A stretch of 49,737 nt of DNA from an uncultured Verrucomicrobia subdivision 3 bacterium (GTDB lineage Bacteria > Verrucomicrobiota > Verrucomicrobiia > Limisphaerales > UBA11358): the NCBI GenBank assembly GCA_903944085.1, contig CAJAQO010000118.1, positions 1-49,737 of the forward strand, written 5' to 3'. Made by a program: the position numbers and the translations under genes. The notes under the pieces are model-generated. The model saw only the letters and a program-made list of their open reading frames with translations, was not told the origin of the DNA and did not search any database. Positions 1 through 49,737 of the stretch are shown here, piece after piece (within the stretch, counting starts at the first letter, position 1; the number at the start of each line of letters is the position of its first letter).

Positions 1-469
1 CGGTTGCCCCGTTGTTTTGCGTTTCGTTGCGGTAAAAATTCTGCACCACCTTGCGCGCGATTTGGCTGCTCATCGGCGAGCCGCCGGCGTGAACATCCCG
101 GAGCGCATCGAGCAGTTCATTGCGCCGCATTTGTTTCAACAGATAACCGGAAGCGCCGGCGGACAGGGCGTTGAAAATATGGTTGGCATCCTCGTAAACC
201 GTGACCATGACGAACTGAGTGTCGGGCAGGCGCGGCTTGAGGCGGCGGACACATTCGATGCCGTTCATGCCGGGCAGATTGATGTCGAACAGCACCACGG
301 AAGGCTTGTCAATAGGCAGCTTGGCGATGGCCGTTTCGGCATCGTCATATTCACCGGCCAAGGAGAAACCGTCGGCATTGCGGATCCAACCGGCGAGAAT
401 TTCCCGCGCTGGCACGTCGTCTTCCACAATGGCTACTGCGATGCTCAAAGCATTTTTTGGCTTGGACAT
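1..469 (-). CDS. NarL/FixJ-type response regulator (3' end cut by window edge)
   Basis: Translating the minus strand from the ATG at 469 gives a receiver domain: an acidic pair (VEDD) near residue 14, the phosphoacceptor Asp in VVLFDINLPGMNGIE near residue 58, the conserved Thr in MVTVYED, and the Lys in YLLKQ near residue 108. The ORF is still open at base 1, so the expected LuxR-type DNA-binding domain lies outside the window. It starts 60 bp downstream of the stop of a histidine kinase on the same strand, so the two probably form a two-component pair. The ORF on the opposite strand here is a shadow of this gene. Confidence 0.88.
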   Translation of the reverse strand, partial: MSKPKNALSIAVAIVEDDVPAREILAGWIRNADGFSLAGEYDDAETAIAKLPIDKPSVVLFDINLPGMNGIECVRRLKPRLPDTQFVMVTVYEDANHIFNALSAGASGYLLKQMRRNELLDALRDVHAGGSPMSSQIARKVVQNFYRNETQNNGAT

Positions 470-529
470 ACGTTAAACTCGCGCCTCGGCAAAGTCTTGT
501 CACGTTAATTGATGACATGGTCGGGCGAA

Positions 530-3500
530 TTACCCGAGGCTGCGCGCGGCGGCCGGCACGAAAACAAAAAATTTGATTTCGGCACCGGCGCCCGGTGCGC
601 TTTGGATCTCACAGCGCCCGCGGATTTTTTCCAGCCGCTGCCGCATGTTTTTCAGGCCATTGCCGCGCCCCGGTCGGGCGGGCACGGCGGCGGGGTCAAA
701 ACCCCGGCCATTGTCGCGCACGGCAAGCTGAAAGCCGTCATCCTCGGTCGCCAGCGAAATGGCCACTTCCTTCGCGCCGGAATGTTTGACGAGGTTGTGC
801 AGCGCCTCCTTGAACGCGAGAAAAACATTGTGGCGCATTTCGGCGGTGATCGGCCAGTGCGGCAGATGCAGCGGCATGTCGAGCCGGCAGCGGATGTGGA
901 GCGAGACGAGATATTCCTGGGCAAAATTTCCGAGATAGCTGGCCAGGCTGTCCAGCGTGTCATGCTGCGGATTGACGGCCCAAACGATTTCATCCATCGA
1001 GCGCGTCAGCTCCCGCGAAGTGTCATAAATGCGGTCGAGCTGCGCGGCGGCCCGCGCGGGATTTTCCAGTTCGCCGTGCGCAGACTGACTCAACAGCGAG
1101 ATGCGCGTCAGGTTGGCGCCGAGATGGTCGTGGATGTCTTTGGCGATGCGGGTGCGTTCGCGCTCCAGCTCTTGTTGGCGCTCGATGCGCTCGAGTTTGA
1201 GTCGCAGCCGACGGCGGGAAACAAACCAGACAAAGCCGGCGACGAGCGCGATGGCGGTCAGCGTGGCGAGCGTGTGAAACCACCAGGTCTGCCAGAACTG
1301 CGGCAGCACGATGAGCGCGAGACTCGCGCCGGTGTCGTTCCAGACGCCGTCGCTGTTGCTGGCGCGAACCTGAAACGTGTAGTTGCCCGGCGGAATATAA
1401 CTGTATTCCGCGACGCGCTTGTCATTGGCCGGATTTTGCCATTCTTGCTCCCAGCCGGCGAGCCGGTATTGAAACTGCATTTTTTCCGGCGCGACAAAAC
1501 TCAGGCCCGTGAAATGAAATTCATACCGCTGCAAGCCCGGCGGAATTTTCAGCAGCGAGGCGCCGGTGAAATTTTCGGCGAACGTGCGGCCGCCGGCGAC
1601 GAGGCTTTCGATGATCACCGGCGGCGGCAGCCGATTGCTTTTGCGATCCTCGGGATTCACGATCACCACCCCCTTGCTGGTGGAAAAACAAATTCGGCCG
1701 TCCGCCAGCTTGCCGGCGGCGGGCTGCAAGCCACCGGAACATTGGAGCGAAGGCAGGCCGTCGCCCAGGCCAAAGGCGAGGCAATTGACCGCCGACAACC
1801 GGCCGTCGGCGCAATCGTTCAGCGCTTTTTCGGCCACGCAAAAAATGCCGTTGTGCGAGCTGATCCAGAAATTGCCCGCGCCGTCCTCCTCGATGCCGCA
1901 AATCGTGTTGTTCGGCAATCCCTCCGCCATGGTGATCTTGGCGAAGTGGCCGTCCTTGAAACGATCCAGTCCGCTGCCGTCGCTGCCGATCCAGAGCGCG
2001 CCGTCCGCTGCCAGATGCAGGCATTGGACGTAATCGCTCGAAAGCCCGTCGCGTTTCAGGAATTGAGCCAGCCGCCCGTTTTTCCAGCGGCCCACGCCGC
2101 TGCCGACCATGCCAAACCACACCGTGCCATCGCGGGCTTGCGCAATGGTCCGCACGTCCGGCGTTTTCAAACCGTCCAGCTCGCCGAACCATTTGGTCGC
2201 GCCGTTTTCATAGCGCAGCAGGCCGCTGGCCGTGCCGATCCACGTCACGCCATCGGGAGTTTGCAGCAGCGCGGGCATGGGCACGGTGACATTTTCCAGA
2301 CCGGGCGGCACCACGAAATAGTCGCCTTGCTGCACAAACATCCCGCCGCCCCAGGTGCCGGCCCAGATCCGGCCGCGGGAATCTTCGGAAACGCACCAGA
2401 CGTATAAATTTGAAAACCCGGCATTTTCGGCAAAGTGCTTCCAAGCGCCTTCGAAAAAACGGTAAAGCCCGGCGCCTTCGGTTCCCACCCAAATTGCGCC
2501 GTCGTGCGCGGCAGTCACCGATAAAGGCACGCGTCCCTGCCAGTGGTCGGGCGCATCGAGGGTTTCAAATTTTCCCGGCCGCAACGCCGTCAAGCCAGTG
2601 CTGCCGGCACCCACCCATAATGTGCCTTCGCGATCTTCGTGCAGGCAGCGAATCCAATTGTTGGGAAAACCGTTCGTCTGGGAGAAATGCATCACCGTGC
2701 GGTTGGAAAACAGCAGGTAAAGTCCGTCGCTTGAAGTGCCCATCGCCAGCGCGCCGGACTTGGTTTCCAGCATCGCCACCACCGTCGCGTTGCAGGGATT
2801 CGTGCCGCGATCCACCGACATGGCCACGCCGTTCCATTTGCGCACCTGGCGGTCGCTCACCACCCACAGTCCGCCGTCGCGCGCGGCGCAAATGCCCTGC
2901 ACATAGCCGCCGACACCATTGGAATCATTGGTGTTGGACAACATCGTCAGCCTGCCGCCCTCGACGGCGGCAAGCAGTCCGCCGCTGGCCACAAATAATT
3001 TGTTCTGCCCATTTTGCGCCAGCACCGCCACGCCGTCGGTGTTGGGCAACGCGCAGGTCACGCCGTCACGCGCCCGCACCAGCGTGCCTTCCTCGTTCAG
3101 CATCCAGATGTCGCCGTCCTGATCTGCGCCGATGGCCGGGATTTTCCGGCGCACGCCAGTTTCATGAACCGCTAGCGATTCAAATTTTCCACCGCGATAA
3201 CTCGTCAGGTCGCCGCGTTCATGGCCAATCCATAGTGCGCCCGTGGCATCCTCAAACAAACTCGTGACGCGGTCGCTCTGCAAACCCGGCGTGCCCGCGC
3301 TGTTGAACACCGTGAAATGCACGCCATCGAATCGCACCAGGCCGCCGTAAGTGCCACACCAGAGATACCCGTCCCGCGTCTGCACCACCGCCGTCACGGC
3401 ATTGTCCGGCAGGCCGTTCTCGGTTTTCCATGAGCGCGGGAAAAAATTTGGCGAGCCGGCTTCCTCCGCGCCCGCCGCGAAGCCGGCGCACAGCAGCAGC

Positions 3501-3577
3501 AACGGAAAAACGCGGCGGCAACCGCGCGGCACGGAATGCCGCATCAAAAAATTCAAAGCTGGCCGCAGGCTGGACAC
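530..3577 (-). CDS. Propeller-type sensor histidine kinase (HisKA_3)
   Basis: A 1015-residue membrane sensor. It has an N-terminal signal-like hydrophobic stretch (an alternative Met lies at residue 12), then about a dozen two-component propeller repeats of the G-x-LWIG / DG-x-LW type to about residue 640. A Y_Y_Y-like domain follows (PPGNYTFQVRASNSDG), then a single transmembrane helix near residue 780. The HisKA_3 dimerisation helix carries the likely phospho-His in AKDIHDHLGANLTRIS. A HATPase_c domain follows with an N-box-like EALHNLVKHS, and DNGRGFD and GNGLKNMRQR boxes. The architecture matches ligand-sensing kinases that often control polysaccharide use; the ligand is unknown. The response regulator follows downstream. 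The gene begins about 480 bp from the left boundary of the integrated element. Confidence 0.9.
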   Translation of the reverse strand: MSSLRPALNFLMRHSVPRGCRRVFPLLLLCAGFAAGAEEAGSPNFFPRSWKTENGLPDNAVTAVVQTRDGYLWCGTYGGLVRFDGVHFTVFNSAGTPGLQSDRVTSLFEDATGALWIGHERGDLTSYRGGKFESLAVHETGVRRKIPAIGADQDGDIWMLNEEGTLVRARDGVTCALPNTDGVAVLAQNGQNKLFVASGGLLAAVEGGRLTMLSNTNDSNGVGGYVQGICAARDGGLWVVSDRQVRKWNGVAMSVDRGTNPCNATVVAMLETKSGALAMGTSSDGLYLLFSNRTVMHFSQTNGFPNNWIRCLHEDREGTLWVGAGSTGLTALRPGKFETLDAPDHWQGRVPLSVTAAHDGAIWVGTEGAGLYRFFEGAWKHFAENAGFSNLYVWCVSEDSRGRIWAGTWGGGMFVQQGDYFVVPPGLENVTVPMPALLQTPDGVTWIGTASGLLRYENGATKWFGELDGLKTPDVRTIAQARDGTVWFGMVGSGVGRWKNGRLAQFLKRDGLSSDYVQCLHLAADGALWIGSDGSGLDRFKDGHFAKITMAEGLPNNTICGIEEDGAGNFWISSHNGIFCVAEKALNDCADGRLSAVNCLAFGLGDGLPSLQCSGGLQPAAGKLADGRICFSTSKGVVIVNPEDRKSNRLPPPVIIESLVAGGRTFAENFTGASLLKIPPGLQRYEFHFTGLSFVAPEKMQFQYRLAGWEQEWQNPANDKRVAEYSYIPPGNYTFQVRASNSDGVWNDTGASLALIVLPQFWQTWWFHTLATLTAIALVAGFVWFVSRRRLRLKLERIERQQELERERTRIAKDIHDHLGANLTRISLLSQSAHGELENPARAAAQLDRIYDTSRELTRSMDEIVWAVNPQHDTLDSLASYLGNFAQEYLVSLHIRCRLDMPLHLPHWPITAEMRHNVFLAFKEALHNLVKHSGAKEVAISLATEDDGFQLAVRDNGRGFDPAAVPARPGRGNGLKNMRQRLEKIRGRCEIQSAPGAGAEIKFFVFVPAAARSLG

Positions 3578-3593
3578 GCGATGATTCTGCTTG

Positions 3594-3635
3594 GCAAATC
3601 AAACCACGCAAGTCAAACCGCGCAAGTCAAACCAT
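3594..3635. repeat. 14-bp tandem repeat, three copies
   Basis: Three head-to-tail copies of GCAARTCAAACCRY (3594-3607, 3608-3621, 3622-3635), differing at a few positions. They lie just upstream of the kinase start and run into the 3' end of the transposase remnant, whose reading frame ends inside the third copy. A regulator-binding array or slippage repeat are both possible. Confidence 0.7.
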
Positions 3636-3923
3636 TATCCAGGTGCTGATTTTGACGTGCGAACTTTCAAAAACGGTTTTCACCGTCACCGTGAATTGGT
3701 GGCGACACGCGCCGCAAAAATAACCGCCTTTGCGAACCGCGTTTTTGCTCCCGGCCTTTGGCGTCAGCTTTGAAATTATTTTTTGTTTGCCGTCAATTTT
3801 ACAATGCAGACACACTGCGCCATTCGGCCAAAGAATAGATTCCAGCAACGTCCGCGCTTTGTCGTCGTCGTCATATTCCTGCGCGAGCCTGATTAAATTC
3901 AGTTCGTCCGCGTCGAACTCGTC
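3627..3923 (-). pseudogene. Truncated IS1595/ISXO2-type transposase, N-terminal zinc ribbon
   Basis: The minus-strand frame between a TAA at 3924-3926 and a TGA at 3627-3629 reads like the start of IS1595-family transposases. A leader rich in acidic residues is followed by LESILWPNGAVCLHC, then CGACRHQFTVTVKTVFESSHV and W. This is the family's zinc-ribbon pattern (WP-G-CxxC, then CxxC-x-QFTV-x-x-T-x-FE-S). The frame stops right after the Trp that precedes the catalytic domain, and no DDE domain follows. Only a TTG or GTG could start it. It is best read as a remnant of an insertion beside the element boundary. Confidence 0.7.
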
Positions 3924-4044
3924 TTATATATTCCCGCCACCGCTCGTCCCCAGCAATGGTGACAAGCGGAAAAGGCTGCTTCTGTGTAATCTATTTCCCG
4001 TTGGTCGTCGTGGTTCAACGAGATAATTTTAAACTGTGTTGGAA

Positions 4045-4073
4045 GAGGCCGGAGTAGTGTCCGGCCTCTTTTT
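4045..4073 (+). terminator. Rho-independent terminator at the left element boundary
   Basis: GAGGCCGGA (4045-4053) pairs with TCCGGCCTC (4060-4068) across a six-base loop and is followed by TTTTTCTTTT. No clear protein gene ends just upstream on this strand, and I could not recognise an RNA gene in 3925-4044. The loop and 3' arm coincide with the proposed attachment core, so the element may have integrated into the 3' end of a transcription unit. Confidence 0.7.
4057..4073 (+). other. Putative attachment core, left copy (attL)
   Basis: GTGTCCGGCCTCTTTTT is repeated in the same orientation at 37866-37882. Here it forms the loop and 3' arm of a complete terminator hairpin. At the right copy the 5' arm is missing, as expected if recombination split the original terminator. 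The inner 24-bp repeats are the alternative core; the two models move the boundary by only about 120 bp. Confidence 0.5.
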
Positions 4074-4176
4074 CTTTTGCCGGCAGGAGTATTATCCACG
4101 GTTTTATGCGGTTTTTCAAGGTTTTTTTCAAATAACTTCGCGTAACTTGGGGTAACTGGAACCTGCTTTCCCGCTA

Positions 4177-4200
4177 GATTTACTGGCAGTTTTACTGGCA
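4177..4200 (+). repeat. Left 24-bp repeat with two TTTACTGGCA boxes (putative integrase arm sites)
   Basis: The 24 bases are identical to 37780-37803 and in the same orientation. Each contains TTTACTGGCA twice, 11 bp apart. Paired direct repeats inside both ends, about 104 bp and 63 bp from the short core, are laid out like the arm-type binding sites of lambda- and L5-type integrases. Alternatively the 24-mer is itself the duplicated attachment core. Confidence 0.7.
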
Positions 4201-4363
4201 GTCGAAAACCACTGAACACGCCGGCTGCCGGGACAATACGAAAATCCGAAGGGAAAATTTTCGGGTGGACTGCCGTTGTCCAGGGCGTGTGATAATCGGC
4301 GGCGAAAGATTTCAGTAGAATAGCCTTCAGAAGTTCAGTTGTAAGCCGGGTTCGTTTGACTTT

Positions 4364-6418
4364 GTGGCATCAGCTTTTGCATCATCAAGCGTGCAACGCC
4401 AAACACCCCAAAGCCGCCGCCCCGCATGGGTGACGTTGTTGGTGTTTTTGCTGGTTGCCATACCCGCCTTCGCCAACGAAAAGCCGGATGATTTTACCGC
4501 CTATGCCGGTTCGGCAAGCTGCCTGGATTGTCACCGCGCCGATTACGACCTGTGGGCGCAGTCTCACCACGCGCTCGCGGAACGGTCCTTGCGGACGGCC
4601 ACCGATCAAGCGGCTTTTGTCCCAGCACGTTCCATCAAGCACGGCGATGAAACCACCGCCTTTCAAGCCACGAATGGCATTTTTCAAATCGTCACGCTTG
4701 GCCCGGACAGCAACCGTCAGCCTTACCGCGTCGAGCGGGTCTTCGGTCACGACCCGCTTATCCAGTTTTTAACGCCCTTTCCCGGTGGCCGCTACCAAGT
4801 GCATGAAGCCTCTTACGATCCAAAATCAAACCAATGGTTTTACGTCTATGGCGACGACTTCCGCAATCCCGGTGAATACGGACATTGGGCAGGACGGGGC
4901 ATGAATTGGAATTCCCAATGCGCCGAATGTCACAATACCCGGCTGCATAAAAATTACGATGCTGCGACGGACAGCTATCACACAACGCTGGCGGAAATGG
5001 GTGTGGGCTGTGAAGCCTGTCACGGCCCGCTCAAAGCCCATGTTGAGTGGCGCAATGCCCATACCAACACCACGCTGCTTGACCCGACCGTTTTCAAATT
5101 GTCCCCAGCGCGCATCGTCGGCCTGTGTGGTTCCTGCCATTCGCGCAACACTGACTTGACGGAAAATTTCAAGCCGGGCGATTCTTTTTACGATCACTAC
5201 GCGCTGGAAATTCTGGACGGCGATAAACGCTGGTATGCCGACGGGCAAATCAAAGATGAGGATTATGAGTTTGAAGCGTTCCTCGGCAGCAAGATGTATC
5301 AGGACGGCGTAACCTGCTTGGACTGCCACAATCCACATTCCTACAAAAATACTCTGGCTGGAAACGATCTTTGTATGCGCTGTCACATTGGCGGGTATCC
5401 CAAAGCGCCGAAAATTGACCCCGTTACCCATAAGCATGATTGCAAAAGCGATTGCATTGACTGTCACATGCCGGTCACGGTCTATATGCAACGGCACCCG
5501 CGCCGTGACCATGGCTTTACTATTCCCGACCCGCTGTTGACGAAAGAATTACAAATTCCGAACGCCTGCAATCGTTGCCATGCCGACAAAACAGCCGATT
5601 GGTCGTTAAAGTATGCCGATGAATGGTATGGCACAAACATGAACCGGCCAACGCGTGAGCGGGCGCGGTGGATCGCGGCGGGTGAAAACCGGGAAGCCGG
5701 CGCGCAAACCAAATTGATTGGCCTCTTGGCCGATACCAATCAGCCGGCATATTGGCGGGCGGTGGCGGCAACTTTCTTGGAACGATGGGCGACGGAACCG
5801 GCAACCCAAACGGCGTTGCTTTCGCAATTGAAAAATGGGCATCCGCTGGTTCGTGAAAAAGTCGTGCGGTCGCTGGAACCGGCGCTGGTGGATACGAATG
5901 TGCTGGCGGCATTGCAACCGCTCTTAAACGACCCGTTGCGAAATGTGCGGGTGGCTGCGGCCTGGGTGCTACGGGCGACTGTGGATATGCAAGGCAAGGC
6001 CGGACAGGATTTGCAGCGGATGCTGGATTTGGAAGCTGATCAGCCAATAGGACAATTCGAGGAAGCCATATTACTCTTATCCCGCCAGCAACCAGCGGAA
6101 GCATTGGGGCATCTCAAAAAAACAACGGCTTGGGACAAACTTTCGCCGCCGTTCCTCTGCACCCAGGCGCAAGTGCAAGACCAGTTGGGACAGTTGCCGG
6201 AAGCATTGAAGACTCTCGACCAAGCGGAAGCCGGCGTGCCGGATGATCCGCACATTCCCTACGTGCGGGCGATGATTCTGGCGCGAAATGGGCGTAACGA
6301 TGAGGCGCGGGCGGCGGCAAAGCGAGCGTTGGAAATACAACCTAATTTCAAATCTGCGTGGGAATTATTGCAAAGGATGCCGTCTAAAAGTCCGCAACCG
6401 ATTTATCAGACGAGATGA
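4364..6418 (+). CDS. Octaheme cytochrome c with HEAT-like and TPR C-terminus
   Basis: A 684-residue secreted protein. A signal peptide (LLVFLLVAIPAFA) precedes eight CXXCH haem c sites, in order CLDCH (about residue 53), CAECH, CEACH, CGSCH, CLDCH, CMRCH, CIDCH and CNRCH. The C-terminal 270 residues look like HEAT-type helical repeats (NVRVAAAWVLRA), then TPRs (LPEALKTLDQAEAG, NDEARAAAKRALEIQPNF). It is likely a periplasmic electron-transfer protein of the cytochrome c554/multihaem class; the substrate is unknown. The listed start is GTG; an internal GTG (VTLLVF) would also keep the signal peptide. It lies 164 bp inside the left 24-bp repeat. One copy of the dispersed 19-bp repeat encodes SLRTAT in it. 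Its 3' end overlaps the convergent gene by 13 bp. Confidence 0.88.
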   Translation: MASAFASSSVQRQTPQSRRPAWVTLLVFLLVAIPAFANEKPDDFTAYAGSASCLDCHRADYDLWAQSHHALAERSLRTATDQAAFVPARSIKHGDETTAFQATNGIFQIVTLGPDSNRQPYRVERVFGHDPLIQFLTPFPGGRYQVHEASYDPKSNQWFYVYGDDFRNPGEYGHWAGRGMNWNSQCAECHNTRLHKNYDAATDSYHTTLAEMGVGCEACHGPLKAHVEWRNAHTNTTLLDPTVFKLSPARIVGLCGSCHSRNTDLTENFKPGDSFYDHYALEILDGDKRWYADGQIKDEDYEFEAFLGSKMYQDGVTCLDCHNPHSYKNTLAGNDLCMRCHIGGYPKAPKIDPVTHKHDCKSDCIDCHMPVTVYMQRHPRRDHGFTIPDPLLTKELQIPNACNRCHADKTADWSLKYADEWYGTNMNRPTRERARWIAAGENREAGAQTKLIGLLADTNQPAYWRAVAATFLERWATEPATQTALLSQLKNGHPLVREKVVRSLEPALVDTNVLAALQPLLNDPLRNVRVAAAWVLRATVDMQGKAGQDLQRMLDLEADQPIGQFEEAILLLSRQQPAEALGHLKKTTAWDKLSPPFLCTQAQVQDQLGQLPEALKTLDQAEAGVPDDPHIPYVRAMILARNGRNDEARAAAKRALEIQPNFKSAWELLQRMPSKSPQPIYQTR
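4585..4603 (+). repeat. Dispersed 19-bp repeat, copy 1 (inside cytochrome gene)
   Basis: GTCCTTGCGGACGGCCACC, exact consensus. The first twelve bases form a GTCC/GGAC mini-hairpin. In this frame it encodes SLRTAT. Other copies are at 28042, 30580, 30851 and 31882, with an inverted variant at 28076-28094. Confidence 0.8.
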
Positions 6419-7470
6419 GCCACTTCAATCTCCAATCCCTTAACCTTCTCTTTTATCAAGATTGCACGCAAACGAGGGGAAATAAGGATTAGTGGTCTTG
6501 GCCTGATTAGACCGCCTTTTTCACCAACCAACTGACTTGTAAGTGCAATGTCACTTTTATCCCAAGAATTACGCTCAACATACAATTCTGAAAGCAGAGA
6601 AAAGCCGGCAGTATGCCCAAAACGGCAGCGATATTTTCCGGCAATATCTTCGTCGAAAGGATTGATACCTGTCTTGGTGGACTGCGCTATTTTCACTGGC
6701 TTGGACTTAACAACCATTTGATACCAGCACGGCAAAAGGGATGTGCGGCGCGTATCCTTCTTCTGAAGCAATTCAAGAAACTCTTTGTTCGCGGCATTCA
6801 CTATTTCCCGTTGTTCCTTACGGTTGATCCAAAAGTAGAATTTTGCAGAATGAAGTTCAATCCCAGCATCAGCCGCAGATTGGATTATTTCCCGGCCAGC
6901 CGCTGTCTTTTCAAGCTCCATTGGTTCGTCAACCAGCGAATTTAATTGGTGGCGCACAGGTTGGAATTCAATGCCGGATATGTTGGCATCAACCAGTGCA
7001 TTCACCAAGCGTTGCGAAACGACCCATTCATTAGCGACAGTGCGGGCAAGGTCTTTGGTCTTGGAAATTTTCCTCAAATTCAACCTCAACGGCGAAACTT
7101 GCTTTCTTCCCGCACCGCAAGCTGGACACGCTACTGTTTCGTCATAGACTGTTCCGCATTCCTCGCCAGTTGGCTCGAAGGCGGGAGCATTCCTCAACTG
7201 AAAAATTTCTGCGGCTCTAATTTCCTCTGTTGTATAGCGACGGTATAAATTCCAACCCGCAAAAAAAAAGCCGTGAGGCTCTTTTTTTATTAAAGCCTCC
7301 AATTCACCAACTCGCTTAAATTTTGGGTCGTCCACAGATAGTTCAACCTTACGAACGGTAACAAACTTGTCACCAAATAATTTAGTCCAGCCAAGCTTTT
7401 TGCCTTCACATGGCGCAAAAAGCCGGCTCGCATGTTGTTCCTGAACTCGAAATTCACAGAATTCCTTCAT
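6406..7470 (-). CDS. Putative immunity protein, double-CXXC type
   Basis: A 354-residue soluble protein starting 4 bp after the stop of the RHS toxin gene on the same strand, the usual position of the cognate immunity gene. The middle holds a CPACG knuckle (about residue 115), and CGTVYD lies just before it, giving a two-Cys-pair pattern. Then comes RKQVSPLRLNLRKISKTKD and an alpha/beta region. This resembles the 'double-CXXCG' paralogous family found next to HNH-type toxins in myxobacteria. That family match is from memory and not exact. The expected role is to bind and neutralise the toxin tip of the neighbouring RHS protein in the cytoplasm. No signal peptide is seen. Confidence 0.65.
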   Translation of the reverse strand: MKEFCEFRVQEQHASRLFAPCEGKKLGWTKLFGDKFVTVRKVELSVDDPKFKRVGELEALIKKEPHGFFFAGWNLYRRYTTEEIRAAEIFQLRNAPAFEPTGEECGTVYDETVACPACGAGRKQVSPLRLNLRKISKTKDLARTVANEWVVSQRLVNALVDANISGIEFQPVRHQLNSLVDEPMELEKTAAGREIIQSAADAGIELHSAKFYFWINRKEQREIVNAANKEFLELLQKKDTRRTSLLPCWYQMVVKSKPVKIAQSTKTGINPFDEDIAGKYRCRFGHTAGFSLLSELYVERNSWDKSDIALTSQLVGEKGGLIRPRPLILISPRLRAILIKEKVKGLEIEVAHLV

Positions 7471-7474
7471 GGTG

Positions 7475-10400
7475 TTATTTCGGTAAAGGATATTGAGAAT
7501 AAACAGTATTTACAATGTTTTGAACCAAGTCGGGCGGCGGGGGGCCTTGTCCGTAACCCCATTGATTTCTGAACGCATTGGTGATTAGCTGGTGATAAGG
7601 CCCTTCAAGCTCAACCAAAGCTTGGTCTGGATTGCCGCCAAGATACTTCGGAATGGGATGATGAAGTTGGAATTTATTGCACAGCTTGGGATAAATCTCT
7701 TTGGCCTTCTGCATCAAATCTGCAATTTTAGCTTCAGTGGCTGCCGCCGCCGCCTCTGCATCCGCCTCAATTTCAGGTGCCAAAATCTCCGCTTCTTCGG
7801 CAGCTTCTTGCGCCAACTCCAACGCTTGCGGTGGAATTTGTAATCCAAGAGGGTCAACCTTGTTGACAGGGTTATTGCCCGCGAATCGATATAGGTTTAA
7901 CCCGCCCCGTTCGCCAATAGGGTCTTGATTTGCGAAACGATCCAAGTCGGGCGTGAGCCAGCGAAGACCGAAGTCATCCAGCCCGCGATAGCTCGGCTTG
8001 CTTGAGAATTGCATGACATTAACCGGAGCAAGCGAACCCCACTGGCCGAGAAGTTTTCCAAAAGGCCCATACATATACCTGCCGACAATGTTTTCCTGCG
8101 CGTCAATCAAGGCCGTAATGTTTCCATTGGCGTCCGCATGATAGAAAGTCGAGCCATTCGTATCCGTCCGCGCCAGCAATCCGCCGATGCCACCCGCACG
8201 GCGCAAGCTGCCGCCTAAACCAAGCCCGCGCGTATAAGTTACCAGCGGGTTATTGTTTGTTCCGCGCTCTTGAATTATTAGCCGGCCATCGTAAATGAAA
8301 TGCGTCTCATTCGTCAAAACCCACGCGCCGCCCTGCCAAACAAAATCCCTGGCTATCCGCCGCCGGTTGAATCCGTCATAAACAAAATCTGATTTCCAAC
8401 TGCCTGCCAGCGTAATGTTAGTCAACTGGTTTTCGGCATCGTAGCCAAACGTCCGCAATCCGTCATTGGTCAGACTGCCGTTGCCGTCGGAATTCAAACT
8501 GACGCTCAACGGCAGATTTAACGTGAGGATGTTGGTCGCCCTCACGCCGTAAGAATTTTGCGCGATATTCGTGAACGTATTGTTACCGCCCGCCAGTGCT
8601 AGATTTGTCCGCGCAAAGGTGAAGTCGCCGTAAGTCTGCGCCGCTAGTCCGTTCACCGTCACGCTGGTGGTCGGGGCGGGTGTCGTCCCGCTCATTGTGA
8701 AATTCCCGGTGCGCGTCACACCGGTCAATTCGTTGGCCGCGTCTGTCGTGAATGTCTGCGCCAAGTTGCCATTGTTCCGCGTGTGCAAGTTGTGCGCCGC
8801 GTCGTAGCCGAAACCAAGCTGCTCGTTTTGGCGTGGCGTTCCGCCCGTTTCCGTCGCGCTCCACGAAGTCAATTGCCCGATGTTGTCAAAGCCCGCCGTT
8901 ACAGTGGAACTCGTCAGTCCCAAATTGCGCACGATGTTTGTCCGCAAGCCAAGTGCGTCCGGCGTGTAGGTGTAGCTGTCAAGGGTGTGTGACCAATGAT
9001 TATTCAGGGCCGTGCCGGTCAGACGTGCCAGAGAATCGTAGCTATTCACGATATTCGCACCGTTCGGAAGTTGAATTCCGGTGACAAGTGAGGACGCGGG
9101 TTGAAAATTGTAACTGTAAGTGAAACTGCCTGCCGGGGAAACGGTATTGGTCATGCGCCAGCCCAAATCATAACCAAAGCTCTGCGACCAGTTGCTGGTC
9201 GTCTGTGACAGGGTTAAAACCGTCCGCAATCCTTGGACATAGGTGTAAGTCAATGTGTCATTCGCCCACGGCCCGTTTTCACTTTGCAACCGGCCAGCCG
9301 GCGTGTAGCTAAAAGTGGTCGTGCCGACAGCGTCCACCATATTGGTCAGCCGGTTCAAAGCGTCATACGCATAATTGATGGTCTGCTGTGGATAGGCAAT
9401 AGACTTCAAGTTTCCGACGTTATCATAGGTGTAGCCGGTGTTACCCTTTTCCGGCGTCCATCGGTTCGTGATCCAGCCGCTCGCGTTGTATGAGTAACGC
9501 TCAACATTCCGCGTAAGTCCATCTACCTTGTTTGTAAGCCAGCCATACTGGTTGTATTGCCAAGTTGTCTGATGCAGTAAGCCATCAATAAGCAGATTTA
9601 GATTGTCCAACGAATCGTAGCCGAACTGCGTTACTTCCGTGTTGACATTGGTAACAGAAGTCAAACGTCCCGCTCCGTCCCGGCCAAAGCGGGTAACTAT
9701 TTGGTCGCGGTTGGTGCAGGTGATCAAACCGGCGGCGCTGTAACCGTAACCTTCGCTGATGCCGTCCGGCCAAGTCCGTTTAAGCAGTTCGTTATTTGCA
9801 TCAAACAGGTTTGACACGGTGATGCCATTGGCATCGGTGATACTGATGGGGCGGTTCAAGGCATCATAGATCGTTTGCCGGAGCAGGCCGGTTGCCCCGG
9901 TTACGGTGATCGGCAAACTTTGATTGTTGTAGCCTAACTGCACATAGCGGCCTGCACCGTCAATGGCATTAGTCATGCGCTTAACAAGATCATACTTATA
10001 AGTCAAGCTGCTGTAATCAGGGAATACAACATTGGTCAAATTCCCCTGATTGTCATAACTCATGGAAGTATAATTAGTCAGAGCGTCAACAATCAGATTT
10101 AATGAACCGCAGCCGCACCAACTGTAAGTTGTCACGGCGCTGTTGGCGTTTGTGACAGTGATAAGGTGCTGCAAGCCATCAAACGCCGAATAAGTCCAGT
10201 TGTTAAGCCGGTCTTTGCTGGCAACCAAGTCGAGCCGGTTATAGATGTTTGAAACGGACGAGTTATCAGGAAACACCATGCCGGTGAGACGATTTAATCC
10301 GTCCCAAGTATAGGCGAGCGTCAGCCCGTGATCGTCCGTGGTGCTGCTGGGCAATCCTGCGCTGTAATTATTGATCGTGTTCGTCCAGCCTTCGGGCTGG

Positions 10401-12679
10401 ATGATGACCTGTTGCAACATATTGGCCTGCACAAAGGACGGCGACAGCCAATAATAATAGTAGTTCAAGGCGATGTGCTTGCCGCCTGGCAGTTGAACTC
10501 CGGTCAGGTTCCAAGTGTTGCCCTCATCCCAGCTTAATGTCGTAACCTGCTGCAAGGCATTCGTTGCCGCAATGATTTGGTGGTAGTTGTTGTAACCATA
10601 GTTGACATACTGGCCGACAGAATTGCTGACACTGATGAGGTCAATGCTGTTGCCGGCGTAGTGAAACCAGTTGGTCAGCACGCCAATCGTTCCGTCCGGG
10701 CGTGAATAACTGGCTTCATTGTCGGAAACGAGTCCGGCGGCGATGCCCGGATAATATGAAGAATAAAAATTGTAGGTGGTGTATTGGCTTGTGCCATCCG
10801 GCAACAGCCGGGCGATGCAACTGATTTGCGGATTGCCAGCCAGTTCGGGTGAAGCCTTGCCTTGGTAATTATACCAAGTTCGTTCGGCCTCAAACTGCCC
10901 GGCGGCATCCGGCGATGGGTCGCGTTCCGTGGACAAGGATTCAGAAATCGAGGCGGCGTCCGCCTGCCAGAGCCAGTTGCGCACGCGGCCTTTCCTGAAA
11001 TCATTGACGGTCAAATTTGCCAGCGCGTTGGAAAAACTGCCAGGCAGCAACGCCTGCACGTTTGTTGACAGGGCGGCGAATTGTCGCCGTCCCCAATGAA
11101 CCGTATTGCGGTATTCCAGCGTGGGGTGGGTGGTGCCGCTGGTTCCATCGTCAAAATTGCTCTGGCCGGGAACGGTGGGAGCCTGCGCGGTGGTCGCCAG
11201 CAACGCCTGTCCATTCGTGCCATAACCCTTGTGGATGTAAAAATAAAGCTGCTTCGCGCCGGTGGGTTCACTGGCATAAATGGCGCGTTGCTGGACGCCC
11301 TCCGTCACGCTGGAATCATCCACCTCATAGTAGTTGAAACTGGTGTTGCCATAGGGCGTTATCAAGTTGGTAATCCAGCCGCTGGTCGCGCCCATACCCG
11401 TAATAGACACCGGGCAGGCACCGCCCCCTTGACATAGATTTTGCGGGTCAGGCAAAAGGTCTGTTTTTGTAACCACCGCTGCATTGTATTGGAAATAACT
11501 CGTCAAGCCGGCAGCGTCCGTGATGTTGGTCAGGATGCCGCTGACAAGGTCGTAACCGAATTGAACCTTTCGCCCATACGGATCGTCAATTTCAGCAATC
11601 TGCATGATGTCTCGCGCCGGAACATTTGAGGCCACGAAAGAACTGGTGTCCTCAAAACAAAGGTGGCTGATGGAAAAGCTGTTGGTCGGCTGGTGTTTAT
11701 TATAGACAAACGTGTTAGTCCGGCCATCCTCATCAACCACATAACGCAAGCGGTATTTGGGCGTTGATACATCTGGTTTGCCGTAGGTCGTGCCGTTGTC
11801 ACTCCACCAATTTGTGAAAGTCACATACTCGTATCCGAGACTTGTGACTCGGCCTTGTGGGCTGATGCGTTGCGTCAAAAGCAAACGCATTTGCGGAACA
11901 CCGCTCACCTGATACAGATAATTGACCGTAAAGACGGGATAAGCAGACAAACCAAAAATGTCCTGGCTACCGTCAGGATAGACCAGCTTGACGCCGACAT
12001 TGTTGTCGCCCCAAAAAAGTCCATTGCTGTCAGCGGTTGGTTGGTTGGTGAAGCTGCCCGCATAAGTTTCCTCAACCAGTGGGTATCCTAACCCTGAAAC
12101 GTCCTTTATGGTCACTTGGCTGCTGGGATTTTTGGCATACGTTCCGGCTCCGTTGGTATAATTTTCAACGCCGCCATCTGGCCGAAACATCAATGCGCTA
12201 AAACCCTGACTAAAGGCGGGGGTCACATTGTTTCCGCTCGCCTGAATCAGAACGCTCATGTTCCAATTATTGTTCCAATAAGCGTTGGTTCCGCAGTTAG
12301 CACCCCAAGTGTAATGCACGTCGTAGGGCGAAGTCCGGGTTGTGATGGGGGATTCGTCTGACAATGGCACCTGTGGGCGAATACGGTAGAAAAGCTGAAA
12401 ACTCATGTCTTTCCCCGACGACGTTTTATAGCTCAACGGCGTATCGGAAATGTGCAAGTTCACATAGGGTTCACTTACCCACCAACGCGGCATTCCGTAG
12501 GCGCAATCTGCACAATCGGATGGAGCGGTCGCCTCGCCAGCACCGGCAAAATCTTGATTGCAGCCACAATCCTGCCAGTCGTGGAATCGTGCCGCCGTGC
12601 AAGCACCTGTCGCCTCAACCTCACGCGGCATCAGCAATGTCAACACCGCCGCCGCTATTAAACACCATGTAGTTTTCAT
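7475..12679 (-). CDS. RHS-repeat polymorphic toxin with C-terminal HH nuclease-like tip
   Basis: A 1734-residue secreted protein with an N-terminal signal peptide (LIAAAVLTLLMPREVEA). A Cys-rich N-terminal region follows, then several dozen YD/RHS repeats (YDALNRLTNMVD, YDSLDNLNLLIDG, YDAENQLTN). The core ends at the canonical NNPVNKVDPLGL near residue 1613. The 121 residues after it are the variable tip: an Ala/Glu-rich helical linker, then QLHHPIPKYLGGNP and HQLITNAFRNQWGYG. This fits a His-His nuclease of the HNH/endonuclease VII type. The repeats should form a shell enclosing the toxin. It is the second gene of a LamG-RHS-immunity operon with 6-bp and 4-bp gaps. No secretion apparatus is encoded nearby. 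Confidence 0.88.
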   Translation of the reverse strand: MKTTWCLIAAAVLTLLMPREVEATGACTAARFHDWQDCGCNQDFAGAGEATAPSDCADCAYGMPRWWVSEPYVNLHISDTPLSYKTSSGKDMSFQLFYRIRPQVPLSDESPITTRTSPYDVHYTWGANCGTNAYWNNNWNMSVLIQASGNNVTPAFSQGFSALMFRPDGGVENYTNGAGTYAKNPSSQVTIKDVSGLGYPLVEETYAGSFTNQPTADSNGLFWGDNNVGVKLVYPDGSQDIFGLSAYPVFTVNYLYQVSGVPQMRLLLTQRISPQGRVTSLGYEYVTFTNWWSDNGTTYGKPDVSTPKYRLRYVVDEDGRTNTFVYNKHQPTNSFSISHLCFEDTSSFVASNVPARDIMQIAEIDDPYGRKVQFGYDLVSGILTNITDAAGLTSYFQYNAAVVTKTDLLPDPQNLCQGGGACPVSITGMGATSGWITNLITPYGNTSFNYYEVDDSSVTEGVQQRAIYASEPTGAKQLYFYIHKGYGTNGQALLATTAQAPTVPGQSNFDDGTSGTTHPTLEYRNTVHWGRRQFAALSTNVQALLPGSFSNALANLTVNDFRKGRVRNWLWQADAASISESLSTERDPSPDAAGQFEAERTWYNYQGKASPELAGNPQISCIARLLPDGTSQYTTYNFYSSYYPGIAAGLVSDNEASYSRPDGTIGVLTNWFHYAGNSIDLISVSNSVGQYVNYGYNNYHQIIAATNALQQVTTLSWDEGNTWNLTGVQLPGGKHIALNYYYYWLSPSFVQANMLQQVIIQPEGWTNTINNYSAGLPSSTTDDHGLTLAYTWDGLNRLTGMVFPDNSSVSNIYNRLDLVASKDRLNNWTYSAFDGLQHLITVTNANSAVTTYSWCGCGSLNLIVDALTNYTSMSYDNQGNLTNVVFPDYSSLTYKYDLVKRMTNAIDGAGRYVQLGYNNQSLPITVTGATGLLRQTIYDALNRPISITDANGITVSNLFDANNELLKRTWPDGISEGYGYSAAGLITCTNRDQIVTRFGRDGAGRLTSVTNVNTEVTQFGYDSLDNLNLLIDGLLHQTTWQYNQYGWLTNKVDGLTRNVERYSYNASGWITNRWTPEKGNTGYTYDNVGNLKSIAYPQQTINYAYDALNRLTNMVDAVGTTTFSYTPAGRLQSENGPWANDTLTYTYVQGLRTVLTLSQTTSNWSQSFGYDLGWRMTNTVSPAGSFTYSYNFQPASSLVTGIQLPNGANIVNSYDSLARLTGTALNNHWSHTLDSYTYTPDALGLRTNIVRNLGLTSSTVTAGFDNIGQLTSWSATETGGTPRQNEQLGFGYDAAHNLHTRNNGNLAQTFTTDAANELTGVTRTGNFTMSGTTPAPTTSVTVNGLAAQTYGDFTFARTNLALAGGNNTFTNIAQNSYGVRATNILTLNLPLSVSLNSDGNGSLTNDGLRTFGYDAENQLTNITLAGSWKSDFVYDGFNRRRIARDFVWQGGAWVLTNETHFIYDGRLIIQERGTNNNPLVTYTRGLGLGGSLRRAGGIGGLLARTDTNGSTFYHADANGNITALIDAQENIVGRYMYGPFGKLLGQWGSLAPVNVMQFSSKPSYRGLDDFGLRWLTPDLDRFANQDPIGERGGLNLYRFAGNNPVNKVDPLGLQIPPQALELAQEAAEEAEILAPEIEADAEAAAAATEAKIADLMQKAKEIYPKLCNKFQLHHPIPKYLGGNPDQALVELEGPYHQLITNAFRNQWGYGQGPPPPDLVQNIVNTVYSQYPLPK

Positions 12680-12685
12680 TTGATT

Positions 12686-14167
12686 TTAGGGAATGCTGGT
12701 AAAACTGCCCGTTGCCCACACCGAAAAGCCTTCTGAAACCTGCGGTTTCGTGCCGAAAAGATATTCCTGATAATTGAGCAAGCCGTCTTGATCCGGGTCT
12801 TGCAACGCCGACTGCGGGCTTAAACCATTTTGCACATACCACGCATAAGGAACGCCAAAGGCGTCCGTCTGCGCCGTATTGGGGTCAATGTGGGCAACCA
12901 GAAGGGAGTAGGCATCGGAAACACCGTCGCCGTTTGAATCCAAGGGCGTCCCCAAAATCAGAAACGCATTCGCGCTGGGGATGCTGACAGTGTAGGTAGT
13001 GGCCTGCTGGCCCTGCCCAAGCCACGCCCAAATCGCGTTGGTGATGGGCGATTGCAGATAGCCGGTGGCAAAGACATCATAAAAATAGCCGGCCTGTCCG
13101 CCCTCGATGGTGAAGCGCACATTCATCGTCCCGCCGCCTGCCGCCGTCGCGGTGAGGTTGGTAAGCCATACCTGATTGGCGGTCGCGCCGTTCACGACCG
13201 GCGCATTTGCCGCCCATTGCAGATAGCCTGCCCCGGAAATCGCATTGTAGCCCCCGGTGTAGGTTGGGCTGGAACTGGCCGAAAACAGCGTGAACATCGC
13301 CGTGTTCAATGGACTCATCATGTAATAGGGAAATGTCTGGTTGAAAATGGCCTGAATCGTGCCGCCGTCCATCGGGACATTGTAAGTCGCCACGCTGTTA
13401 AACAAACCCTGCGCCTGATAGATGCCGTTGGTGTCGCTGCCAATGAAAAAGCCATTTGCCAGCGCGCTTTGGCCGGGATAAACCGTCAACGGCGGGCCGT
13501 TTGTCACCAGTCCACCATCGAGATACAATGCGGTGTTGGTCGCCGAATAGGTCAGCGCGACGAAATGAAAATAATTGGTTGTCCACGCGATAGGGGTAGA
13601 AACAAAGGTGTGATAAGTGCCGGATAGGTCGTTGGTCTGCGTCGAGAAATACAGGTTGGCCCCGGCGGGGTCAACATAGATGCTCCACCAGCCAAGACTT
13701 GAATTGGCGGTGTAGGCCCCGGCTTCCAGCAAACGGCCATATTCGCCCGGCCCGGTGCCGCCTTGGTTCGTGCCTGACCAGCTTGGGGCAAACCAGAATG
13801 TCACCGTTCCGACGGACGGTGAAAAATTCGTGGTTCCGTCACTTTCCTGCACGTTGTATCGTAGCCAAGCTGCGTTCGTGTTGTTCACCACCAGCGATGC
13901 GCCGTTGCCAAGCGGCGAAAAGGCAAGGTTGGAAAATGAGACGGGGGCGTAGCCCTTGTCGCTCGTCCAGTTGGTGCTGTTAAGGAACGTCCACGAATCC
14001 AGCGGCGCGTAGCCGGTGTAGGAATTGGTGCCGCCGGGGAGACCTTGCGCGTGAATCGGGCGCGACAGGGCAAACAAAAAGCCCGCGACGGTGAGGGCGC
14101 GGGTTAAAACACGGTTCAATTGGCAGGAGCCATTTCCGCTTCTGATTATAGACTTCATAAGTTTCAT
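12686..14167 (-). CDS. Secreted LamG/concanavalin-like domain protein
   Basis: A 493-residue exported protein; the signal segment ALTVAGFLFALSRPIHAQ is preceded by basic residues. Residues 60-280 have the look of a LamG-like lectin fold (TNYFHFVALTYSATNTALYLDGGLV). The C-terminus carries Ca-binding-type repeats (DSNGDGVSDAYSLLVAHIDPN and DPDQDGLLNYQEYLFGTKP) common in verrucomicrobial surface proteins. It is the first gene of the leftward operon with the RHS toxin, 6 bp upstream of it. It may help anchor or export the toxin, or bind a surface ligand; that role is inferred only from position. Confidence 0.78.
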   Translation of the reverse strand: MKLMKSIIRSGNGSCQLNRVLTRALTVAGFLFALSRPIHAQGLPGGTNSYTGYAPLDSWTFLNSTNWTSDKGYAPVSFSNLAFSPLGNGASLVVNNTNAAWLRYNVQESDGTTNFSPSVGTVTFWFAPSWSGTNQGGTGPGEYGRLLEAGAYTANSSLGWWSIYVDPAGANLYFSTQTNDLSGTYHTFVSTPIAWTTNYFHFVALTYSATNTALYLDGGLVTNGPPLTVYPGQSALANGFFIGSDTNGIYQAQGLFNSVATYNVPMDGGTIQAIFNQTFPYYMMSPLNTAMFTLFSASSSPTYTGGYNAISGAGYLQWAANAPVVNGATANQVWLTNLTATAAGGGTMNVRFTIEGGQAGYFYDVFATGYLQSPITNAIWAWLGQGQQATTYTVSIPSANAFLILGTPLDSNGDGVSDAYSLLVAHIDPNTAQTDAFGVPYAWYVQNGLSPQSALQDPDQDGLLNYQEYLFGTKPQVSEGFSVWATGSFTSIP

Positions 14168-14242
14168 TTAGTTACCAAATCTACACTGGCATGAGTTTTA
14201 CAGCGGCTTATGCAAAAGCAAGAAAATTCAGGATTCGTTTTC

Positions 14243-14258
14243 ACGATATATGTATCGT
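14243..14258. promoter_or_regulatory. Palindromic operator candidate between divergent genes
   Basis: ACGATA-TATG-TATCGT is a perfect 6-bp inverted repeat in the 125-bp gap between the leftward LamG-RHS operon (start 14167) and the rightward XRE gene (start 14293). The small HTH protein is the obvious candidate to bind it and regulate both directions. Confidence 0.45.
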
Positions 14259-14292
14259 TCAACACAGGCACCGGAAAGCGATGTAATATGCC

Positions 14293-14523
14293 GTGGCAAT
14301 TTCCAAGAAAGAATGGAAGCGAATCCAAGTCTTCGGCGCTAACGTGCGCCGGGAACGGGTGCGCAAAGGTTTGACGCAAGATGAGCTGGCCGAACGCGCT
14401 GAAATAGCCACGCGCAACCTGCAAAAAATCGAAGCTGGGGAAATTAACATTCTCGTTACCACGGCCTTTCGGATTCAATTGGGACTCCGTTGTCCTTACA
14501 AACGGTTGATGCCTGCCGAATAG
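14293..14523 (+). CDS. Small XRE-family HTH regulator
   Basis: A 76-residue single-domain protein with a GTG start. The HTH_3 pattern is clear: FGANVRRERVRKGLTQDELAERAEIATRNLQKIEAGE, with the recognition helix around ATRNLQKIE. It is divergent from the RHS toxin operon across an intergenic region with a 16-bp palindrome, so it probably represses that operon and itself. Two more XRE proteins follow at 15057 and 15639. Confidence 0.82.
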   Translation: MAISKKEWKRIQVFGANVRRERVRKGLTQDELAERAEIATRNLQKIEAGEINILVTTAFRIQLGLRCPYKRLMPAE

Positions 14524-14534
14524 CGCCTGCCCTT

Positions 14535-14954
14535 TCATGCTGCCGCCCCTTCGGTTGCTGGAACGTCGGCAAAATCATTGCCGGCCTTGGCGTGGGATTT
14601 GATTCGAAAAATGAAATCGGTCGGTTCAAACGGCTTGACGATATAATCCACCGCGCCAAGTTCAACCCCCTGTTGCTGGTCTTCCTTGGATTTTCGGCCT
14701 GAAACAAACAGCACCGGCGTCTTGCGGCTGCGGTGAAGTTCCTTCAAGCGGCGACAAACATCAAAACCGCTGGTGCCGGGCAAGTCAATATCCAGCGTAA
14801 TCAGGTCAAAATCCTCGACCTGGGCAAGCTGCATGGCGCTCTCGGCATTCCCTGCGGTTTGCACGTCGCAACCAACCCGCGATAACAAATGCACCATCAT
14901 CATCGCTGTCGGCATTTCGTCTTCGACCACCAGAATTTTCGGTTTCGCTGTCAT
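14535..14954 (-). CDS. Orphan single-domain response regulator (CheY-like)
   Basis: A 139-residue receiver domain. It has VVEDE at residues 9-13, the phosphoacceptor Asp in LITLDIDLPGTSG, the Ser in LFVSGRKS and the Lys in YIVKPFEPTD. No output domain and no kinase gene is adjacent. A longer frame exists but would need a TTG start at 14990; the ATG at 14954 gives the normal receiver N-terminus. It runs against its neighbours, facing the XRE gene at 15057 across a gap with an 18-bp palindrome. It may couple element or cargo expression to a host kinase (inference). Confidence 0.85.
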   Translation of the reverse strand: MTAKPKILVVEDEMPTAMMMVHLLSRVGCDVQTAGNAESAMQLAQVEDFDLITLDIDLPGTSGFDVCRRLKELHRSRKTPVLFVSGRKSKEDQQQGVELGAVDYIVKPFEPTDFIFRIKSHAKAGNDFADVPATEGAAA

Positions 14955-15004
14955 AAACCCGTGTCGTGAAGATTTGTTATCAGTTTCCAAGTTGAAGTCA
15001 ACAC

Positions 15005-15022
15005 TGTTCTCTTAAAAGAACA
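15005..15022. promoter_or_regulatory. 18-bp near-perfect palindrome, operator candidate
   Basis: TGTTCTCTTAAAAGAACA has 6-bp arms TGTTCT/AGAACA around a TTAA centre with one mismatched pair. It lies between the divergent response-regulator and XRE genes. The XRE protein at 15057 or a host repressor could bind here. Confidence 0.5.
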
Positions 15023-15056
15023 TAAGTTTCTGGCACTGTCCTAGCCTTCAATCTGG

Positions 15057-15362
15057 ATGACTGCTCCGCTCAATCTCGTCGGCCCCCAGGTGCGGCGATT
15101 TCGCATCAAGAAACATTGCACACAGGAAGCACTGGCGGCCAAGCTGCAAGTCGAGGGCTGGGATGTCAGCCGCGAATCGTTGGCCAAGCTGGAATCGCAA
15201 TTTCGGCGGGTGCCGGATTGCGAATTGTTGTTTCTGGCCAAAGTCCTCGGTGTCGAGGTCATGGATTTATTTCCTGCCAAACTGGATTTGAAAAAACTCG
15301 ATCCGGCGTTGCGCCTGAAAGTGTCCACCAAGTTTCCGCGCCGCAAGCTCCGCCATTCGTAG
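15057..15362 (+). CDS. XRE-family HTH regulator
   Basis: A 101-residue protein with an ATG start. The HTH pattern VGPQVRRFRIKKHCTQEALAAKL, then WDVSRESLAKLES, and LLFLAKVLGVEVMDLFP matches helix-turn-helix XRE proteins of the kind used as phage or island repressors. A basic tail (FPRRKLRHS) follows. It faces the orphan receiver gene across a palindromic operator candidate. Confidence 0.82.
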   Translation: MTAPLNLVGPQVRRFRIKKHCTQEALAAKLQVEGWDVSRESLAKLESQFRRVPDCELLFLAKVLGVEVMDLFPAKLDLKKLDPALRLKVSTKFPRRKLRHS

Positions 15363-15423
15363 GGGATGTTTTTGGGGTTCTGGTTCTTCCCAAAGAAACA
15401 AAACACTTTACCCGCGCGAAATC

Positions 15424-15585
15424 GTGAACACAAAAGTCACGGTGCCACGGGCAAGCGTGCGGCCAGACCTGTTCAAAAACTGGCGACGACAGATTTTGCG
15501 CCGTTTCCCCTACAAATTAAAACGCAAATTACCTGGGTGGGGAGCGCGGAAAGGCGCAGAGCAATTGCGCGGCGAAAGAGGGTAA
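15424..15585 (+). CDS. Possible small basic protein, hypothetical
   Basis: A 53-codon frame with a GTG start, reading VNTKVTVPRASVRPDLFKNW and then a very basic stretch (RRQILRRFPYKLKRK). It fills the gap between two XRE genes. No family is recognised and the codon pattern is not decisive; it may not be expressed. Confidence 0.3.
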   Translation: MNTKVTVPRASVRPDLFKNWRRQILRRFPYKLKRKLPGWGARKGAEQLRGERG

Positions 15586-15638
15586 AGACGTGAGCTAGTC
15601 GCGTGTTCAGCGGCGGCGGGTTTGGCGAAACTGTGCCA

Positions 15639-15881
15639 ATGCCTGCACGCAAAGCCAAAACCTGTCCGCACCAAATCCGGTTCGGAAAGAATCTTGCCGG
15701 TCTGCGTGAACATCTGGGCTTGACCCAGGAACGGCTGGCGGAAAAAGCCGGGATCAGTGCGCGGTTTGTGCAAAACATGGAAGCAGGCGAAAGTTTTCCA
15801 CGCATGGCGAAGCTGGTGCGATTGAAAGACGTCTTGCGGTGCGGCTGGGCGGAACTGTTTGCGGATTGTGAACGGCGGTAA
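15639..15881 (+). CDS. XRE-family HTH regulator
   Basis: An 80-residue HTH protein from the ATG at 15639 (a GTG at 15603 would add 12 residues). FGKNLAGLREHLGLTQERLAEKAGISARFVQNMEAGESFPRM is a textbook HTH_3 pattern with the recognition helix at SARFVQNME; it is followed by LVRLKDVLRCGWAELF. It is the third XRE gene in 1.6 kb, typical of a lysogeny-like switch region. Confidence 0.85.
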   Translation: MPARKAKTCPHQIRFGKNLAGLREHLGLTQERLAEKAGISARFVQNMEAGESFPRMAKLVRLKDVLRCGWAELFADCERR

Positions 15882-15940
15882 ATTCCTCCTGGCGGCTGCC
15901 CGCGCCAGTCTTCGCTGGCGTGTGGAGCGGGTTTCGGAAC

Positions 15941-17104
15941 ATGAAAACGACAGACGGTGAATCTAGTCGGAGTGCCGGACAGCCCTGTCCGGCGCTCCTG
16001 AAACTTCAAGGGTCGGAAAATAAATCCGCCGACAGCGGCGGAGAATTCCAAGATTTCCAAACCACGCTGACAGAACTGGCGGCGGCGATCCAGGCTTTGA
16101 AAGCGCGGGTGGAAGCTGCACCTAGCGGCGTTTGCCTTGGCCGAGCTTCGGCGGTGATCCAAACGGGATTGAGATTTGTGGCCGTGGTGTTGCTGGCGGC
16201 CAGCGTTGGGTATGGACTTGGGGACGGAGACTTGTTCGACGACGTCGGTCCCAATTGTGCGCAGCAGCCCAGCCAGCTTGTTCACGGCGCGGGTGCGCGT
16301 CAGGCCGGGGAGCAGCCGGGTGGCAAGGCATCTGGCGCGGGCGGTGGGGCTGGCGGCGATTCGGATGATGGTGGTTCCGCTGGCAGGCCAGAGTGTGAGG
16401 CACGGGCGAAAATGTGTGTCTTCCGGCTGCCGGATGGCCGGTGTCAGGCAACGGAGCAGCCGTGCCGCCTGCTTGCAGAGTGCCACCTGCCATTGGACGA
16501 CATCAAGGCCATGCTGGAAGAAATCCGCGCCGGGGTGGTCGGGCTGGCACTGGCTCCGCCAGTGGCGAAGGCCAATGAATTTTGCCGGGCGGGGAGTCAT
16601 TGGGATGTGACTTTCGACGGTGGCCGGACGTTTCATCTGCGGCACTCCCTCGGTGTGGAATACCTCAATTATCTGCTGCATCATCCGGGCCAGCCGATTT
16701 CCGCCTATGATTTGGAAACCTCCATCCGGCCCGACAAGGCCACGGCGCGGGCGATAGATTCCATTCAACTTAATCTGGATGCCGATGCCGTCCGTGATTA
16801 TCTCCGCCAGCTTGACCAGCTCCGCGCCCAACGCAACGCAGCCGCCGAAGCTGGCGATCTGGCGACGGCGGGCCGGCTGGATGATGACATCGCGGCCATC
16901 GAACACGAGCTTTCAAAAAACCGGCTGGCTCCTGATGCCGGTGAACGGGCGCGTAGCAATGTGCGCAAGGCGATTGTGGCCGTGCAAGACAAATTGCGAA
17001 AAGGTAGCGATAACGAAAGTCGTTTCCGCCAGCATTTGGAACAGTTTGTCAGCCTCGGTTACGAGTGCTGCTATCACCAGCCGCCGGAGATTCCCTGGGC
17101 ATAA
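15941..17104 (+). CDS. Winged-helix/coiled-coil effector-domain protein with Cys-rich linker
   Basis: About 387 residues from the ATG at 15941. The N-terminal part holds a short coiled coil (TTLTELAAAIQALKARVEAA), a hydrophobic segment (FVAVVLLAASVGYGLG) that may be a membrane helix, then a Gly-rich and Cys-rich linker (CVFRLPDGRCQATEQPC). The C-terminal 160 residues match a domain seen at the end of many bacterial ATPases and cyclase-like regulators: a beta hairpin then LGVEYLNYLLHHPGQPISAYDL, a coiled coil, and ERARSNVRKAIVAVQDKL with HLEQFVSLGYECCYHQP. It is probably a regulatory or nucleic-acid-interacting protein. A REP-like palindrome lies within its first 20 codons, so the true start could be further downstream. 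Confidence 0.6.
   Translation: MKTTDGESSRSAGQPCPALLKLQGSENKSADSGGEFQDFQTTLTELAAAIQALKARVEAAPSGVCLGRASAVIQTGLRFVAVVLLAASVGYGLGDGDLFDDVGPNCAQQPSQLVHGAGARQAGEQPGGKASGAGGGAGGDSDDGGSAGRPECEARAKMCVFRLPDGRCQATEQPCRLLAECHLPLDDIKAMLEEIRAGVVGLALAPPVAKANEFCRAGSHWDVTFDGGRTFHLRHSLGVEYLNYLLHHPGQPISAYDLETSIRPDKATARAIDSIQLNLDADAVRDYLRQLDQLRAQRNAAAEAGDLATAGRLDDDIAAIEHELSKNRLAPDAGERARSNVRKAIVAVQDKLRKGSDNESRFRQHLEQFVSLGYECCYHQPPEIPWA
15969..15998. repeat. REP-like palindrome in the 5' end of a coding region
   Basis: GGAGTGCCGGACAG (15969-15982) and CTGTCCGGCGCTCC (15985-15998) are 14-base arms with one T-G pair and a two-base loop. The outer GGAGTGC/GCGCTCC motif is like that of the cloverleaf repeat at 49335-49421, so both may belong to one dispersed family. 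It is translated as SAGQPCPALL in the surrounding gene. Confidence 0.7.
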
Positions 17105-17121
17105 TTCTCTAAAATAATCAT

Positions 17122-17161
17122 TTGGGTAGTCAAATTACCCAATTGGGTAGCCTCTTTACCC
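17122..17161. promoter_or_regulatory. Tandem operator: two TTGGGTAG-N5-TTACCC sites 21 bp apart
   Basis: TTGGGTAGTCAAATTACCC is followed directly by AATTGGGTAGCCTCTTTACCC. Each unit is a GGGTA/TACCC inverted repeat, and the units repeat at exactly 21 bp, two helical turns, so repressor dimers would bind the same face. The centre is a perfect TACCCAATTGGGTA palindrome (17136-17149). It precedes the whole rightward replication and packaging operon and is the likely main switch of the element. Confidence 0.65.
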
Positions 17162-17199
17162 GCCATTCGGGCAACAGCCTGAATGGCGGTTTTGTCTTT
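17160..17199 (+). terminator. Rho-independent terminator or attenuator before the early operon
   Basis: CCGCCATTC (17160-17168) pairs with GAATGGCGG (17181-17189), followed by TTTTGTCTTT. It ends the transcript of the upstream effector-domain gene. Because it directly follows the tandem operator it could also act as an attenuator of a transcript started there. Confidence 0.75.
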
Positions 17200-17273
17200 G
17201 CAGACGGCCACCGCTCGGAAAGCCACCGGTCAGACGGCGAAGCAGAAGACGATCCACGCGGGCTGCCACCATT

Positions 17274-17600
17274 ATGAAACCAAAGAACGAAGCCGGTCTG
17301 GCGATGAAGGGGGCGCGGCGCACACGCCAGCCGGAAAAGCCGAAAGCTGAAACGCTGAAACCTGAAATTGTGGTGGCGATGAATCAGAACATCGCACCGG
17401 TCACTCCCGCCGATGTCGCGGTTGAGCCATACATCAACAAGCGCGAAGTGGCGCGGCGACTGAACCGGACGGTGCGGTGTGTGGACAACCTGATGCGGCG
17501 CGGAATGCTGCCGTATTACAAGCTGGGTTATCGCGTCGCCTTCCGCTGGAGCGAAATTCAAAACCATCTCGCCCAAACCTGCCGCGTGTGTAGGAGCTAA
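17274..17600 (+). CDS. AlpA/excisionase-like HTH_17 DNA-binding protein
   Basis: A 108-residue protein with a 50-residue Lys- and Pro-rich leader, then a MerR-like winged HTH of the excisionase class: YINKREVARRLNRTVRCVDN, LMRRGMLPYYKLGYRVAFRW and SEIQNHL. In satellites and islands such proteins activate excision and replication genes. It is the first gene after the tandem operator and terminator and starts the rightward replication block. Confidence 0.75.
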   Translation: MKPKNEAGLAMKGARRTRQPEKPKAETLKPEIVVAMNQNIAPVTPADVAVEPYINKREVARRLNRTVRCVDNLMRRGMLPYYKLGYRVAFRWSEIQNHLAQTCRVCRS

Positions 17601-17635
17601 ACCATCACGCCAAGACGCCAAGGCGCAAATGAAAT

Positions 17636-18028
17636 ATGAATTCCCGGAACAAAGGCAAGGTCGGCGAGCGCGAGTTTGCATCGCTGCTGCGCGAACATGG
17701 TTACGACGCCCGGCGCGGCCAGCAATTTTCCGGCTCGCCGGATTCACCCGACGTGGTCAGCGACGCGCTCGCGTGGCTGCACATCGAAATAAAACGGGTT
17801 CAAAATCTGAATCTCACTGATGCCTGCGTGCAGGCCGAAGGCGATTGCGGCGGCAAGCCGTGGATTGTGGCGCACCGCCGCAATCATGCGCCCTGGCTGA
17901 TTACGATGCGGGCTGAAACTTTCTTCAATTTTCTCCGTGGGGAGCTTCCGCTCCAGGGCAATGCGCCGGTGGCGCAAAGTTCCGAACACGGGAACAAACC
18001 AACACAGCAACCAAAGCAAAACGTATGA
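17636..18028 (+). CDS. PDDEXK nuclease, Holliday-junction-resolvase-like
   Basis: A 130-residue protein with the Hjc-type layout: KGKVGEREFASLLREHGYDARRGQQFSG (catalytic Glu in GERE), SPDVV (catalytic Asp), HIEIKRV (E-x-K) and a C-terminal Gln-rich tail. The family cleaves four-way junctions or works in phage recombination. It overlaps the next gene by 4 bp, so they are probably translationally coupled. Confidence 0.8.
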   Translation: MNSRNKGKVGEREFASLLREHGYDARRGQQFSGSPDSPDVVSDALAWLHIEIKRVQNLNLTDACVQAEGDCGGKPWIVAHRRNHAPWLITMRAETFFNFLRGELPLQGNAPVAQSSEHGNKPTQQPKQNV

Positions 18029-18756
18029 AAATAAAAAGCAACAGCGGCAACTTCCAACCCTGCCCGGAATACACCGGGCCGGCGGTCTGCGTGGACGTGA
18101 CGCCGCTCAAGACCGTGCAGACCCAGTTCGGACCGAAAGAAAAATTCCGGTTCGTGTTTGAAACCGGCGAGACGAAGGATGACGGCACGCCTTGGTGTGT
18201 GTGGTCGGCCCCGTTCACGCCGTCGTATCACGAAAATTCGGCGCTGCGTCCGTTTCTAAAAAAATGGATGGGGCGCGAATTGACGGCCAAAGAAACCGAG
18301 AACTTTGACACCGAAGATTTGCTGGGGCGCACGGCGCATATCACGGTGATTCACGAACACAGTGATGGAGAAATTTACGCGAACATCGCGCTGATCCAGC
18401 CGGACAAGTCGGCGTCGCCACTGAAGCCGTCGGGGAAATTCGTGCGAGCGAAGGATCGGCAGGCCGCGCCTGCTGGCAACGGCGCTGGCGCGCAAGGTGG
18501 CGGTTATCGCCGCGCGGAACAGCCGGCGGCGGATGCGGCTGACTTGGGCGCGACGAAAATCCACGTCGGCAAGTGCAAGGGGCTGGAAGTGCGCGACCTC
18601 TCGCCGGAACAAGTCGGCGCGCTGGTGGCGAACTGGCTGCCGACGGCAAAGGCGAACGCCAAGCCGACGGCGGATGACAAGCGGCTGATTGCCGCGCTGG
18701 ATGCGTGGCAGGCCGCGCAGTCGGCGAAACCTTCGGACGACGATGTCCCCTATTGA
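18025..18756 (+). CDS. SSB-like replication protein with acidic C-terminal tip
   Basis: A 243-residue protein. The N-terminal half is beta-rich (VDVTPLKTVQTQFGPKEKFR, HITVIHEHSDGEIYANIALI), consistent with an OB-like fold, and the middle is a Gly- and Ala-rich linker. The last residues, SDDDVPY, copy the DDDIPF tip by which bacterial SSB recruits partner proteins. This and its place among replication genes suggest a phage single-strand-binding protein; no exact family is named. Confidence 0.6.
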   Translation: MKIKSNSGNFQPCPEYTGPAVCVDVTPLKTVQTQFGPKEKFRFVFETGETKDDGTPWCVWSAPFTPSYHENSALRPFLKKWMGRELTAKETENFDTEDLLGRTAHITVIHEHSDGEIYANIALIQPDKSASPLKPSGKFVRAKDRQAAPAGNGAGAQGGGYRRAEQPAADAADLGATKIHVGKCKGLEVRDLSPEQVGALVANWLPTAKANAKPTADDKRLIAALDAWQAAQSAKPSDDDVPY

Positions 18757-18830
18757 TGCGGGGCAATGAAACCACAACAACCGCGTGGGGGGACTAATTT
18801 TGTCCCTCCACGCAACCACCAAAAATTTTT

Positions 18831-19523
18831 ATGCAGACCATTGTATTTGATTTGGAAACCGGGCCTCTGGCGGAAAGCGAATTATCGGCGTTGCTGCCAC
18901 CGTTCGACCCGGCGGAAGTTAAAACGGGCAACCTAAAAGACCCGGCGAAGATTGCAGAGAAAATCGCCGAGGCCGAGGCGAACCACCGCCGCGACTTCAT
19001 CGAGCGCGCCGCGCTCGACCCGCTGACGGGGCGCGTGGTAGCCATCGGTATGATGACGTTTGACGCCAAAGGCGAGCAGCCGACGAAGTTTGGCAAGGGC
19101 GGAAAGTTTTCCATCATCGGCCACGATGATGAGGCGCGGACGCTGCGCGAGTTTTGGGAACTGACGCGCGGCGAAATGGGCCGAAATAATCCGCTGATCG
19201 GATTCAACATCTTCGGCTTCGACCTGCCGTTCCTGTTCCGCCGGTCGTGGAAGCATCGCGTGCCGGTGCCGTTTGGCCTCCGGCGCGGTCGCTATTGGGG
19301 CGACCAACTGCTTGACCTCCGCGACGCCTGGCAGCTTGGCGACCGGCAAGCGCGCGGTTCGTTGGACAGCATCGCGCGGCACCTCGGCGTCGGCGCGAAA
19401 AACGGCGATGGCAAAGCCTTCGCGGAACTGTGGCAGTGCAACCGCAAACAGGCGGAAGCGTATCTGCGCAACGACATCGAACTCACTGCCAAGGTCGCGG
19501 AAGCGCTGGGCGTGGTGGTGTGA
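18831..19523 (+). CDS. DEDD-type 3'-5' exonuclease
   Basis: A 230-residue RNase H-fold exonuclease. FDLET at residues 5-9 gives the first Asp and Glu, GFNIFGFDLPFL gives the second Asp motif, and AYLRNDIELT gives the last Asp. This matches the predicted 3'-5' exonucleases related to the PolB proofreading domain. It lacks a polymerase domain and probably processes ends during element replication or recombination. Confidence 0.82.
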   Translation: MQTIVFDLETGPLAESELSALLPPFDPAEVKTGNLKDPAKIAEKIAEAEANHRRDFIERAALDPLTGRVVAIGMMTFDAKGEQPTKFGKGGKFSIIGHDDEARTLREFWELTRGEMGRNNPLIGFNIFGFDLPFLFRRSWKHRVPVPFGLRRGRYWGDQLLDLRDAWQLGDRQARGSLDSIARHLGVGAKNGDGKAFAELWQCNRKQAEAYLRNDIELTAKVAEALGVVV

Positions 19524-19681
19524 AAAATTTTGAGCGCTGGGCGGGGCAGGAACTAACCGCCACTGGAAAGCGAGAAAGTGTTACGCGCGACACCGTCGCA
19601 AGACGCACGTTGAACCTGCTGCTTTCGGCGCTCAAAAGTCCGTGCCGGTCGGGCCATCATTCAAAACAGAAAAATCTATGA
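19520..19681 (+). CDS. Small hypothetical protein
   Basis: A 53-residue frame with a GTG that overlaps the exonuclease stop (GTGA). It reads VKNFERWAGQELTATGKRES and ends in a basic tail, and its stop overlaps the next start (ATGA). The tight coupling on both sides supports it as a real operon member; the function is unknown. Confidence 0.5.
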   Translation: MKNFERWAGQELTATGKRESVTRDTVARRTLNLLLSALKSPCRSGHHSKQKNL

Positions 19682-19824
19682 TTCGCAAACTCGACAAATG
19701 GTGGTTCCGGCTGCTCGGCGTGGCGCATCGCTGGACGCTGCGGCGCGGGCAGGCGCATTGTCGGCGCGAAAAGCTGCGCCGATTTCGGAGGCTGATGGCG
19801 CGGCAAAACAAACACCTGAACTGA
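19678..19824 (+). CDS. Small very basic hypothetical protein
   Basis: A 48-residue protein starting at an ATGA overlap. It is rich in Arg, Lys and Trp (MIRKLDKWWFRLLGVAHRW, then RREKLRRFRRLMARQNK). It may bind nucleic acid; no family is recognised. Confidence 0.5.
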   Translation: MIRKLDKWWFRLLGVAHRWTLRRGQAHCRREKLRRFRRLMARQNKHLN

Positions 19825-19851
19825 GTCCGGGCCGGACGGGCCATCAATAAA

Positions 19852-21168
19852 ATGAAAACCATGCAACAACTTTTGGAATGTGACAGCAAATATGAGGCGC
19901 TGTCTGACATCGTGCTGACGCCGGAAAATTTATTCCACACGTCGGCAAAAACCGGGGGGAATGTTTTTCTCACCGGCGCGGGCGGCACCGGCAAAAGCAC
20001 ACAACTGCGGGCTTTCATTGCCGAATGTCCGCGCCGCGTCAGTGTCACCGCCCCGACCGGCGTGGCGGCGCTCAATGTCGGCGGCATGACGATTCATCGG
20101 TTCTGCGGGATGCTGATTGGACCGGCGGCGGGACAGTCGAACGAAGATTATTTCGCGCAACTGCAACGCGATCCGCGCCGTTCCATCCTCGCGGGTTTCA
20201 ACCGCGTCAAGCGCTGCGAAGTTTTGGTGATTGATGAAATCTCCATGCTGCCGGGGCGACAATTCGAGTTCGTCGAATTTCTGTTCCGGCGATTGCGCGG
20301 GCGCGACGTTCCCTTTGGCGGCTGTCAGGTCATCGCCACTGGCGATTTCCTGCAACTGCCGCCGGTGAGGAAATCCGAAACGGAGTGTTACGATTGGGCG
20401 TTTCAATCACTGGCATGGGCGGCGGCGGAATTCCGCACGTTCGTTCTGGAACGCGTCCGGCGACAGGATGAGCCGGGCTTTGTCCGTGCGTTGGCGGATT
20501 TCCGCGTCGGTCGCGTTTGGGGCGACACCGCGCGCATTCTGCAATCGCGGGTGCGGAGCAATCCGCCGGCGTCAATGACGCGGCTGTTCACGCATAACGT
20601 GCAAGTGGACAAGTGGAATCATTTCCAGCTCTCCGATCTGCCCGGCGATGAAAGCGTGTGCCACGCCTGCCAAACTGGACCGGAATTGCAGCGTGAGTTT
20701 TTGACGCGCAATTTGCTGACACCGGCGACGCTGCATTTGAAACCCGGTGCGCTGGTGATGTTCACGGTCAACAAGACCGAACCGGGGTCGCAAAATCCGC
20801 TGTTCGTCAATGGGCAGTTGGGAACGGTTTTGGCCGTCACGCCGGGCGCGGTGTTGGTGAAGGCCAAGAGCGGCGCTGAGATTTGTGTCGAGCGGTTCAC
20901 CTGGCGTTTTGATTCGCAAGACGAGGACTCGGCGAGTTTCAGCCAGTTCCCGCTGCGGCTGGCGTGGGCGATGACGATCCACAAGGCGCAGGGTTTGACG
21001 TTGGATTCGGCGTTTCTGGACATTCGCGCCGCGCGTGAGCCGGGGCAGGCTTACGTCGCGGTGTCGCGGGTGCGGTCGCTGGCTGGCCTCAACTTCAAGG
21101 AATGGTTCAAGGGCGTCCATGTGTCGCCGGAAGCCATCGAATTTTACCAGGCCATCAACCGCCGTTAA
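19852..21168 (+). CDS. Pif1/RecD-like superfamily 1B helicase
   Basis: A 438-residue helicase. Walker A is TGAGGTGKST (residues 41-50), then APTGVAALNVGGMTIHRF (the PIF1 signature), Walker B VIDEISML, GDFLQLPPV (motif III) and the C-terminal RLAWAMTIHKAQGLTLDS and AYVAVSRV motifs. Such helicases move 5'-3' on single strands and are common in phages as replication or recombination helicases. It is part of the compact rightward block. Confidence 0.9.
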   Translation: MKTMQQLLECDSKYEALSDIVLTPENLFHTSAKTGGNVFLTGAGGTGKSTQLRAFIAECPRRVSVTAPTGVAALNVGGMTIHRFCGMLIGPAAGQSNEDYFAQLQRDPRRSILAGFNRVKRCEVLVIDEISMLPGRQFEFVEFLFRRLRGRDVPFGGCQVIATGDFLQLPPVRKSETECYDWAFQSLAWAAAEFRTFVLERVRRQDEPGFVRALADFRVGRVWGDTARILQSRVRSNPPASMTRLFTHNVQVDKWNHFQLSDLPGDESVCHACQTGPELQREFLTRNLLTPATLHLKPGALVMFTVNKTEPGSQNPLFVNGQLGTVLAVTPGAVLVKAKSGAEICVERFTWRFDSQDEDSASFSQFPLRLAWAMTIHKAQGLTLDSAFLDIRAAREPGQAYVAVSRVRSLAGLNFKEWFKGVHVSPEAIEFYQAINRR

Positions 21169-21177
21169 ACCCGAACC

Positions 21178-21372
21178 ATGAACGCGACTTTATTTAACGG
21201 TGGCAAGGTGCATTGGTTGCTTGACCTGGCGGCGCGGTGCGGTGTTGGCAAACGCCGCCAGCGCCGCGCGTGGCAAATGGAATTGGGCGCGGTGACGTGC
21301 TTGCGGTGCGTAAAATTAAAGCAGGCTGACGAAAAAGCCCGGAAAGTTTTAACCACGGATGAACGCGGATAA
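21178..21372 (+). CDS. Small hypothetical protein with a CxxC
   Basis: A 64-residue protein (MNATLFNGGKVHWLLDLAAR, then CLRCVKLKQADEKARK). One CxxC and many basic residues suggest a small DNA-binding or adaptor protein. It overlaps the primase gene by 14 bp. Confidence 0.5.
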   Translation: MNATLFNGGKVHWLLDLAARCGVGKRRQRRAWQMELGAVTCLRCVKLKQADEKARKVLTTDERG

Positions 21373-23341
21373 ATCACAAAATGTTTCTGGCTGGTCGCCG
21401 CTGGATCGCGTGGCCGCGCTGTTCGGCGCGGATGTTTTTTTCGTGCCGTGCATTTGGGGGACGAAAATCCCGGCGGTCACCTACACGCAACGGCCATTCG
21501 AGGCGACGCAGACACCGGCCTATCGCGCGGCGCTGGCGTCGGGCGAATTCAACATTGCGGTTTATCTCGGCCAAATGTCGGGCGGTTTGTGCGCGTTGGA
21601 TTTCGACCAGGATGAGGATTTGGCGGCGTTCCTCGCCGTCAATCCGCTGTTGGCGACGACGACGCGCTCGCGCGGCAGTCGCGGCGGCATGGTCTGGCTG
21701 CGCGTGACGGATGAATTTCCCGCGAGCTGCACCACGAAACATTTTGAGTGGCGCGCGAACGGGCGGCTTTCGACGATTCATGGTCTGCATCCGAAAGGGA
21801 TGGAATACACGATGCTCGTAGAAGCCGCGCCGGTGGCCGTGCCGTTCGCGGAAGTCCAATGGCCGGACGGCTGGGATTTGCCGTGGGTCGGTGCCGCCGC
21901 GCGTGAGGCGGCGGAAGCGTTGGCGCGGGAATACGGCCAGCCGTTTTACACGAACAAAGACGGCAAGGTGAACGGCATCAACGAACGGTATTGGGCCGCG
22001 CTCTACGCACGCGAAAATCGCGTGCTGTTCGACCCGGACGAAAAAACTTTTTACCGCTACGCGGCGGAAACCGGCCTGTGGGAAACCATCACGCCCGACA
22101 GCATCCGCGAAACTATTTCCCGCCGGATTTTGGAGGCGAGCCGGGAGGCGCAACAATTCACGCTGGAAATCCAGATCACCCAAAACAAACTCAAGGCCGT
22201 GGTGGGCGCGCTGATGGGCATTGCCGAAAAACGCGGCGCGTTTCGCGCCAAAGATCGGTTTATCCACGTCGCCAACGGGGTTATCCGCTTGGGTGACGAT
22301 GGCGACGTGAAGTTCGGCGGTTATGCGCCGGAAGATTATTCGCGGAACAAATCGCCGTTTTCGTTCGACGGCGAAGCCGAATGCCCGCGCTTCCTCAACG
22401 AACTGATTTACCCGGCGGTGTCCGCCGATGATGCGGATTTGCTGCAACGCTGGGCGGGGCTGGCTTTGTTCGGTTACAACCTGCCGCAACGGTTCCTGAT
22501 TCTTGACGGCACGCCGAATGGCGGCAAAGGGACGCTCGTTCGCATCATTCAGGCGCTCGTCGGCATCGAGAACACTTACCAACTCCGCACGGAATGCCTG
22601 AACGAACGCTTTGAAACGTATCGGTATCGCGGCAAGACGCTGCTGATCGGGCCGGATGTGGCGGGCGATTTTCTCATGCAAAAAGGCGCGAGCATGTTGA
22701 AGGTGCTGGTGGGCGGGGATCCGATTTCCGGCGAAGGCAAAGGCTTGAACGGGGATTTTCCCATGTTCGGCACGTTCAACATGGTGATGACGTGCAACTC
22801 GCGCCTCCGCATCCGGCTGGAAGGCGACGCGGGCGCGTGGCGGCGGCGGTTGCTGATTGTGCGTTACGAAAAACCAGCTCCGGCCAAGCGGATTCTGGAC
22901 TTACACGTTCCGCTGCTGCGCGACGAGGGCAGCGGCATTTTGCGCTGGGCGCTGGCCGGCTTCGTGAAGCTCCAAACGGAGTTTGCGGAGCTGGGCGATT
23001 TTATGCTGACGGACGCGCAACGCGGGCGGATTGATTCGTTGCTGGCGGAAAGTGACAGCCTGCGGCTGTTCGTGCGCGACGGTTTGGAGCGGCACGAATA
23101 CGGGGATGTCACGACGGGCGAATTCCAGCAGGCTTACGCGGAGTTTTGCGCCGACAAGGGCTGGAACGCACTGCCGATTACAGTGGTTGAACGCCTGGCG
23201 GCGGACGTGATGCTGGATGTCTGGCAGGTCGCCAAAAACCATTGCATCGAGCGCGACGGCAAGAAATCAAACCGGGGCTGGAAACGCGTAAAGTTGCGCG
23301 ATGCCAGCGGGCCGGAATTGGGATTGCGGGGTGAAACATGA
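21359..23341 (+). CDS. Phage-type primase-helicase (prim-pol-like plus D5/SF3 helicase)
   Basis: A 660-residue protein. The N-terminal 220 residues look like a bifunctional primase/polymerase domain (IWGTKIPAVTYTQRPFE, GGLCALDFDQDED as the acidic site, GGMVWLRV). The middle region fits a D5_N-type domain (FYRYAAETGLW, FIHVANGVIRL). The C-terminus is an SF3-type ATPase: Walker A ILDGTPNGGKGTL near residues 381-391, LLIGPDVAGDF as Walker B-like, and FGTFNMVMTCNSRLRI. This is the P4-type replication initiator design, expected to recognise the origin, unwind and prime. It overlaps the next gene (ATGA), a zinc-finger protein that probably completes the primase. Confidence 0.88.
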   Translation: MNADKSQNVSGWSPLDRVAALFGADVFFVPCIWGTKIPAVTYTQRPFEATQTPAYRAALASGEFNIAVYLGQMSGGLCALDFDQDEDLAAFLAVNPLLATTTRSRGSRGGMVWLRVTDEFPASCTTKHFEWRANGRLSTIHGLHPKGMEYTMLVEAAPVAVPFAEVQWPDGWDLPWVGAAAREAAEALAREYGQPFYTNKDGKVNGINERYWAALYARENRVLFDPDEKTFYRYAAETGLWETITPDSIRETISRRILEASREAQQFTLEIQITQNKLKAVVGALMGIAEKRGAFRAKDRFIHVANGVIRLGDDGDVKFGGYAPEDYSRNKSPFSFDGEAECPRFLNELIYPAVSADDADLLQRWAGLALFGYNLPQRFLILDGTPNGGKGTLVRIIQALVGIENTYQLRTECLNERFETYRYRGKTLLIGPDVAGDFLMQKGASMLKVLVGGDPISGEGKGLNGDFPMFGTFNMVMTCNSRLRIRLEGDAGAWRRRLLIVRYEKPAPAKRILDLHVPLLRDEGSGILRWALAGFVKLQTEFAELGDFMLTDAQRGRIDSLLAESDSLRLFVRDGLERHEYGDVTTGEFQQAYAEFCADKGWNALPITVVERLAADVMLDVWQVAKNHCIERDGKKSNRGWKRVKLRDASGPELGLRGET

Positions 23342-24063
23342 GCCTCAACGTCGCCAAACTGGAAAAGGTTCGCGAGCTGGCCGGTGGTATTGTCCAAGCG
23401 CGGTGTCCGGCCTGTGCCGAGGGCGGCAACGACCGCTCCGGCGAACATCTTCGGATTTATCCCGATGGCCGGTTTGGTTGCTGTGTGCATCCGAAGGACG
23501 GTGAACACCGCAAACGCATCTTTGCTCTCGTCGGCGTTCGCAAGCCTGGAAATTTTTCCCTGCGGCTCAATACACCGTCGGCGTTGCCAGCCACACAGTC
23601 GGTGAAGGCGGCTTTGACCGGTTTTACGGCTAGGACGGTTAGGACGCCATTTTCCGAGTCGGTGACAACTGAATTTAAGGCGTCCCAAGTGTCCCAAGAC
23701 TCTGACCGCTGCCAAACGGATTTACAAAGTAAATACTTTAGGACGGTTAGGACGGCTTTTCTTCACCCTTACGCATACGCGAGAGAAGATACTACTAATA
23801 TAGATACACCTGTGTATATGTGTAAGGACTTGGCAAGTGCCGTCCTACCCGTCCTAGCTGGTTTTGAGGGTAAGGCAGGGCCAACGCCGTCTGCCGCGCC
23901 TTGCGGCGAGCCACCGTTACGGCTGCCGTTCCTGACTGCCGGTGGTGATCTGTCCATCCCGTTTGATTCGCCGGTGCGTTACCACTGGTGGCGCGGCGGT
24001 CAATCGGTCGCTGAAACCCTGCTTGAAGTCAAAGAAAGGATGAAAAATGCCATTGCCGTTTGA
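23338..24063 (+). CDS. Zinc-finger primase-like protein carrying the candidate origin
   Basis: A 241-residue protein. The N-terminus is a CHC2-like zinc finger: ARCPACAEGGNDRSGEHLRI then GRFGCCVHPKDGEHRKR, with Cys-Cys and Cys/His pairs. The rest is a poorly conserved, probably disordered linker and a short C-terminal region (FDSPVRYHWWRGGQSV). Such fingers help primases bind template DNA. Codons 98-175 hold the iteron-like boxes and an AT-rich patch, so the linker seems shaped by a DNA signal. It overlaps both neighbours (ATGA with the primase; 17 bp with the small terminase). Confidence 0.7.
   Translation: MSLNVAKLEKVRELAGGIVQARCPACAEGGNDRSGEHLRIYPDGRFGCCVHPKDGEHRKRIFALVGVRKPGNFSLRLNTPSALPATQSVKAALTGFTARTVRTPFSESVTTEFKASQVSQDSDRCQTDLQSKYFRTVRTAFLHPYAYAREDTTNIDTPVYMCKDLASAVLPVLAGFEGKAGPTPSAAPCGEPPLRLPFLTAGGDLSIPFDSPVRYHWWRGGQSVAETLLEVKERMKNAIAV
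23631..23856. other. Candidate replication origin: iteron-like boxes and AT-rich patch
   Basis: TAGGACGGTTAGGACG occurs at 23631-23646 and 23739-23754, and inverted as CGTCCTACCCGTCCTA at 23841-23856. A weaker inverted box (CGTCCCAAGTGTCCCAA) is at 23681-23697. Each box is a direct pair of AGGACG half-sites. Next to them are AT-rich stretches (TTTACAAAGTAAATAC at 23721 and the tract around 23780-23825), striking in GC-rich DNA. Iterons plus an unwinding region inside a replication gene is the plan of the lambda and P4 origins. Confidence 0.55.
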
Positions 24064-24625
24064 ACAACAGCCGCGTGAGAGCAACAAAGCCTTTGCGGCC
24101 TTCAGCTTGTATCTGAGCCTGGGGGCGGAACGGTCATTAGACGTGGTGCGAAAAAAGTTAGGCAAGAGTGCGAGACTCATCCAACGCTGGTCGGGCAAAT
24201 TTGACTGGACTGAACGGGTGGCGGCACATGGCGCACACCTCGCCGTCGTCGAACGTGAAGCCATCGAGGCCGCCGCGCGCGGCAAGGCGGCGGAATGGTC
24301 CAGCCGCGAACAAAAATTGCGCGAAACCGAATGGGCCATGCACGAAGCCGCCATTGCCGCCGCGAAAAAAGGGCTGGCTGCCTACATGGAGCGCGAAAAA
24401 GTTTATGCCAACCTGGCCGACATTGCGCGGATGCTGGAAATCGCCAGCAAGCTGGGGCGGCTGGCGACGGGTCTCGGCACCGACGGCGAAGGTCGGAAAG
24501 GCGAGGATCTGCCGTCGTTGCGCGTCGAGGTTACGGTCGCCCTGGAAAAGATTTATGGCGAGCCGTTGCCGGGGGAAATTGTGGACGTGGAAACCGTGGC
24601 CGCACTACCAGAGAAAACACCATGA
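24047..24625 (+). CDS. Phage terminase small subunit
   Basis: A 192-residue protein. The N-terminus has the DNA-binding pattern of one small-terminase family: ESNKAFAAFSLYLSLGAERS, KKLGKSARLIQRWSGKFDW, ERVAAHGAHL. A long Ala-, Glu- and Lys-rich helical oligomerisation region follows. It should recognise the element's packaging site and load the large subunit. The large-subunit start overlaps its stop (ATGA at 24622). Confidence 0.85.
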   Translation: MPLPFEQQPRESNKAFAAFSLYLSLGAERSLDVVRKKLGKSARLIQRWSGKFDWTERVAAHGAHLAVVEREAIEAAARGKAAEWSSREQKLRETEWAMHEAAIAAAKKGLAAYMEREKVYANLADIARMLEIASKLGRLATGLGTDGEGRKGEDLPSLRVEVTVALEKIYGEPLPGEIVDVETVAALPEKTP

Positions 24626-26034
24626 CACCCTGGGAACGCTATTTTCTGATTGGCCGGCGGGCGGGTTGCCCGAAGGATCAAATGCAACGCTTCGAGCGGG
24701 CCGACGTGATTTTGCAGCAGCGGCAACTGGTCGCCAGTGCCGCTGCGCGATTGTGCGATGCGCCCGACGGGCCGACGGCCATTGGTTACGGCGGCGCGCG
24801 CGGCGGCGGGAAATCGCATTGGTTGCTGGCACAAATGGGGGCGGATGATTGCCAGCGCGTGCCAGGGCTGAAATGCCTGCTGCTGCGGAAAGTCGGCAAG
24901 GCCAACCTGGAACACTTCGAGGATTTGCGGCGGCGGTTGTTCGGCAAGCTGAAACACGATTTCTCGGCATTTCGCGGCGTGCTGACGTTTGCCAACGGTT
25001 CGCGGATCATCGCCGGTCATTTTCAGAATGAAAAAGACATTGATGCCTATCTCGGTTTGGAATACGACGTGATTGGCATCGAGGAGGCGACAACTTTGAC
25101 GGCGCGAAAATACCAGGACATTTCAACCTGCTGCCGCACGTCCAAGTCAAACTTCCGTCCGCGCATTTATTCGACGACGAATCCCGGCGGTGTCGGTCAC
25201 GGCTGGTATCGGACGAAGTTCGTCCTCCCCATGTTGGAAAAGCGGGAAACTGAAACCCGCTTCATCCCCGCGCGCGTCACGGATAACCGCTGGAACAATC
25301 CCGAATACGTCCGCGTGCTGCAAAACCTTTCCGGCTGGCAAAAACGCGCGTGGCTGGACGGCGATTGGGACATTGCCGCCGGGCAGTATTTTACCACGCT
25401 GCGCCGTGAGGTTCACGTCGTCCAGGACTTCGACGAAACGCGCGCCCGTGAATGGTTTGTGGCGCTGGATTACGGTTTTGCACATTACACCGTCGCGCTG
25501 CTCGGCTGCACCGATGGCGACGGGAACATTTTCGTCGTGGACGAACACACCGAACGGTTGTGGCTGCCGCAACGTCACGCGGCGGCGATCAAGGCGATGC
25601 TTGCCCGGCATAAAATCGGCGAGCGCAAACTTGGACTCGACGATTTGAAACGGATTGTTGCCGGTGCCGACGTGTTTTCGCGCCAGAGCGACGGGACCAC
25701 CATCGCCGCGCAATATGCGAAGCATGGGCTTTCGCTGCGCGTGGCAAACACTGATCGCGTGAACGGTTGGGCGGAAATTTTAACCCGGTTCGGCGAGCCG
25801 AACGTCGGCCTCGCAGAGGGCGGCACCCGCCCGACGCTTTTCATTCACCAGCGTTGCGGTCGCCTGCTGGAAACTTTACCGGCGTTGCAACACGATCCGA
25901 ACCGGCCGGAAGATGTTTTGAAAGTGGACGCCGACGAGGACGGCATCGGCGGCGACGATTGCGCGGACGCGCTGCGGTATCTGGTGGCGACGAAATCGCG
26001 AGCGGTAACGCAAAGAAAGTTGCGCGGGTTTTGA
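24622..26034 (+). CDS. Phage terminase large subunit
   Basis: A 470-residue packaging motor from the ATG at 24622; the frame stays open upstream to 24295 but that part is out-of-frame shadow of the small subunit. The ATPase domain has Walker A GGARGGGKS (residues 57-65), Walker B YDVIGIEEAT (about 148-157) and the motif III-like IYSTTNPGG. The nuclease domain has FVALDYGFAHYTVALLG, ADVFSRQSDG and GGDDCADALRYL, supplying the RNase H-type acidic residues. All key motifs look intact, so packaging should be functional. A terminator follows at 26214. Confidence 0.92.
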   Translation: MTPWERYFLIGRRAGCPKDQMQRFERADVILQQRQLVASAAARLCDAPDGPTAIGYGGARGGGKSHWLLAQMGADDCQRVPGLKCLLLRKVGKANLEHFEDLRRRLFGKLKHDFSAFRGVLTFANGSRIIAGHFQNEKDIDAYLGLEYDVIGIEEATTLTARKYQDISTCCRTSKSNFRPRIYSTTNPGGVGHGWYRTKFVLPMLEKRETETRFIPARVTDNRWNNPEYVRVLQNLSGWQKRAWLDGDWDIAAGQYFTTLRREVHVVQDFDETRAREWFVALDYGFAHYTVALLGCTDGDGNIFVVDEHTERLWLPQRHAAAIKAMLARHKIGERKLGLDDLKRIVAGADVFSRQSDGTTIAAQYAKHGLSLRVANTDRVNGWAEILTRFGEPNVGLAEGGTRPTLFIHQRCGRLLETLPALQHDPNRPEDVLKVDADEDGIGGDDCADALRYLVATKSRAVTQRKLRGF

Positions 26035-26213
26035 TCTTCGCGCGCCTGGCTGCGAGTTCGTGCGAGCGGCCATTCGCGGCGAACTGTGGAATGAGTGGAC
26101 GATTGGAATAGTGAGCCGTTTCCCTGCGCGCGAAACGTGAAGGATTCCAAAGGGCCATGACCTTTGGCGCGTGGGTTTGGGCGCGGCGTGAGCGCCCAAC
26201 CGCCGAATGGCTG

Positions 26214-26253
26214 CGCGGCTGACGACCACAAGGCGTCAGCCGCGAAATTTTTT
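26214..26253 (+). terminator. Terminator after the terminase genes
   Basis: CGCGGCTGACG (26214-26224) pairs perfectly with CGTCAGCCGCG (26234-26244), followed by AAATTTTTT. A second hairpin, GCGCCCG/CGGGCGC (26254-26280), lies just beyond and could stop the convergent transcript. The 26035-26213 stretch holds no gene I can support. Confidence 0.75.
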
Positions 26254-26292
26254 GCGCCCGCTGCGATTAGCAACGGGCGCGTGATGCTCTGC

Positions 26293-27021
26293 CTATGCTG
26301 TCGGGCGGATGGTGCGGAATGGGGCGGTGATTTCCTCAAACCACGGATGGCGCTGGATGGCATGGGCGAGTTTTTCGATGCGGAAATAAACCGTGCTCTG
26401 GCCGATGCCGTGGCGGTCGGCGTAACTGTGAACGCGGGCCAGTGTGCCCGGCTCGCGCACGGCGAGCATGATGTCGTAAAGCTCGCGGTCTGCTTCTGGA
26501 ATCATAGCATGAATGGCGCGGCGGGCGTCACGGCGGGCGGCGTATTCATCGGGCGTGATGTGGCTGGCGTCATGCAACTGACTGGCGCGAATACTGCCGG
26601 TGTCGTCTTCGCTGTCATCGGTCACGATGGGCTGGTCGGTGATGTGGCGCTGCTGCTCCTTCCGGCTCATGTAACTCAAAACGGCGTGGCTGATCTGCTG
26701 CTGATTGAATTGCGCCTTGCCGCTCTGGTTGAAATAGCGGGCGGACGCGCCAAGCTCTTTGTTGGTGAGATAATCAAGTGCCTCGTCAACGGCAATGTCA
26801 CTGGTGCCGAGTCCGTAACGGTCAAGGGCGCGGGCGACGCGGGCACGCAAGGCGGCGGACTGGTGAATGTCAGACTCAAAGGCCAGCCAGTCGTCATGCT
26901 GGCGGGCGGTGTCAATTTCGGCATCCCACTTGCGCGGGGCTGATGGTGCGGGGGAAACCTGACCAGAAAAGGAAGTCATAAAAAAGGTGGGCGCACTGTC
27001 ACTGCGCCCGTGATGCTTCAT
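26293..27021 (-). CDS. Sigma-like HTH regulator, antisense to the packaging operon
   Basis: A 242-residue protein. I chose the ATG at 27021 because it overlaps the stop of the upstream gene (ATGA). The middle (DEALDYLTNKELGASARYF, QQQISHAVLSYMSRKEQ) is helical. The C-terminus, YDIMLAVREPGTLARVHSY then ADRHGIGQSTVYFRIEKL, reads as a region-4-like helix-turn-helix of sigma-related phage activators. It could switch on late genes. It is transcribed against the terminase and head genes, the second gene of a two-gene operon. The family assignment is by pattern only. Confidence 0.55.
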   Translation of the reverse strand: MKHHGRSDSAPTFFMTSFSGQVSPAPSAPRKWDAEIDTARQHDDWLAFESDIHQSAALRARVARALDRYGLGTSDIAVDEALDYLTNKELGASARYFNQSGKAQFNQQQISHAVLSYMSRKEQQRHITDQPIVTDDSEDDTGSIRASQLHDASHITPDEYAARRDARRAIHAMIPEADRELYDIMLAVREPGTLARVHSYADRHGIGQSTVYFRIEKLAHAIQRHPWFEEITAPFRTIRPTA

Positions 27022-27440
27022 GCGGCTTTCTGGTCGGCGGGGTAATAGCTGGAATACTTTTCGTGCGGGTCTTGGAAACCGCGCAAGCGGAACGCGCCGC
27101 ACGGGTGCTGCCACGCTTGGCGCTCGCGGTTCCAATGAAAGCCAAGCTGCGCCAACTGCTGCCGCAACTCCGGCGCGGGCGTCTCGCGGAACGCAACCCA
27201 AATCCATTTCCCGACAACCTCGGCAAGATTGAACAAACCCGGATTAGCATTTTTCAAAAGCTCCAAAACTTTTGGAGTGGGCAAGGTGCGGTTTTTCTTC
27301 CGCGCCTCGGTGTCAATCGGAAGTCGGGTGTCCGGTTTGGCTTCCGGTGCTGCCGTGGCCTGCGCCTGCGGCGCGGGCTGCTGTGATTGCTTCGATTCTT
27401 GAGGGAGCCTGTTTGATTTTTTTTGTGATGTAGTTTTCAT
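27018..27440 (-). CDS. Mobile-element protein with 'W..F..LGF.W...R.AW' domain
   Basis: A 140-residue protein from the ATG at 27440. The first 70 residues are a Lys/Gln/Pro-rich disordered segment. The rest holds WIWVAFRETPAPELRQQLAQ, LGFHWNRERQAWQHPCG and a basic tail. This short domain recurs in plasmid and phage proteins, where it is often annotated only as a DUF. It is coupled to the sigma-like gene (ATGA). A long hairpin (27449-27620) lies just upstream of its start codon and could control its translation. Confidence 0.6.
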   Translation of the reverse strand: MKTTSQKKSNRLPQESKQSQQPAPQAQATAAPEAKPDTRLPIDTEARKKNRTLPTPKVLELLKNANPGLFNLAEVVGKWIWVAFRETPAPELRQQLAQLGFHWNRERQAWQHPCGAFRLRGFQDPHEKYSSYYPADQKAA

Positions 27441-27448
27441 GGTCTTTT

Positions 27449-27620
27449 TTTTTCTGCTCTGCTTGCCCCTCATCCGTCGGTCGCCTTGTTCACGAAACAG
27501 CCGCGCCCCCAGCCCTCCTGCATGGGCGTAGGCTTCAGAGGGAACCGTGCGAGGCGGGCTGGTGTCTTGGGCAAGGCCGTGACAAGGCGACTGACTGCTT
27601 GATGAGGGGATGCAGAAAAA
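27449..27620. repeat. 172-bp nested inverted repeat
   Basis: Outer arms TTTTTCTGC/GCAGAAAAA (27449-27457, 27612-27620). Next CCCCTCATC/GATGAGGGG (27466-27474, 27601-27609). Then a 13-bp stem GTCGGTCGCCTTG/CAAGGCGACTGAC (27476-27488, 27583-27595). CAGCC/GGCTG pairing continues inside. On the minus strand it would be a leader hairpin immediately before the start codon at 27440. Confidence 0.75.
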
Positions 27621-27896
27621 GCCGGACCTGAAAACGAAGCTGCCCACACAAAAAACCAACCCATTTTATTTTTCGAGCAACGCGAGCAAATCAACTTGGA
27701 ACGAAGTGAACCTATTCTAACCAGCGGCCTCGGCTGAATTGATTGACGTGAGTTTTACCACCGGCTGCATGAGCGTCAGCGGCGCGGTTGGCATGAAGGA
27801 TGCCCGCCAACTGGCGCGATGATTGCAGCGCAATGGGGAATTACGCGACCGCCGGGGACGGCGGGGCAATCAGTGTGACAGTGCAGCGGCGGGATA

Positions 27897-28025
27897 GCAC
27901 ACAACGCCACATTGTCTGACCTTAATTCCGGCACGAAGGGTCCCGGCACGGGGAGTTGTCGTGCCGATAAGAATTAAGGTGGAAGCGAAGCATGAGCGAC
28001 CAAACGGACAATGTGTGTTGTGTGC
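27897..28025. repeat. 129-bp nested inverted repeat with three helices
   Basis: Outer arms of about 20 bp (27897-27918 with 28005-28025) contain GCACACAAC and ACATTGTC with one small internal loop. The middle stem is CCTTAATTC/GAATTAAGG (27920-27928, 27971-27979). The inner stem is CGGCACGA/TCGTGCCG (27929-27936, 27959-27966), stacked directly on the middle one with a four-base bulge. Confidence 0.8.
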
Positions 28026-28039
28026 GGTCCCGGAAGCAA

Positions 28040-28096
28040 AGGTCCTTGCGGACGGCCACCATTGCCCGCCTTCGTGGTGGCCGTCTGCTAAGACCT
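28040..28096. repeat. Inverted pair of the dispersed repeat (BIME-like)
   Basis: 28040-28061 contains an exact copy of the dispersed 19-mer. 28075-28096 is its reverse complement with three changes, so the two 22-base arms form a hairpin with a 13-base loop. Paired inverted copies are how REP sequences are commonly arranged. Confidence 0.75.
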
Positions 28097-28183
28097 GTTC
28101 CTTCATGCCAACCGCGCCGCGCTGGTGACTTCGACTTTCGGCGTGGCCGCATCGTTCCCGGCGTCGTCGCGCCAGCGCGACAG

Positions 28184-28300
28184 CCAATTCTCTGACTCCA
28201 CGACGGCAGAGCGTAGGGCGTGGGCTGCGACGCGATGGCAACGCGGGCGCGCTCGGCAGACCTGCCCGCAGCCTGCCGCCGTGGTGTCAGACCAATTTGG
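28184..28300. repeat. 117-bp inverted repeat with arms of about 25 bp
   Basis: Left arm 28184-28209 and right arm 28273-28300 pair as CCAATT/AATTTGG, TCTGAC/GTCAGA and CCACGACGGCAG/CTGCCGCCGTGG with few mismatches. The enclosed 63 bases contain further GC-rich pairing (GGCTGCG/CGCAGCC runs into the stem base). Directly followed by another hairpin (28309-28381). Confidence 0.75.
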
Positions 28301-28653
28301 TTTTACCAGTGAGTTCGGTTGTTTCCGTCCGCCGCAATGTAGCCTGCGAAATGAAGGCGGTGCGGAAATGGCCGATCTCACGGTTATTGGCAGGCGTGCC
28401 TGCACCCACTTCGGCGACAGGCAGAGCCTCGCGCCGTAATGCCGATGTCTTGCCCGTGCGAAGCATCGCGGGCTAATTCTGATTTCTTGGCCGGACGAAG
28501 TCGCGCGGCCTGGAATCTTTGGGGCACCGCTGTCTTTGCCGGTCTCGGCAGTTTGCGGCCGTCGGAATGAGTGAAAGCATCCCGCGTAATCTGTGTAGCG
28601 GAGTGCGGCAGCGAATGGAGCGGATGCAAATTGATGAGTCCGGCCAGTGGTGC

Positions 28654-28729
28654 GGCGGAACCGTGCCGATGCTTGGCGCGGCGTGAGCCACGCTGGCGAT
28701 CATAGCGCAAGTGTCGGCTCGGTGACGCC
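28654..28729. repeat. Four-tier nested hairpin
   Basis: From outside: GGCG/CGCC, ACCGTGCCGA/TCGGCTCGGT (28660-28669, 28714-28723, one mismatch), CTTGGCGC/GCGCAAG with a bulge, and a tip GCGTG-AGC-CACGC (28681-28693). Confidence 0.65.
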
Positions 28730-28984
28730 GGGCGGTTTTCTTTTTCCCGTCGAGGAGCGATAGCGACGAGGTTTTTCCCGCCTGACCCCGCGCCTAAAAC
28801 CATCCGCCAACCAGCAACGGTTGGATGGCACGCAAACCATTCGACAACCTGCGATGCCCGCCGCGTGCGCGGGGTAGCGAAAGGCACGCCGAGAGTGACG
28901 TTCGCAAACCAAAGATGGCGTGCCGGTGCTGGCGTAGCGGTGGCGTCAGCCGCCGCCGCCAGCATGAGCGTCAGGCGTCCGCGC

Positions 28985-29032
28985 ACGCGCCACCTGGCAT
29001 TCGTCAATGGAAACCGTGAAGAGGTGGCGCGT
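28985..29032. repeat. Perfect 11-bp inverted repeat
   Basis: ACGCGCCACCT (28985-28995) and AGGTGGCGCGT (29022-29032) pair perfectly across a 26-base loop. It is the last strong stem before the PUR-domain gene; 29033-29307 is AT-richer and may hold that gene's promoter. Confidence 0.7.
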
Positions 29033-29307
29033 TCGTCATTATTGAGCGCACAGTGATTCAGGAACGGAGCGCGAGCCAATTTATCTGTTGAGCAACGCGA
29101 ACTAATTTTGTTTTCAAGCGCGTCCGAATTACCGACCGCATTCACATTAACCACGGCGCACGACTTCACCTGGTTGCGCGAGTCGCGAACGAATTGAAAT
29201 ATGAAAATCAGTGTGACGCCAAACCATTGCGGGACTCGAATGGCAGCAAAATTCACAATACCGCTTTCAACTTGTGCGGCGTGCGATTTGTGTTTATTGA
29301 TGCGTTT

Positions 29308-29634
29308 ATGATTAGCAACGAACGGCCTTCACCTTACGGACGCCAACCTTATCGGCAACCGTATCATCAGCCCTACGCGCAGCAACCGCCGCGTCCTTTC
29401 GTGCAGGAAGACACGCTGAAAGCTGGCGAAATTCAAATTGAACGGAAATTTTTTGTGCTAACGTTGAAGGAAAATCCGCGTGGCCGGTTTCTGCGTATAT
29501 CCGAGGAGGTTGGTAGCAAACGCAATTCCATCATCATTCCCGCCACCGGCTTGAACGACTTCAAAAAACTGCTGGATGAAATGGTGAAAGCATCCGACGA
29601 AATTCCGGCCAAGACCGAAACCGCCGGGAAATAG
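29308..29634 (+). CDS. PUR-domain (PUR-alpha-like) single-strand nucleic-acid-binding protein
   Basis: A 108-residue protein from the ATG at 29308; the open frame extends upstream to 29194 but that part is unlike the family. A Pro/Gln/Tyr-rich leader (PYGRQPYRQPYHQPYAQQ) precedes one PUR repeat: GEIQIERKFFVLTLKENPRG, RFLRISEEVG, SIIIPATGLNDFKKLLDEMV. Bacterial PUR proteins bind single-stranded DNA or RNA. It stands alone between two hairpin-dense non-coding tracts inside the head and packaging module, which makes those tracts its plausible ligand (inference). Confidence 0.82.
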   Translation: MISNERPSPYGRQPYRQPYHQPYAQQPPRPFVQEDTLKAGEIQIERKFFVLTLKENPRGRFLRISEEVGSKRNSIIIPATGLNDFKKLLDEMVKASDEIPAKTETAGK

Positions 29635-30328
29635 GCAGCCGGTTTTCAAATTGTCACGGTGATTTCAAGGCCAGCCGCTACCCGCACGCCTGCCCGCGAC
29701 GCGACCGGCGCAACCAACCGGTGACGGACAGGTAGCTGAACACGAACGGCTGCCACCACGGCAACGCTGGCCGAAACGCCGCCGGCTGGCCGCACGCACA
29801 CCAGAGCTGCACTGGCAACGTGACGCGACGATAGTAAAGCCCGCAAACTGCCGACTGCCAACGCTGCCACCGAAGGCCGACCGTGAGATACCAACGCCGG
29901 GCGGCCCTGCTGGAATGTCTGGTGTGTCTCATCATAATTTCTGTGAGACACACCAGACATGGAAGCAGGGACGCTGGCAGACACGAGAAGACCCGCGCGA
30001 CGAAAAACGCCGCCAGCCCGCAAGGCTCGTCACACTAACTTTGCCTTTGCCGGAGCGAAGTGGCAGCAAGCCAGCGGATCAGCAGACAGCGTGACAGCCT
30101 GGGTTGCGCCTGCGGCAGGCTGGCGCGATGGCTGCCCGCTGGATGGCGAACGAAGCGGTGCTGGCGGTTGCGAATTACACGCCGGTAACTTTCTGGAAAA
30201 CCCGTCAAATAAAATGTTACACAAAATTATTCGCGCCTGTTCCGTGCAAGTGTCACGACGTTCGTGAGTATTCGCAGTCTTTTTCACCGCACAAAAATTT
30301 TCTGAAAAACCCGTGCTAGAGTCGCCGC
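29635..30328. other. Second hairpin-rich non-coding tract before the portal gene
   Basis: 694 bp with no supported gene. It holds CCTGCCCG...ACCGG/CCGGT...CGGACAGG (nested, about 29688-29731), the long inverted repeat 29905-29970, CAGCCTG/CAGGCTG near 30095-30122, and a TCACGA-CGT-TCGTGA hairpin near 30253-30267 followed by a T-rich stretch. The last 60 bp are AT-richer and probably contain the promoter and leader of the portal operon. Confidence 0.5.
29905..29970. repeat. 66-bp inverted repeat with 26-base arms
   Basis: 29916-29930 (TGTCTGGTGTGTCTC) and 29945-29959 (GAGACACACCAGACA) are a perfect 15-bp match. Pairing extends outward to CCCTGC/GCAGGG, giving 26-base arms (29905-29930, 29945-29970) with three mismatches around a 14-base AT-rich loop. 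It could be an operator, a structured RNA element or a packaging signal. Confidence 0.85.
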
Positions 30329-31879
30329 GTGCCGGCGAACTCCACACATCCTGATTACGATGCCAACCTGCCAGGGTGGTTGCGGGCGCGCGATGTCTTC
30401 GCCGGTGAAGATGCCGTCAAAGCTGCTGCCGAAAAATATCTGCCACGTCTCGACTGTCAGGACGACAAGGAATATCTCGCTTACAAAAACCGCGCTTCTT
30501 TTTTCAACGCCTCCGCTCGCACCGCCGATGGCTTCGTCGGCCTGATCTTCCGTCGTGATCCAACCTTCAAACTTCCTGAGTCCTTGCGGACGGCCACCAG
30601 TGGCGGCGTGGCGGATGCGCTCACTGAATTCGTGGAAGATGCCGACCTGCTCGGCACGTCCTTGTCTTCCTTCTCGAAAAAACTCGTCACGGAAATCATC
30701 AACGTCGGTCGTGCCGGCACCTTGATTGACTGGAACAATGAAGCCGAGCAACGCGCTTACGCCGTCGCCTACACCGCTGAAGACATCATCAACTGGCACA
30801 CGGAACGGGTGAATGGTCGCAACGTCCTCTCGCTGGTCGTCCTCAAGGAAGTCCTTGCGGACGGCCACCTTGATCCTTACGAGCCGGAAGCAATCCAGCA
30901 GCTTCGCGTCCTCAAACTCGTGCCACCGCAATCTGCGACTGACGCCAAAGCCGAATGGTCTTACCAAGTGGAAATCTGGCAATACCTTTCCGATGGTCAA
31001 AACACTTCTGCCACTCGCAATCGCGGCAAAAAGAAATGGAAACTCACTGACACCATCACGCCCTTGCGTCTAGGGAAACCTCTGCCGCTGATTCCTTTTG
31101 TCTTTCACGGTCCACGTCACTCCCTGCCGGAAGTGGACAAGGTTCCACTGACGGACATCATCGCCATCAATCTGGATCACTACCGGCTGAGTGCCGACTA
31201 CAAGCATGGGATGCACTTCACCGCCTTGCCTACCGCTTGGGTGTCTGGCTTCGACAAGAACTCCAGTCTTCGCATCGGTAGCAGCACGGCATGGGTCGCC
31301 GAAACTCCTGGTGCCACGGCTGGCTTTCTTGAATTTCACGGTCAAGGTCTGTCCACCTTTGAACGTGCAATGGATCGCGATGAACAGCTCATGGCCGTTC
31401 TCGGCACACGAATGCTCGAATCGCAGAAACGTGTTGGTGAAACTGCTGCTGCCATCGAACTCCGTCAGTCCGGCGAAAACTCCATCCTGAACACCGTGTC
31501 TTTAAGCGTAAGCGCTTCGCTGACGCAAGTGCTTCGCTGGGTGTATTGGTGGAACTCCACCGAGCCGATTCCTGATGCCATTGGTCCTGACCTTGTCCTC
31601 GCCAGCCTGAACACCGACTTCAGTGTCACCGGCATGTCGGCGCTGGAGATCACCGCACTGGTGGCCGCGTGGCAGGCCGGTGCCATCAGCCAGGCAACCA
31701 TGCTCGACCTGTTCCGCGCCGGTGAAGTCATCGCACCTGGCCGCACCAACGATGAAGAAATCAAACTGCTGGCAACGCAGAAAGTCCGTGCCGGACTGGC
31801 CGCTATTCCGACGGCAGTAGTCCCGACGACTCCGCCCGGTGATGTGAACGCCACTCCGGTATCTGTAACCGTGAAATAA
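30329..31879 (+). CDS. Phage portal protein, DUF4055-like
   Basis: A 516-residue protein starting at GTG 30329. DUF4055-type features: DYDANLPGWLRARDVFAGED, YLPRLDCQDDKEYLAYKNRA, FNASARTADGFVGLIFRRDP, ADLLGTSLSSFSKKL, VGRAGTLIDWN and YRLSADYKHGMHFTALPTAW. These families occupy the portal position in head modules: a dodecameric ring through which DNA enters. Two copies of the dispersed 19-bp repeat are translated in it, in different frames (SLRTAT and EVLADGHL). It is the first gene of the head operon. Confidence 0.82.
   Translation: MPANSTHPDYDANLPGWLRARDVFAGEDAVKAAAEKYLPRLDCQDDKEYLAYKNRASFFNASARTADGFVGLIFRRDPTFKLPESLRTATSGGVADALTEFVEDADLLGTSLSSFSKKLVTEIINVGRAGTLIDWNNEAEQRAYAVAYTAEDIINWHTERVNGRNVLSLVVLKEVLADGHLDPYEPEAIQQLRVLKLVPPQSATDAKAEWSYQVEIWQYLSDGQNTSATRNRGKKKWKLTDTITPLRLGKPLPLIPFVFHGPRHSLPEVDKVPLTDIIAINLDHYRLSADYKHGMHFTALPTAWVSGFDKNSSLRIGSSTAWVAETPGATAGFLEFHGQGLSTFERAMDRDEQLMAVLGTRMLESQKRVGETAAAIELRQSGENSILNTVSLSVSASLTQVLRWVYWWNSTEPIPDAIGPDLVLASLNTDFSVTGMSALEITALVAAWQAGAISQATMLDLFRAGEVIAPGRTNDEEIKLLATQKVRAGLAAIPTAVVPTTPPGDVNATPVSVTVK
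30580..30598 (+). repeat. Dispersed 19-bp repeat, copy 3 (inside portal gene)
   Basis: Exact consensus GTCCTTGCGGACGGCCACC, read in frame as SLRTAT, as in the cytochrome gene. Confidence 0.8.
30851..30869 (+). repeat. Dispersed 19-bp repeat, copy 4 (inside portal gene)
   Basis: Exact consensus, but in a different reading frame from copy 3 (VLADGH). Conservation is therefore at the DNA level and not for the peptide. Confidence 0.8.
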
Positions 31880-31881
31880 AA

Positions 31882-31900
31882 GTCCTTGCGGACTGCCACC
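31882..31900 (+). repeat. Dispersed 19-bp repeat, copy 5 (portal-scaffold gap)
   Basis: GTCCTTGCGGACTGCCACC, one change from consensus. It lies directly after the portal stop codon and is followed by ATTAAAAACC, the leader of the scaffold gene. Confidence 0.8.
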
Positions 31901-31911
31901 ATTAAAAACCT

Positions 31912-32667
31912 ATGCCACTCAAATACAAATATACAACCAAGCCGGAAATCCCTGCTGAACATCAATCCCTTTACGTCGAGCGCGATGGCGCTTGGACACT
32001 GGACGCTGATGGCGTCGTGAGTCAGTCCAAGCTGGATGAGTTCCGCCAGAACAACATCACCCTCACCAACCAACTGAAACGCTTTGAAGGCATTGACCCT
32101 GACGCCGTGCGTCAGCTCGCCGATGACAAGCGCAAGCTGGAAGAGGCCGCCCAACTCAAGGCCGGCGAAGTGGACAAGGTCATTGATGCCCGCATCAAGG
32201 CCGCCCGCGCCGAATGGGACAAGACGCATGGCGTCGTGGTCGCTGAACGTGATGTGCTGACTGGTCGCCTGACGGCCATCCAGATTGATCAAGCCGTTAT
32301 CACTGAAGCCACGAAACGTGGTCTGCGCCCGACGGCACTGACTGACATTACCGCCCGCGCCCGCCAGACGTTCAAGCTCGTCAACGGCGTGCCGCAGGCA
32401 TTTGAAAACGACAGCCAGACTGCCCGCATGGGCAAGGATGGCACGTCGCCAATGACTTTGGCCGAATGGGTGGATGCGTTGGTGTCCGACGCACCGCACC
32501 TGTTTGAAGCAAACGCTGGCAGCGGTGCTGCCGGCTCTGGTGGCGGTGCCGCCGGCAACCGGTCCGTGAAAAATCCCTTCCGCAAGGAATCGTTCAATCT
32601 CACGGAACAAATGAAACTTGAAAAATTCGACCCGAAGCTGGCGGCGCGTTTGAAAGCCGCTGCGTAA
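31912..32667 (+). CDS. Phage head scaffold-like protein
   Basis: A 251-residue protein just upstream of the major capsid gene. The centre is a long coiled coil (LDEFRQNNITLTNQLKRFEG, ADDKRKLEEAAQLKAGEVDK, RIKAARAEWDKTHGVVVAER). A Gly-rich hinge (GSGAAGSGGGAAG) and a short basic helical tail (KLEKFDPKLAARLKAAA) follow, as in scaffold or GP20-type proteins that bind capsid subunits through the tail. No protease motif is seen here, so scaffold may be released intact. Confidence 0.7.
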   Translation: MPLKYKYTTKPEIPAEHQSLYVERDGAWTLDADGVVSQSKLDEFRQNNITLTNQLKRFEGIDPDAVRQLADDKRKLEEAAQLKAGEVDKVIDARIKAARAEWDKTHGVVVAERDVLTGRLTAIQIDQAVITEATKRGLRPTALTDITARARQTFKLVNGVPQAFENDSQTARMGKDGTSPMTLAEWVDALVSDAPHLFEANAGSGAAGSGGGAAGNRSVKNPFRKESFNLTEQMKLEKFDPKLAARLKAAA

Positions 32668-32691
32668 AGGTCACAACACACAACTTAGTTT

Positions 32692-33702
32692 ATGGCAAAG
32701 ACACAACTTGCAGACATCATCGTTCCAGCGCAGTTCGCTGGTTACGTCCTTCAGCGCACGGCGGAGAAATCCGACCTATTCCAATCCGGCATTGTCATCC
32801 GCACGCCGGATTATGACGAACGTGCGTCGCTCGGTGGCAATCAAGTCAACATGCCTCATTGGAATGATCTGACTGGCAACCGCCAGCCGCTTTCTGATTC
32901 GGCACCGCTCGTGCCGGCGAAACTGGTGGCTGACCAGGACATCGCCCGCATTCACAACGACGGCAATGCGTGGTCTTGGAATCATTTGGCGACGGTCGTT
33001 GCCGGTGATGATCCGGCGCTGGCGCTGGCGAACTTCATGGCTGACTATTGGAATCGCCAGAACCAATACATGCTCATCAACTCCCTCACCGGCGTTTTCG
33101 GTGCGGCGAGCATGGCGGGCAACCTGTTGGCAATCCAAAGTGAATCCGTTGCCGCACAGACTGCCTCCACTCGGCTGAATGGCGCGACGTTCGTGGATGC
33201 AACGCAACGGCTTGGCGACCGTGGCGACCGGCTCGTCGCGGTGGCGATGCACTCCGCAGTCGAGGCCGCGCTTCGCAAGCTCGACCTGATTGACTTCATT
33301 CCTGACAGCCAGGGTGAAGCGCAAATCCGCACGTTCCAAGGCCGGCGCGTGATCGTGGACGATGGCTGCCCGTCGCGCGCGGGCACGACTGACGGCTTGG
33401 TCTATACGACCTACCTGTTCGGCATGGGTTCGTTCGGCATGGGCTTCGCCGATCTGAATGGCGCTCCCGTCGAAGGCGGTCACGGCACGGAAGGCTGCGA
33501 AACGGCGCGTGACGCTCTCAATAGCGACACGTTCCTCGTCAACCGTCGCCGCTTCATCCTGCATCCGCGTGGCGTGAAGTTCACCAGTGCGAGCGTGGCC
33601 GGCGCGAATCCGACCAACGCTGAACTGGCCCTGGCCGCGAATTGGGTGCGCGTTTGGGAAAACAAGAACGTCCCCGTCGTGGCGGTCACTCACAACATCT
33701 AA
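32692..33702 (+). CDS. Major capsid protein
   Basis: A 336-residue protein starting MAKTQLADIIVPAQFAGYVL. Conserved-looking blocks are NMPHWNDLTGN, MADYWNRQNQYMLINSLTG, VAMHSAVEAALRKLDLIDFI, GRRVIVDDGCP, TTYLFGMGSFGMG and NRRRFILHPRGVKF. These match phage coat proteins of the HK97-fold type that are made without a delta domain and with a separate scaffold. Position after portal and scaffold supports this. A hairpin terminator follows the stop. Confidence 0.85.
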   Translation: MAKTQLADIIVPAQFAGYVLQRTAEKSDLFQSGIVIRTPDYDERASLGGNQVNMPHWNDLTGNRQPLSDSAPLVPAKLVADQDIARIHNDGNAWSWNHLATVVAGDDPALALANFMADYWNRQNQYMLINSLTGVFGAASMAGNLLAIQSESVAAQTASTRLNGATFVDATQRLGDRGDRLVAVAMHSAVEAALRKLDLIDFIPDSQGEAQIRTFQGRRVIVDDGCPSRAGTTDGLVYTTYLFGMGSFGMGFADLNGAPVEGGHGTEGCETARDALNSDTFLVNRRRFILHPRGVKFTSASVAGANPTNAELALAANWVRVWENKNVPVVAVTHNI

Positions 33703-33709
33703 ACCAATG

Positions 33710-33741
33710 GCGTGCCGGTTAGCGCCGGCACGCAGCTTTTT
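33710..33741 (+). terminator. Terminator/attenuator directly after the capsid gene
   Basis: GCGTGCCGG (33710-33718) pairs with CCGGCACGC (33725-33733), followed by AGCTTTTTG. It would lower expression of the downstream genes relative to the capsid gene, which is needed in the greatest amount. Confidence 0.7.
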
Positions 33742-33755
33742 GAGAAAGAAAATTT

Positions 33756-33983
33756 ATGGGCAAACTTCAACCTCGCAGTTTCGAGCGGATTCGTTCGGGC
33801 GAACAAATCCTGATTCCAACCTATGCCAACAACGCGGCGGCAATTGCTGCTGGCATCACGGCGGCGAAATATCCGCGTCGCATCATCTACCTGACTGCCG
33901 GCGGCACTGGCTCGGTGCCGTGCCTCGCCGTCAGCGATGGCACGAACTGGCGGCAAGTCGCCATTGGCGTCAACGCCATTTAA
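33756..33983 (+). CDS. Small head-module protein, unknown role
   Basis: A 75-residue protein (MGKLQPRSFERIRSGEQILI, RRIIYLTAGGTGSVPCLAVSDGTNWRQ). The C-terminal half has a short beta-strand pattern typical of small structural or decoration proteins that follow capsid genes. No family is named; the role is inferred from position. Confidence 0.55.
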   Translation: MGKLQPRSFERIRSGEQILIPTYANNAAAIAAGITAAKYPRRIIYLTAGGTGSVPCLAVSDGTNWRQVAIGVNAI

Positions 33984-33986
33984 CAC

Positions 33987-34163
33987 ATGGACAAACTCTA
34001 TCCAATCATTCGGCGAAAGCGGCGTCCGCTGGTGGCGGACGTTCCGCCGATTCCGACCAAAACCGAGCCGGTTCAACTTGTGGTGAAAACGCCAGAGGTT
34101 GAACCGGCGATAATTTCCAAGCCTGACCATGGCAAAAGCCCTGCCACAAATGCCGCGCCGTAA
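33987..34163 (+). CDS. Small Pro/Lys-rich hypothetical protein
   Basis: A 58-residue frame with an ATG three bases after the previous stop (MDKLYPIIRRKRRPLVADVP, then Pro-, Val- and Lys-rich sequence). It overlaps the next gene by 35 bp. The spacing favours it as real; function unknown. Confidence 0.45.
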   Translation: MDKLYPIIRRKRRPLVADVPPIPTKTEPVQLVVKTPEVEPAIISKPDHGKSPATNAAP

Positions 34164-34500
34164 CGCGCCCTGGACGCCGCTGCAACGGCGGACATGGCTG
34201 GCGGAGCAACGTCGCAAGAAACATCTGCTGCCCGCGCCGCTGTCGGCTCCAACTTTAGCATTGGTGGTTGGGAATTTCGTCGGCACTGCTCCTGTAGCCG
34301 CGAGCGTTTGGCGATTTGCTCAAAATGATGGTGGCCCCGATTCTCAATCCGTAGCCGATTGGGCTGATGGCGCGGATTTGTCCAACGCCCCTTACGATTT
34401 ATTGCCGCCCAATCAGGCGCAAAGCGCACGCCAGTTTTCCAACTGCGCCTGTTGCTATCAAGTTGCGGGCGTGTGGTCGCCTTGGTGTGCGGTCATCTAA
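34129..34500 (+). CDS. Hypothetical head-module protein
   Basis: A 123-residue protein. A basic N-terminus (MPRRNAPWTPLQRRTWLAEQ, RRKKHLLPA) is followed by a region with a late CACC motif and several Trp and Ala residues (FSNCACCYQVAGVWSPW). It lies between capsid and connector genes. No family is recognised. Confidence 0.5.
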   Translation: MAKALPQMPRRNAPWTPLQRRTWLAEQRRKKHLLPAPLSAPTLALVVGNFVGTAPVAASVWRFAQNDGGPDSQSVADWADGADLSNAPYDLLPPNQAQSARQFSNCACCYQVAGVWSPWCAVI

Positions 34501-34513
34501 CCGAATCATCTAA

Positions 34514-35068
34514 ATGCCTCTCACACTCATCAAAGAAACTGGCGCGGGATTGGTGGATGCCAACTCTTACGCGGAAGTGGACGATGGCAACGCCTATCAC
34601 GACGGCCATCTGTATGCCTCGGCGTGGACGGCGGCGACGGATGCGCAAAAAGCCGTGGCGTTGGTGATGGCGTCGCGGCTGATTGATGCCGAATGGCAAT
34701 TCAACGGCACGCGCACGAATGCCGTGCAAGGGCTGCAATGGCCGCGCGCGAAATGCCCGGAGCCGGATAACGTCCATGTGCCAATCTCGGTTCTGCTGCC
34801 GATTCCCTACGACTACGTTGAATATGACATCGTGCCGAAAGCGGTTGTCCAGGCGACGTGTGAATTGGCGCGGGAACTTTTGATTGTTGACCGAACCACC
34901 GCGCCGACGGGTGAAGGTTTGAAGTATTTCAATTCCGGCGGCGTTCAAACCGGTTACGACAAAACGGATCGTCGGCCCGTGTTGTCGCAAGTCGCACAAG
35001 TCATGCTGGCGAAATACGGTTCGCAAATCAGCGCCAAGAGTGGTGCGGTGCGGCTGATTCGGACTTAA
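34514..35068 (+). CDS. Head-completion/connector protein (DnaT-like fold family)
   Basis: A 184-residue protein resembling head-tail connector proteins that are often mis-annotated as 'DnaT-like': LVDANSYAEVDDGNAYHDGH, LVMASRLIDAEWQFNGTRT, QGLQWPRAKCP, VPKAVVQATCELARELL, and a C-terminal VLSQVAQVMLAKYG. Such proteins extend the portal and close the head for tail attachment. In a tail-less element this would be the surface to which a helper phage's tail docks (inference). Confidence 0.75.
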   Translation: MPLTLIKETGAGLVDANSYAEVDDGNAYHDGHLYASAWTAATDAQKAVALVMASRLIDAEWQFNGTRTNAVQGLQWPRAKCPEPDNVHVPISVLLPIPYDYVEYDIVPKAVVQATCELARELLIVDRTTAPTGEGLKYFNSGGVQTGYDKTDRRPVLSQVAQVMLAKYGSQISAKSGAVRLIRT

Positions 35069-35073
35069 CCAAT

Positions 35074-35394
35074 ATGACGAACATGAACTCTGCCGATTTT
35101 CTAAACGCTGTTGACCATGCCGCCGGCATGAATGACCGCTGGCTGTTTCTGGCCGCGTTCTGCCTGCTGCTGCTCGTGTGCGGTCTGGTGATTTACTGGC
35201 TCGTGCAACAACTGCAAGCCGTGATTGCAGATCACAAGGCACTGCGCGATGAGCATCATGCCGCGCTCACGCAAATCATCGAAAAACAAAACGAGACGGC
35301 CATGAAACTGGCCGTGTGTATTGACCGCAATTCAGAGGCGCTGAAGGACTGCGCGTTTGAACTGCGGCGATTCCAGGAAGGTGCGCGCCGGTGA
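35074..35394 (+). CDS. Single-span membrane protein with coiled-coil tail (spanin/holin-like?)
   Basis: A 106-residue protein. One strong transmembrane helix (LFLAAFCLLLLVCGLVIYWL, about residues 24-43) follows a short polar N-terminus, then a 60-residue helical charged tail. Size and layout fit phage membrane accessory or Rz-type proteins, but no lysis enzyme is encoded nearby. An internal ATG at 35083 is an alternative start. Confidence 0.6.
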   Translation: MTNMNSADFLNAVDHAAGMNDRWLFLAAFCLLLLVCGLVIYWLVQQLQAVIADHKALRDEHHAALTQIIEKQNETAMKLAVCIDRNSEALKDCAFELRRFQEGARR

Positions 35395-35424
35395 CAGCGT
35401 CACTGGCAACCGCCCATTAAATTT

Positions 35425-36306
35425 ATGAAAAAATACTCAGCCATAAATGTTGGGACACGCTGGACGCCAGGCTATGCCTGGGGCGTGTCCGTGGAAAACG
35501 CCGGGGAATCGCCCAACCTGCTGTGCGTCGGTTGCACGGAAGAAAAGGCGAAAGAACTGGTTGATAGGCTCAACCTCCGACCGGTAAAAAGGCGGTCGGG
35601 CAAAATGGCGGCGGTGGTCGCCGTGCTGGTCGCGACGGTGCTTTTCACCGGCTGTGCGATGACTCCGCTCAAAGGCGGTCGAGCCACTACCTTGAGCAAA
35701 CCGGCTCAAGGCATCGAGCAAACGGTAACGCAGGGCGACAATCCCGCGCAACCGTCGCGACAGGATCAAGAAACCGTGCGGACGAAAACTTACACCGTCC
35801 CGGCCGGGTCGCGGATCGAAGATGCCCGCGTGACGGCCAACGATGCCGGCGCGATGGTCACGAACTTGCAAGCCGTGGTCGTCAGTGCGCCAATGCCGGT
35901 CGTCGAGCATGAAGAGACGCGCGCCAAGACGGAACTCGGCGCGGCGCAAAAGGACACGGCGCGCGAATTGAGCGCCAAACTGGCGAGCCTCAAGGGCATT
36001 GTGTGGGTCGGCGTCGCCATGTTCTTGTTCGGCCTGGCATCCATCTTTTATCCGCCGCTGCAAGTCATCATCGGCAGCGTGACGACCAGCGCGGCGATTC
36101 TGGTGGGCGGCATTGCGCTGATGGCGTTGCCGTCGCTGATTGTCGGCAACGAACTTTTGATTTTGGGCGGCGTCGCGGCGGCAGTCGGCCTGTGGTTCTT
36201 CGCGCACCGGCACGGGCAGTTGCGCGGGCTGGTGGATGCGGCCGAGGCCGCCGTGGGTTTGCCGGTTACACCGCCGGACAATTCTGGAAAAGCGGGGGGC
36301 GCATGA
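35425..36306 (+). CDS. Lipoprotein-like membrane protein with extra N-terminal region
   Basis: A 293-residue protein. Residues 61-80 form a lipoprotein signal (MAAVVAVLVATVLFTGC), so the functional start may be the ATG at 35605 with the preceding 60 codons a separate small polar domain. After the lipobox come a low-complexity region, a helical segment and two or three transmembrane stretches (GIVWVGVAMFLFGLASIF, AAILVGGIALMALPSLIVG, ILGGVAAAVGLWFF). It might act in envelope disruption or exclusion at the end of the head operon; the function is unknown. Confidence 0.6.
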   Translation: MKKYSAINVGTRWTPGYAWGVSVENAGESPNLLCVGCTEEKAKELVDRLNLRPVKRRSGKMAAVVAVLVATVLFTGCAMTPLKGGRATTLSKPAQGIEQTVTQGDNPAQPSRQDQETVRTKTYTVPAGSRIEDARVTANDAGAMVTNLQAVVVSAPMPVVEHEETRAKTELGAAQKDTARELSAKLASLKGIVWVGVAMFLFGLASIFYPPLQVIIGSVTTSAAILVGGIALMALPSLIVGNELLILGGVAAAVGLWFFAHRHGQLRGLVDAAEAAVGLPVTPPDNSGKAGGA

Positions 36307-36647
36307 ACTCGGCACAGGAACAATTTCTAAATCTCAAAACGCTGCCGGCACGAATCAAAGTCGAGGAGGTTGCCTGGTATCTCGGCTTCGCACCGCATGA
36401 GATCACCATCCTGATGTCGGAAGGTTTGTTGAAACCGCTCGGCCATCCGCCGACCACCGGCGTGAAACATTTCTCGGCGGTGGCGCTGGAGGAATTGCGC
36501 CGCGACCAGAAATGGCTCGGTCGCGCCTCTGATTGCGTCGTCCAATACTGGAAATCGCGCAATGAAAAGAAAACGGCGCAACGTGGTTCCAGCCACATTG
36601 CGCCGCGCGTGCCGGAGGTCAATGCCTCGGCGTCGGCTCTGAATTAG
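36303..36647 (+). CDS. Excisionase-like HTH protein
   Basis: A 114-residue protein; the start overlaps the upstream stop (ATGA). The pattern RIKVEEVAWYLGFAPHEITI, LMSEGLLKPLGHP, VKHFSAVALEELRRD is that of MerR/excisionase-type winged HTH domains, followed by a basic tail. It is convergent with the integrase and overlaps its 3' end by 4 bp. Placed beside the integrase, it is a likely recombination directionality factor. Confidence 0.65.
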   Translation: MNSAQEQFLNLKTLPARIKVEEVAWYLGFAPHEITILMSEGLLKPLGHPPTTGVKHFSAVALEELRRDQKWLGRASDCVVQYWKSRNEKKTAQRGSSHIAPRVPEVNASASALN

Positions 36648-37663
36648 CCTGCAACCGGTGCCAGCGGGGCTTCGGCCTTCGTCTCGTAATCTTCCAAGGT
36701 CGGCAGCAACATCTTCGCCCGTTTCGCGTAGGACCGATGCACGGCCTGGCTTTTGTGGCCGAGCGCTTCTTGCGCGAAGCGTTCGGGATAGCCCGCCGTC
36801 TTCGCGCGTTCGGCCCAAGAATAGCGGTAGCTGTGCAGGGTCACGCCGATGATTTGCAGCCGGTGGCAGCGTTTTCTGAACTGTGTGGAACGGTCGCCAG
36901 CGGACTGTGTGGCGATGTAGGGAAACAACGGGCCACTCCCCGGCAGGTCTTGCAGAATCGCCGTCACGGCTGGGCCGAAATGCAGCCGCGCCACGGTTCC
37001 GGTTTTGCGCCGGAAAAAGCCGATGGTTTTCTGCTCCCAATCCACGTCCTCGGCGGTGAGCGTGGCGAGATCCGTTTGCGCGGCGCCCATGTGCCACGCC
37101 AATTGGTAGAATGCGCGGCGTTCGGAATTTTTCTCGTTGGCAATGATGGTCTCGTGTTCGGCCTGCGTGATGGCGCGCTTTTCCTTATACACCGGCTTCG
37201 GCCATTGCCGGCGGGGCACGATTGATTTCGGAAGCCAGTTCATTTCGAGCGCGAAGTTGTGCAGCCGGCGCAAATAGTGATTGGTGGAGACAGTGCCCGT
37301 GCGGAGAACTTTCAAGAAGTTTTCGGCGTTGGTTTCCAGCAGTGGCAGGTCGCCAATCAGTCCAAAGGCCGGGTCTTTCCAAGCGATGTCGTAACGGTGC
37401 CGGGTGACGCCTTGCTTGGTCGCGGCCATTTCATCCATGACGAATTTCCAAGTGCGGCTGGCCGCTTTGGCGTCGGTCGCGCTGAGGTAGGCCAGGGCGA
37501 TCTGGCGGTTAAGAATCGGCTGGCGGGAAGCTTCATTCTTGGAATGGAGCAGAGTCTTGGCGTCGGCTTCGTCGCGCGTGCGCAGGCTTTCCTGCTTGCC
37601 GTTCTGGGTGTTCTGGGCATAGTAAATGCCGTTGCGACGATAGAGACTGAACAGTTGTTTCAT
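36644..37663 (-). CDS. Tyrosine recombinase (integrase)
   Basis: A 339-residue integrase. The N-terminal part has a SAM-like core-binding domain (NAENFLKVLRTGTVSTNHYL). The catalytic domain shows Lys220 (FFRRKTG), HSYR (His277, Arg280), GHKS (His303) and the nucleophile Tyr312 (HRSYAK). The position usually occupied by the first catalytic Arg reads GAAQTDLATL, with Gln196 in its place; closely similar sequences with Gln appear typical of some verrucomicrobial integrases (from memory), so this may be a lineage variant. The start lies 117 bp from the right 24-bp repeat. Confidence 0.85.
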   Translation of the reverse strand: MKQLFSLYRRNGIYYAQNTQNGKQESLRTRDEADAKTLLHSKNEASRQPILNRQIALAYLSATDAKAASRTWKFVMDEMAATKQGVTRHRYDIAWKDPAFGLIGDLPLLETNAENFLKVLRTGTVSTNHYLRRLHNFALEMNWLPKSIVPRRQWPKPVYKEKRAITQAEHETIIANEKNSERRAFYQLAWHMGAAQTDLATLTAEDVDWEQKTIGFFRRKTGTVARLHFGPAVTAILQDLPGSGPLFPYIATQSAGDRSTQFRKRCHRLQIIGVTLHSYRYSWAERAKTAGYPERFAQEALGHKSQAVHRSYAKRAKMLLPTLEDYETKAEAPLAPVAG

Positions 37664-37691
37664 AACATTACCATTTCTACCGGCAATGTTA
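37663..37691. promoter_or_regulatory. Inverted repeat at the integrase start
   Basis: TAACATT (37663-37669) and AATGTTA (37685-37691) are 7-bp arms around a 15-base spacer, overlapping the integrase start region. A regulator bound here would block integrase transcription or translation. Confidence 0.4.
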
Positions 37692-37779
37692 CGAGGTCGG
37701 ACATCTCTTCGTTATTGAGCAGGCAATGAGTTGGTATTTGGTAGCTGCCGGATTAAGCGAAGTTGCACTGTGGCAACGC

Positions 37780-37803
37780 GATTTACTGGCAGTTTTACTG
37801 GCA
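37780..37803 (+). repeat. Right 24-bp repeat with two TTTACTGGCA boxes
   Basis: Identical to 4177-4200 and in the same orientation. It lies between the integrase and the right copy of the short core. A GTTGC/GCAAC inverted repeat lies just before it. Either an integrase arm-site pair or the duplicated core itself. Confidence 0.7.
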
Positions 37804-37865
37804 CCAACGGCCTGCTGCATCGCAAGTTGCTCATATTCAAGCCAAACCCATACGATGCAAGAGTC

Positions 37866-37882
37866 GTGTCCGGCCTCTTTTT
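37866..37882 (+). other. Putative attachment core, right copy (attR)
   Basis: GTGTCCGGCCTCTTTTT as at 4057-4073, here preceded by GCAAGAGTC and so lacking the 5' arm of the terminator hairpin. Host sequence begins after it and leads to the larE stop codon at 37961. Confidence 0.5.
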
Positions 37883-37960
37883 TTTTCCTGCGGATCGAAG
37901 ACTTGTTTTAATGAGGAAACCAAGCGCGAGGAGCCTGATCCTTTTCAGCCGGCGCAAAAT

Positions 37961-38869
37961 TTAACTCTTCTGGCTCAGCGCTTCGTTCGTGCTGCCGCGC
38001 CGGTAGCCTTGCAAATCCAAAGTGACGTGCGCGTAACCGATTTTTTTCAACGCCTCCGCCACCGTCGCTAGTTTCCCGTCGGCCAGCAGCGCGGGAATTT
38101 CCGCCGGTGCCAGCTCGATGCGGGCGAGGGACATTTCCAATTTGGAATTGCCGATCGTCAATTTATCCGAGGCGTTTGCGCTGCCGGCTTCAATTGGGAA
38201 TTGAAAATTGGAAATTGAAAATTGATGGTGCCGGACGCGCACATCGCGAAAACCGAGGTCGTGCAAAACGTATTCCGCCTGCTCGATCATGCGCAGTTTG
38301 GCCGGCGTCACCGCCTCGCCGTAAGGCACGCGCGAGCTCAGGCACGCCATCTGCGGCTTGTCCGCCGTCGGCAGGCCGAGTTGCGCGGACAGCTCGCGGA
38401 TTTCCGCCTTGGTCAAACCCGCTTCCTTGAGCGGCGCGCGCACTTGAAATTCCGCCGCCGCCCGCGCGCCCGGACGGAAATCGCCGACGTCGCTCGCGTT
38501 CTCGCCATAGGCAATCACCGCAAAATTTTCCGACTGCGCGAGCGGCGTCAGTTCCTCGAACAGCTCGTGCTTGCAAAAATAACAGCGGTTCGCCGGATTC
38601 GCCGTGTAATTTTCATTGGCAAATTCCTGCGTCTGGAGCACGCGGACGGGAAACGCAAATTTCGCCGCGATCTCCAATGCCTCCTGCAATTCGCGGCGCG
38701 GCAGACTCGGCGAATCGGCAATGGCCGCCAGTGCACGACCGCCCAAAACTTCGTGCGCCACGCGCGCCAGAAAAACCGAGTCCACGCCGCCGGAATACGC
38801 CACGAGACAAGAGCCGTAGCTTTTCAACAGCGCCCGCAAATGATCCAGCTTTTGGTTGGCTTCGCTCAT
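37961..38869 (-). CDS. larE: LarE, sulfur transferase for nickel-pincer cofactor
   Basis: A 302-residue PP-loop protein. The ATP-binding loop is VAYSGGVDSVFLARV near residues 19-33; then RCYFCKHELFEEL (CxxC, sulfur-related Cys), FAVIAYGENASDVGDFRPG and LRELSAQLGLP-type features (ELSAQLGLPTADKPQMACLS). LarE inserts sulfur into the pyridinium bis-thiocarboxylate mononucleotide precursor. It is the last gene of larB-larC-larE with 4-bp overlaps. An in-frame insertion of about 32 residues (38129-38224) interrupts the usual VRVRHH-LARIE segment and derives from a repetitive AT-rich sequence; it probably forms a surface loop. Confidence 0.92.
   Translation of the reverse strand: MSEANQKLDHLRALLKSYGSCLVAYSGGVDSVFLARVAHEVLGGRALAAIADSPSLPRRELQEALEIAAKFAFPVRVLQTQEFANENYTANPANRCYFCKHELFEELTPLAQSENFAVIAYGENASDVGDFRPGARAAAEFQVRAPLKEAGLTKAEIRELSAQLGLPTADKPQMACLSSRVPYGEAVTPAKLRMIEQAEYVLHDLGFRDVRVRHHQFSISNFQFPIEAGSANASDKLTIGNSKLEMSLARIELAPAEIPALLADGKLATVAEALKKIGYAHVTLDLQGYRRGSTNEALSQKS
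38129..38224. repeat. Repeat-derived in-frame insertion in larE
   Basis: The 96 bp contain tandem-like ATTGAAAATTGGAAATTGAAA units and translate to a Ser/Asn/Phe-rich stretch (QFSISNFQFPI...). Removing it joins RVRHH to LARIE, the normal family sequence. Its base composition is clearly lower in GC than the flanking gene. Confidence 0.65.
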
Positions 38870-40269
38870 CGCTTCAATTTTTTGGCGGCCTGCACCGCCG
38901 CCTCGTAAATCTGTTTCACCGGCAGCTTGTTCTGCGCCGCCAGCTTTTTGGCCGCTTCAAATTCCGGCGCAGCCTGCACCACTTTACCACCAAGCTTCCC
39001 GATTTTCACGGTGACTTTTCCAAACGCCGTTTGAACCTCGGAGAATTCGCGCCGCAATTTGCGCCGTTCGGCAATGGTTTTCCGCACGCCAAACGCTGTC
39101 GTTTCGCGCAGCAGCAGTTCGCTGAACCGGTCTGCGGCCGGCTCGGCGCACAAAACGGTCAGCAGCACGCCCGGCCGGTTTTTCTTCATCTGAATCGGCG
39201 TGTGAAAAACGTCCAGCGCGCCGGCCGCCAGAGCGGTTTCGACAAATGCGCCGAGAATTTCGCCGGGGCAGTCGTCCAGATTGGTTTCGAGCACGGCGAC
39301 GCGGTCAGTCTCCCAATCCAAGTTGGTTGCTGGTGGCTGATTGAAAATTGCAGGTTGAACGGCAACATCAGTTTTGGACTTTGAACTCGGTGCTTTGGAT
39401 AGCGTGCCCAGCACGGCGCGCAGCACGTTCGGCCGCGTTTGATTTTCGCGGGTGCCAAGACCGAAACCAATTTTTTCCGCGACCAGATTTTCCATCGCGC
39501 CGAAACTTTCGACGAATTCCGCCAGCAGCGCCGCGCCAGTGGGCGTGACGAGTTCGTGCGGCTCCGCGCATTGGGAAACGGGAATTTTTTTGGCGCCAAG
39601 AATCGCCAGCGTGGCGGGCGCGGGCACGGGAAATTTTCCATGCGCGCAGTCAATCCAGCCAGTGCCTTCGATCACCGGCGCGGCGAACACGCGCGGCTTG
39701 CCGAGCAACTCCAGCGCGACCGCCGCGCCCACGATGTCCACGATGGAATCCACCGCGCCGACTTCGTGAAAATGGACTTCGTTCGCGGGCAGTCCGTGGA
39801 TTTTGCCCTCGGCCTCGGCGATGCGCGCGAACACGGCGATGGATTTTTGTTTCACCCATGCCGAGAGTTTGCTGCGAACAATGAGCTGTTTGATTTCCGA
39901 AAAATTCCGCTGCTCGTCGTGGTGATGCTCATGATGCAAGTGGTCGTGGCCATGTTCGTGATCGTGATGGTGTTCGTGACCGTGCGCGTGGCCGTGAAGC
40001 TGAATTCCGCACGCACTTTCATGCGCATGGTGCTCGTGCCCGTGATCGTGCGCATGGGCATGATCGTGGTCATGCGCGAGGTGGACATCAAACTTCACGC
40101 CGGCGATGGCGGATTTTTGCCCGCGTGAAATATGGAGGTGGTAGCCGTCGAGCTTGAGTTTTTTCAACTCGCGTTCGAGTTTGGCGGCGTCCACGCCGAG
40201 ATCCAGCAGCGCGGCGATGAACATGTCGCCCGCGATGCCGCTGAAAATGTCGAGATATAGAATTTTCAC
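38866..40269 (-). CDS. larC: LarC, nickel-insertion protein for nickel-pincer cofactor
   Basis: About 467 residues from the GTG at 40269, which gives the family N-terminus VKILYLDIFSGIAGDMFIAA. A GTG at 40335 (overlapping the larB stop) and an ATG at 40290 are alternatives. A His-rich segment around residues 75-125 (runs of HDH, HGHE, HHEHHHDE) can hold nickel. Then come VHFHEVGAVDSIVDIVGAA, PVIEGTG and the C-terminal half with VLETNLDDCPGE. LarC uses CTP and inserts Ni into the cofactor. Both halves are in one frame. A low-complexity 30-residue stretch (about 39310-39405) before VAVLETNLDD also looks like inserted repeat DNA. Confidence 0.9.
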   Translation of the reverse strand: MKILYLDIFSGIAGDMFIAALLDLGVDAAKLERELKKLKLDGYHLHISRGQKSAIAGVKFDVHLAHDHDHAHAHDHGHEHHAHESACGIQLHGHAHGHEHHHDHEHGHDHLHHEHHHDEQRNFSEIKQLIVRSKLSAWVKQKSIAVFARIAEAEGKIHGLPANEVHFHEVGAVDSIVDIVGAAVALELLGKPRVFAAPVIEGTGWIDCAHGKFPVPAPATLAILGAKKIPVSQCAEPHELVTPTGAALLAEFVESFGAMENLVAEKIGFGLGTRENQTRPNVLRAVLGTLSKAPSSKSKTDVAVQPAIFNQPPATNLDWETDRVAVLETNLDDCPGEILGAFVETALAAGALDVFHTPIQMKKNRPGVLLTVLCAEPAADRFSELLLRETTAFGVRKTIAERRKLRREFSEVQTAFGKVTVKIGKLGGKVVQAAPEFEAAKKLAAQNKLPVKQIYEAAVQAAKKLKR

Positions 40270-40331
40270 ACTATTAAATTTTTGGAACATTGAGCCGGAG
40301 CATCGGGCTGGTTGGGCGATGTTGGGTCGCT

Positions 40332-41087
40332 TCACGAGGCAACCAGGCTGTTAATCTGGCTGGCCGCGTAGCCCGCGCCAAAGCCGTTGTCAATGTTCAC
40401 CACGGTGACGCCGCTGGCGCAACTGTTCAACATGGCCAGCAGCGCGGCGATGCCGCCGAAGCTCGCGCCATAGCCGATGCTCGTCGGCACGGCGATGACC
40501 GGTTTGGAAACGAGGCCAGCGAGCACGCTCGGCAGCGCGCCTTCCATGCCGGCCACGGCCACGATGACATTGGCGCTTTGAATTTGTTCCATGCGCGCGA
40601 GCATCCGGTGCAGGCCAGCCACGCCGATGTCGTGAACGCGCTCGACCCGGTTGCCCATGATCTCGGCGGTGACGGCGGCTTCCTCGGCCACCGGCAAATC
40701 GCTGGTGCCGGCGCACACGACGGCGATGAAACCGGGGCGCCGGGGCAGCGGTTTTTTTTCGACGGTGAGGCAGCGGGCAACCGTGTGATGGACGGCCGAC
40801 TTGAATTTTTTCTTCAGCGCGCGAGCGTGTTCCAAGGTGACACGGGTGACAAGCACGTTCTGTTCGCGCTCCAAAAGCTTGGCCGCAATCTTGACGACTT
40901 GTTCCGGCGTCTTGCCGGCGCCGAAAATGACTTCGGGGAAATTTTTGCGCAGCGCGCGATGAGTGTCCACCTGCGCAAATCCGAGGTCGGCCACCGGCGC
41001 GGCTTGAAACGCCTGCAAGACCTTTTCGCGCGGGATTTCTCCGGCGCGAAACTGGTCCAAAAGGCGGGCGGCTTCGGCAGTTGTCAT
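40332..41087 (-). CDS. larB: LarB, NaAD carboxylase/hydrolase for nickel-pincer cofactor
   Basis: 251 residues from the ATG at 41087 (a GTG at 41105 would add six). The PurE-like C-terminal half is clear: [64 protein letters not shown] and [11 protein letters not shown]. LarB carboxylates nicotinic acid adenine dinucleotide, the first step of the cofactor. It is the first lar gene, starting 52 bp after the GH3 stop. The lactate racemase larA, the classic user of the cofactor, is not in the window. Confidence 0.93.
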
Positions 41088-41138
41088 GCTGTGACAATGC
41101 CTCACGAACCCCCGGCTGTCACGCGGGAAAACCGGGTT

Positions 41139-42875
41139 TTAATGCGGCCAGACGCGCGAGGATTTGCCGGTGAATTTGAAATCGCCAAACAAAACATCGG
41201 TCATCCCCTGCCCTTCCGTGCCGGGCAGCCAGGCGGCGACGAACGCATCGCTGTCGGTCAGCGCCGCGCCCAATTCCAGCGGCCGACCGGAAAACATTAC
41301 CGTGACGACCGGTGCGCCGCCGGCTTTCGCCTTCGCAACCAGGGACAAATCATCCGCCGATAAATTGAGTTGGCTGCGGTCACCTTTCATCTCGGCGTAA
41401 GGCGGTTCGCCCACGACGACGATAACGGCGTCGGCATTTTTCAAATCGCTGGCATCCGGCGAGAACGTGACTTTGGTTTCCGGCGCCACCGTCTGCCGGA
41501 TCGCCGCGAGCAGCGTGGTGCCACCGTGCGTCACGTTGCCGCGTCTTCCCTGCCAGTCAATCGTCCAACCGCCGCACTGCATTCCCAAATCGTCTGCGCC
41601 CGCGCCGGCCACGACGAGGTGCTTGATGTTTTTCGACAACGGCAAAACGTTCCGCTCATTTTTCAGCAGCACCAGCGATTCGCGCACACATTCGCGCGCG
41701 ACGGCGCGGTGGTCGGGCGAGCCGATCGCCGCGGTGAGCGCGGGATCAGTCGCGGTGCTTTCAAAAATTCCCAGTTGAATTTTAATCCGCAGAATCCGGC
41801 GCACGGCGTCGTCAATGCGCGCCTGCGGGACTTTGCCGTCAGCCACCAAGGATTTCAAATCGTTGATGAATTCGACATAGTTGTTGGATTTGTCCGGGCC
41901 GTTGGGAATCATGATCATGTCGAGACCGGCGTTGATGGACTGCTCGACATCGTGTTTGTAGTCCGGCGAAATCTGGTCAATCGCCGCCCAGTCGGAAACG
42001 AGAAAACCCTGGAAGCCGAGTTCGCCTTTCAACACATCGGTGAGCAGATATTTGTTGCCGTGCATTTTCACGCCATTCCAACTGCTATAGGAAACCATGA
42101 CGGAACCCACGCCGGCTTGGATCGCCGCGCGATAGGGCGGCAGATACAATTTCCGCAGCGTCGCCTCGTCGCATACCGTGTTGCCTTGGTCAATGCCGTT
42201 GGTAGTGCCGCCATCGCCGATGAAATGTTTCGCGCAGGCGAGCACCGAGGCTGGTTCGTCGGAAAGTTTCCGGCCCTGCAAACCGATAGTGGCCGCCGCG
42301 CCCAATTTGGTCACCAGCGCGGTTTGGTCGCTGAAGCCTTCGTAGGTGCGGCCCCAGCGGGCGTTCTGCGGAACGGTGACGCACGGCGCAAAGGCCCAGC
42401 GAATGCCGGTGCCGGCGACTTCCTCGGCGGTGACGCGTTCGGCCCGCTCGATCAACTTGGGATCATGCGTCGCGCCCAGGCCGATGTGGTGCGGAAAAAT
42501 GGTCGCGCCATCAATGTTATTGTGGCCATGCACCGCATCAATGCCGTAAAGCAGCGGAATCTTCAGCCGCGTTTGCAGCGCGTAGGTTTGAAAGCTGTTC
42601 ACGAATTTCAGCCAGTCCTGCGCGGTGTTGCCGGTGTCGGGATCAGAACTGCCGCCGCTTAAAACGGAGCCGAGAAAATATTTTTGGACGTCGGCTTTGT
42701 CTTTCAGCGCGGAGGAATCCACCTGCACCATCTGGCCGATTTTTTCATCCAGCGTCATCTGCGCGAGCAGCGCGTCAGCTTTCGGGTCTTGTTCGGAAAA
42801 CATCGGCGCGCCATGGCTCAAGGTGGAGGTCATGGCGATTGATATTCCGGTTGCGAGGAGCGTCAGTTTTTTCAT
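41139..42875 (-). CDS. Glycoside hydrolase family 3 beta-glucosidase, short C-terminus
   Basis: A 578-residue secreted enzyme with signal peptide MKKLTLLATGISIAMTSTLS. GH3 N-domain: MTLDEKIGQMVQVD, PLLYGIDAVHGHN, FAPCVTVPQNARWGRTYEGF, ACAKHFIGDGGT and the nucleophile Asp in FLVSDWAAID. C-domain: CVRESLVLLKNERNVLPLSK and AAWLPGTEGQG. It ends at FTGKSSRVWPH, where relatives of the ExoP type normally continue for about 30 residues to a PLFPYGYGL-like end, so the 3' end looks truncated or replaced. It acts on beta-1,4 or beta-1,3 glucosides in the periplasm. Confidence 0.88.
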   Translation of the reverse strand: MKKLTLLATGISIAMTSTLSHGAPMFSEQDPKADALLAQMTLDEKIGQMVQVDSSALKDKADVQKYFLGSVLSGGSSDPDTGNTAQDWLKFVNSFQTYALQTRLKIPLLYGIDAVHGHNNIDGATIFPHHIGLGATHDPKLIERAERVTAEEVAGTGIRWAFAPCVTVPQNARWGRTYEGFSDQTALVTKLGAAATIGLQGRKLSDEPASVLACAKHFIGDGGTTNGIDQGNTVCDEATLRKLYLPPYRAAIQAGVGSVMVSYSSWNGVKMHGNKYLLTDVLKGELGFQGFLVSDWAAIDQISPDYKHDVEQSINAGLDMIMIPNGPDKSNNYVEFINDLKSLVADGKVPQARIDDAVRRILRIKIQLGIFESTATDPALTAAIGSPDHRAVARECVRESLVLLKNERNVLPLSKNIKHLVVAGAGADDLGMQCGGWTIDWQGRRGNVTHGGTTLLAAIRQTVAPETKVTFSPDASDLKNADAVIVVVGEPPYAEMKGDRSQLNLSADDLSLVAKAKAGGAPVVTVMFSGRPLELGAALTDSDAFVAAWLPGTEGQGMTDVLFGDFKFTGKSSRVWPH

Positions 42876-43316
42876 TTGTTATTTTCTGTTTTTCAAAGCG
42901 GTTCCAGTGTTTTGTAAAAATTTCGGCCTGACGCATAAAAAGCCAGGTCGTTCGAGGCGAACCGTTGGTGTTGTGTTTGCTATCATCGCCGAACAGTTGG
43001 TCGCCGGAAATAAAAAAAAATGGCTCCCGCCGGTTTTTTTGCAGCCCGACAAACGCGGCCTTCAACTCGGCACGGTTTTTCAAGCGATACCATTCCATGC
43101 GGCCTTGGATGAGAAACGAATCCAGCACCGTGCGATCTTTGATCTCGTCGGCCACCATGTTCGGCTGGCAGTCAATGGCTGCGGGCAATAATGTCATAAA
43201 TCGTCCGGCCTGGCTTGTCCTTACTTTAAGGGACAATACGACCGACGACTTCCGCGCTATCTTAAGCATAATTGAACCCAATAATTAGCCGTCATGCAGC
43301 ACTGACACCTTTCATC
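42876..43316. other. Intergenic region upstream of GH3 and the lipoprotein gene
   Basis: 441 bp between divergent genes. A minus-strand frame (to 43281) and a plus-strand frame (42965-43288) exist, but neither resembles a known protein and the first runs into the GH3 gene out of frame. It contains a run of nine A at about 43010-43019 and an AT-richer segment near 43205-43290, the likely promoters. Confidence 0.5.
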
Positions 43317-43667
43317 ATGCCCAAATGCTTCGGCAGTCATAAAAGTTGGTTTGCGTGGCCCGCGGCGGTGAGCCTCGCGCTGTTAGCCGGTGTTCTGATG
43401 ACCATCGGTTGCGGTAAAAAGCCGGCGGCCGAGGCCGTGCCACCGACCGCGCCGGTGGCGGCAATCGCCGGTCAGCCAGACCCGGAGGCCGAGCTCAAGC
43501 AACTGACATTGGCCTTGCGCAAATACAGTTTTGAACACCGGCACGTGCCGGCATCGTTCAGCGAGTTGATCGCCGCCGGCAATCTGGCTGCCGTGCCGGC
43601 GGCCCCGGCGGGAAAAAAATTTGCGATTGAGCCGAAAGCGGTGCAGGTGATTTTGGTGAACCGATAG
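43317..43667 (+). CDS. Small lipoprotein, secretion-associated
   Basis: A 116-residue protein from the ATG at 43317. The signal [17 protein letters not shown] is a lipobox. After a Pro/Ala linker, [20 protein letters not shown] and [20 protein letters not shown] resemble the C-terminal part of type II secretion pseudopilins (the 'Y...PASL.eLv..gyl...P..P.GK' pattern), without the methylation helix. It precedes a prepilin-like gene by 5 bp. Confidence 0.7.
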
Positions 43668-43672
43668 GCGCG

Positions 43673-44542
43673 ATGAATCCCCACCGGCAACCGCCAATTT
43701 CCCGCCGCGCGTTCACGCTGATTGAACTGCTGGTGGTCATTGCCATCATCGCCATCCTCGCGGCCATGCTGCTGCCGGCGCTGGCCAGCGCCAAGCAAAA
43801 GGCATTTCGAATCCAATGCACCTCGCAGATGAAACAGATCGGCCTGGGCTTCACGCTGTTCACCGGCGAACACGAGGACCGGTTCCCGCCGGCGGCGTAT
43901 TCCACCGGTGGCTATCAATATCAACTAACGTGGGATGACTATTTGAACCGTTACATCGGCGGCTCGGATTCGGATGCCGACCTGCTGCTCGGCGCTTCGA
44001 GCGCGGGCATTCCCGCCATTTTGAAATGTCCGGCGGACCGGATTGAAATCACGATTGCCTGGGCCGCGTTTGGCCAACGCCGGACTTATTCCATGAACGG
44101 CGATGACCAGATTGCCATCGGGGCCAATGGGAGCGTGGCCTTGCCGGCGAAACCGACTCACGGCTTGGGGGTGTATCTTTACAAAAGCGACGGGGCTTTG
44201 CCGCCGTGGGATCCGCCAGGTTACAAAAGCAGCCTTGTGGCTGATCCGGTGGGAACCATCCTGCTGGCGGAACAGCCGGAGGGCGGGAACATTGCCGGCA
44301 ATGATTATCCTTCGTTTTGCATGGGCCCGACCGGACCAGCCAATGCCGGCGACCAGACGCCTTACCAGATTGTGACCGGCGGTTCACAAACTTATGGCAA
44401 TTCCGCCTACGGCCTGCATAGCCACCGGTTTAACTATCTCTTTCACGACGGACATGTGGAAGCGCTCAAAATCGAGCAGACCATCGGCACCGGCACGCTC
44501 ACCGCGCCCAAAGGCATGTGGACGGTGGTGGCGGGAGATTGA
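43673..44542 (+). CDS. Prepilin-like protein (DUF1559/H-X9-DG type)
   Basis: A 289-residue protein with a type IV prepilin signal: [20 protein letters not shown] then [14 protein letters not shown]. The C-terminus has the H-X9-DG signature ([17 protein letters not shown]). Such proteins are abundant in Verrucomicrobiota and Planctomycetota; their role is unknown but likely type II secretion- or pilus-like surface assembly. It forms a pair with the upstream lipoprotein. Confidence 0.9.
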
Positions 44543-44901
44543 GGCCCGGATATTTATGATCGCAGCTCGAATACGAACCAAGCAGCCAGCAGAGGCCAAA
44601 AAAACAAGTTTATCAAGCCGGGGTCTTGTGTCGTCAATTTTGATGACATGCGAAAAAAAGCGCGCCTGTTATATTGACCACACTGAAGCCCGATCCATTT
44701 TTCATGCAGCCGCAATTTGTTGCCCAGGCAATCGCATATAAAACATGTCAGCCGATGAATGATTTGAACGACTGATAAATCCCAACCCAGAGAATCCCGT
44801 CCCACGCAGCCCATGAAATAAAAACAAGCCTCCGCCGATGCAGACCGGATGGCTCAAGTCTCATTAACCAAGCAATACTCAACGTAACACCAACAACAAA
44901 A
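44543..44901. other. AT-richer intergenic region
   Basis: 359 bp, lower in GC than its neighbours. It probably holds the promoter and leader of the secreted protein at 44902. Minus-strand frames here give hydrophobic peptides (LIFIFVVGVTLSIAWLM; WPLLAAWFVFELRS) that could be remnants of a membrane protein gene, but there is no intact frame. Confidence 0.45.
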
Positions 44902-47007
44902 ATGAAAATCAACCAGTTAAAAAAATACGTCAGTCTGGGTGCCGCCGCCTTGGCGCTCGGCAGCGCGGGCACGGCATTCGCCCAAACGGCCGATCTGCCC
45001 ATTCAGACCTTTGATGCCGACGCTAATGGCACCGGCCATGAGTGGGGCAGCGGCACGCAGAGTTTTGATGCGAGCACCGGCAATGCCGCCGGCGCGCTCC
45101 TCGTCACCGTTGACTTCAGCAGTTCATCCGACACGCCTTGCACAACTTATATCTGTTACAAAGGCGGGAATCCCTGGTATACGCCAGCCACCATTCAGTT
45201 TTCCCAATACAAGGCCATTGAGTTCGACATCAAATGGGATAACACCTCGGATATCACCATTGATCAATTCAATAATCTTGGGACTTGGAACACGACCATG
45301 ACCAACCAGGCTGGGCAACCTATCATGCTGTCTTGGGCCGGTTCCGGTTATCTTGCCGGGAGCACTGGTGGACTGGATATTGACCTCTGCGGCGGACCGG
45401 GCGGCCAGATGTCACCGTTTATCATCAATACGAACATACCCGCCGCCGCCGCGAATGGCTGGGCGCATGTGGTGATTCCCATCAATGCGGCCACGGCTGG
45501 CATAGACGGCTGCAACGGGATTGTGTTTCATAAATGGATCAATCAGCAATGGGGAATCCAAAACGATGCTCAAGGCCGGTTCTGGATTGACAATGTCATC
45601 CTGCAGGGAACCGCTGGTCCGCCGCCGCCGCCCAAGCTTTCGCCGCTCGTCAAAGCTGCGCAAGGGCTGAATGTGTTTGCAAGCACCGCCGGACTCTATG
45701 ATCGTCAGTCTGCCGTGTTGCGCCAAAACTCCGGCTTGAGCTGGGTGGGCCAGGCCACGCCGGCGAATCCGGTCACTTATTCCTTCACCATCGCCGGCTA
45801 TCCCAGTTCCGTCAACTGCGAGGCTTGGATGTTTTTGGTTCCGAACCCGGCTTACCTGGATGGCGCGCCCGATTGGAATGAAACCAATTGCGCCATTGTC
45901 TATCTTCAGGGGAATTCCAAAAGTGCCACCGCGCACTTCCAATACAAGGTCAATGAAAACAGCCAGCAAGCGATGTATAGTGCCGGCAATGAGACCCGGA
46001 CGACGGCGACGACTACCAATAATTACTATTACTCCATGCCGCCGGGAAGCCTGCCGGGCGGACCGATCACAACGGTGCTCTCACCCGGAGTTTACAACAT
46101 TACCAATGAAAGCGGCAATCTGGCTTCCGTCACGAATAACGGGGTGCTCGGCACTTGGACCGTCAAGTTCACTTCCGACACCAACGCGACCCTGATCGCG
46201 CCGGATGGCAACAGCACCAACTTCATTGTTCCCGCCTACAATGTTGGACTTTTTGCCGAACAGACCAGCCCCGGATTTTACATCTATCTGGGTATGCAGG
46301 CCAACAATGCCGATGCGATCAACCAGGCAGTCGTCTATTCCAACTTTGCCGTTTCCAACACCGCCAGTCCATTCTATGAAGACTTCACGGCCGATTCTGT
46401 GCTGGACACCACCAATATCTGGAACACCGGGGCGGCAGCCGGTCCCATAGGTGTGTTGGTAGCTCCGGTTGGCTCGGCCTCGTGGGTGTCGTGGACGCTG
46501 CCCGATGCCGGCTTTAGTTTACAGGCCGCACCGACTTTGAATAATCCGCTCGGCTGGACCGTGCCGAGCACCGGCCCGATTCTCGGTCTGTCTGGCATCC
46601 GCTCACAACTTGTGGCGAGCAACGAAATCCCCGCCGGCAAGAGCGCGTTCTTCCAACTTATCAAACGTTCGTTCACTCAATTGCAGGTATTACTGCCGGG
46701 CGAGACCAACGCGCCCAACACACTCACGGGCAAAGTTGGCTCGCCGACGCCGATTAGCGCCGGCTCCGAAGTGGATGTGACGGTCAACGCCGTTGATAAG
46801 ACGTTTCATCTCGTCAGCAGCACGGATACGATCAGTCTGGCCACCACCGATACCGGTGCCGCAGTGCCGTCTCCCGCAGCCTTGGTCAATGGCACCGTGA
46901 CGATGCAATTGTATCTCAATGACACGGGAAGTTGGACGGTCACGGCCACGAACACGACCAGCACGAATATCCCGGCGGCCACCAGCTCGCCAATCACGGT
47001 TCAGTAA
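44902..47007 (+). CDS. Secreted carbohydrate-binding-type surface protein
   Basis: A 701-residue exported protein with signal YVSLGAAALALGSAGTAFAQ. Residues 30-250 are a beta-sandwich-like region (WGSGTQSFDASTGNAAGALL, AIEFDIKWDN, GRFWIDNVIL) like carbohydrate-binding modules placed before glycosidases. A Pro-rich hinge (GPPPPPKLSP) follows, then a second beta-rich half with Thr/Ser-rich sequence. No catalytic motif is recognised. Its position before an arabinofuranosidase-like gene suggests a polysaccharide-binding role. Confidence 0.65.
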   Translation: MKINQLKKYVSLGAAALALGSAGTAFAQTADLPIQTFDADANGTGHEWGSGTQSFDASTGNAAGALLVTVDFSSSSDTPCTTYICYKGGNPWYTPATIQFSQYKAIEFDIKWDNTSDITIDQFNNLGTWNTTMTNQAGQPIMLSWAGSGYLAGSTGGLDIDLCGGPGGQMSPFIINTNIPAAAANGWAHVVIPINAATAGIDGCNGIVFHKWINQQWGIQNDAQGRFWIDNVILQGTAGPPPPPKLSPLVKAAQGLNVFASTAGLYDRQSAVLRQNSGLSWVGQATPANPVTYSFTIAGYPSSVNCEAWMFLVPNPAYLDGAPDWNETNCAIVYLQGNSKSATAHFQYKVNENSQQAMYSAGNETRTTATTTNNYYYSMPPGSLPGGPITTVLSPGVYNITNESGNLASVTNNGVLGTWTVKFTSDTNATLIAPDGNSTNFIVPAYNVGLFAEQTSPGFYIYLGMQANNADAINQAVVYSNFAVSNTASPFYEDFTADSVLDTTNIWNTGAAAGPIGVLVAPVGSASWVSWTLPDAGFSLQAAPTLNNPLGWTVPSTGPILGLSGIRSQLVASNEIPAGKSAFFQLIKRSFTQLQVLLPGETNAPNTLTGKVGSPTPISAGSEVDVTVNAVDKTFHLVSSTDTISLATTDTGAAVPSPAALVNGTVTMQLYLNDTGSWTVTATNTTSTNIPAATSSPITVQ

Positions 47008-47036
47008 GCGCGGTGCTGATAAAAGCATAACCACAA

Positions 47037-47068
47037 CAGGCGCCAGCCAAAACTGGCGCCTGTTTTTT
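47037..47068 (+). terminator. Strong rho-independent terminator
   Basis: CAGGCGCCAG (47037-47046) pairs with CTGGCGCCTG (47053-47062) around a CCAAAA loop and is followed by six T. It ends the transcript of the gene stopping at 47007. Confidence 0.92.
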
Positions 47069-47190
47069 ACCGGACGGAACAGACTCTTGAGGTGTCAAAC
47101 CGATGAGCGCGCAATGAAGCCCCAAAGCAAATAAGACGACTTCGTCATTGAACTATTGATGGTGGCAAGCGAAAGTCCGCGTATAACTTT

Positions 47191-49314
47191 ATGTTTTTAT
47201 CTCAATGGCTGCGCCCCGGTTGGCTGGAATATGTTGCTGCCGTGTTATTTTGCGCGGGCATCCGGCTTCCCGCGCAGACTAATTTCTCCATCTATTCCGA
47301 TGAATTGGACAATGGTTTCCAAAACTGGAGCTGGGGCGCGAACAACTTCAGCAGCCCGTCACCGGTTCACTCCGGAACCAATGCCGTCAGTTTAAGTGGC
47401 GTGGCCTGGCAAGCGCTCTCCTTTTGGCACCAGAATTTCAATCCCGCGCCTTTCACCAACTTGACCTTCTGGGCGAACGGTGGCACCGGGGGCGGACAGA
47501 TTGTGCAGGTGTATTGGCAATACGGCACCAACAGCGGTCCGAGTTATGTCCTGCCATCGTTGCTGCCCAACAGTTGGCGGCAGTTCACTCTTCCCTTCAA
47601 CGCGCTCGGTGTTGCCGGGGTCACCAACCTGAACCGGCTTAATTTTCAACTAACAGCTTCCGGCACAACTAATTCCTTTTCGCTGGATGATATCAGTCTG
47701 GCTGGCATGGCCCCGCTGCACATCAATGTCAACGCCAGCCAGACGCTCCGCAGCGCCGATGCGCGTTGGTTCGGCTTGAACACCGCCGTCTGGGACGGCG
47801 ATTTTGACACCACTTACACTTCCAATGCCCTGCGCGAGTTGGGCACAAAAATCCTGCGTTTCCCCGGCGGCTCGCTTTCAGATGATTACCATTGGGCCAT
47901 CGGCAAGACGGATACTAATACTTGGTCCTGGAGCACCAGTTTCAACAATTACCTCCATATCGCCACCAACGCCGGCGCGCAGGCGATGATCACTGTCAAC
48001 TATGGCTCCGGCACGCCGTCGGAAGCCGCCGCCTGGGTCGGCAGTGCGAACGTGACCAACCATTTAAAATTGCAGCATTGGGAAGTCGGTAATGAATGTT
48101 ACGGCACTTGGGAAACGGACACGAATGCCAACGCGCATGATCCTTACACTTATGCCGTCCGCGCCGCGCAGTATTTTTCGCAGATGAAAGCCGCCGATGC
48201 CACGATCAAAATCGGCGTGCCGGTTGTGCCCGGCGAGGATAACAACGCCAATGGCTACACCAGCCATCCCGCTTACAATGCGCGCACCGGCACCTCGCAC
48301 AACGGCTGGACGCCCGTGGTGCTGGCAACTTTGAAATCGCTCGGCGTCACGCCCGATTTTCTGGTGCATCACGTCTATCCCGAATATCAGAGCGACAACG
48401 ACCAAACCTTGTTACAGGCGGCCACGAACTGGGCGGGTGATGCCGCCAACTTGCGCCAGCAAATCACCGACTATGTTGGCGCGGCGGGAACCAACATTGA
48501 ATTACTTTGCACGGAGAATAATGCGGATGCCGGCAACCAAGGCCGGCAATCCACCAGCATCGTCAACGCCCTGTATCTTGCCGACAGTCTCGCGCAGTTG
48601 ATGAAGACCGAGTTCAACGGTTTTATCTGGTGGGATTTGCGAAATGGCACCGACACCAACGGCGATTTCAATTCCGCGCTCTACGGCTGGCGCACGAATG
48701 GCGACCTCGGCATCATCGGCGGTGCCAACACGCGCTATCCGACGTTCTACGGTTTCAAGCTGATGCAATATTTTGCGCAGCCTGGCGATACCGTGCTCAA
48801 CGCTGCCAGCGATTACTTGCTGCTTTCCAGTTATGCCGCGCGCAAGGCGGACGGCGCACTCGCGCTGCTTGTCATCAATAAGAACAGTGTCGCAACGCTG
48901 AACGCCCAGCTCTCGCTCACCAACTTTTTTCCGTGGTCCGCCGCCACCGTGCGCGCCTTCGGCATCGCGCAGGACGAAGCCACGCGCACCAACGGCCCCG
49001 CTGCCGCGCAGGACATCGCCACCAATAATTTTACGGGTGCCAGCACTAATTTCACGGCCACGTTTCCCGCGTATTCATTGACGCTGTTCACTTTCGCGCC
49101 CGCCGCGCCCAAAGTGCAATCGCTGGCGGCGCCGGGCGGGAACTTTATTTTCCAATTGCAAGGCCAGCCCGGCGTGCCGTATCAAATCCAGACCTCGGCG
49201 AATTTGGTTTCGTGGACTTCCAATGCCACGGTCATTATTTCCAACACAGCTTGGAGCGTGACCAACCCGGTTTCCGGCGGCACAAAATTCTGGCGGGCCG
49301 TGTGGCTGCCGTGA
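47191..49314 (+). CDS. Secreted alpha-L-arabinofuranosidase-like glycoside hydrolase
   Basis: A 707-residue secreted protein. A signal segment (YVAAVLFCAGIRLPAQ) is followed by an N-terminal beta-sandwich (residues 30-175). The (beta/alpha)8 domain follows: LRFPGGSLSDDYHW, LQHWEVGNECYGTW (acid/base Glu after Asn), LVHHVYPEY and IELLCTENNAD (candidate nucleophile Glu), FIWWDLRNG. This pattern is of clan GH-A enzymes of the GH51 arabinofuranosidase type. A C-terminal domain ends in a beta-rich 80-residue 'YQIQTSANLVSW' module common in verrucomicrobial exported proteins. Confidence 0.82.
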   Translation: MFLSQWLRPGWLEYVAAVLFCAGIRLPAQTNFSIYSDELDNGFQNWSWGANNFSSPSPVHSGTNAVSLSGVAWQALSFWHQNFNPAPFTNLTFWANGGTGGGQIVQVYWQYGTNSGPSYVLPSLLPNSWRQFTLPFNALGVAGVTNLNRLNFQLTASGTTNSFSLDDISLAGMAPLHINVNASQTLRSADARWFGLNTAVWDGDFDTTYTSNALRELGTKILRFPGGSLSDDYHWAIGKTDTNTWSWSTSFNNYLHIATNAGAQAMITVNYGSGTPSEAAAWVGSANVTNHLKLQHWEVGNECYGTWETDTNANAHDPYTYAVRAAQYFSQMKAADATIKIGVPVVPGEDNNANGYTSHPAYNARTGTSHNGWTPVVLATLKSLGVTPDFLVHHVYPEYQSDNDQTLLQAATNWAGDAANLRQQITDYVGAAGTNIELLCTENNADAGNQGRQSTSIVNALYLADSLAQLMKTEFNGFIWWDLRNGTDTNGDFNSALYGWRTNGDLGIIGGANTRYPTFYGFKLMQYFAQPGDTVLNAASDYLLLSSYAARKADGALALLVINKNSVATLNAQLSLTNFFPWSAATVRAFGIAQDEATRTNGPAAAQDIATNNFTGASTNFTATFPAYSLTLFTFAPAAPKVQSLAAPGGNFIFQLQGQPGVPYQIQTSANLVSWTSNATVIISNTAWSVTNPVSGGTKFWRAVWLP

Positions 49315-49334
49315 ATGGAGCGCGCCGGGCCGAA

Positions 49335-49421
49335 TTTGGAGTGCGGCGACATGTCGCCGCTTTCCGACTGGGAGACATGTCTCCCAGTTCCAAAGCGCAG
49401 ACCTGTCTGCGCACTCCCAAA
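49335..49421. repeat. Cloverleaf-like REP element: three palindromes inside an outer stem
   Basis: An outer stem TTTGGAGTGCG...CGCACTCCCAAA (one bulged G) encloses three consecutive palindromes: GCGGCGACATGTCGCCGC (49343-49360, perfect), CTGGGAGACATGTCTCCCAG (49368-49387, perfect) and GCGCAGACCTGTCTGCGC (49395-49412). All share a GACATGTC or GACCTGTC centre. Likely a dispersed intergenic repeat of the REP/MITE type. Confidence 0.85.
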
Positions 49422-49442
49422 CCGGACCCCCTGACGGTGCTG

Positions 49443-49525
49443 TCTTAATCTTGTTCTTAATCGTAATCGTGGTTTGGAGCGGATTACGATTACGATTAAG
49501 ATTAAGATTACGATTAGGATTAGGA
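49443..49525. repeat. Inverted arrays of GATTAC/GATTAA/GATTAG hexamers
   Basis: 49482-49525 is a run of about seven GATTAN hexamers. The segment 49443-49470 carries the same units in reverse complement, so the two can fold back on each other around GGTTTGGAGCGG. It lies directly after the cloverleaf repeat in the gap between two secreted-protein genes. Confidence 0.75.
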
Positions 49526-49585
49526 CACTGCCACCCTGACTCTCCGCTTGACGCCCGTTCCGGCAGCGGTTCAAACTGTTCGATC

Positions 49586-49737
49586 ATGAAATGTTCATTT
49601 GCGCGCGGCTATCGCCCCGCTTTGCTCCTCGCCATTCTAACCAGCCTGAACGCGGCAAATTTATTTGCCGCCGAATTTGAGTCCAAGCCGGCTGATCCCT
49701 ATTTTGAAAAGTTTGCGCCGGTGAAAGCGCCCGCGCC
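49586..49737 (+). CDS. Exported protein, 5' end only (cut by window edge)
   Basis: From the ATG at 49586 the frame is open to the window end. It starts with a signal peptide (YRPALLLAILTSLNAANLFA) followed by AEFESKPADPYFEKF. Only about 50 residues are visible, so the function cannot be told. Confidence 0.6.
   Translation, partial: MKCSFARGYRPALLLAILTSLNAANLFAAEFESKPADPYFEKFAPVKAPA

Follow-up and report, generated by a model that had tools for sequence, protein, structure and literature searches.

A conserved, modular RNA structure between the terminase and portal genes of prophage-like elements from one order of Verrucomicrobia

The locus and its host element

The window, by which we mean the whole stretch of 49,737 nucleotides analysed here, belongs to contig C118 of a 5.8-Mb genome. 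At about 17.6–37.7 kb it contains an integrated phage-like element, whose first series of genes encodes a resolvase, an exonuclease, a PIF1 helicase, a primase and the small and large terminase subunits, and includes the conserved antisense genes as304 and as213. A second series, composed of portal, scaffold, SPP1-like major head protein, head-tail adaptor and integrase, follows after a tract of about 2.9 kb (27441–30328) between as213 and the portal gene (Table 1). The element is cf-PICI-like in that it carries its own integrase, terminase and head genes. Its ends are approximate, and the 13 proteins encoded between the major head protein and the integrase in the window and in the related loci L106, L121 and L012 (adaptor excluded) have no match among the PHROG families; likewise, in a wider scan of 58 proteins, tail families were absent among the 25 of 77 families listed. 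For as304, neither a family nor a solved-structure match was found. A 24-nt repeat at 4177 and 37780 was considered as a candidate for the attachment sites and left unassigned, because nearby 17-nt repeats occur in the opposite order.

The initial annotation had described nearly 2.6 kb of this tract as non-coding. From the start of as213 (27440, minus strand) to that of the portal gene (30329), about 2.56 kb are indeed without a recognised gene, the sole one inside the tract being a PUR gene (29308–29634). Hidden protein genes were rejected, since codon phase, indel lengths and the integrity of open reading frames argue against coding: mismatch rates are nearly equal between codon phases in four of five stretches and 0.20/0.19/0.14 in 28750–29067; indels of up to 30 nt with a length divisible by three make up 17/140, 25/144, 96/410, 85/539 and 13/184 in the five stretches; and the longest open reading frame (290 residues, minus strand, 28384–29256) has at least two in-frame stops in 26 of 30 aligned rows. 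Between 26.0 and 30.4 kb, promoter-like sites were found 0 times where 1.1 are expected and terminator-like sites 6 times where 6.8 are expected, results that count against the trans-acting reading favoured below.

Folding and domain organization

The long nested helices that had been proposed for the tract are borne out by its sequence, together with many shorter ones. They include a perfect 22-bp pairing of 27779–27800 with 28099–28120, the 31-nt arms 29901–29931/29944–29974, which are 87% complementary, and the 22-nt arms 28040–28061/28075–28096. In 300-nt pieces, the folding z-scores of the tract average -3.2 on the plus and -2.1 on the minus strand, whereas the remainder of 24.0–36.0 kb gives -0.8 and -1.0, respectively. 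Folding energy alone is nevertheless insufficient as proof, because two pieces beyond the tract, at 26101 (-4.2) and 33901 (-6.7), fold strongly too; what it cannot prove is provided by covariation.

The tract can be divided into six conserved domains and several inserted segments (Table 1). All six domains are present in 19 of the 92 regions around matches to the 3' domain M, and their order A-B-B2-C1-C2-M is identical in all 19. The conserved RNA itself extends from 27772 to 29062 (about 1.3 kb), probably on the plus strand, and with this amendment the initial proposal of a giant structured RNA is supported. The 5'-most domain (27449–27630) is located at the start of as213 wherever it is seen, and domain A may be either a leader of as213 on the minus strand or a portion of the plus-strand RNA.

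Table 1. Genes, RNA domains and inserted segments in and around the tract (window coordinates)
Feature	Position	Strand	Remarks
Terminase large subunit	24577..26034	+	PHROG 979, 5.7e-25; upstream neighbour
as304	26293..26979	-	Conserved antisense gene
as213	27018..27440	-	Conserved antisense gene; start at tract edge
Domain A	27478..27593	undecided	Nested hairpin, as213 5' end; 8 significant pairs
Domain A, helices	27478-27486/27583-27593, 27490-27494/27578-27582, 27500-27508/27569-27577, 27509-27525/27545-27562
Domain B	27779..28120	+	Closing helix 27779-27800/28099-28120, 21-22 bp; covariation; model R3
Domain B, inner helices	27804-27826/27866-27889, 27890-27928/27971-28032	+
Dispersed repeat hairpin	28039..28097	+	Inserted; missing at the same place in L012
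Domain B2	28138..28294	+	Long hairpin 28191-28212/28271-28291 and inner helices; 13/19 pairs vary on both sides, 5 significant
Domain C1	28309..28513	+	Hairpin 28309-28328/28362-28381 and two smaller ones; 14/19 both-side changes, 4 significant
Domain C2	28538..28729	+	Hairpins 28538-28563/28620-28644 and 28654-28679/28705-28729
Domain M	28751..29062	+	3' end, most conserved; pseudoknot of helix X (28785-28793/28867-28875) crossing P1 (28863-28871/28980-28988); models R1, R2
Domain M, further hairpins	28883-28890/28917-28924, 28926-28944/28949-28965	+
PUR-domain gene	29308..29634	+	ssDNA/RNA-binding family; Pfam PurA 6.9e-10; resembles Pur-alpha structures
Further structured block	29690..30170		Between C2 and M in L014, L015 and L084
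Portal gene	30329..31879	+	PHROG 145, 4.5e-114; downstream neighbour

The dispersed repeat, the PUR gene and the block 29690–30170 all lie at domain junctions and are variable among relatives, which carry other insertions at such junctions. The repeat has a 19-nt core with eight exact copies in the genome, four of them in the window, and precisely 28039–28097 is lacking in L012. The PUR gene, an optional partner, occurs at seven loci, on the RNA strand in four and on the opposite strand in three.

Covariation of the predicted helices

For the full length, 30 hand-picked homologous loci were aligned, restricted to the columns of the window and folded into a structure of 383 pairs. Covariation was scored by a G-test with average-product correction, the null distribution being 60 of 100 alignments simulated on the maximum-likelihood tree. 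Against this null, which presumes a single tree whereas the elements are mosaic, 61 of the 383 structure pairs are significant, compared with 4–6 in a control in which the 3' partners were slid by 1–3 columns; the covariation expected of a structured RNA is therefore present in its homologs. In an untargeted test over all column pairs, 17 pass where 0.05 are expected. Twelve of these belong to the predicted structure and span its whole length, from 27508–27569 to 28886–28921, and the remaining five are non-canonical. At the level of individual helices, the outer helix of the first C2 hairpin has no significant pair and nine with changes on both sides, and the second C2 hairpin has three significant pairs.

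Domain M was also analysed separately. In an alignment of 109 members, 27 of 36 pairs vary on both sides, pairing holds in 96.7% of the cells and none of 500 shuffles attains the observed values; these figures are biased toward the structure, because the alignment was fitted to the model. In a MAFFT alignment, 15 of the 36 pairs still change on both sides, as do 23 of 38 in a MAFFT alignment of a subdomain of B (27888–28034). The M alignment A1 comprises 33 of 38 extracted sequences, two truncated, one near-duplicate and two divergent sequences having been excluded.

The pseudoknot of M is conserved: counted as the best contiguous match within a short stretch, helix X retains an uninterrupted run of eight or more pairs in all but one of 42 sequences, and 41 of the 42 can form every one of the five outer P1 pairs. 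Since the CGCG core is self-complementary, the evidence is carried by the outer three to four pairs, which vary; for instance, the outer ends of helix X covary as ACCC/GGGT, ACAG/CTGT, TCCG/CGGA and ACAT/ATGT.

Strand of the RNA

A plus-strand RNA had been favoured at the outset, and this assignment holds overall, with domain A (even), domain C1 (reversed) and two stretches that fold better on the minus strand as exceptions. When 11 stretches were folded on both strands, the plus strand was better in eight and the minus strand in two (27630–27770 and 29690–29890), and one stretch folds on neither; within the block 29690–30170, the first half folds better on the minus and the second half on the plus strand. 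With a symmetric procedure applied to seven domain alignments, 243 kept wobble cells favour the plus and 79 the minus strand (A, 25/24; B, 28/24; C1, 7/15), and tighter alignments give 39 versus 4 for M and 40 versus 21 for the B subdomain. The strictest strand-neutral count points weakly in the same direction (46 G-U versus 27 C-A cells; 32 versus 15 pairs; p 0.019). The shared pairs of the full-length alignment, with 202 G-U versus 136 C-A, are counted among the results against this reading. Judged by these sequence features, the RNA is probably read from the plus strand, as are the head genes. We also considered whether C2 is generally followed by a terminator, and rejected this: the window has one near 28745, and a T-run is found at that place in only 12 of 39 relatives (background about 11%), so that it is enriched and not general.

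Distribution of the family

In agreement with the initial annotation, which saw no recognisable match to GOLLD or ROOL, a search of Rfam 15 with both strands of the whole window gave no match at gathering score. At a relaxed threshold, 27400–30330 yielded only six matches, all insignificant and far below the gathering scores, and judged by the Rfam covariance models the RNA belongs to none of the families considered (GOLLD, ROOL, OLE, HEARO, pRNA or others in Rfam 15). An abstract-level literature search, with poor coverage of subscription journals, found no description of this family, and a DNA search of phage and plasmid collections found no relatives among named phages or plasmids.

Relatives are nonetheless numerous within the host order. 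A DNA search with 27640–29200 matched 26 of 59 genomes, the window's own included and a few of them via the dispersed repeat only. The covariance model of M matched 38 of 320 genomes of the order and that of B 24 of 320; on comparison, the two lists unite to 44 of 320. Samples of the class and the phylum gave 9/384 and 2/387 matches, all of which lie within the host order. The window's own genome contains four copies of M. In IMG/VR, seven contigs fit the DNA pattern, of which the model confirms five; among 38 contigs in GTDB with the pattern, the model matches 31, and the other seven, labelled as other phyla, are unmatched. Most of the RNA-bearing GTDB contigs come from metagenome-assembled genomes of freshwater sites, under the labels Verrucomicrobia subdivision 3, Limisphaerales or Verrucomicrobiales. 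Of 20 loci that bear a major head protein gene and were not already known to hold M, L202 and L195 match model R2 and L192 does so weakly; six such loci compared with the B model gave matches for L184 and L192 and none for L194, L195, L196 and L203. L199, whose head protein is 38% identical, has no match to R1 or R2, and its terminase and portal genes are 161 bp apart. In the resources searched, we found no earlier record of this RNA family, and its members are in prophage-like elements of one Verrucomicrobia order.

Genomic context

Neighbouring genes were recorded in 100 sources, of which 98 matched. As these were mostly selected for holding the RNA, and as the matches are not independent elements, the following counts describe the neighbours of the RNA rather than its frequency among phages. 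Head genes were recognised by their similarity to those of the window, with PHROG scans for some proteins only.

Of the 109 M matches, 45 are followed within 3 kb by a portal gene on the same strand, and none has a portal gene in any other position within that distance; in L144 it is on the opposite strand, about 3.25 kb away. Among the matches with at least 3 kb of downstream DNA, it is found there in only 36 of 81. The large terminase gene precedes M by no more than 7 kb, in the same orientation, in 24 of 109 matches and lies downstream in none, and the as304/as213 pair is upstream in 37 of 109 and directly downstream in 11. The RNA therefore prefers the interval from large terminase to portal and can occupy either side of the antisense pair. 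It also persists without recognised head genes: among 24 loci flanked by 6 kb in each direction, nine have no recognised head or packaging gene. Some of these loci may be decaying remnants, and L026, L027, L032 and L113 adjoin host-type genes. One of the nine is L025, from the window's own genome, where an integrase and a primase-like gene are followed by the RNA, then by as304/as213, a second M and finally a Fic-type gene, with no head gene recognised within 20 kb; L097 shares with it the primase-like gene, the RNA, the antisense pair and the second M.

M also occurs by itself. In 23 matches for which 1.2 kb or more of the preceding DNA is available, M was seen without B, B2 or C2; ten of these precede a portal gene, nine of them at 191–360 nt. 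A Fic-type gene follows M on the same strand in L025 (after 326 nt), L029 (361 nt) and L026 (331 nt). In elements such as L025, L039, L089 and L106, a full RNA is accompanied by a further M close to a gene.

Discussion

A conserved structured RNA almost certainly exists in this tract, and the question is what it does. We favour, with a probability of roughly one half, a large ornate RNA that acts in trans and possesses a portable recognition domain, M. A modular plus-strand RNA of about 1.3 kb (B, B2, C1, C2 and M; 27772 to about 29062) would be expressed late, fold into separate domains and bind a partner via M. In trans, it could work by itself, as an oligomer or together with a protein, the optional PUR protein being one candidate, and it might take part in the formation of particles or in the competition among elements of a common host. 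M would be the recognition domain, and its solitary copies ahead of portal or Fic-type genes would serve to bind that same partner. We prefer such a role over that of a portal leader because the full RNA flanks the antisense pair on either side and occurs without recognised head genes.

In the main rival explanation, M would be a cis-acting leader or antitermination element for the next gene, be it the portal operon or a Fic-type gene, and the longer RNA an elaborated version of this leader. The lone copies of M close before portal genes suit a cis role, and their short distances to portal and Fic-type genes suggest that M is probably read in cis as well. As an account of the entire RNA, this explanation is possible, but we doubt it: in the 11 matches that are directly followed by the antisense genes, the RNA is not simply a portal leader; elements such as those named above combine the full RNA with a gene-proximal M; and, in our judgement, the size of the RNA and the number of its covarying helices exceed the usual needs of a leader.

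It is improbable that the tract is instead a cis-acting DNA region, for example a packaging site that satellites retain in order to be packaged by a helper, even though such a site would fit both the position between terminase and portal and the retention without recognised head genes. The compensatory pairs and the G-U wobbles kept on one strand, in M and neighbouring domains, point to RNA, and the packaging sites known to us are short. Finally, a cluster of unrelated dispersed palindromes, the alternative raised initially, applies to the hairpin at 28039–28097 and draws some support from the other junction insertions in relatives, but for the tract as a whole it is refuted by the covariation tests and the constant domain order, and the other matches to the tract within its own genome are the same RNA blocks, PUR-like gene regions or the self-complementary hairpin 29901–29974 against its own complement, which leaves this explanation with next to no probability.

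Among known systems, GOLLD and ROOL are the nearest in kind: both are large ornate RNAs of phages and prophages whose functions are open (PMC12286853). GOLLD has a conserved 3' region and a less conserved 5' region, and is often close to tRNA islands (PMC12286853). Its very large size, its many helices and its conserved 3' region, which parallels M as compared with the 5' domains here, resemble our RNA; it differs in that the latter has no Rfam match, lies between terminase and portal and measures about 1.3 kb versus somewhat over 800 nt. ROOL (rumen-originating ornate large RNA) is similar as a large structured phage or prophage RNA with pseudoknots, and differs in its genomic place and its hosts, again with no Rfam match here. 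The window contains no tRNA genes, so that within it the usual, not obligatory, tRNA proximity of GOLLD and ROOL is missing. A further hallmark of GOLLD and ROOL is a homo-oligomeric RNA complex. For phage ICP1 and its PLE satellites, the most abundant transcripts are reported to be predicted non-coding RNAs, that of ICP1 being about 800 bases long (PMC7567579). Here the likeness is one of description and not of sequence or structure, and hosts and gene neighbourhood differ. The pRNA of phi29, which belongs to a packaging motor, offers another possible parallel, since a motor-linked RNA would account for the position between terminase and portal; unlike pRNA, the RNA described here is several times longer, has no Rfam match and accompanies a head protein of SPP1 type and a terminase of two subunits.

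We also consider, as a tentative and rather unlikely extension, that these elements possess a categorically new RNA system, in which the portable 3' pseudoknot domain of the 1.3-kb RNA would be a shared recognition tag, placed before portal by elements that encode head genes and before a Fic-type gene by those that lack them, and RNA and tag together would form a circuit for late genes or particle assembly that is contested by helper and satellite.

To our knowledge, few bacterial RNAs are comparable in size and complexity. The defined neighbourhood between terminase and portal, the separable 3' domain, which occurs alone, and the survival in some elements without recognised head genes make the role of this RNA testable by the comparison of natural variants, and the about one hundred copies provide material for work on its structure.

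Genes next to the RNA

The two antisense genes between the large terminase gene and the RNA tract, as304 and as213, accompany the RNA in many elements, and searches for matching families and solved structures returned no match for either. In three loci (L025, L026 and L029), a Fic-type gene lies behind the 3' domain of the RNA, in the position that the portal gene takes in other elements; these loci are either compact elements or remnants. The PUR-domain gene inside the tract is similar to two places elsewhere in the genome (74% and 70% DNA identity), and so may have been captured from the host.

Repeats and further folded sequence

Small motifs of the form GA-GC-GNA-GC-GA, read by eye, recur at 27674, 28754, 29044, 29088 and other positions of the window. 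Each resembles a mini-hairpin containing tandem G-A pairs, and the same reading finds apparent compensating changes among relatives. A dispersed repeat, GTCCTTGCGGACGGCCACC, has eight exact copies genome-wide; with near copies included, it occurs in the window at 4585, 17194, 28042, 30580, 30851 and 31882. Besides other sites, both the RNA tract and the portal gene carry this repeat, the latter with its reading frame intact. Behind the major head gene, a stretch folds unusually strongly, although it contains short ORFs, with a z-score of -4.8, and of -6.7 for a 300-nt piece, both from the window sequence alone. Finally, an exact 24-nt direct repeat, its copies spaced 33.6 kb apart and the right one just past the integrase, is possibly an attachment site.

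Coordinates of the features, each in its own sequence
Feature	Sequence	Position	Orientation
as304	window	26293-26979	antisense
as213	window	27018-27440	antisense
PUR-domain gene	window	29308-29634	
Folded stretch	window	33700-34130	
24-nt repeat, left	window	4177-4200	
24-nt repeat, right	window	37780-37803	
RNA and Fic-type gene	L025	7699-18925	
RNA and Fic-type gene	L026	8034-9200	
RNA and Fic-type gene	L029	4878-6410
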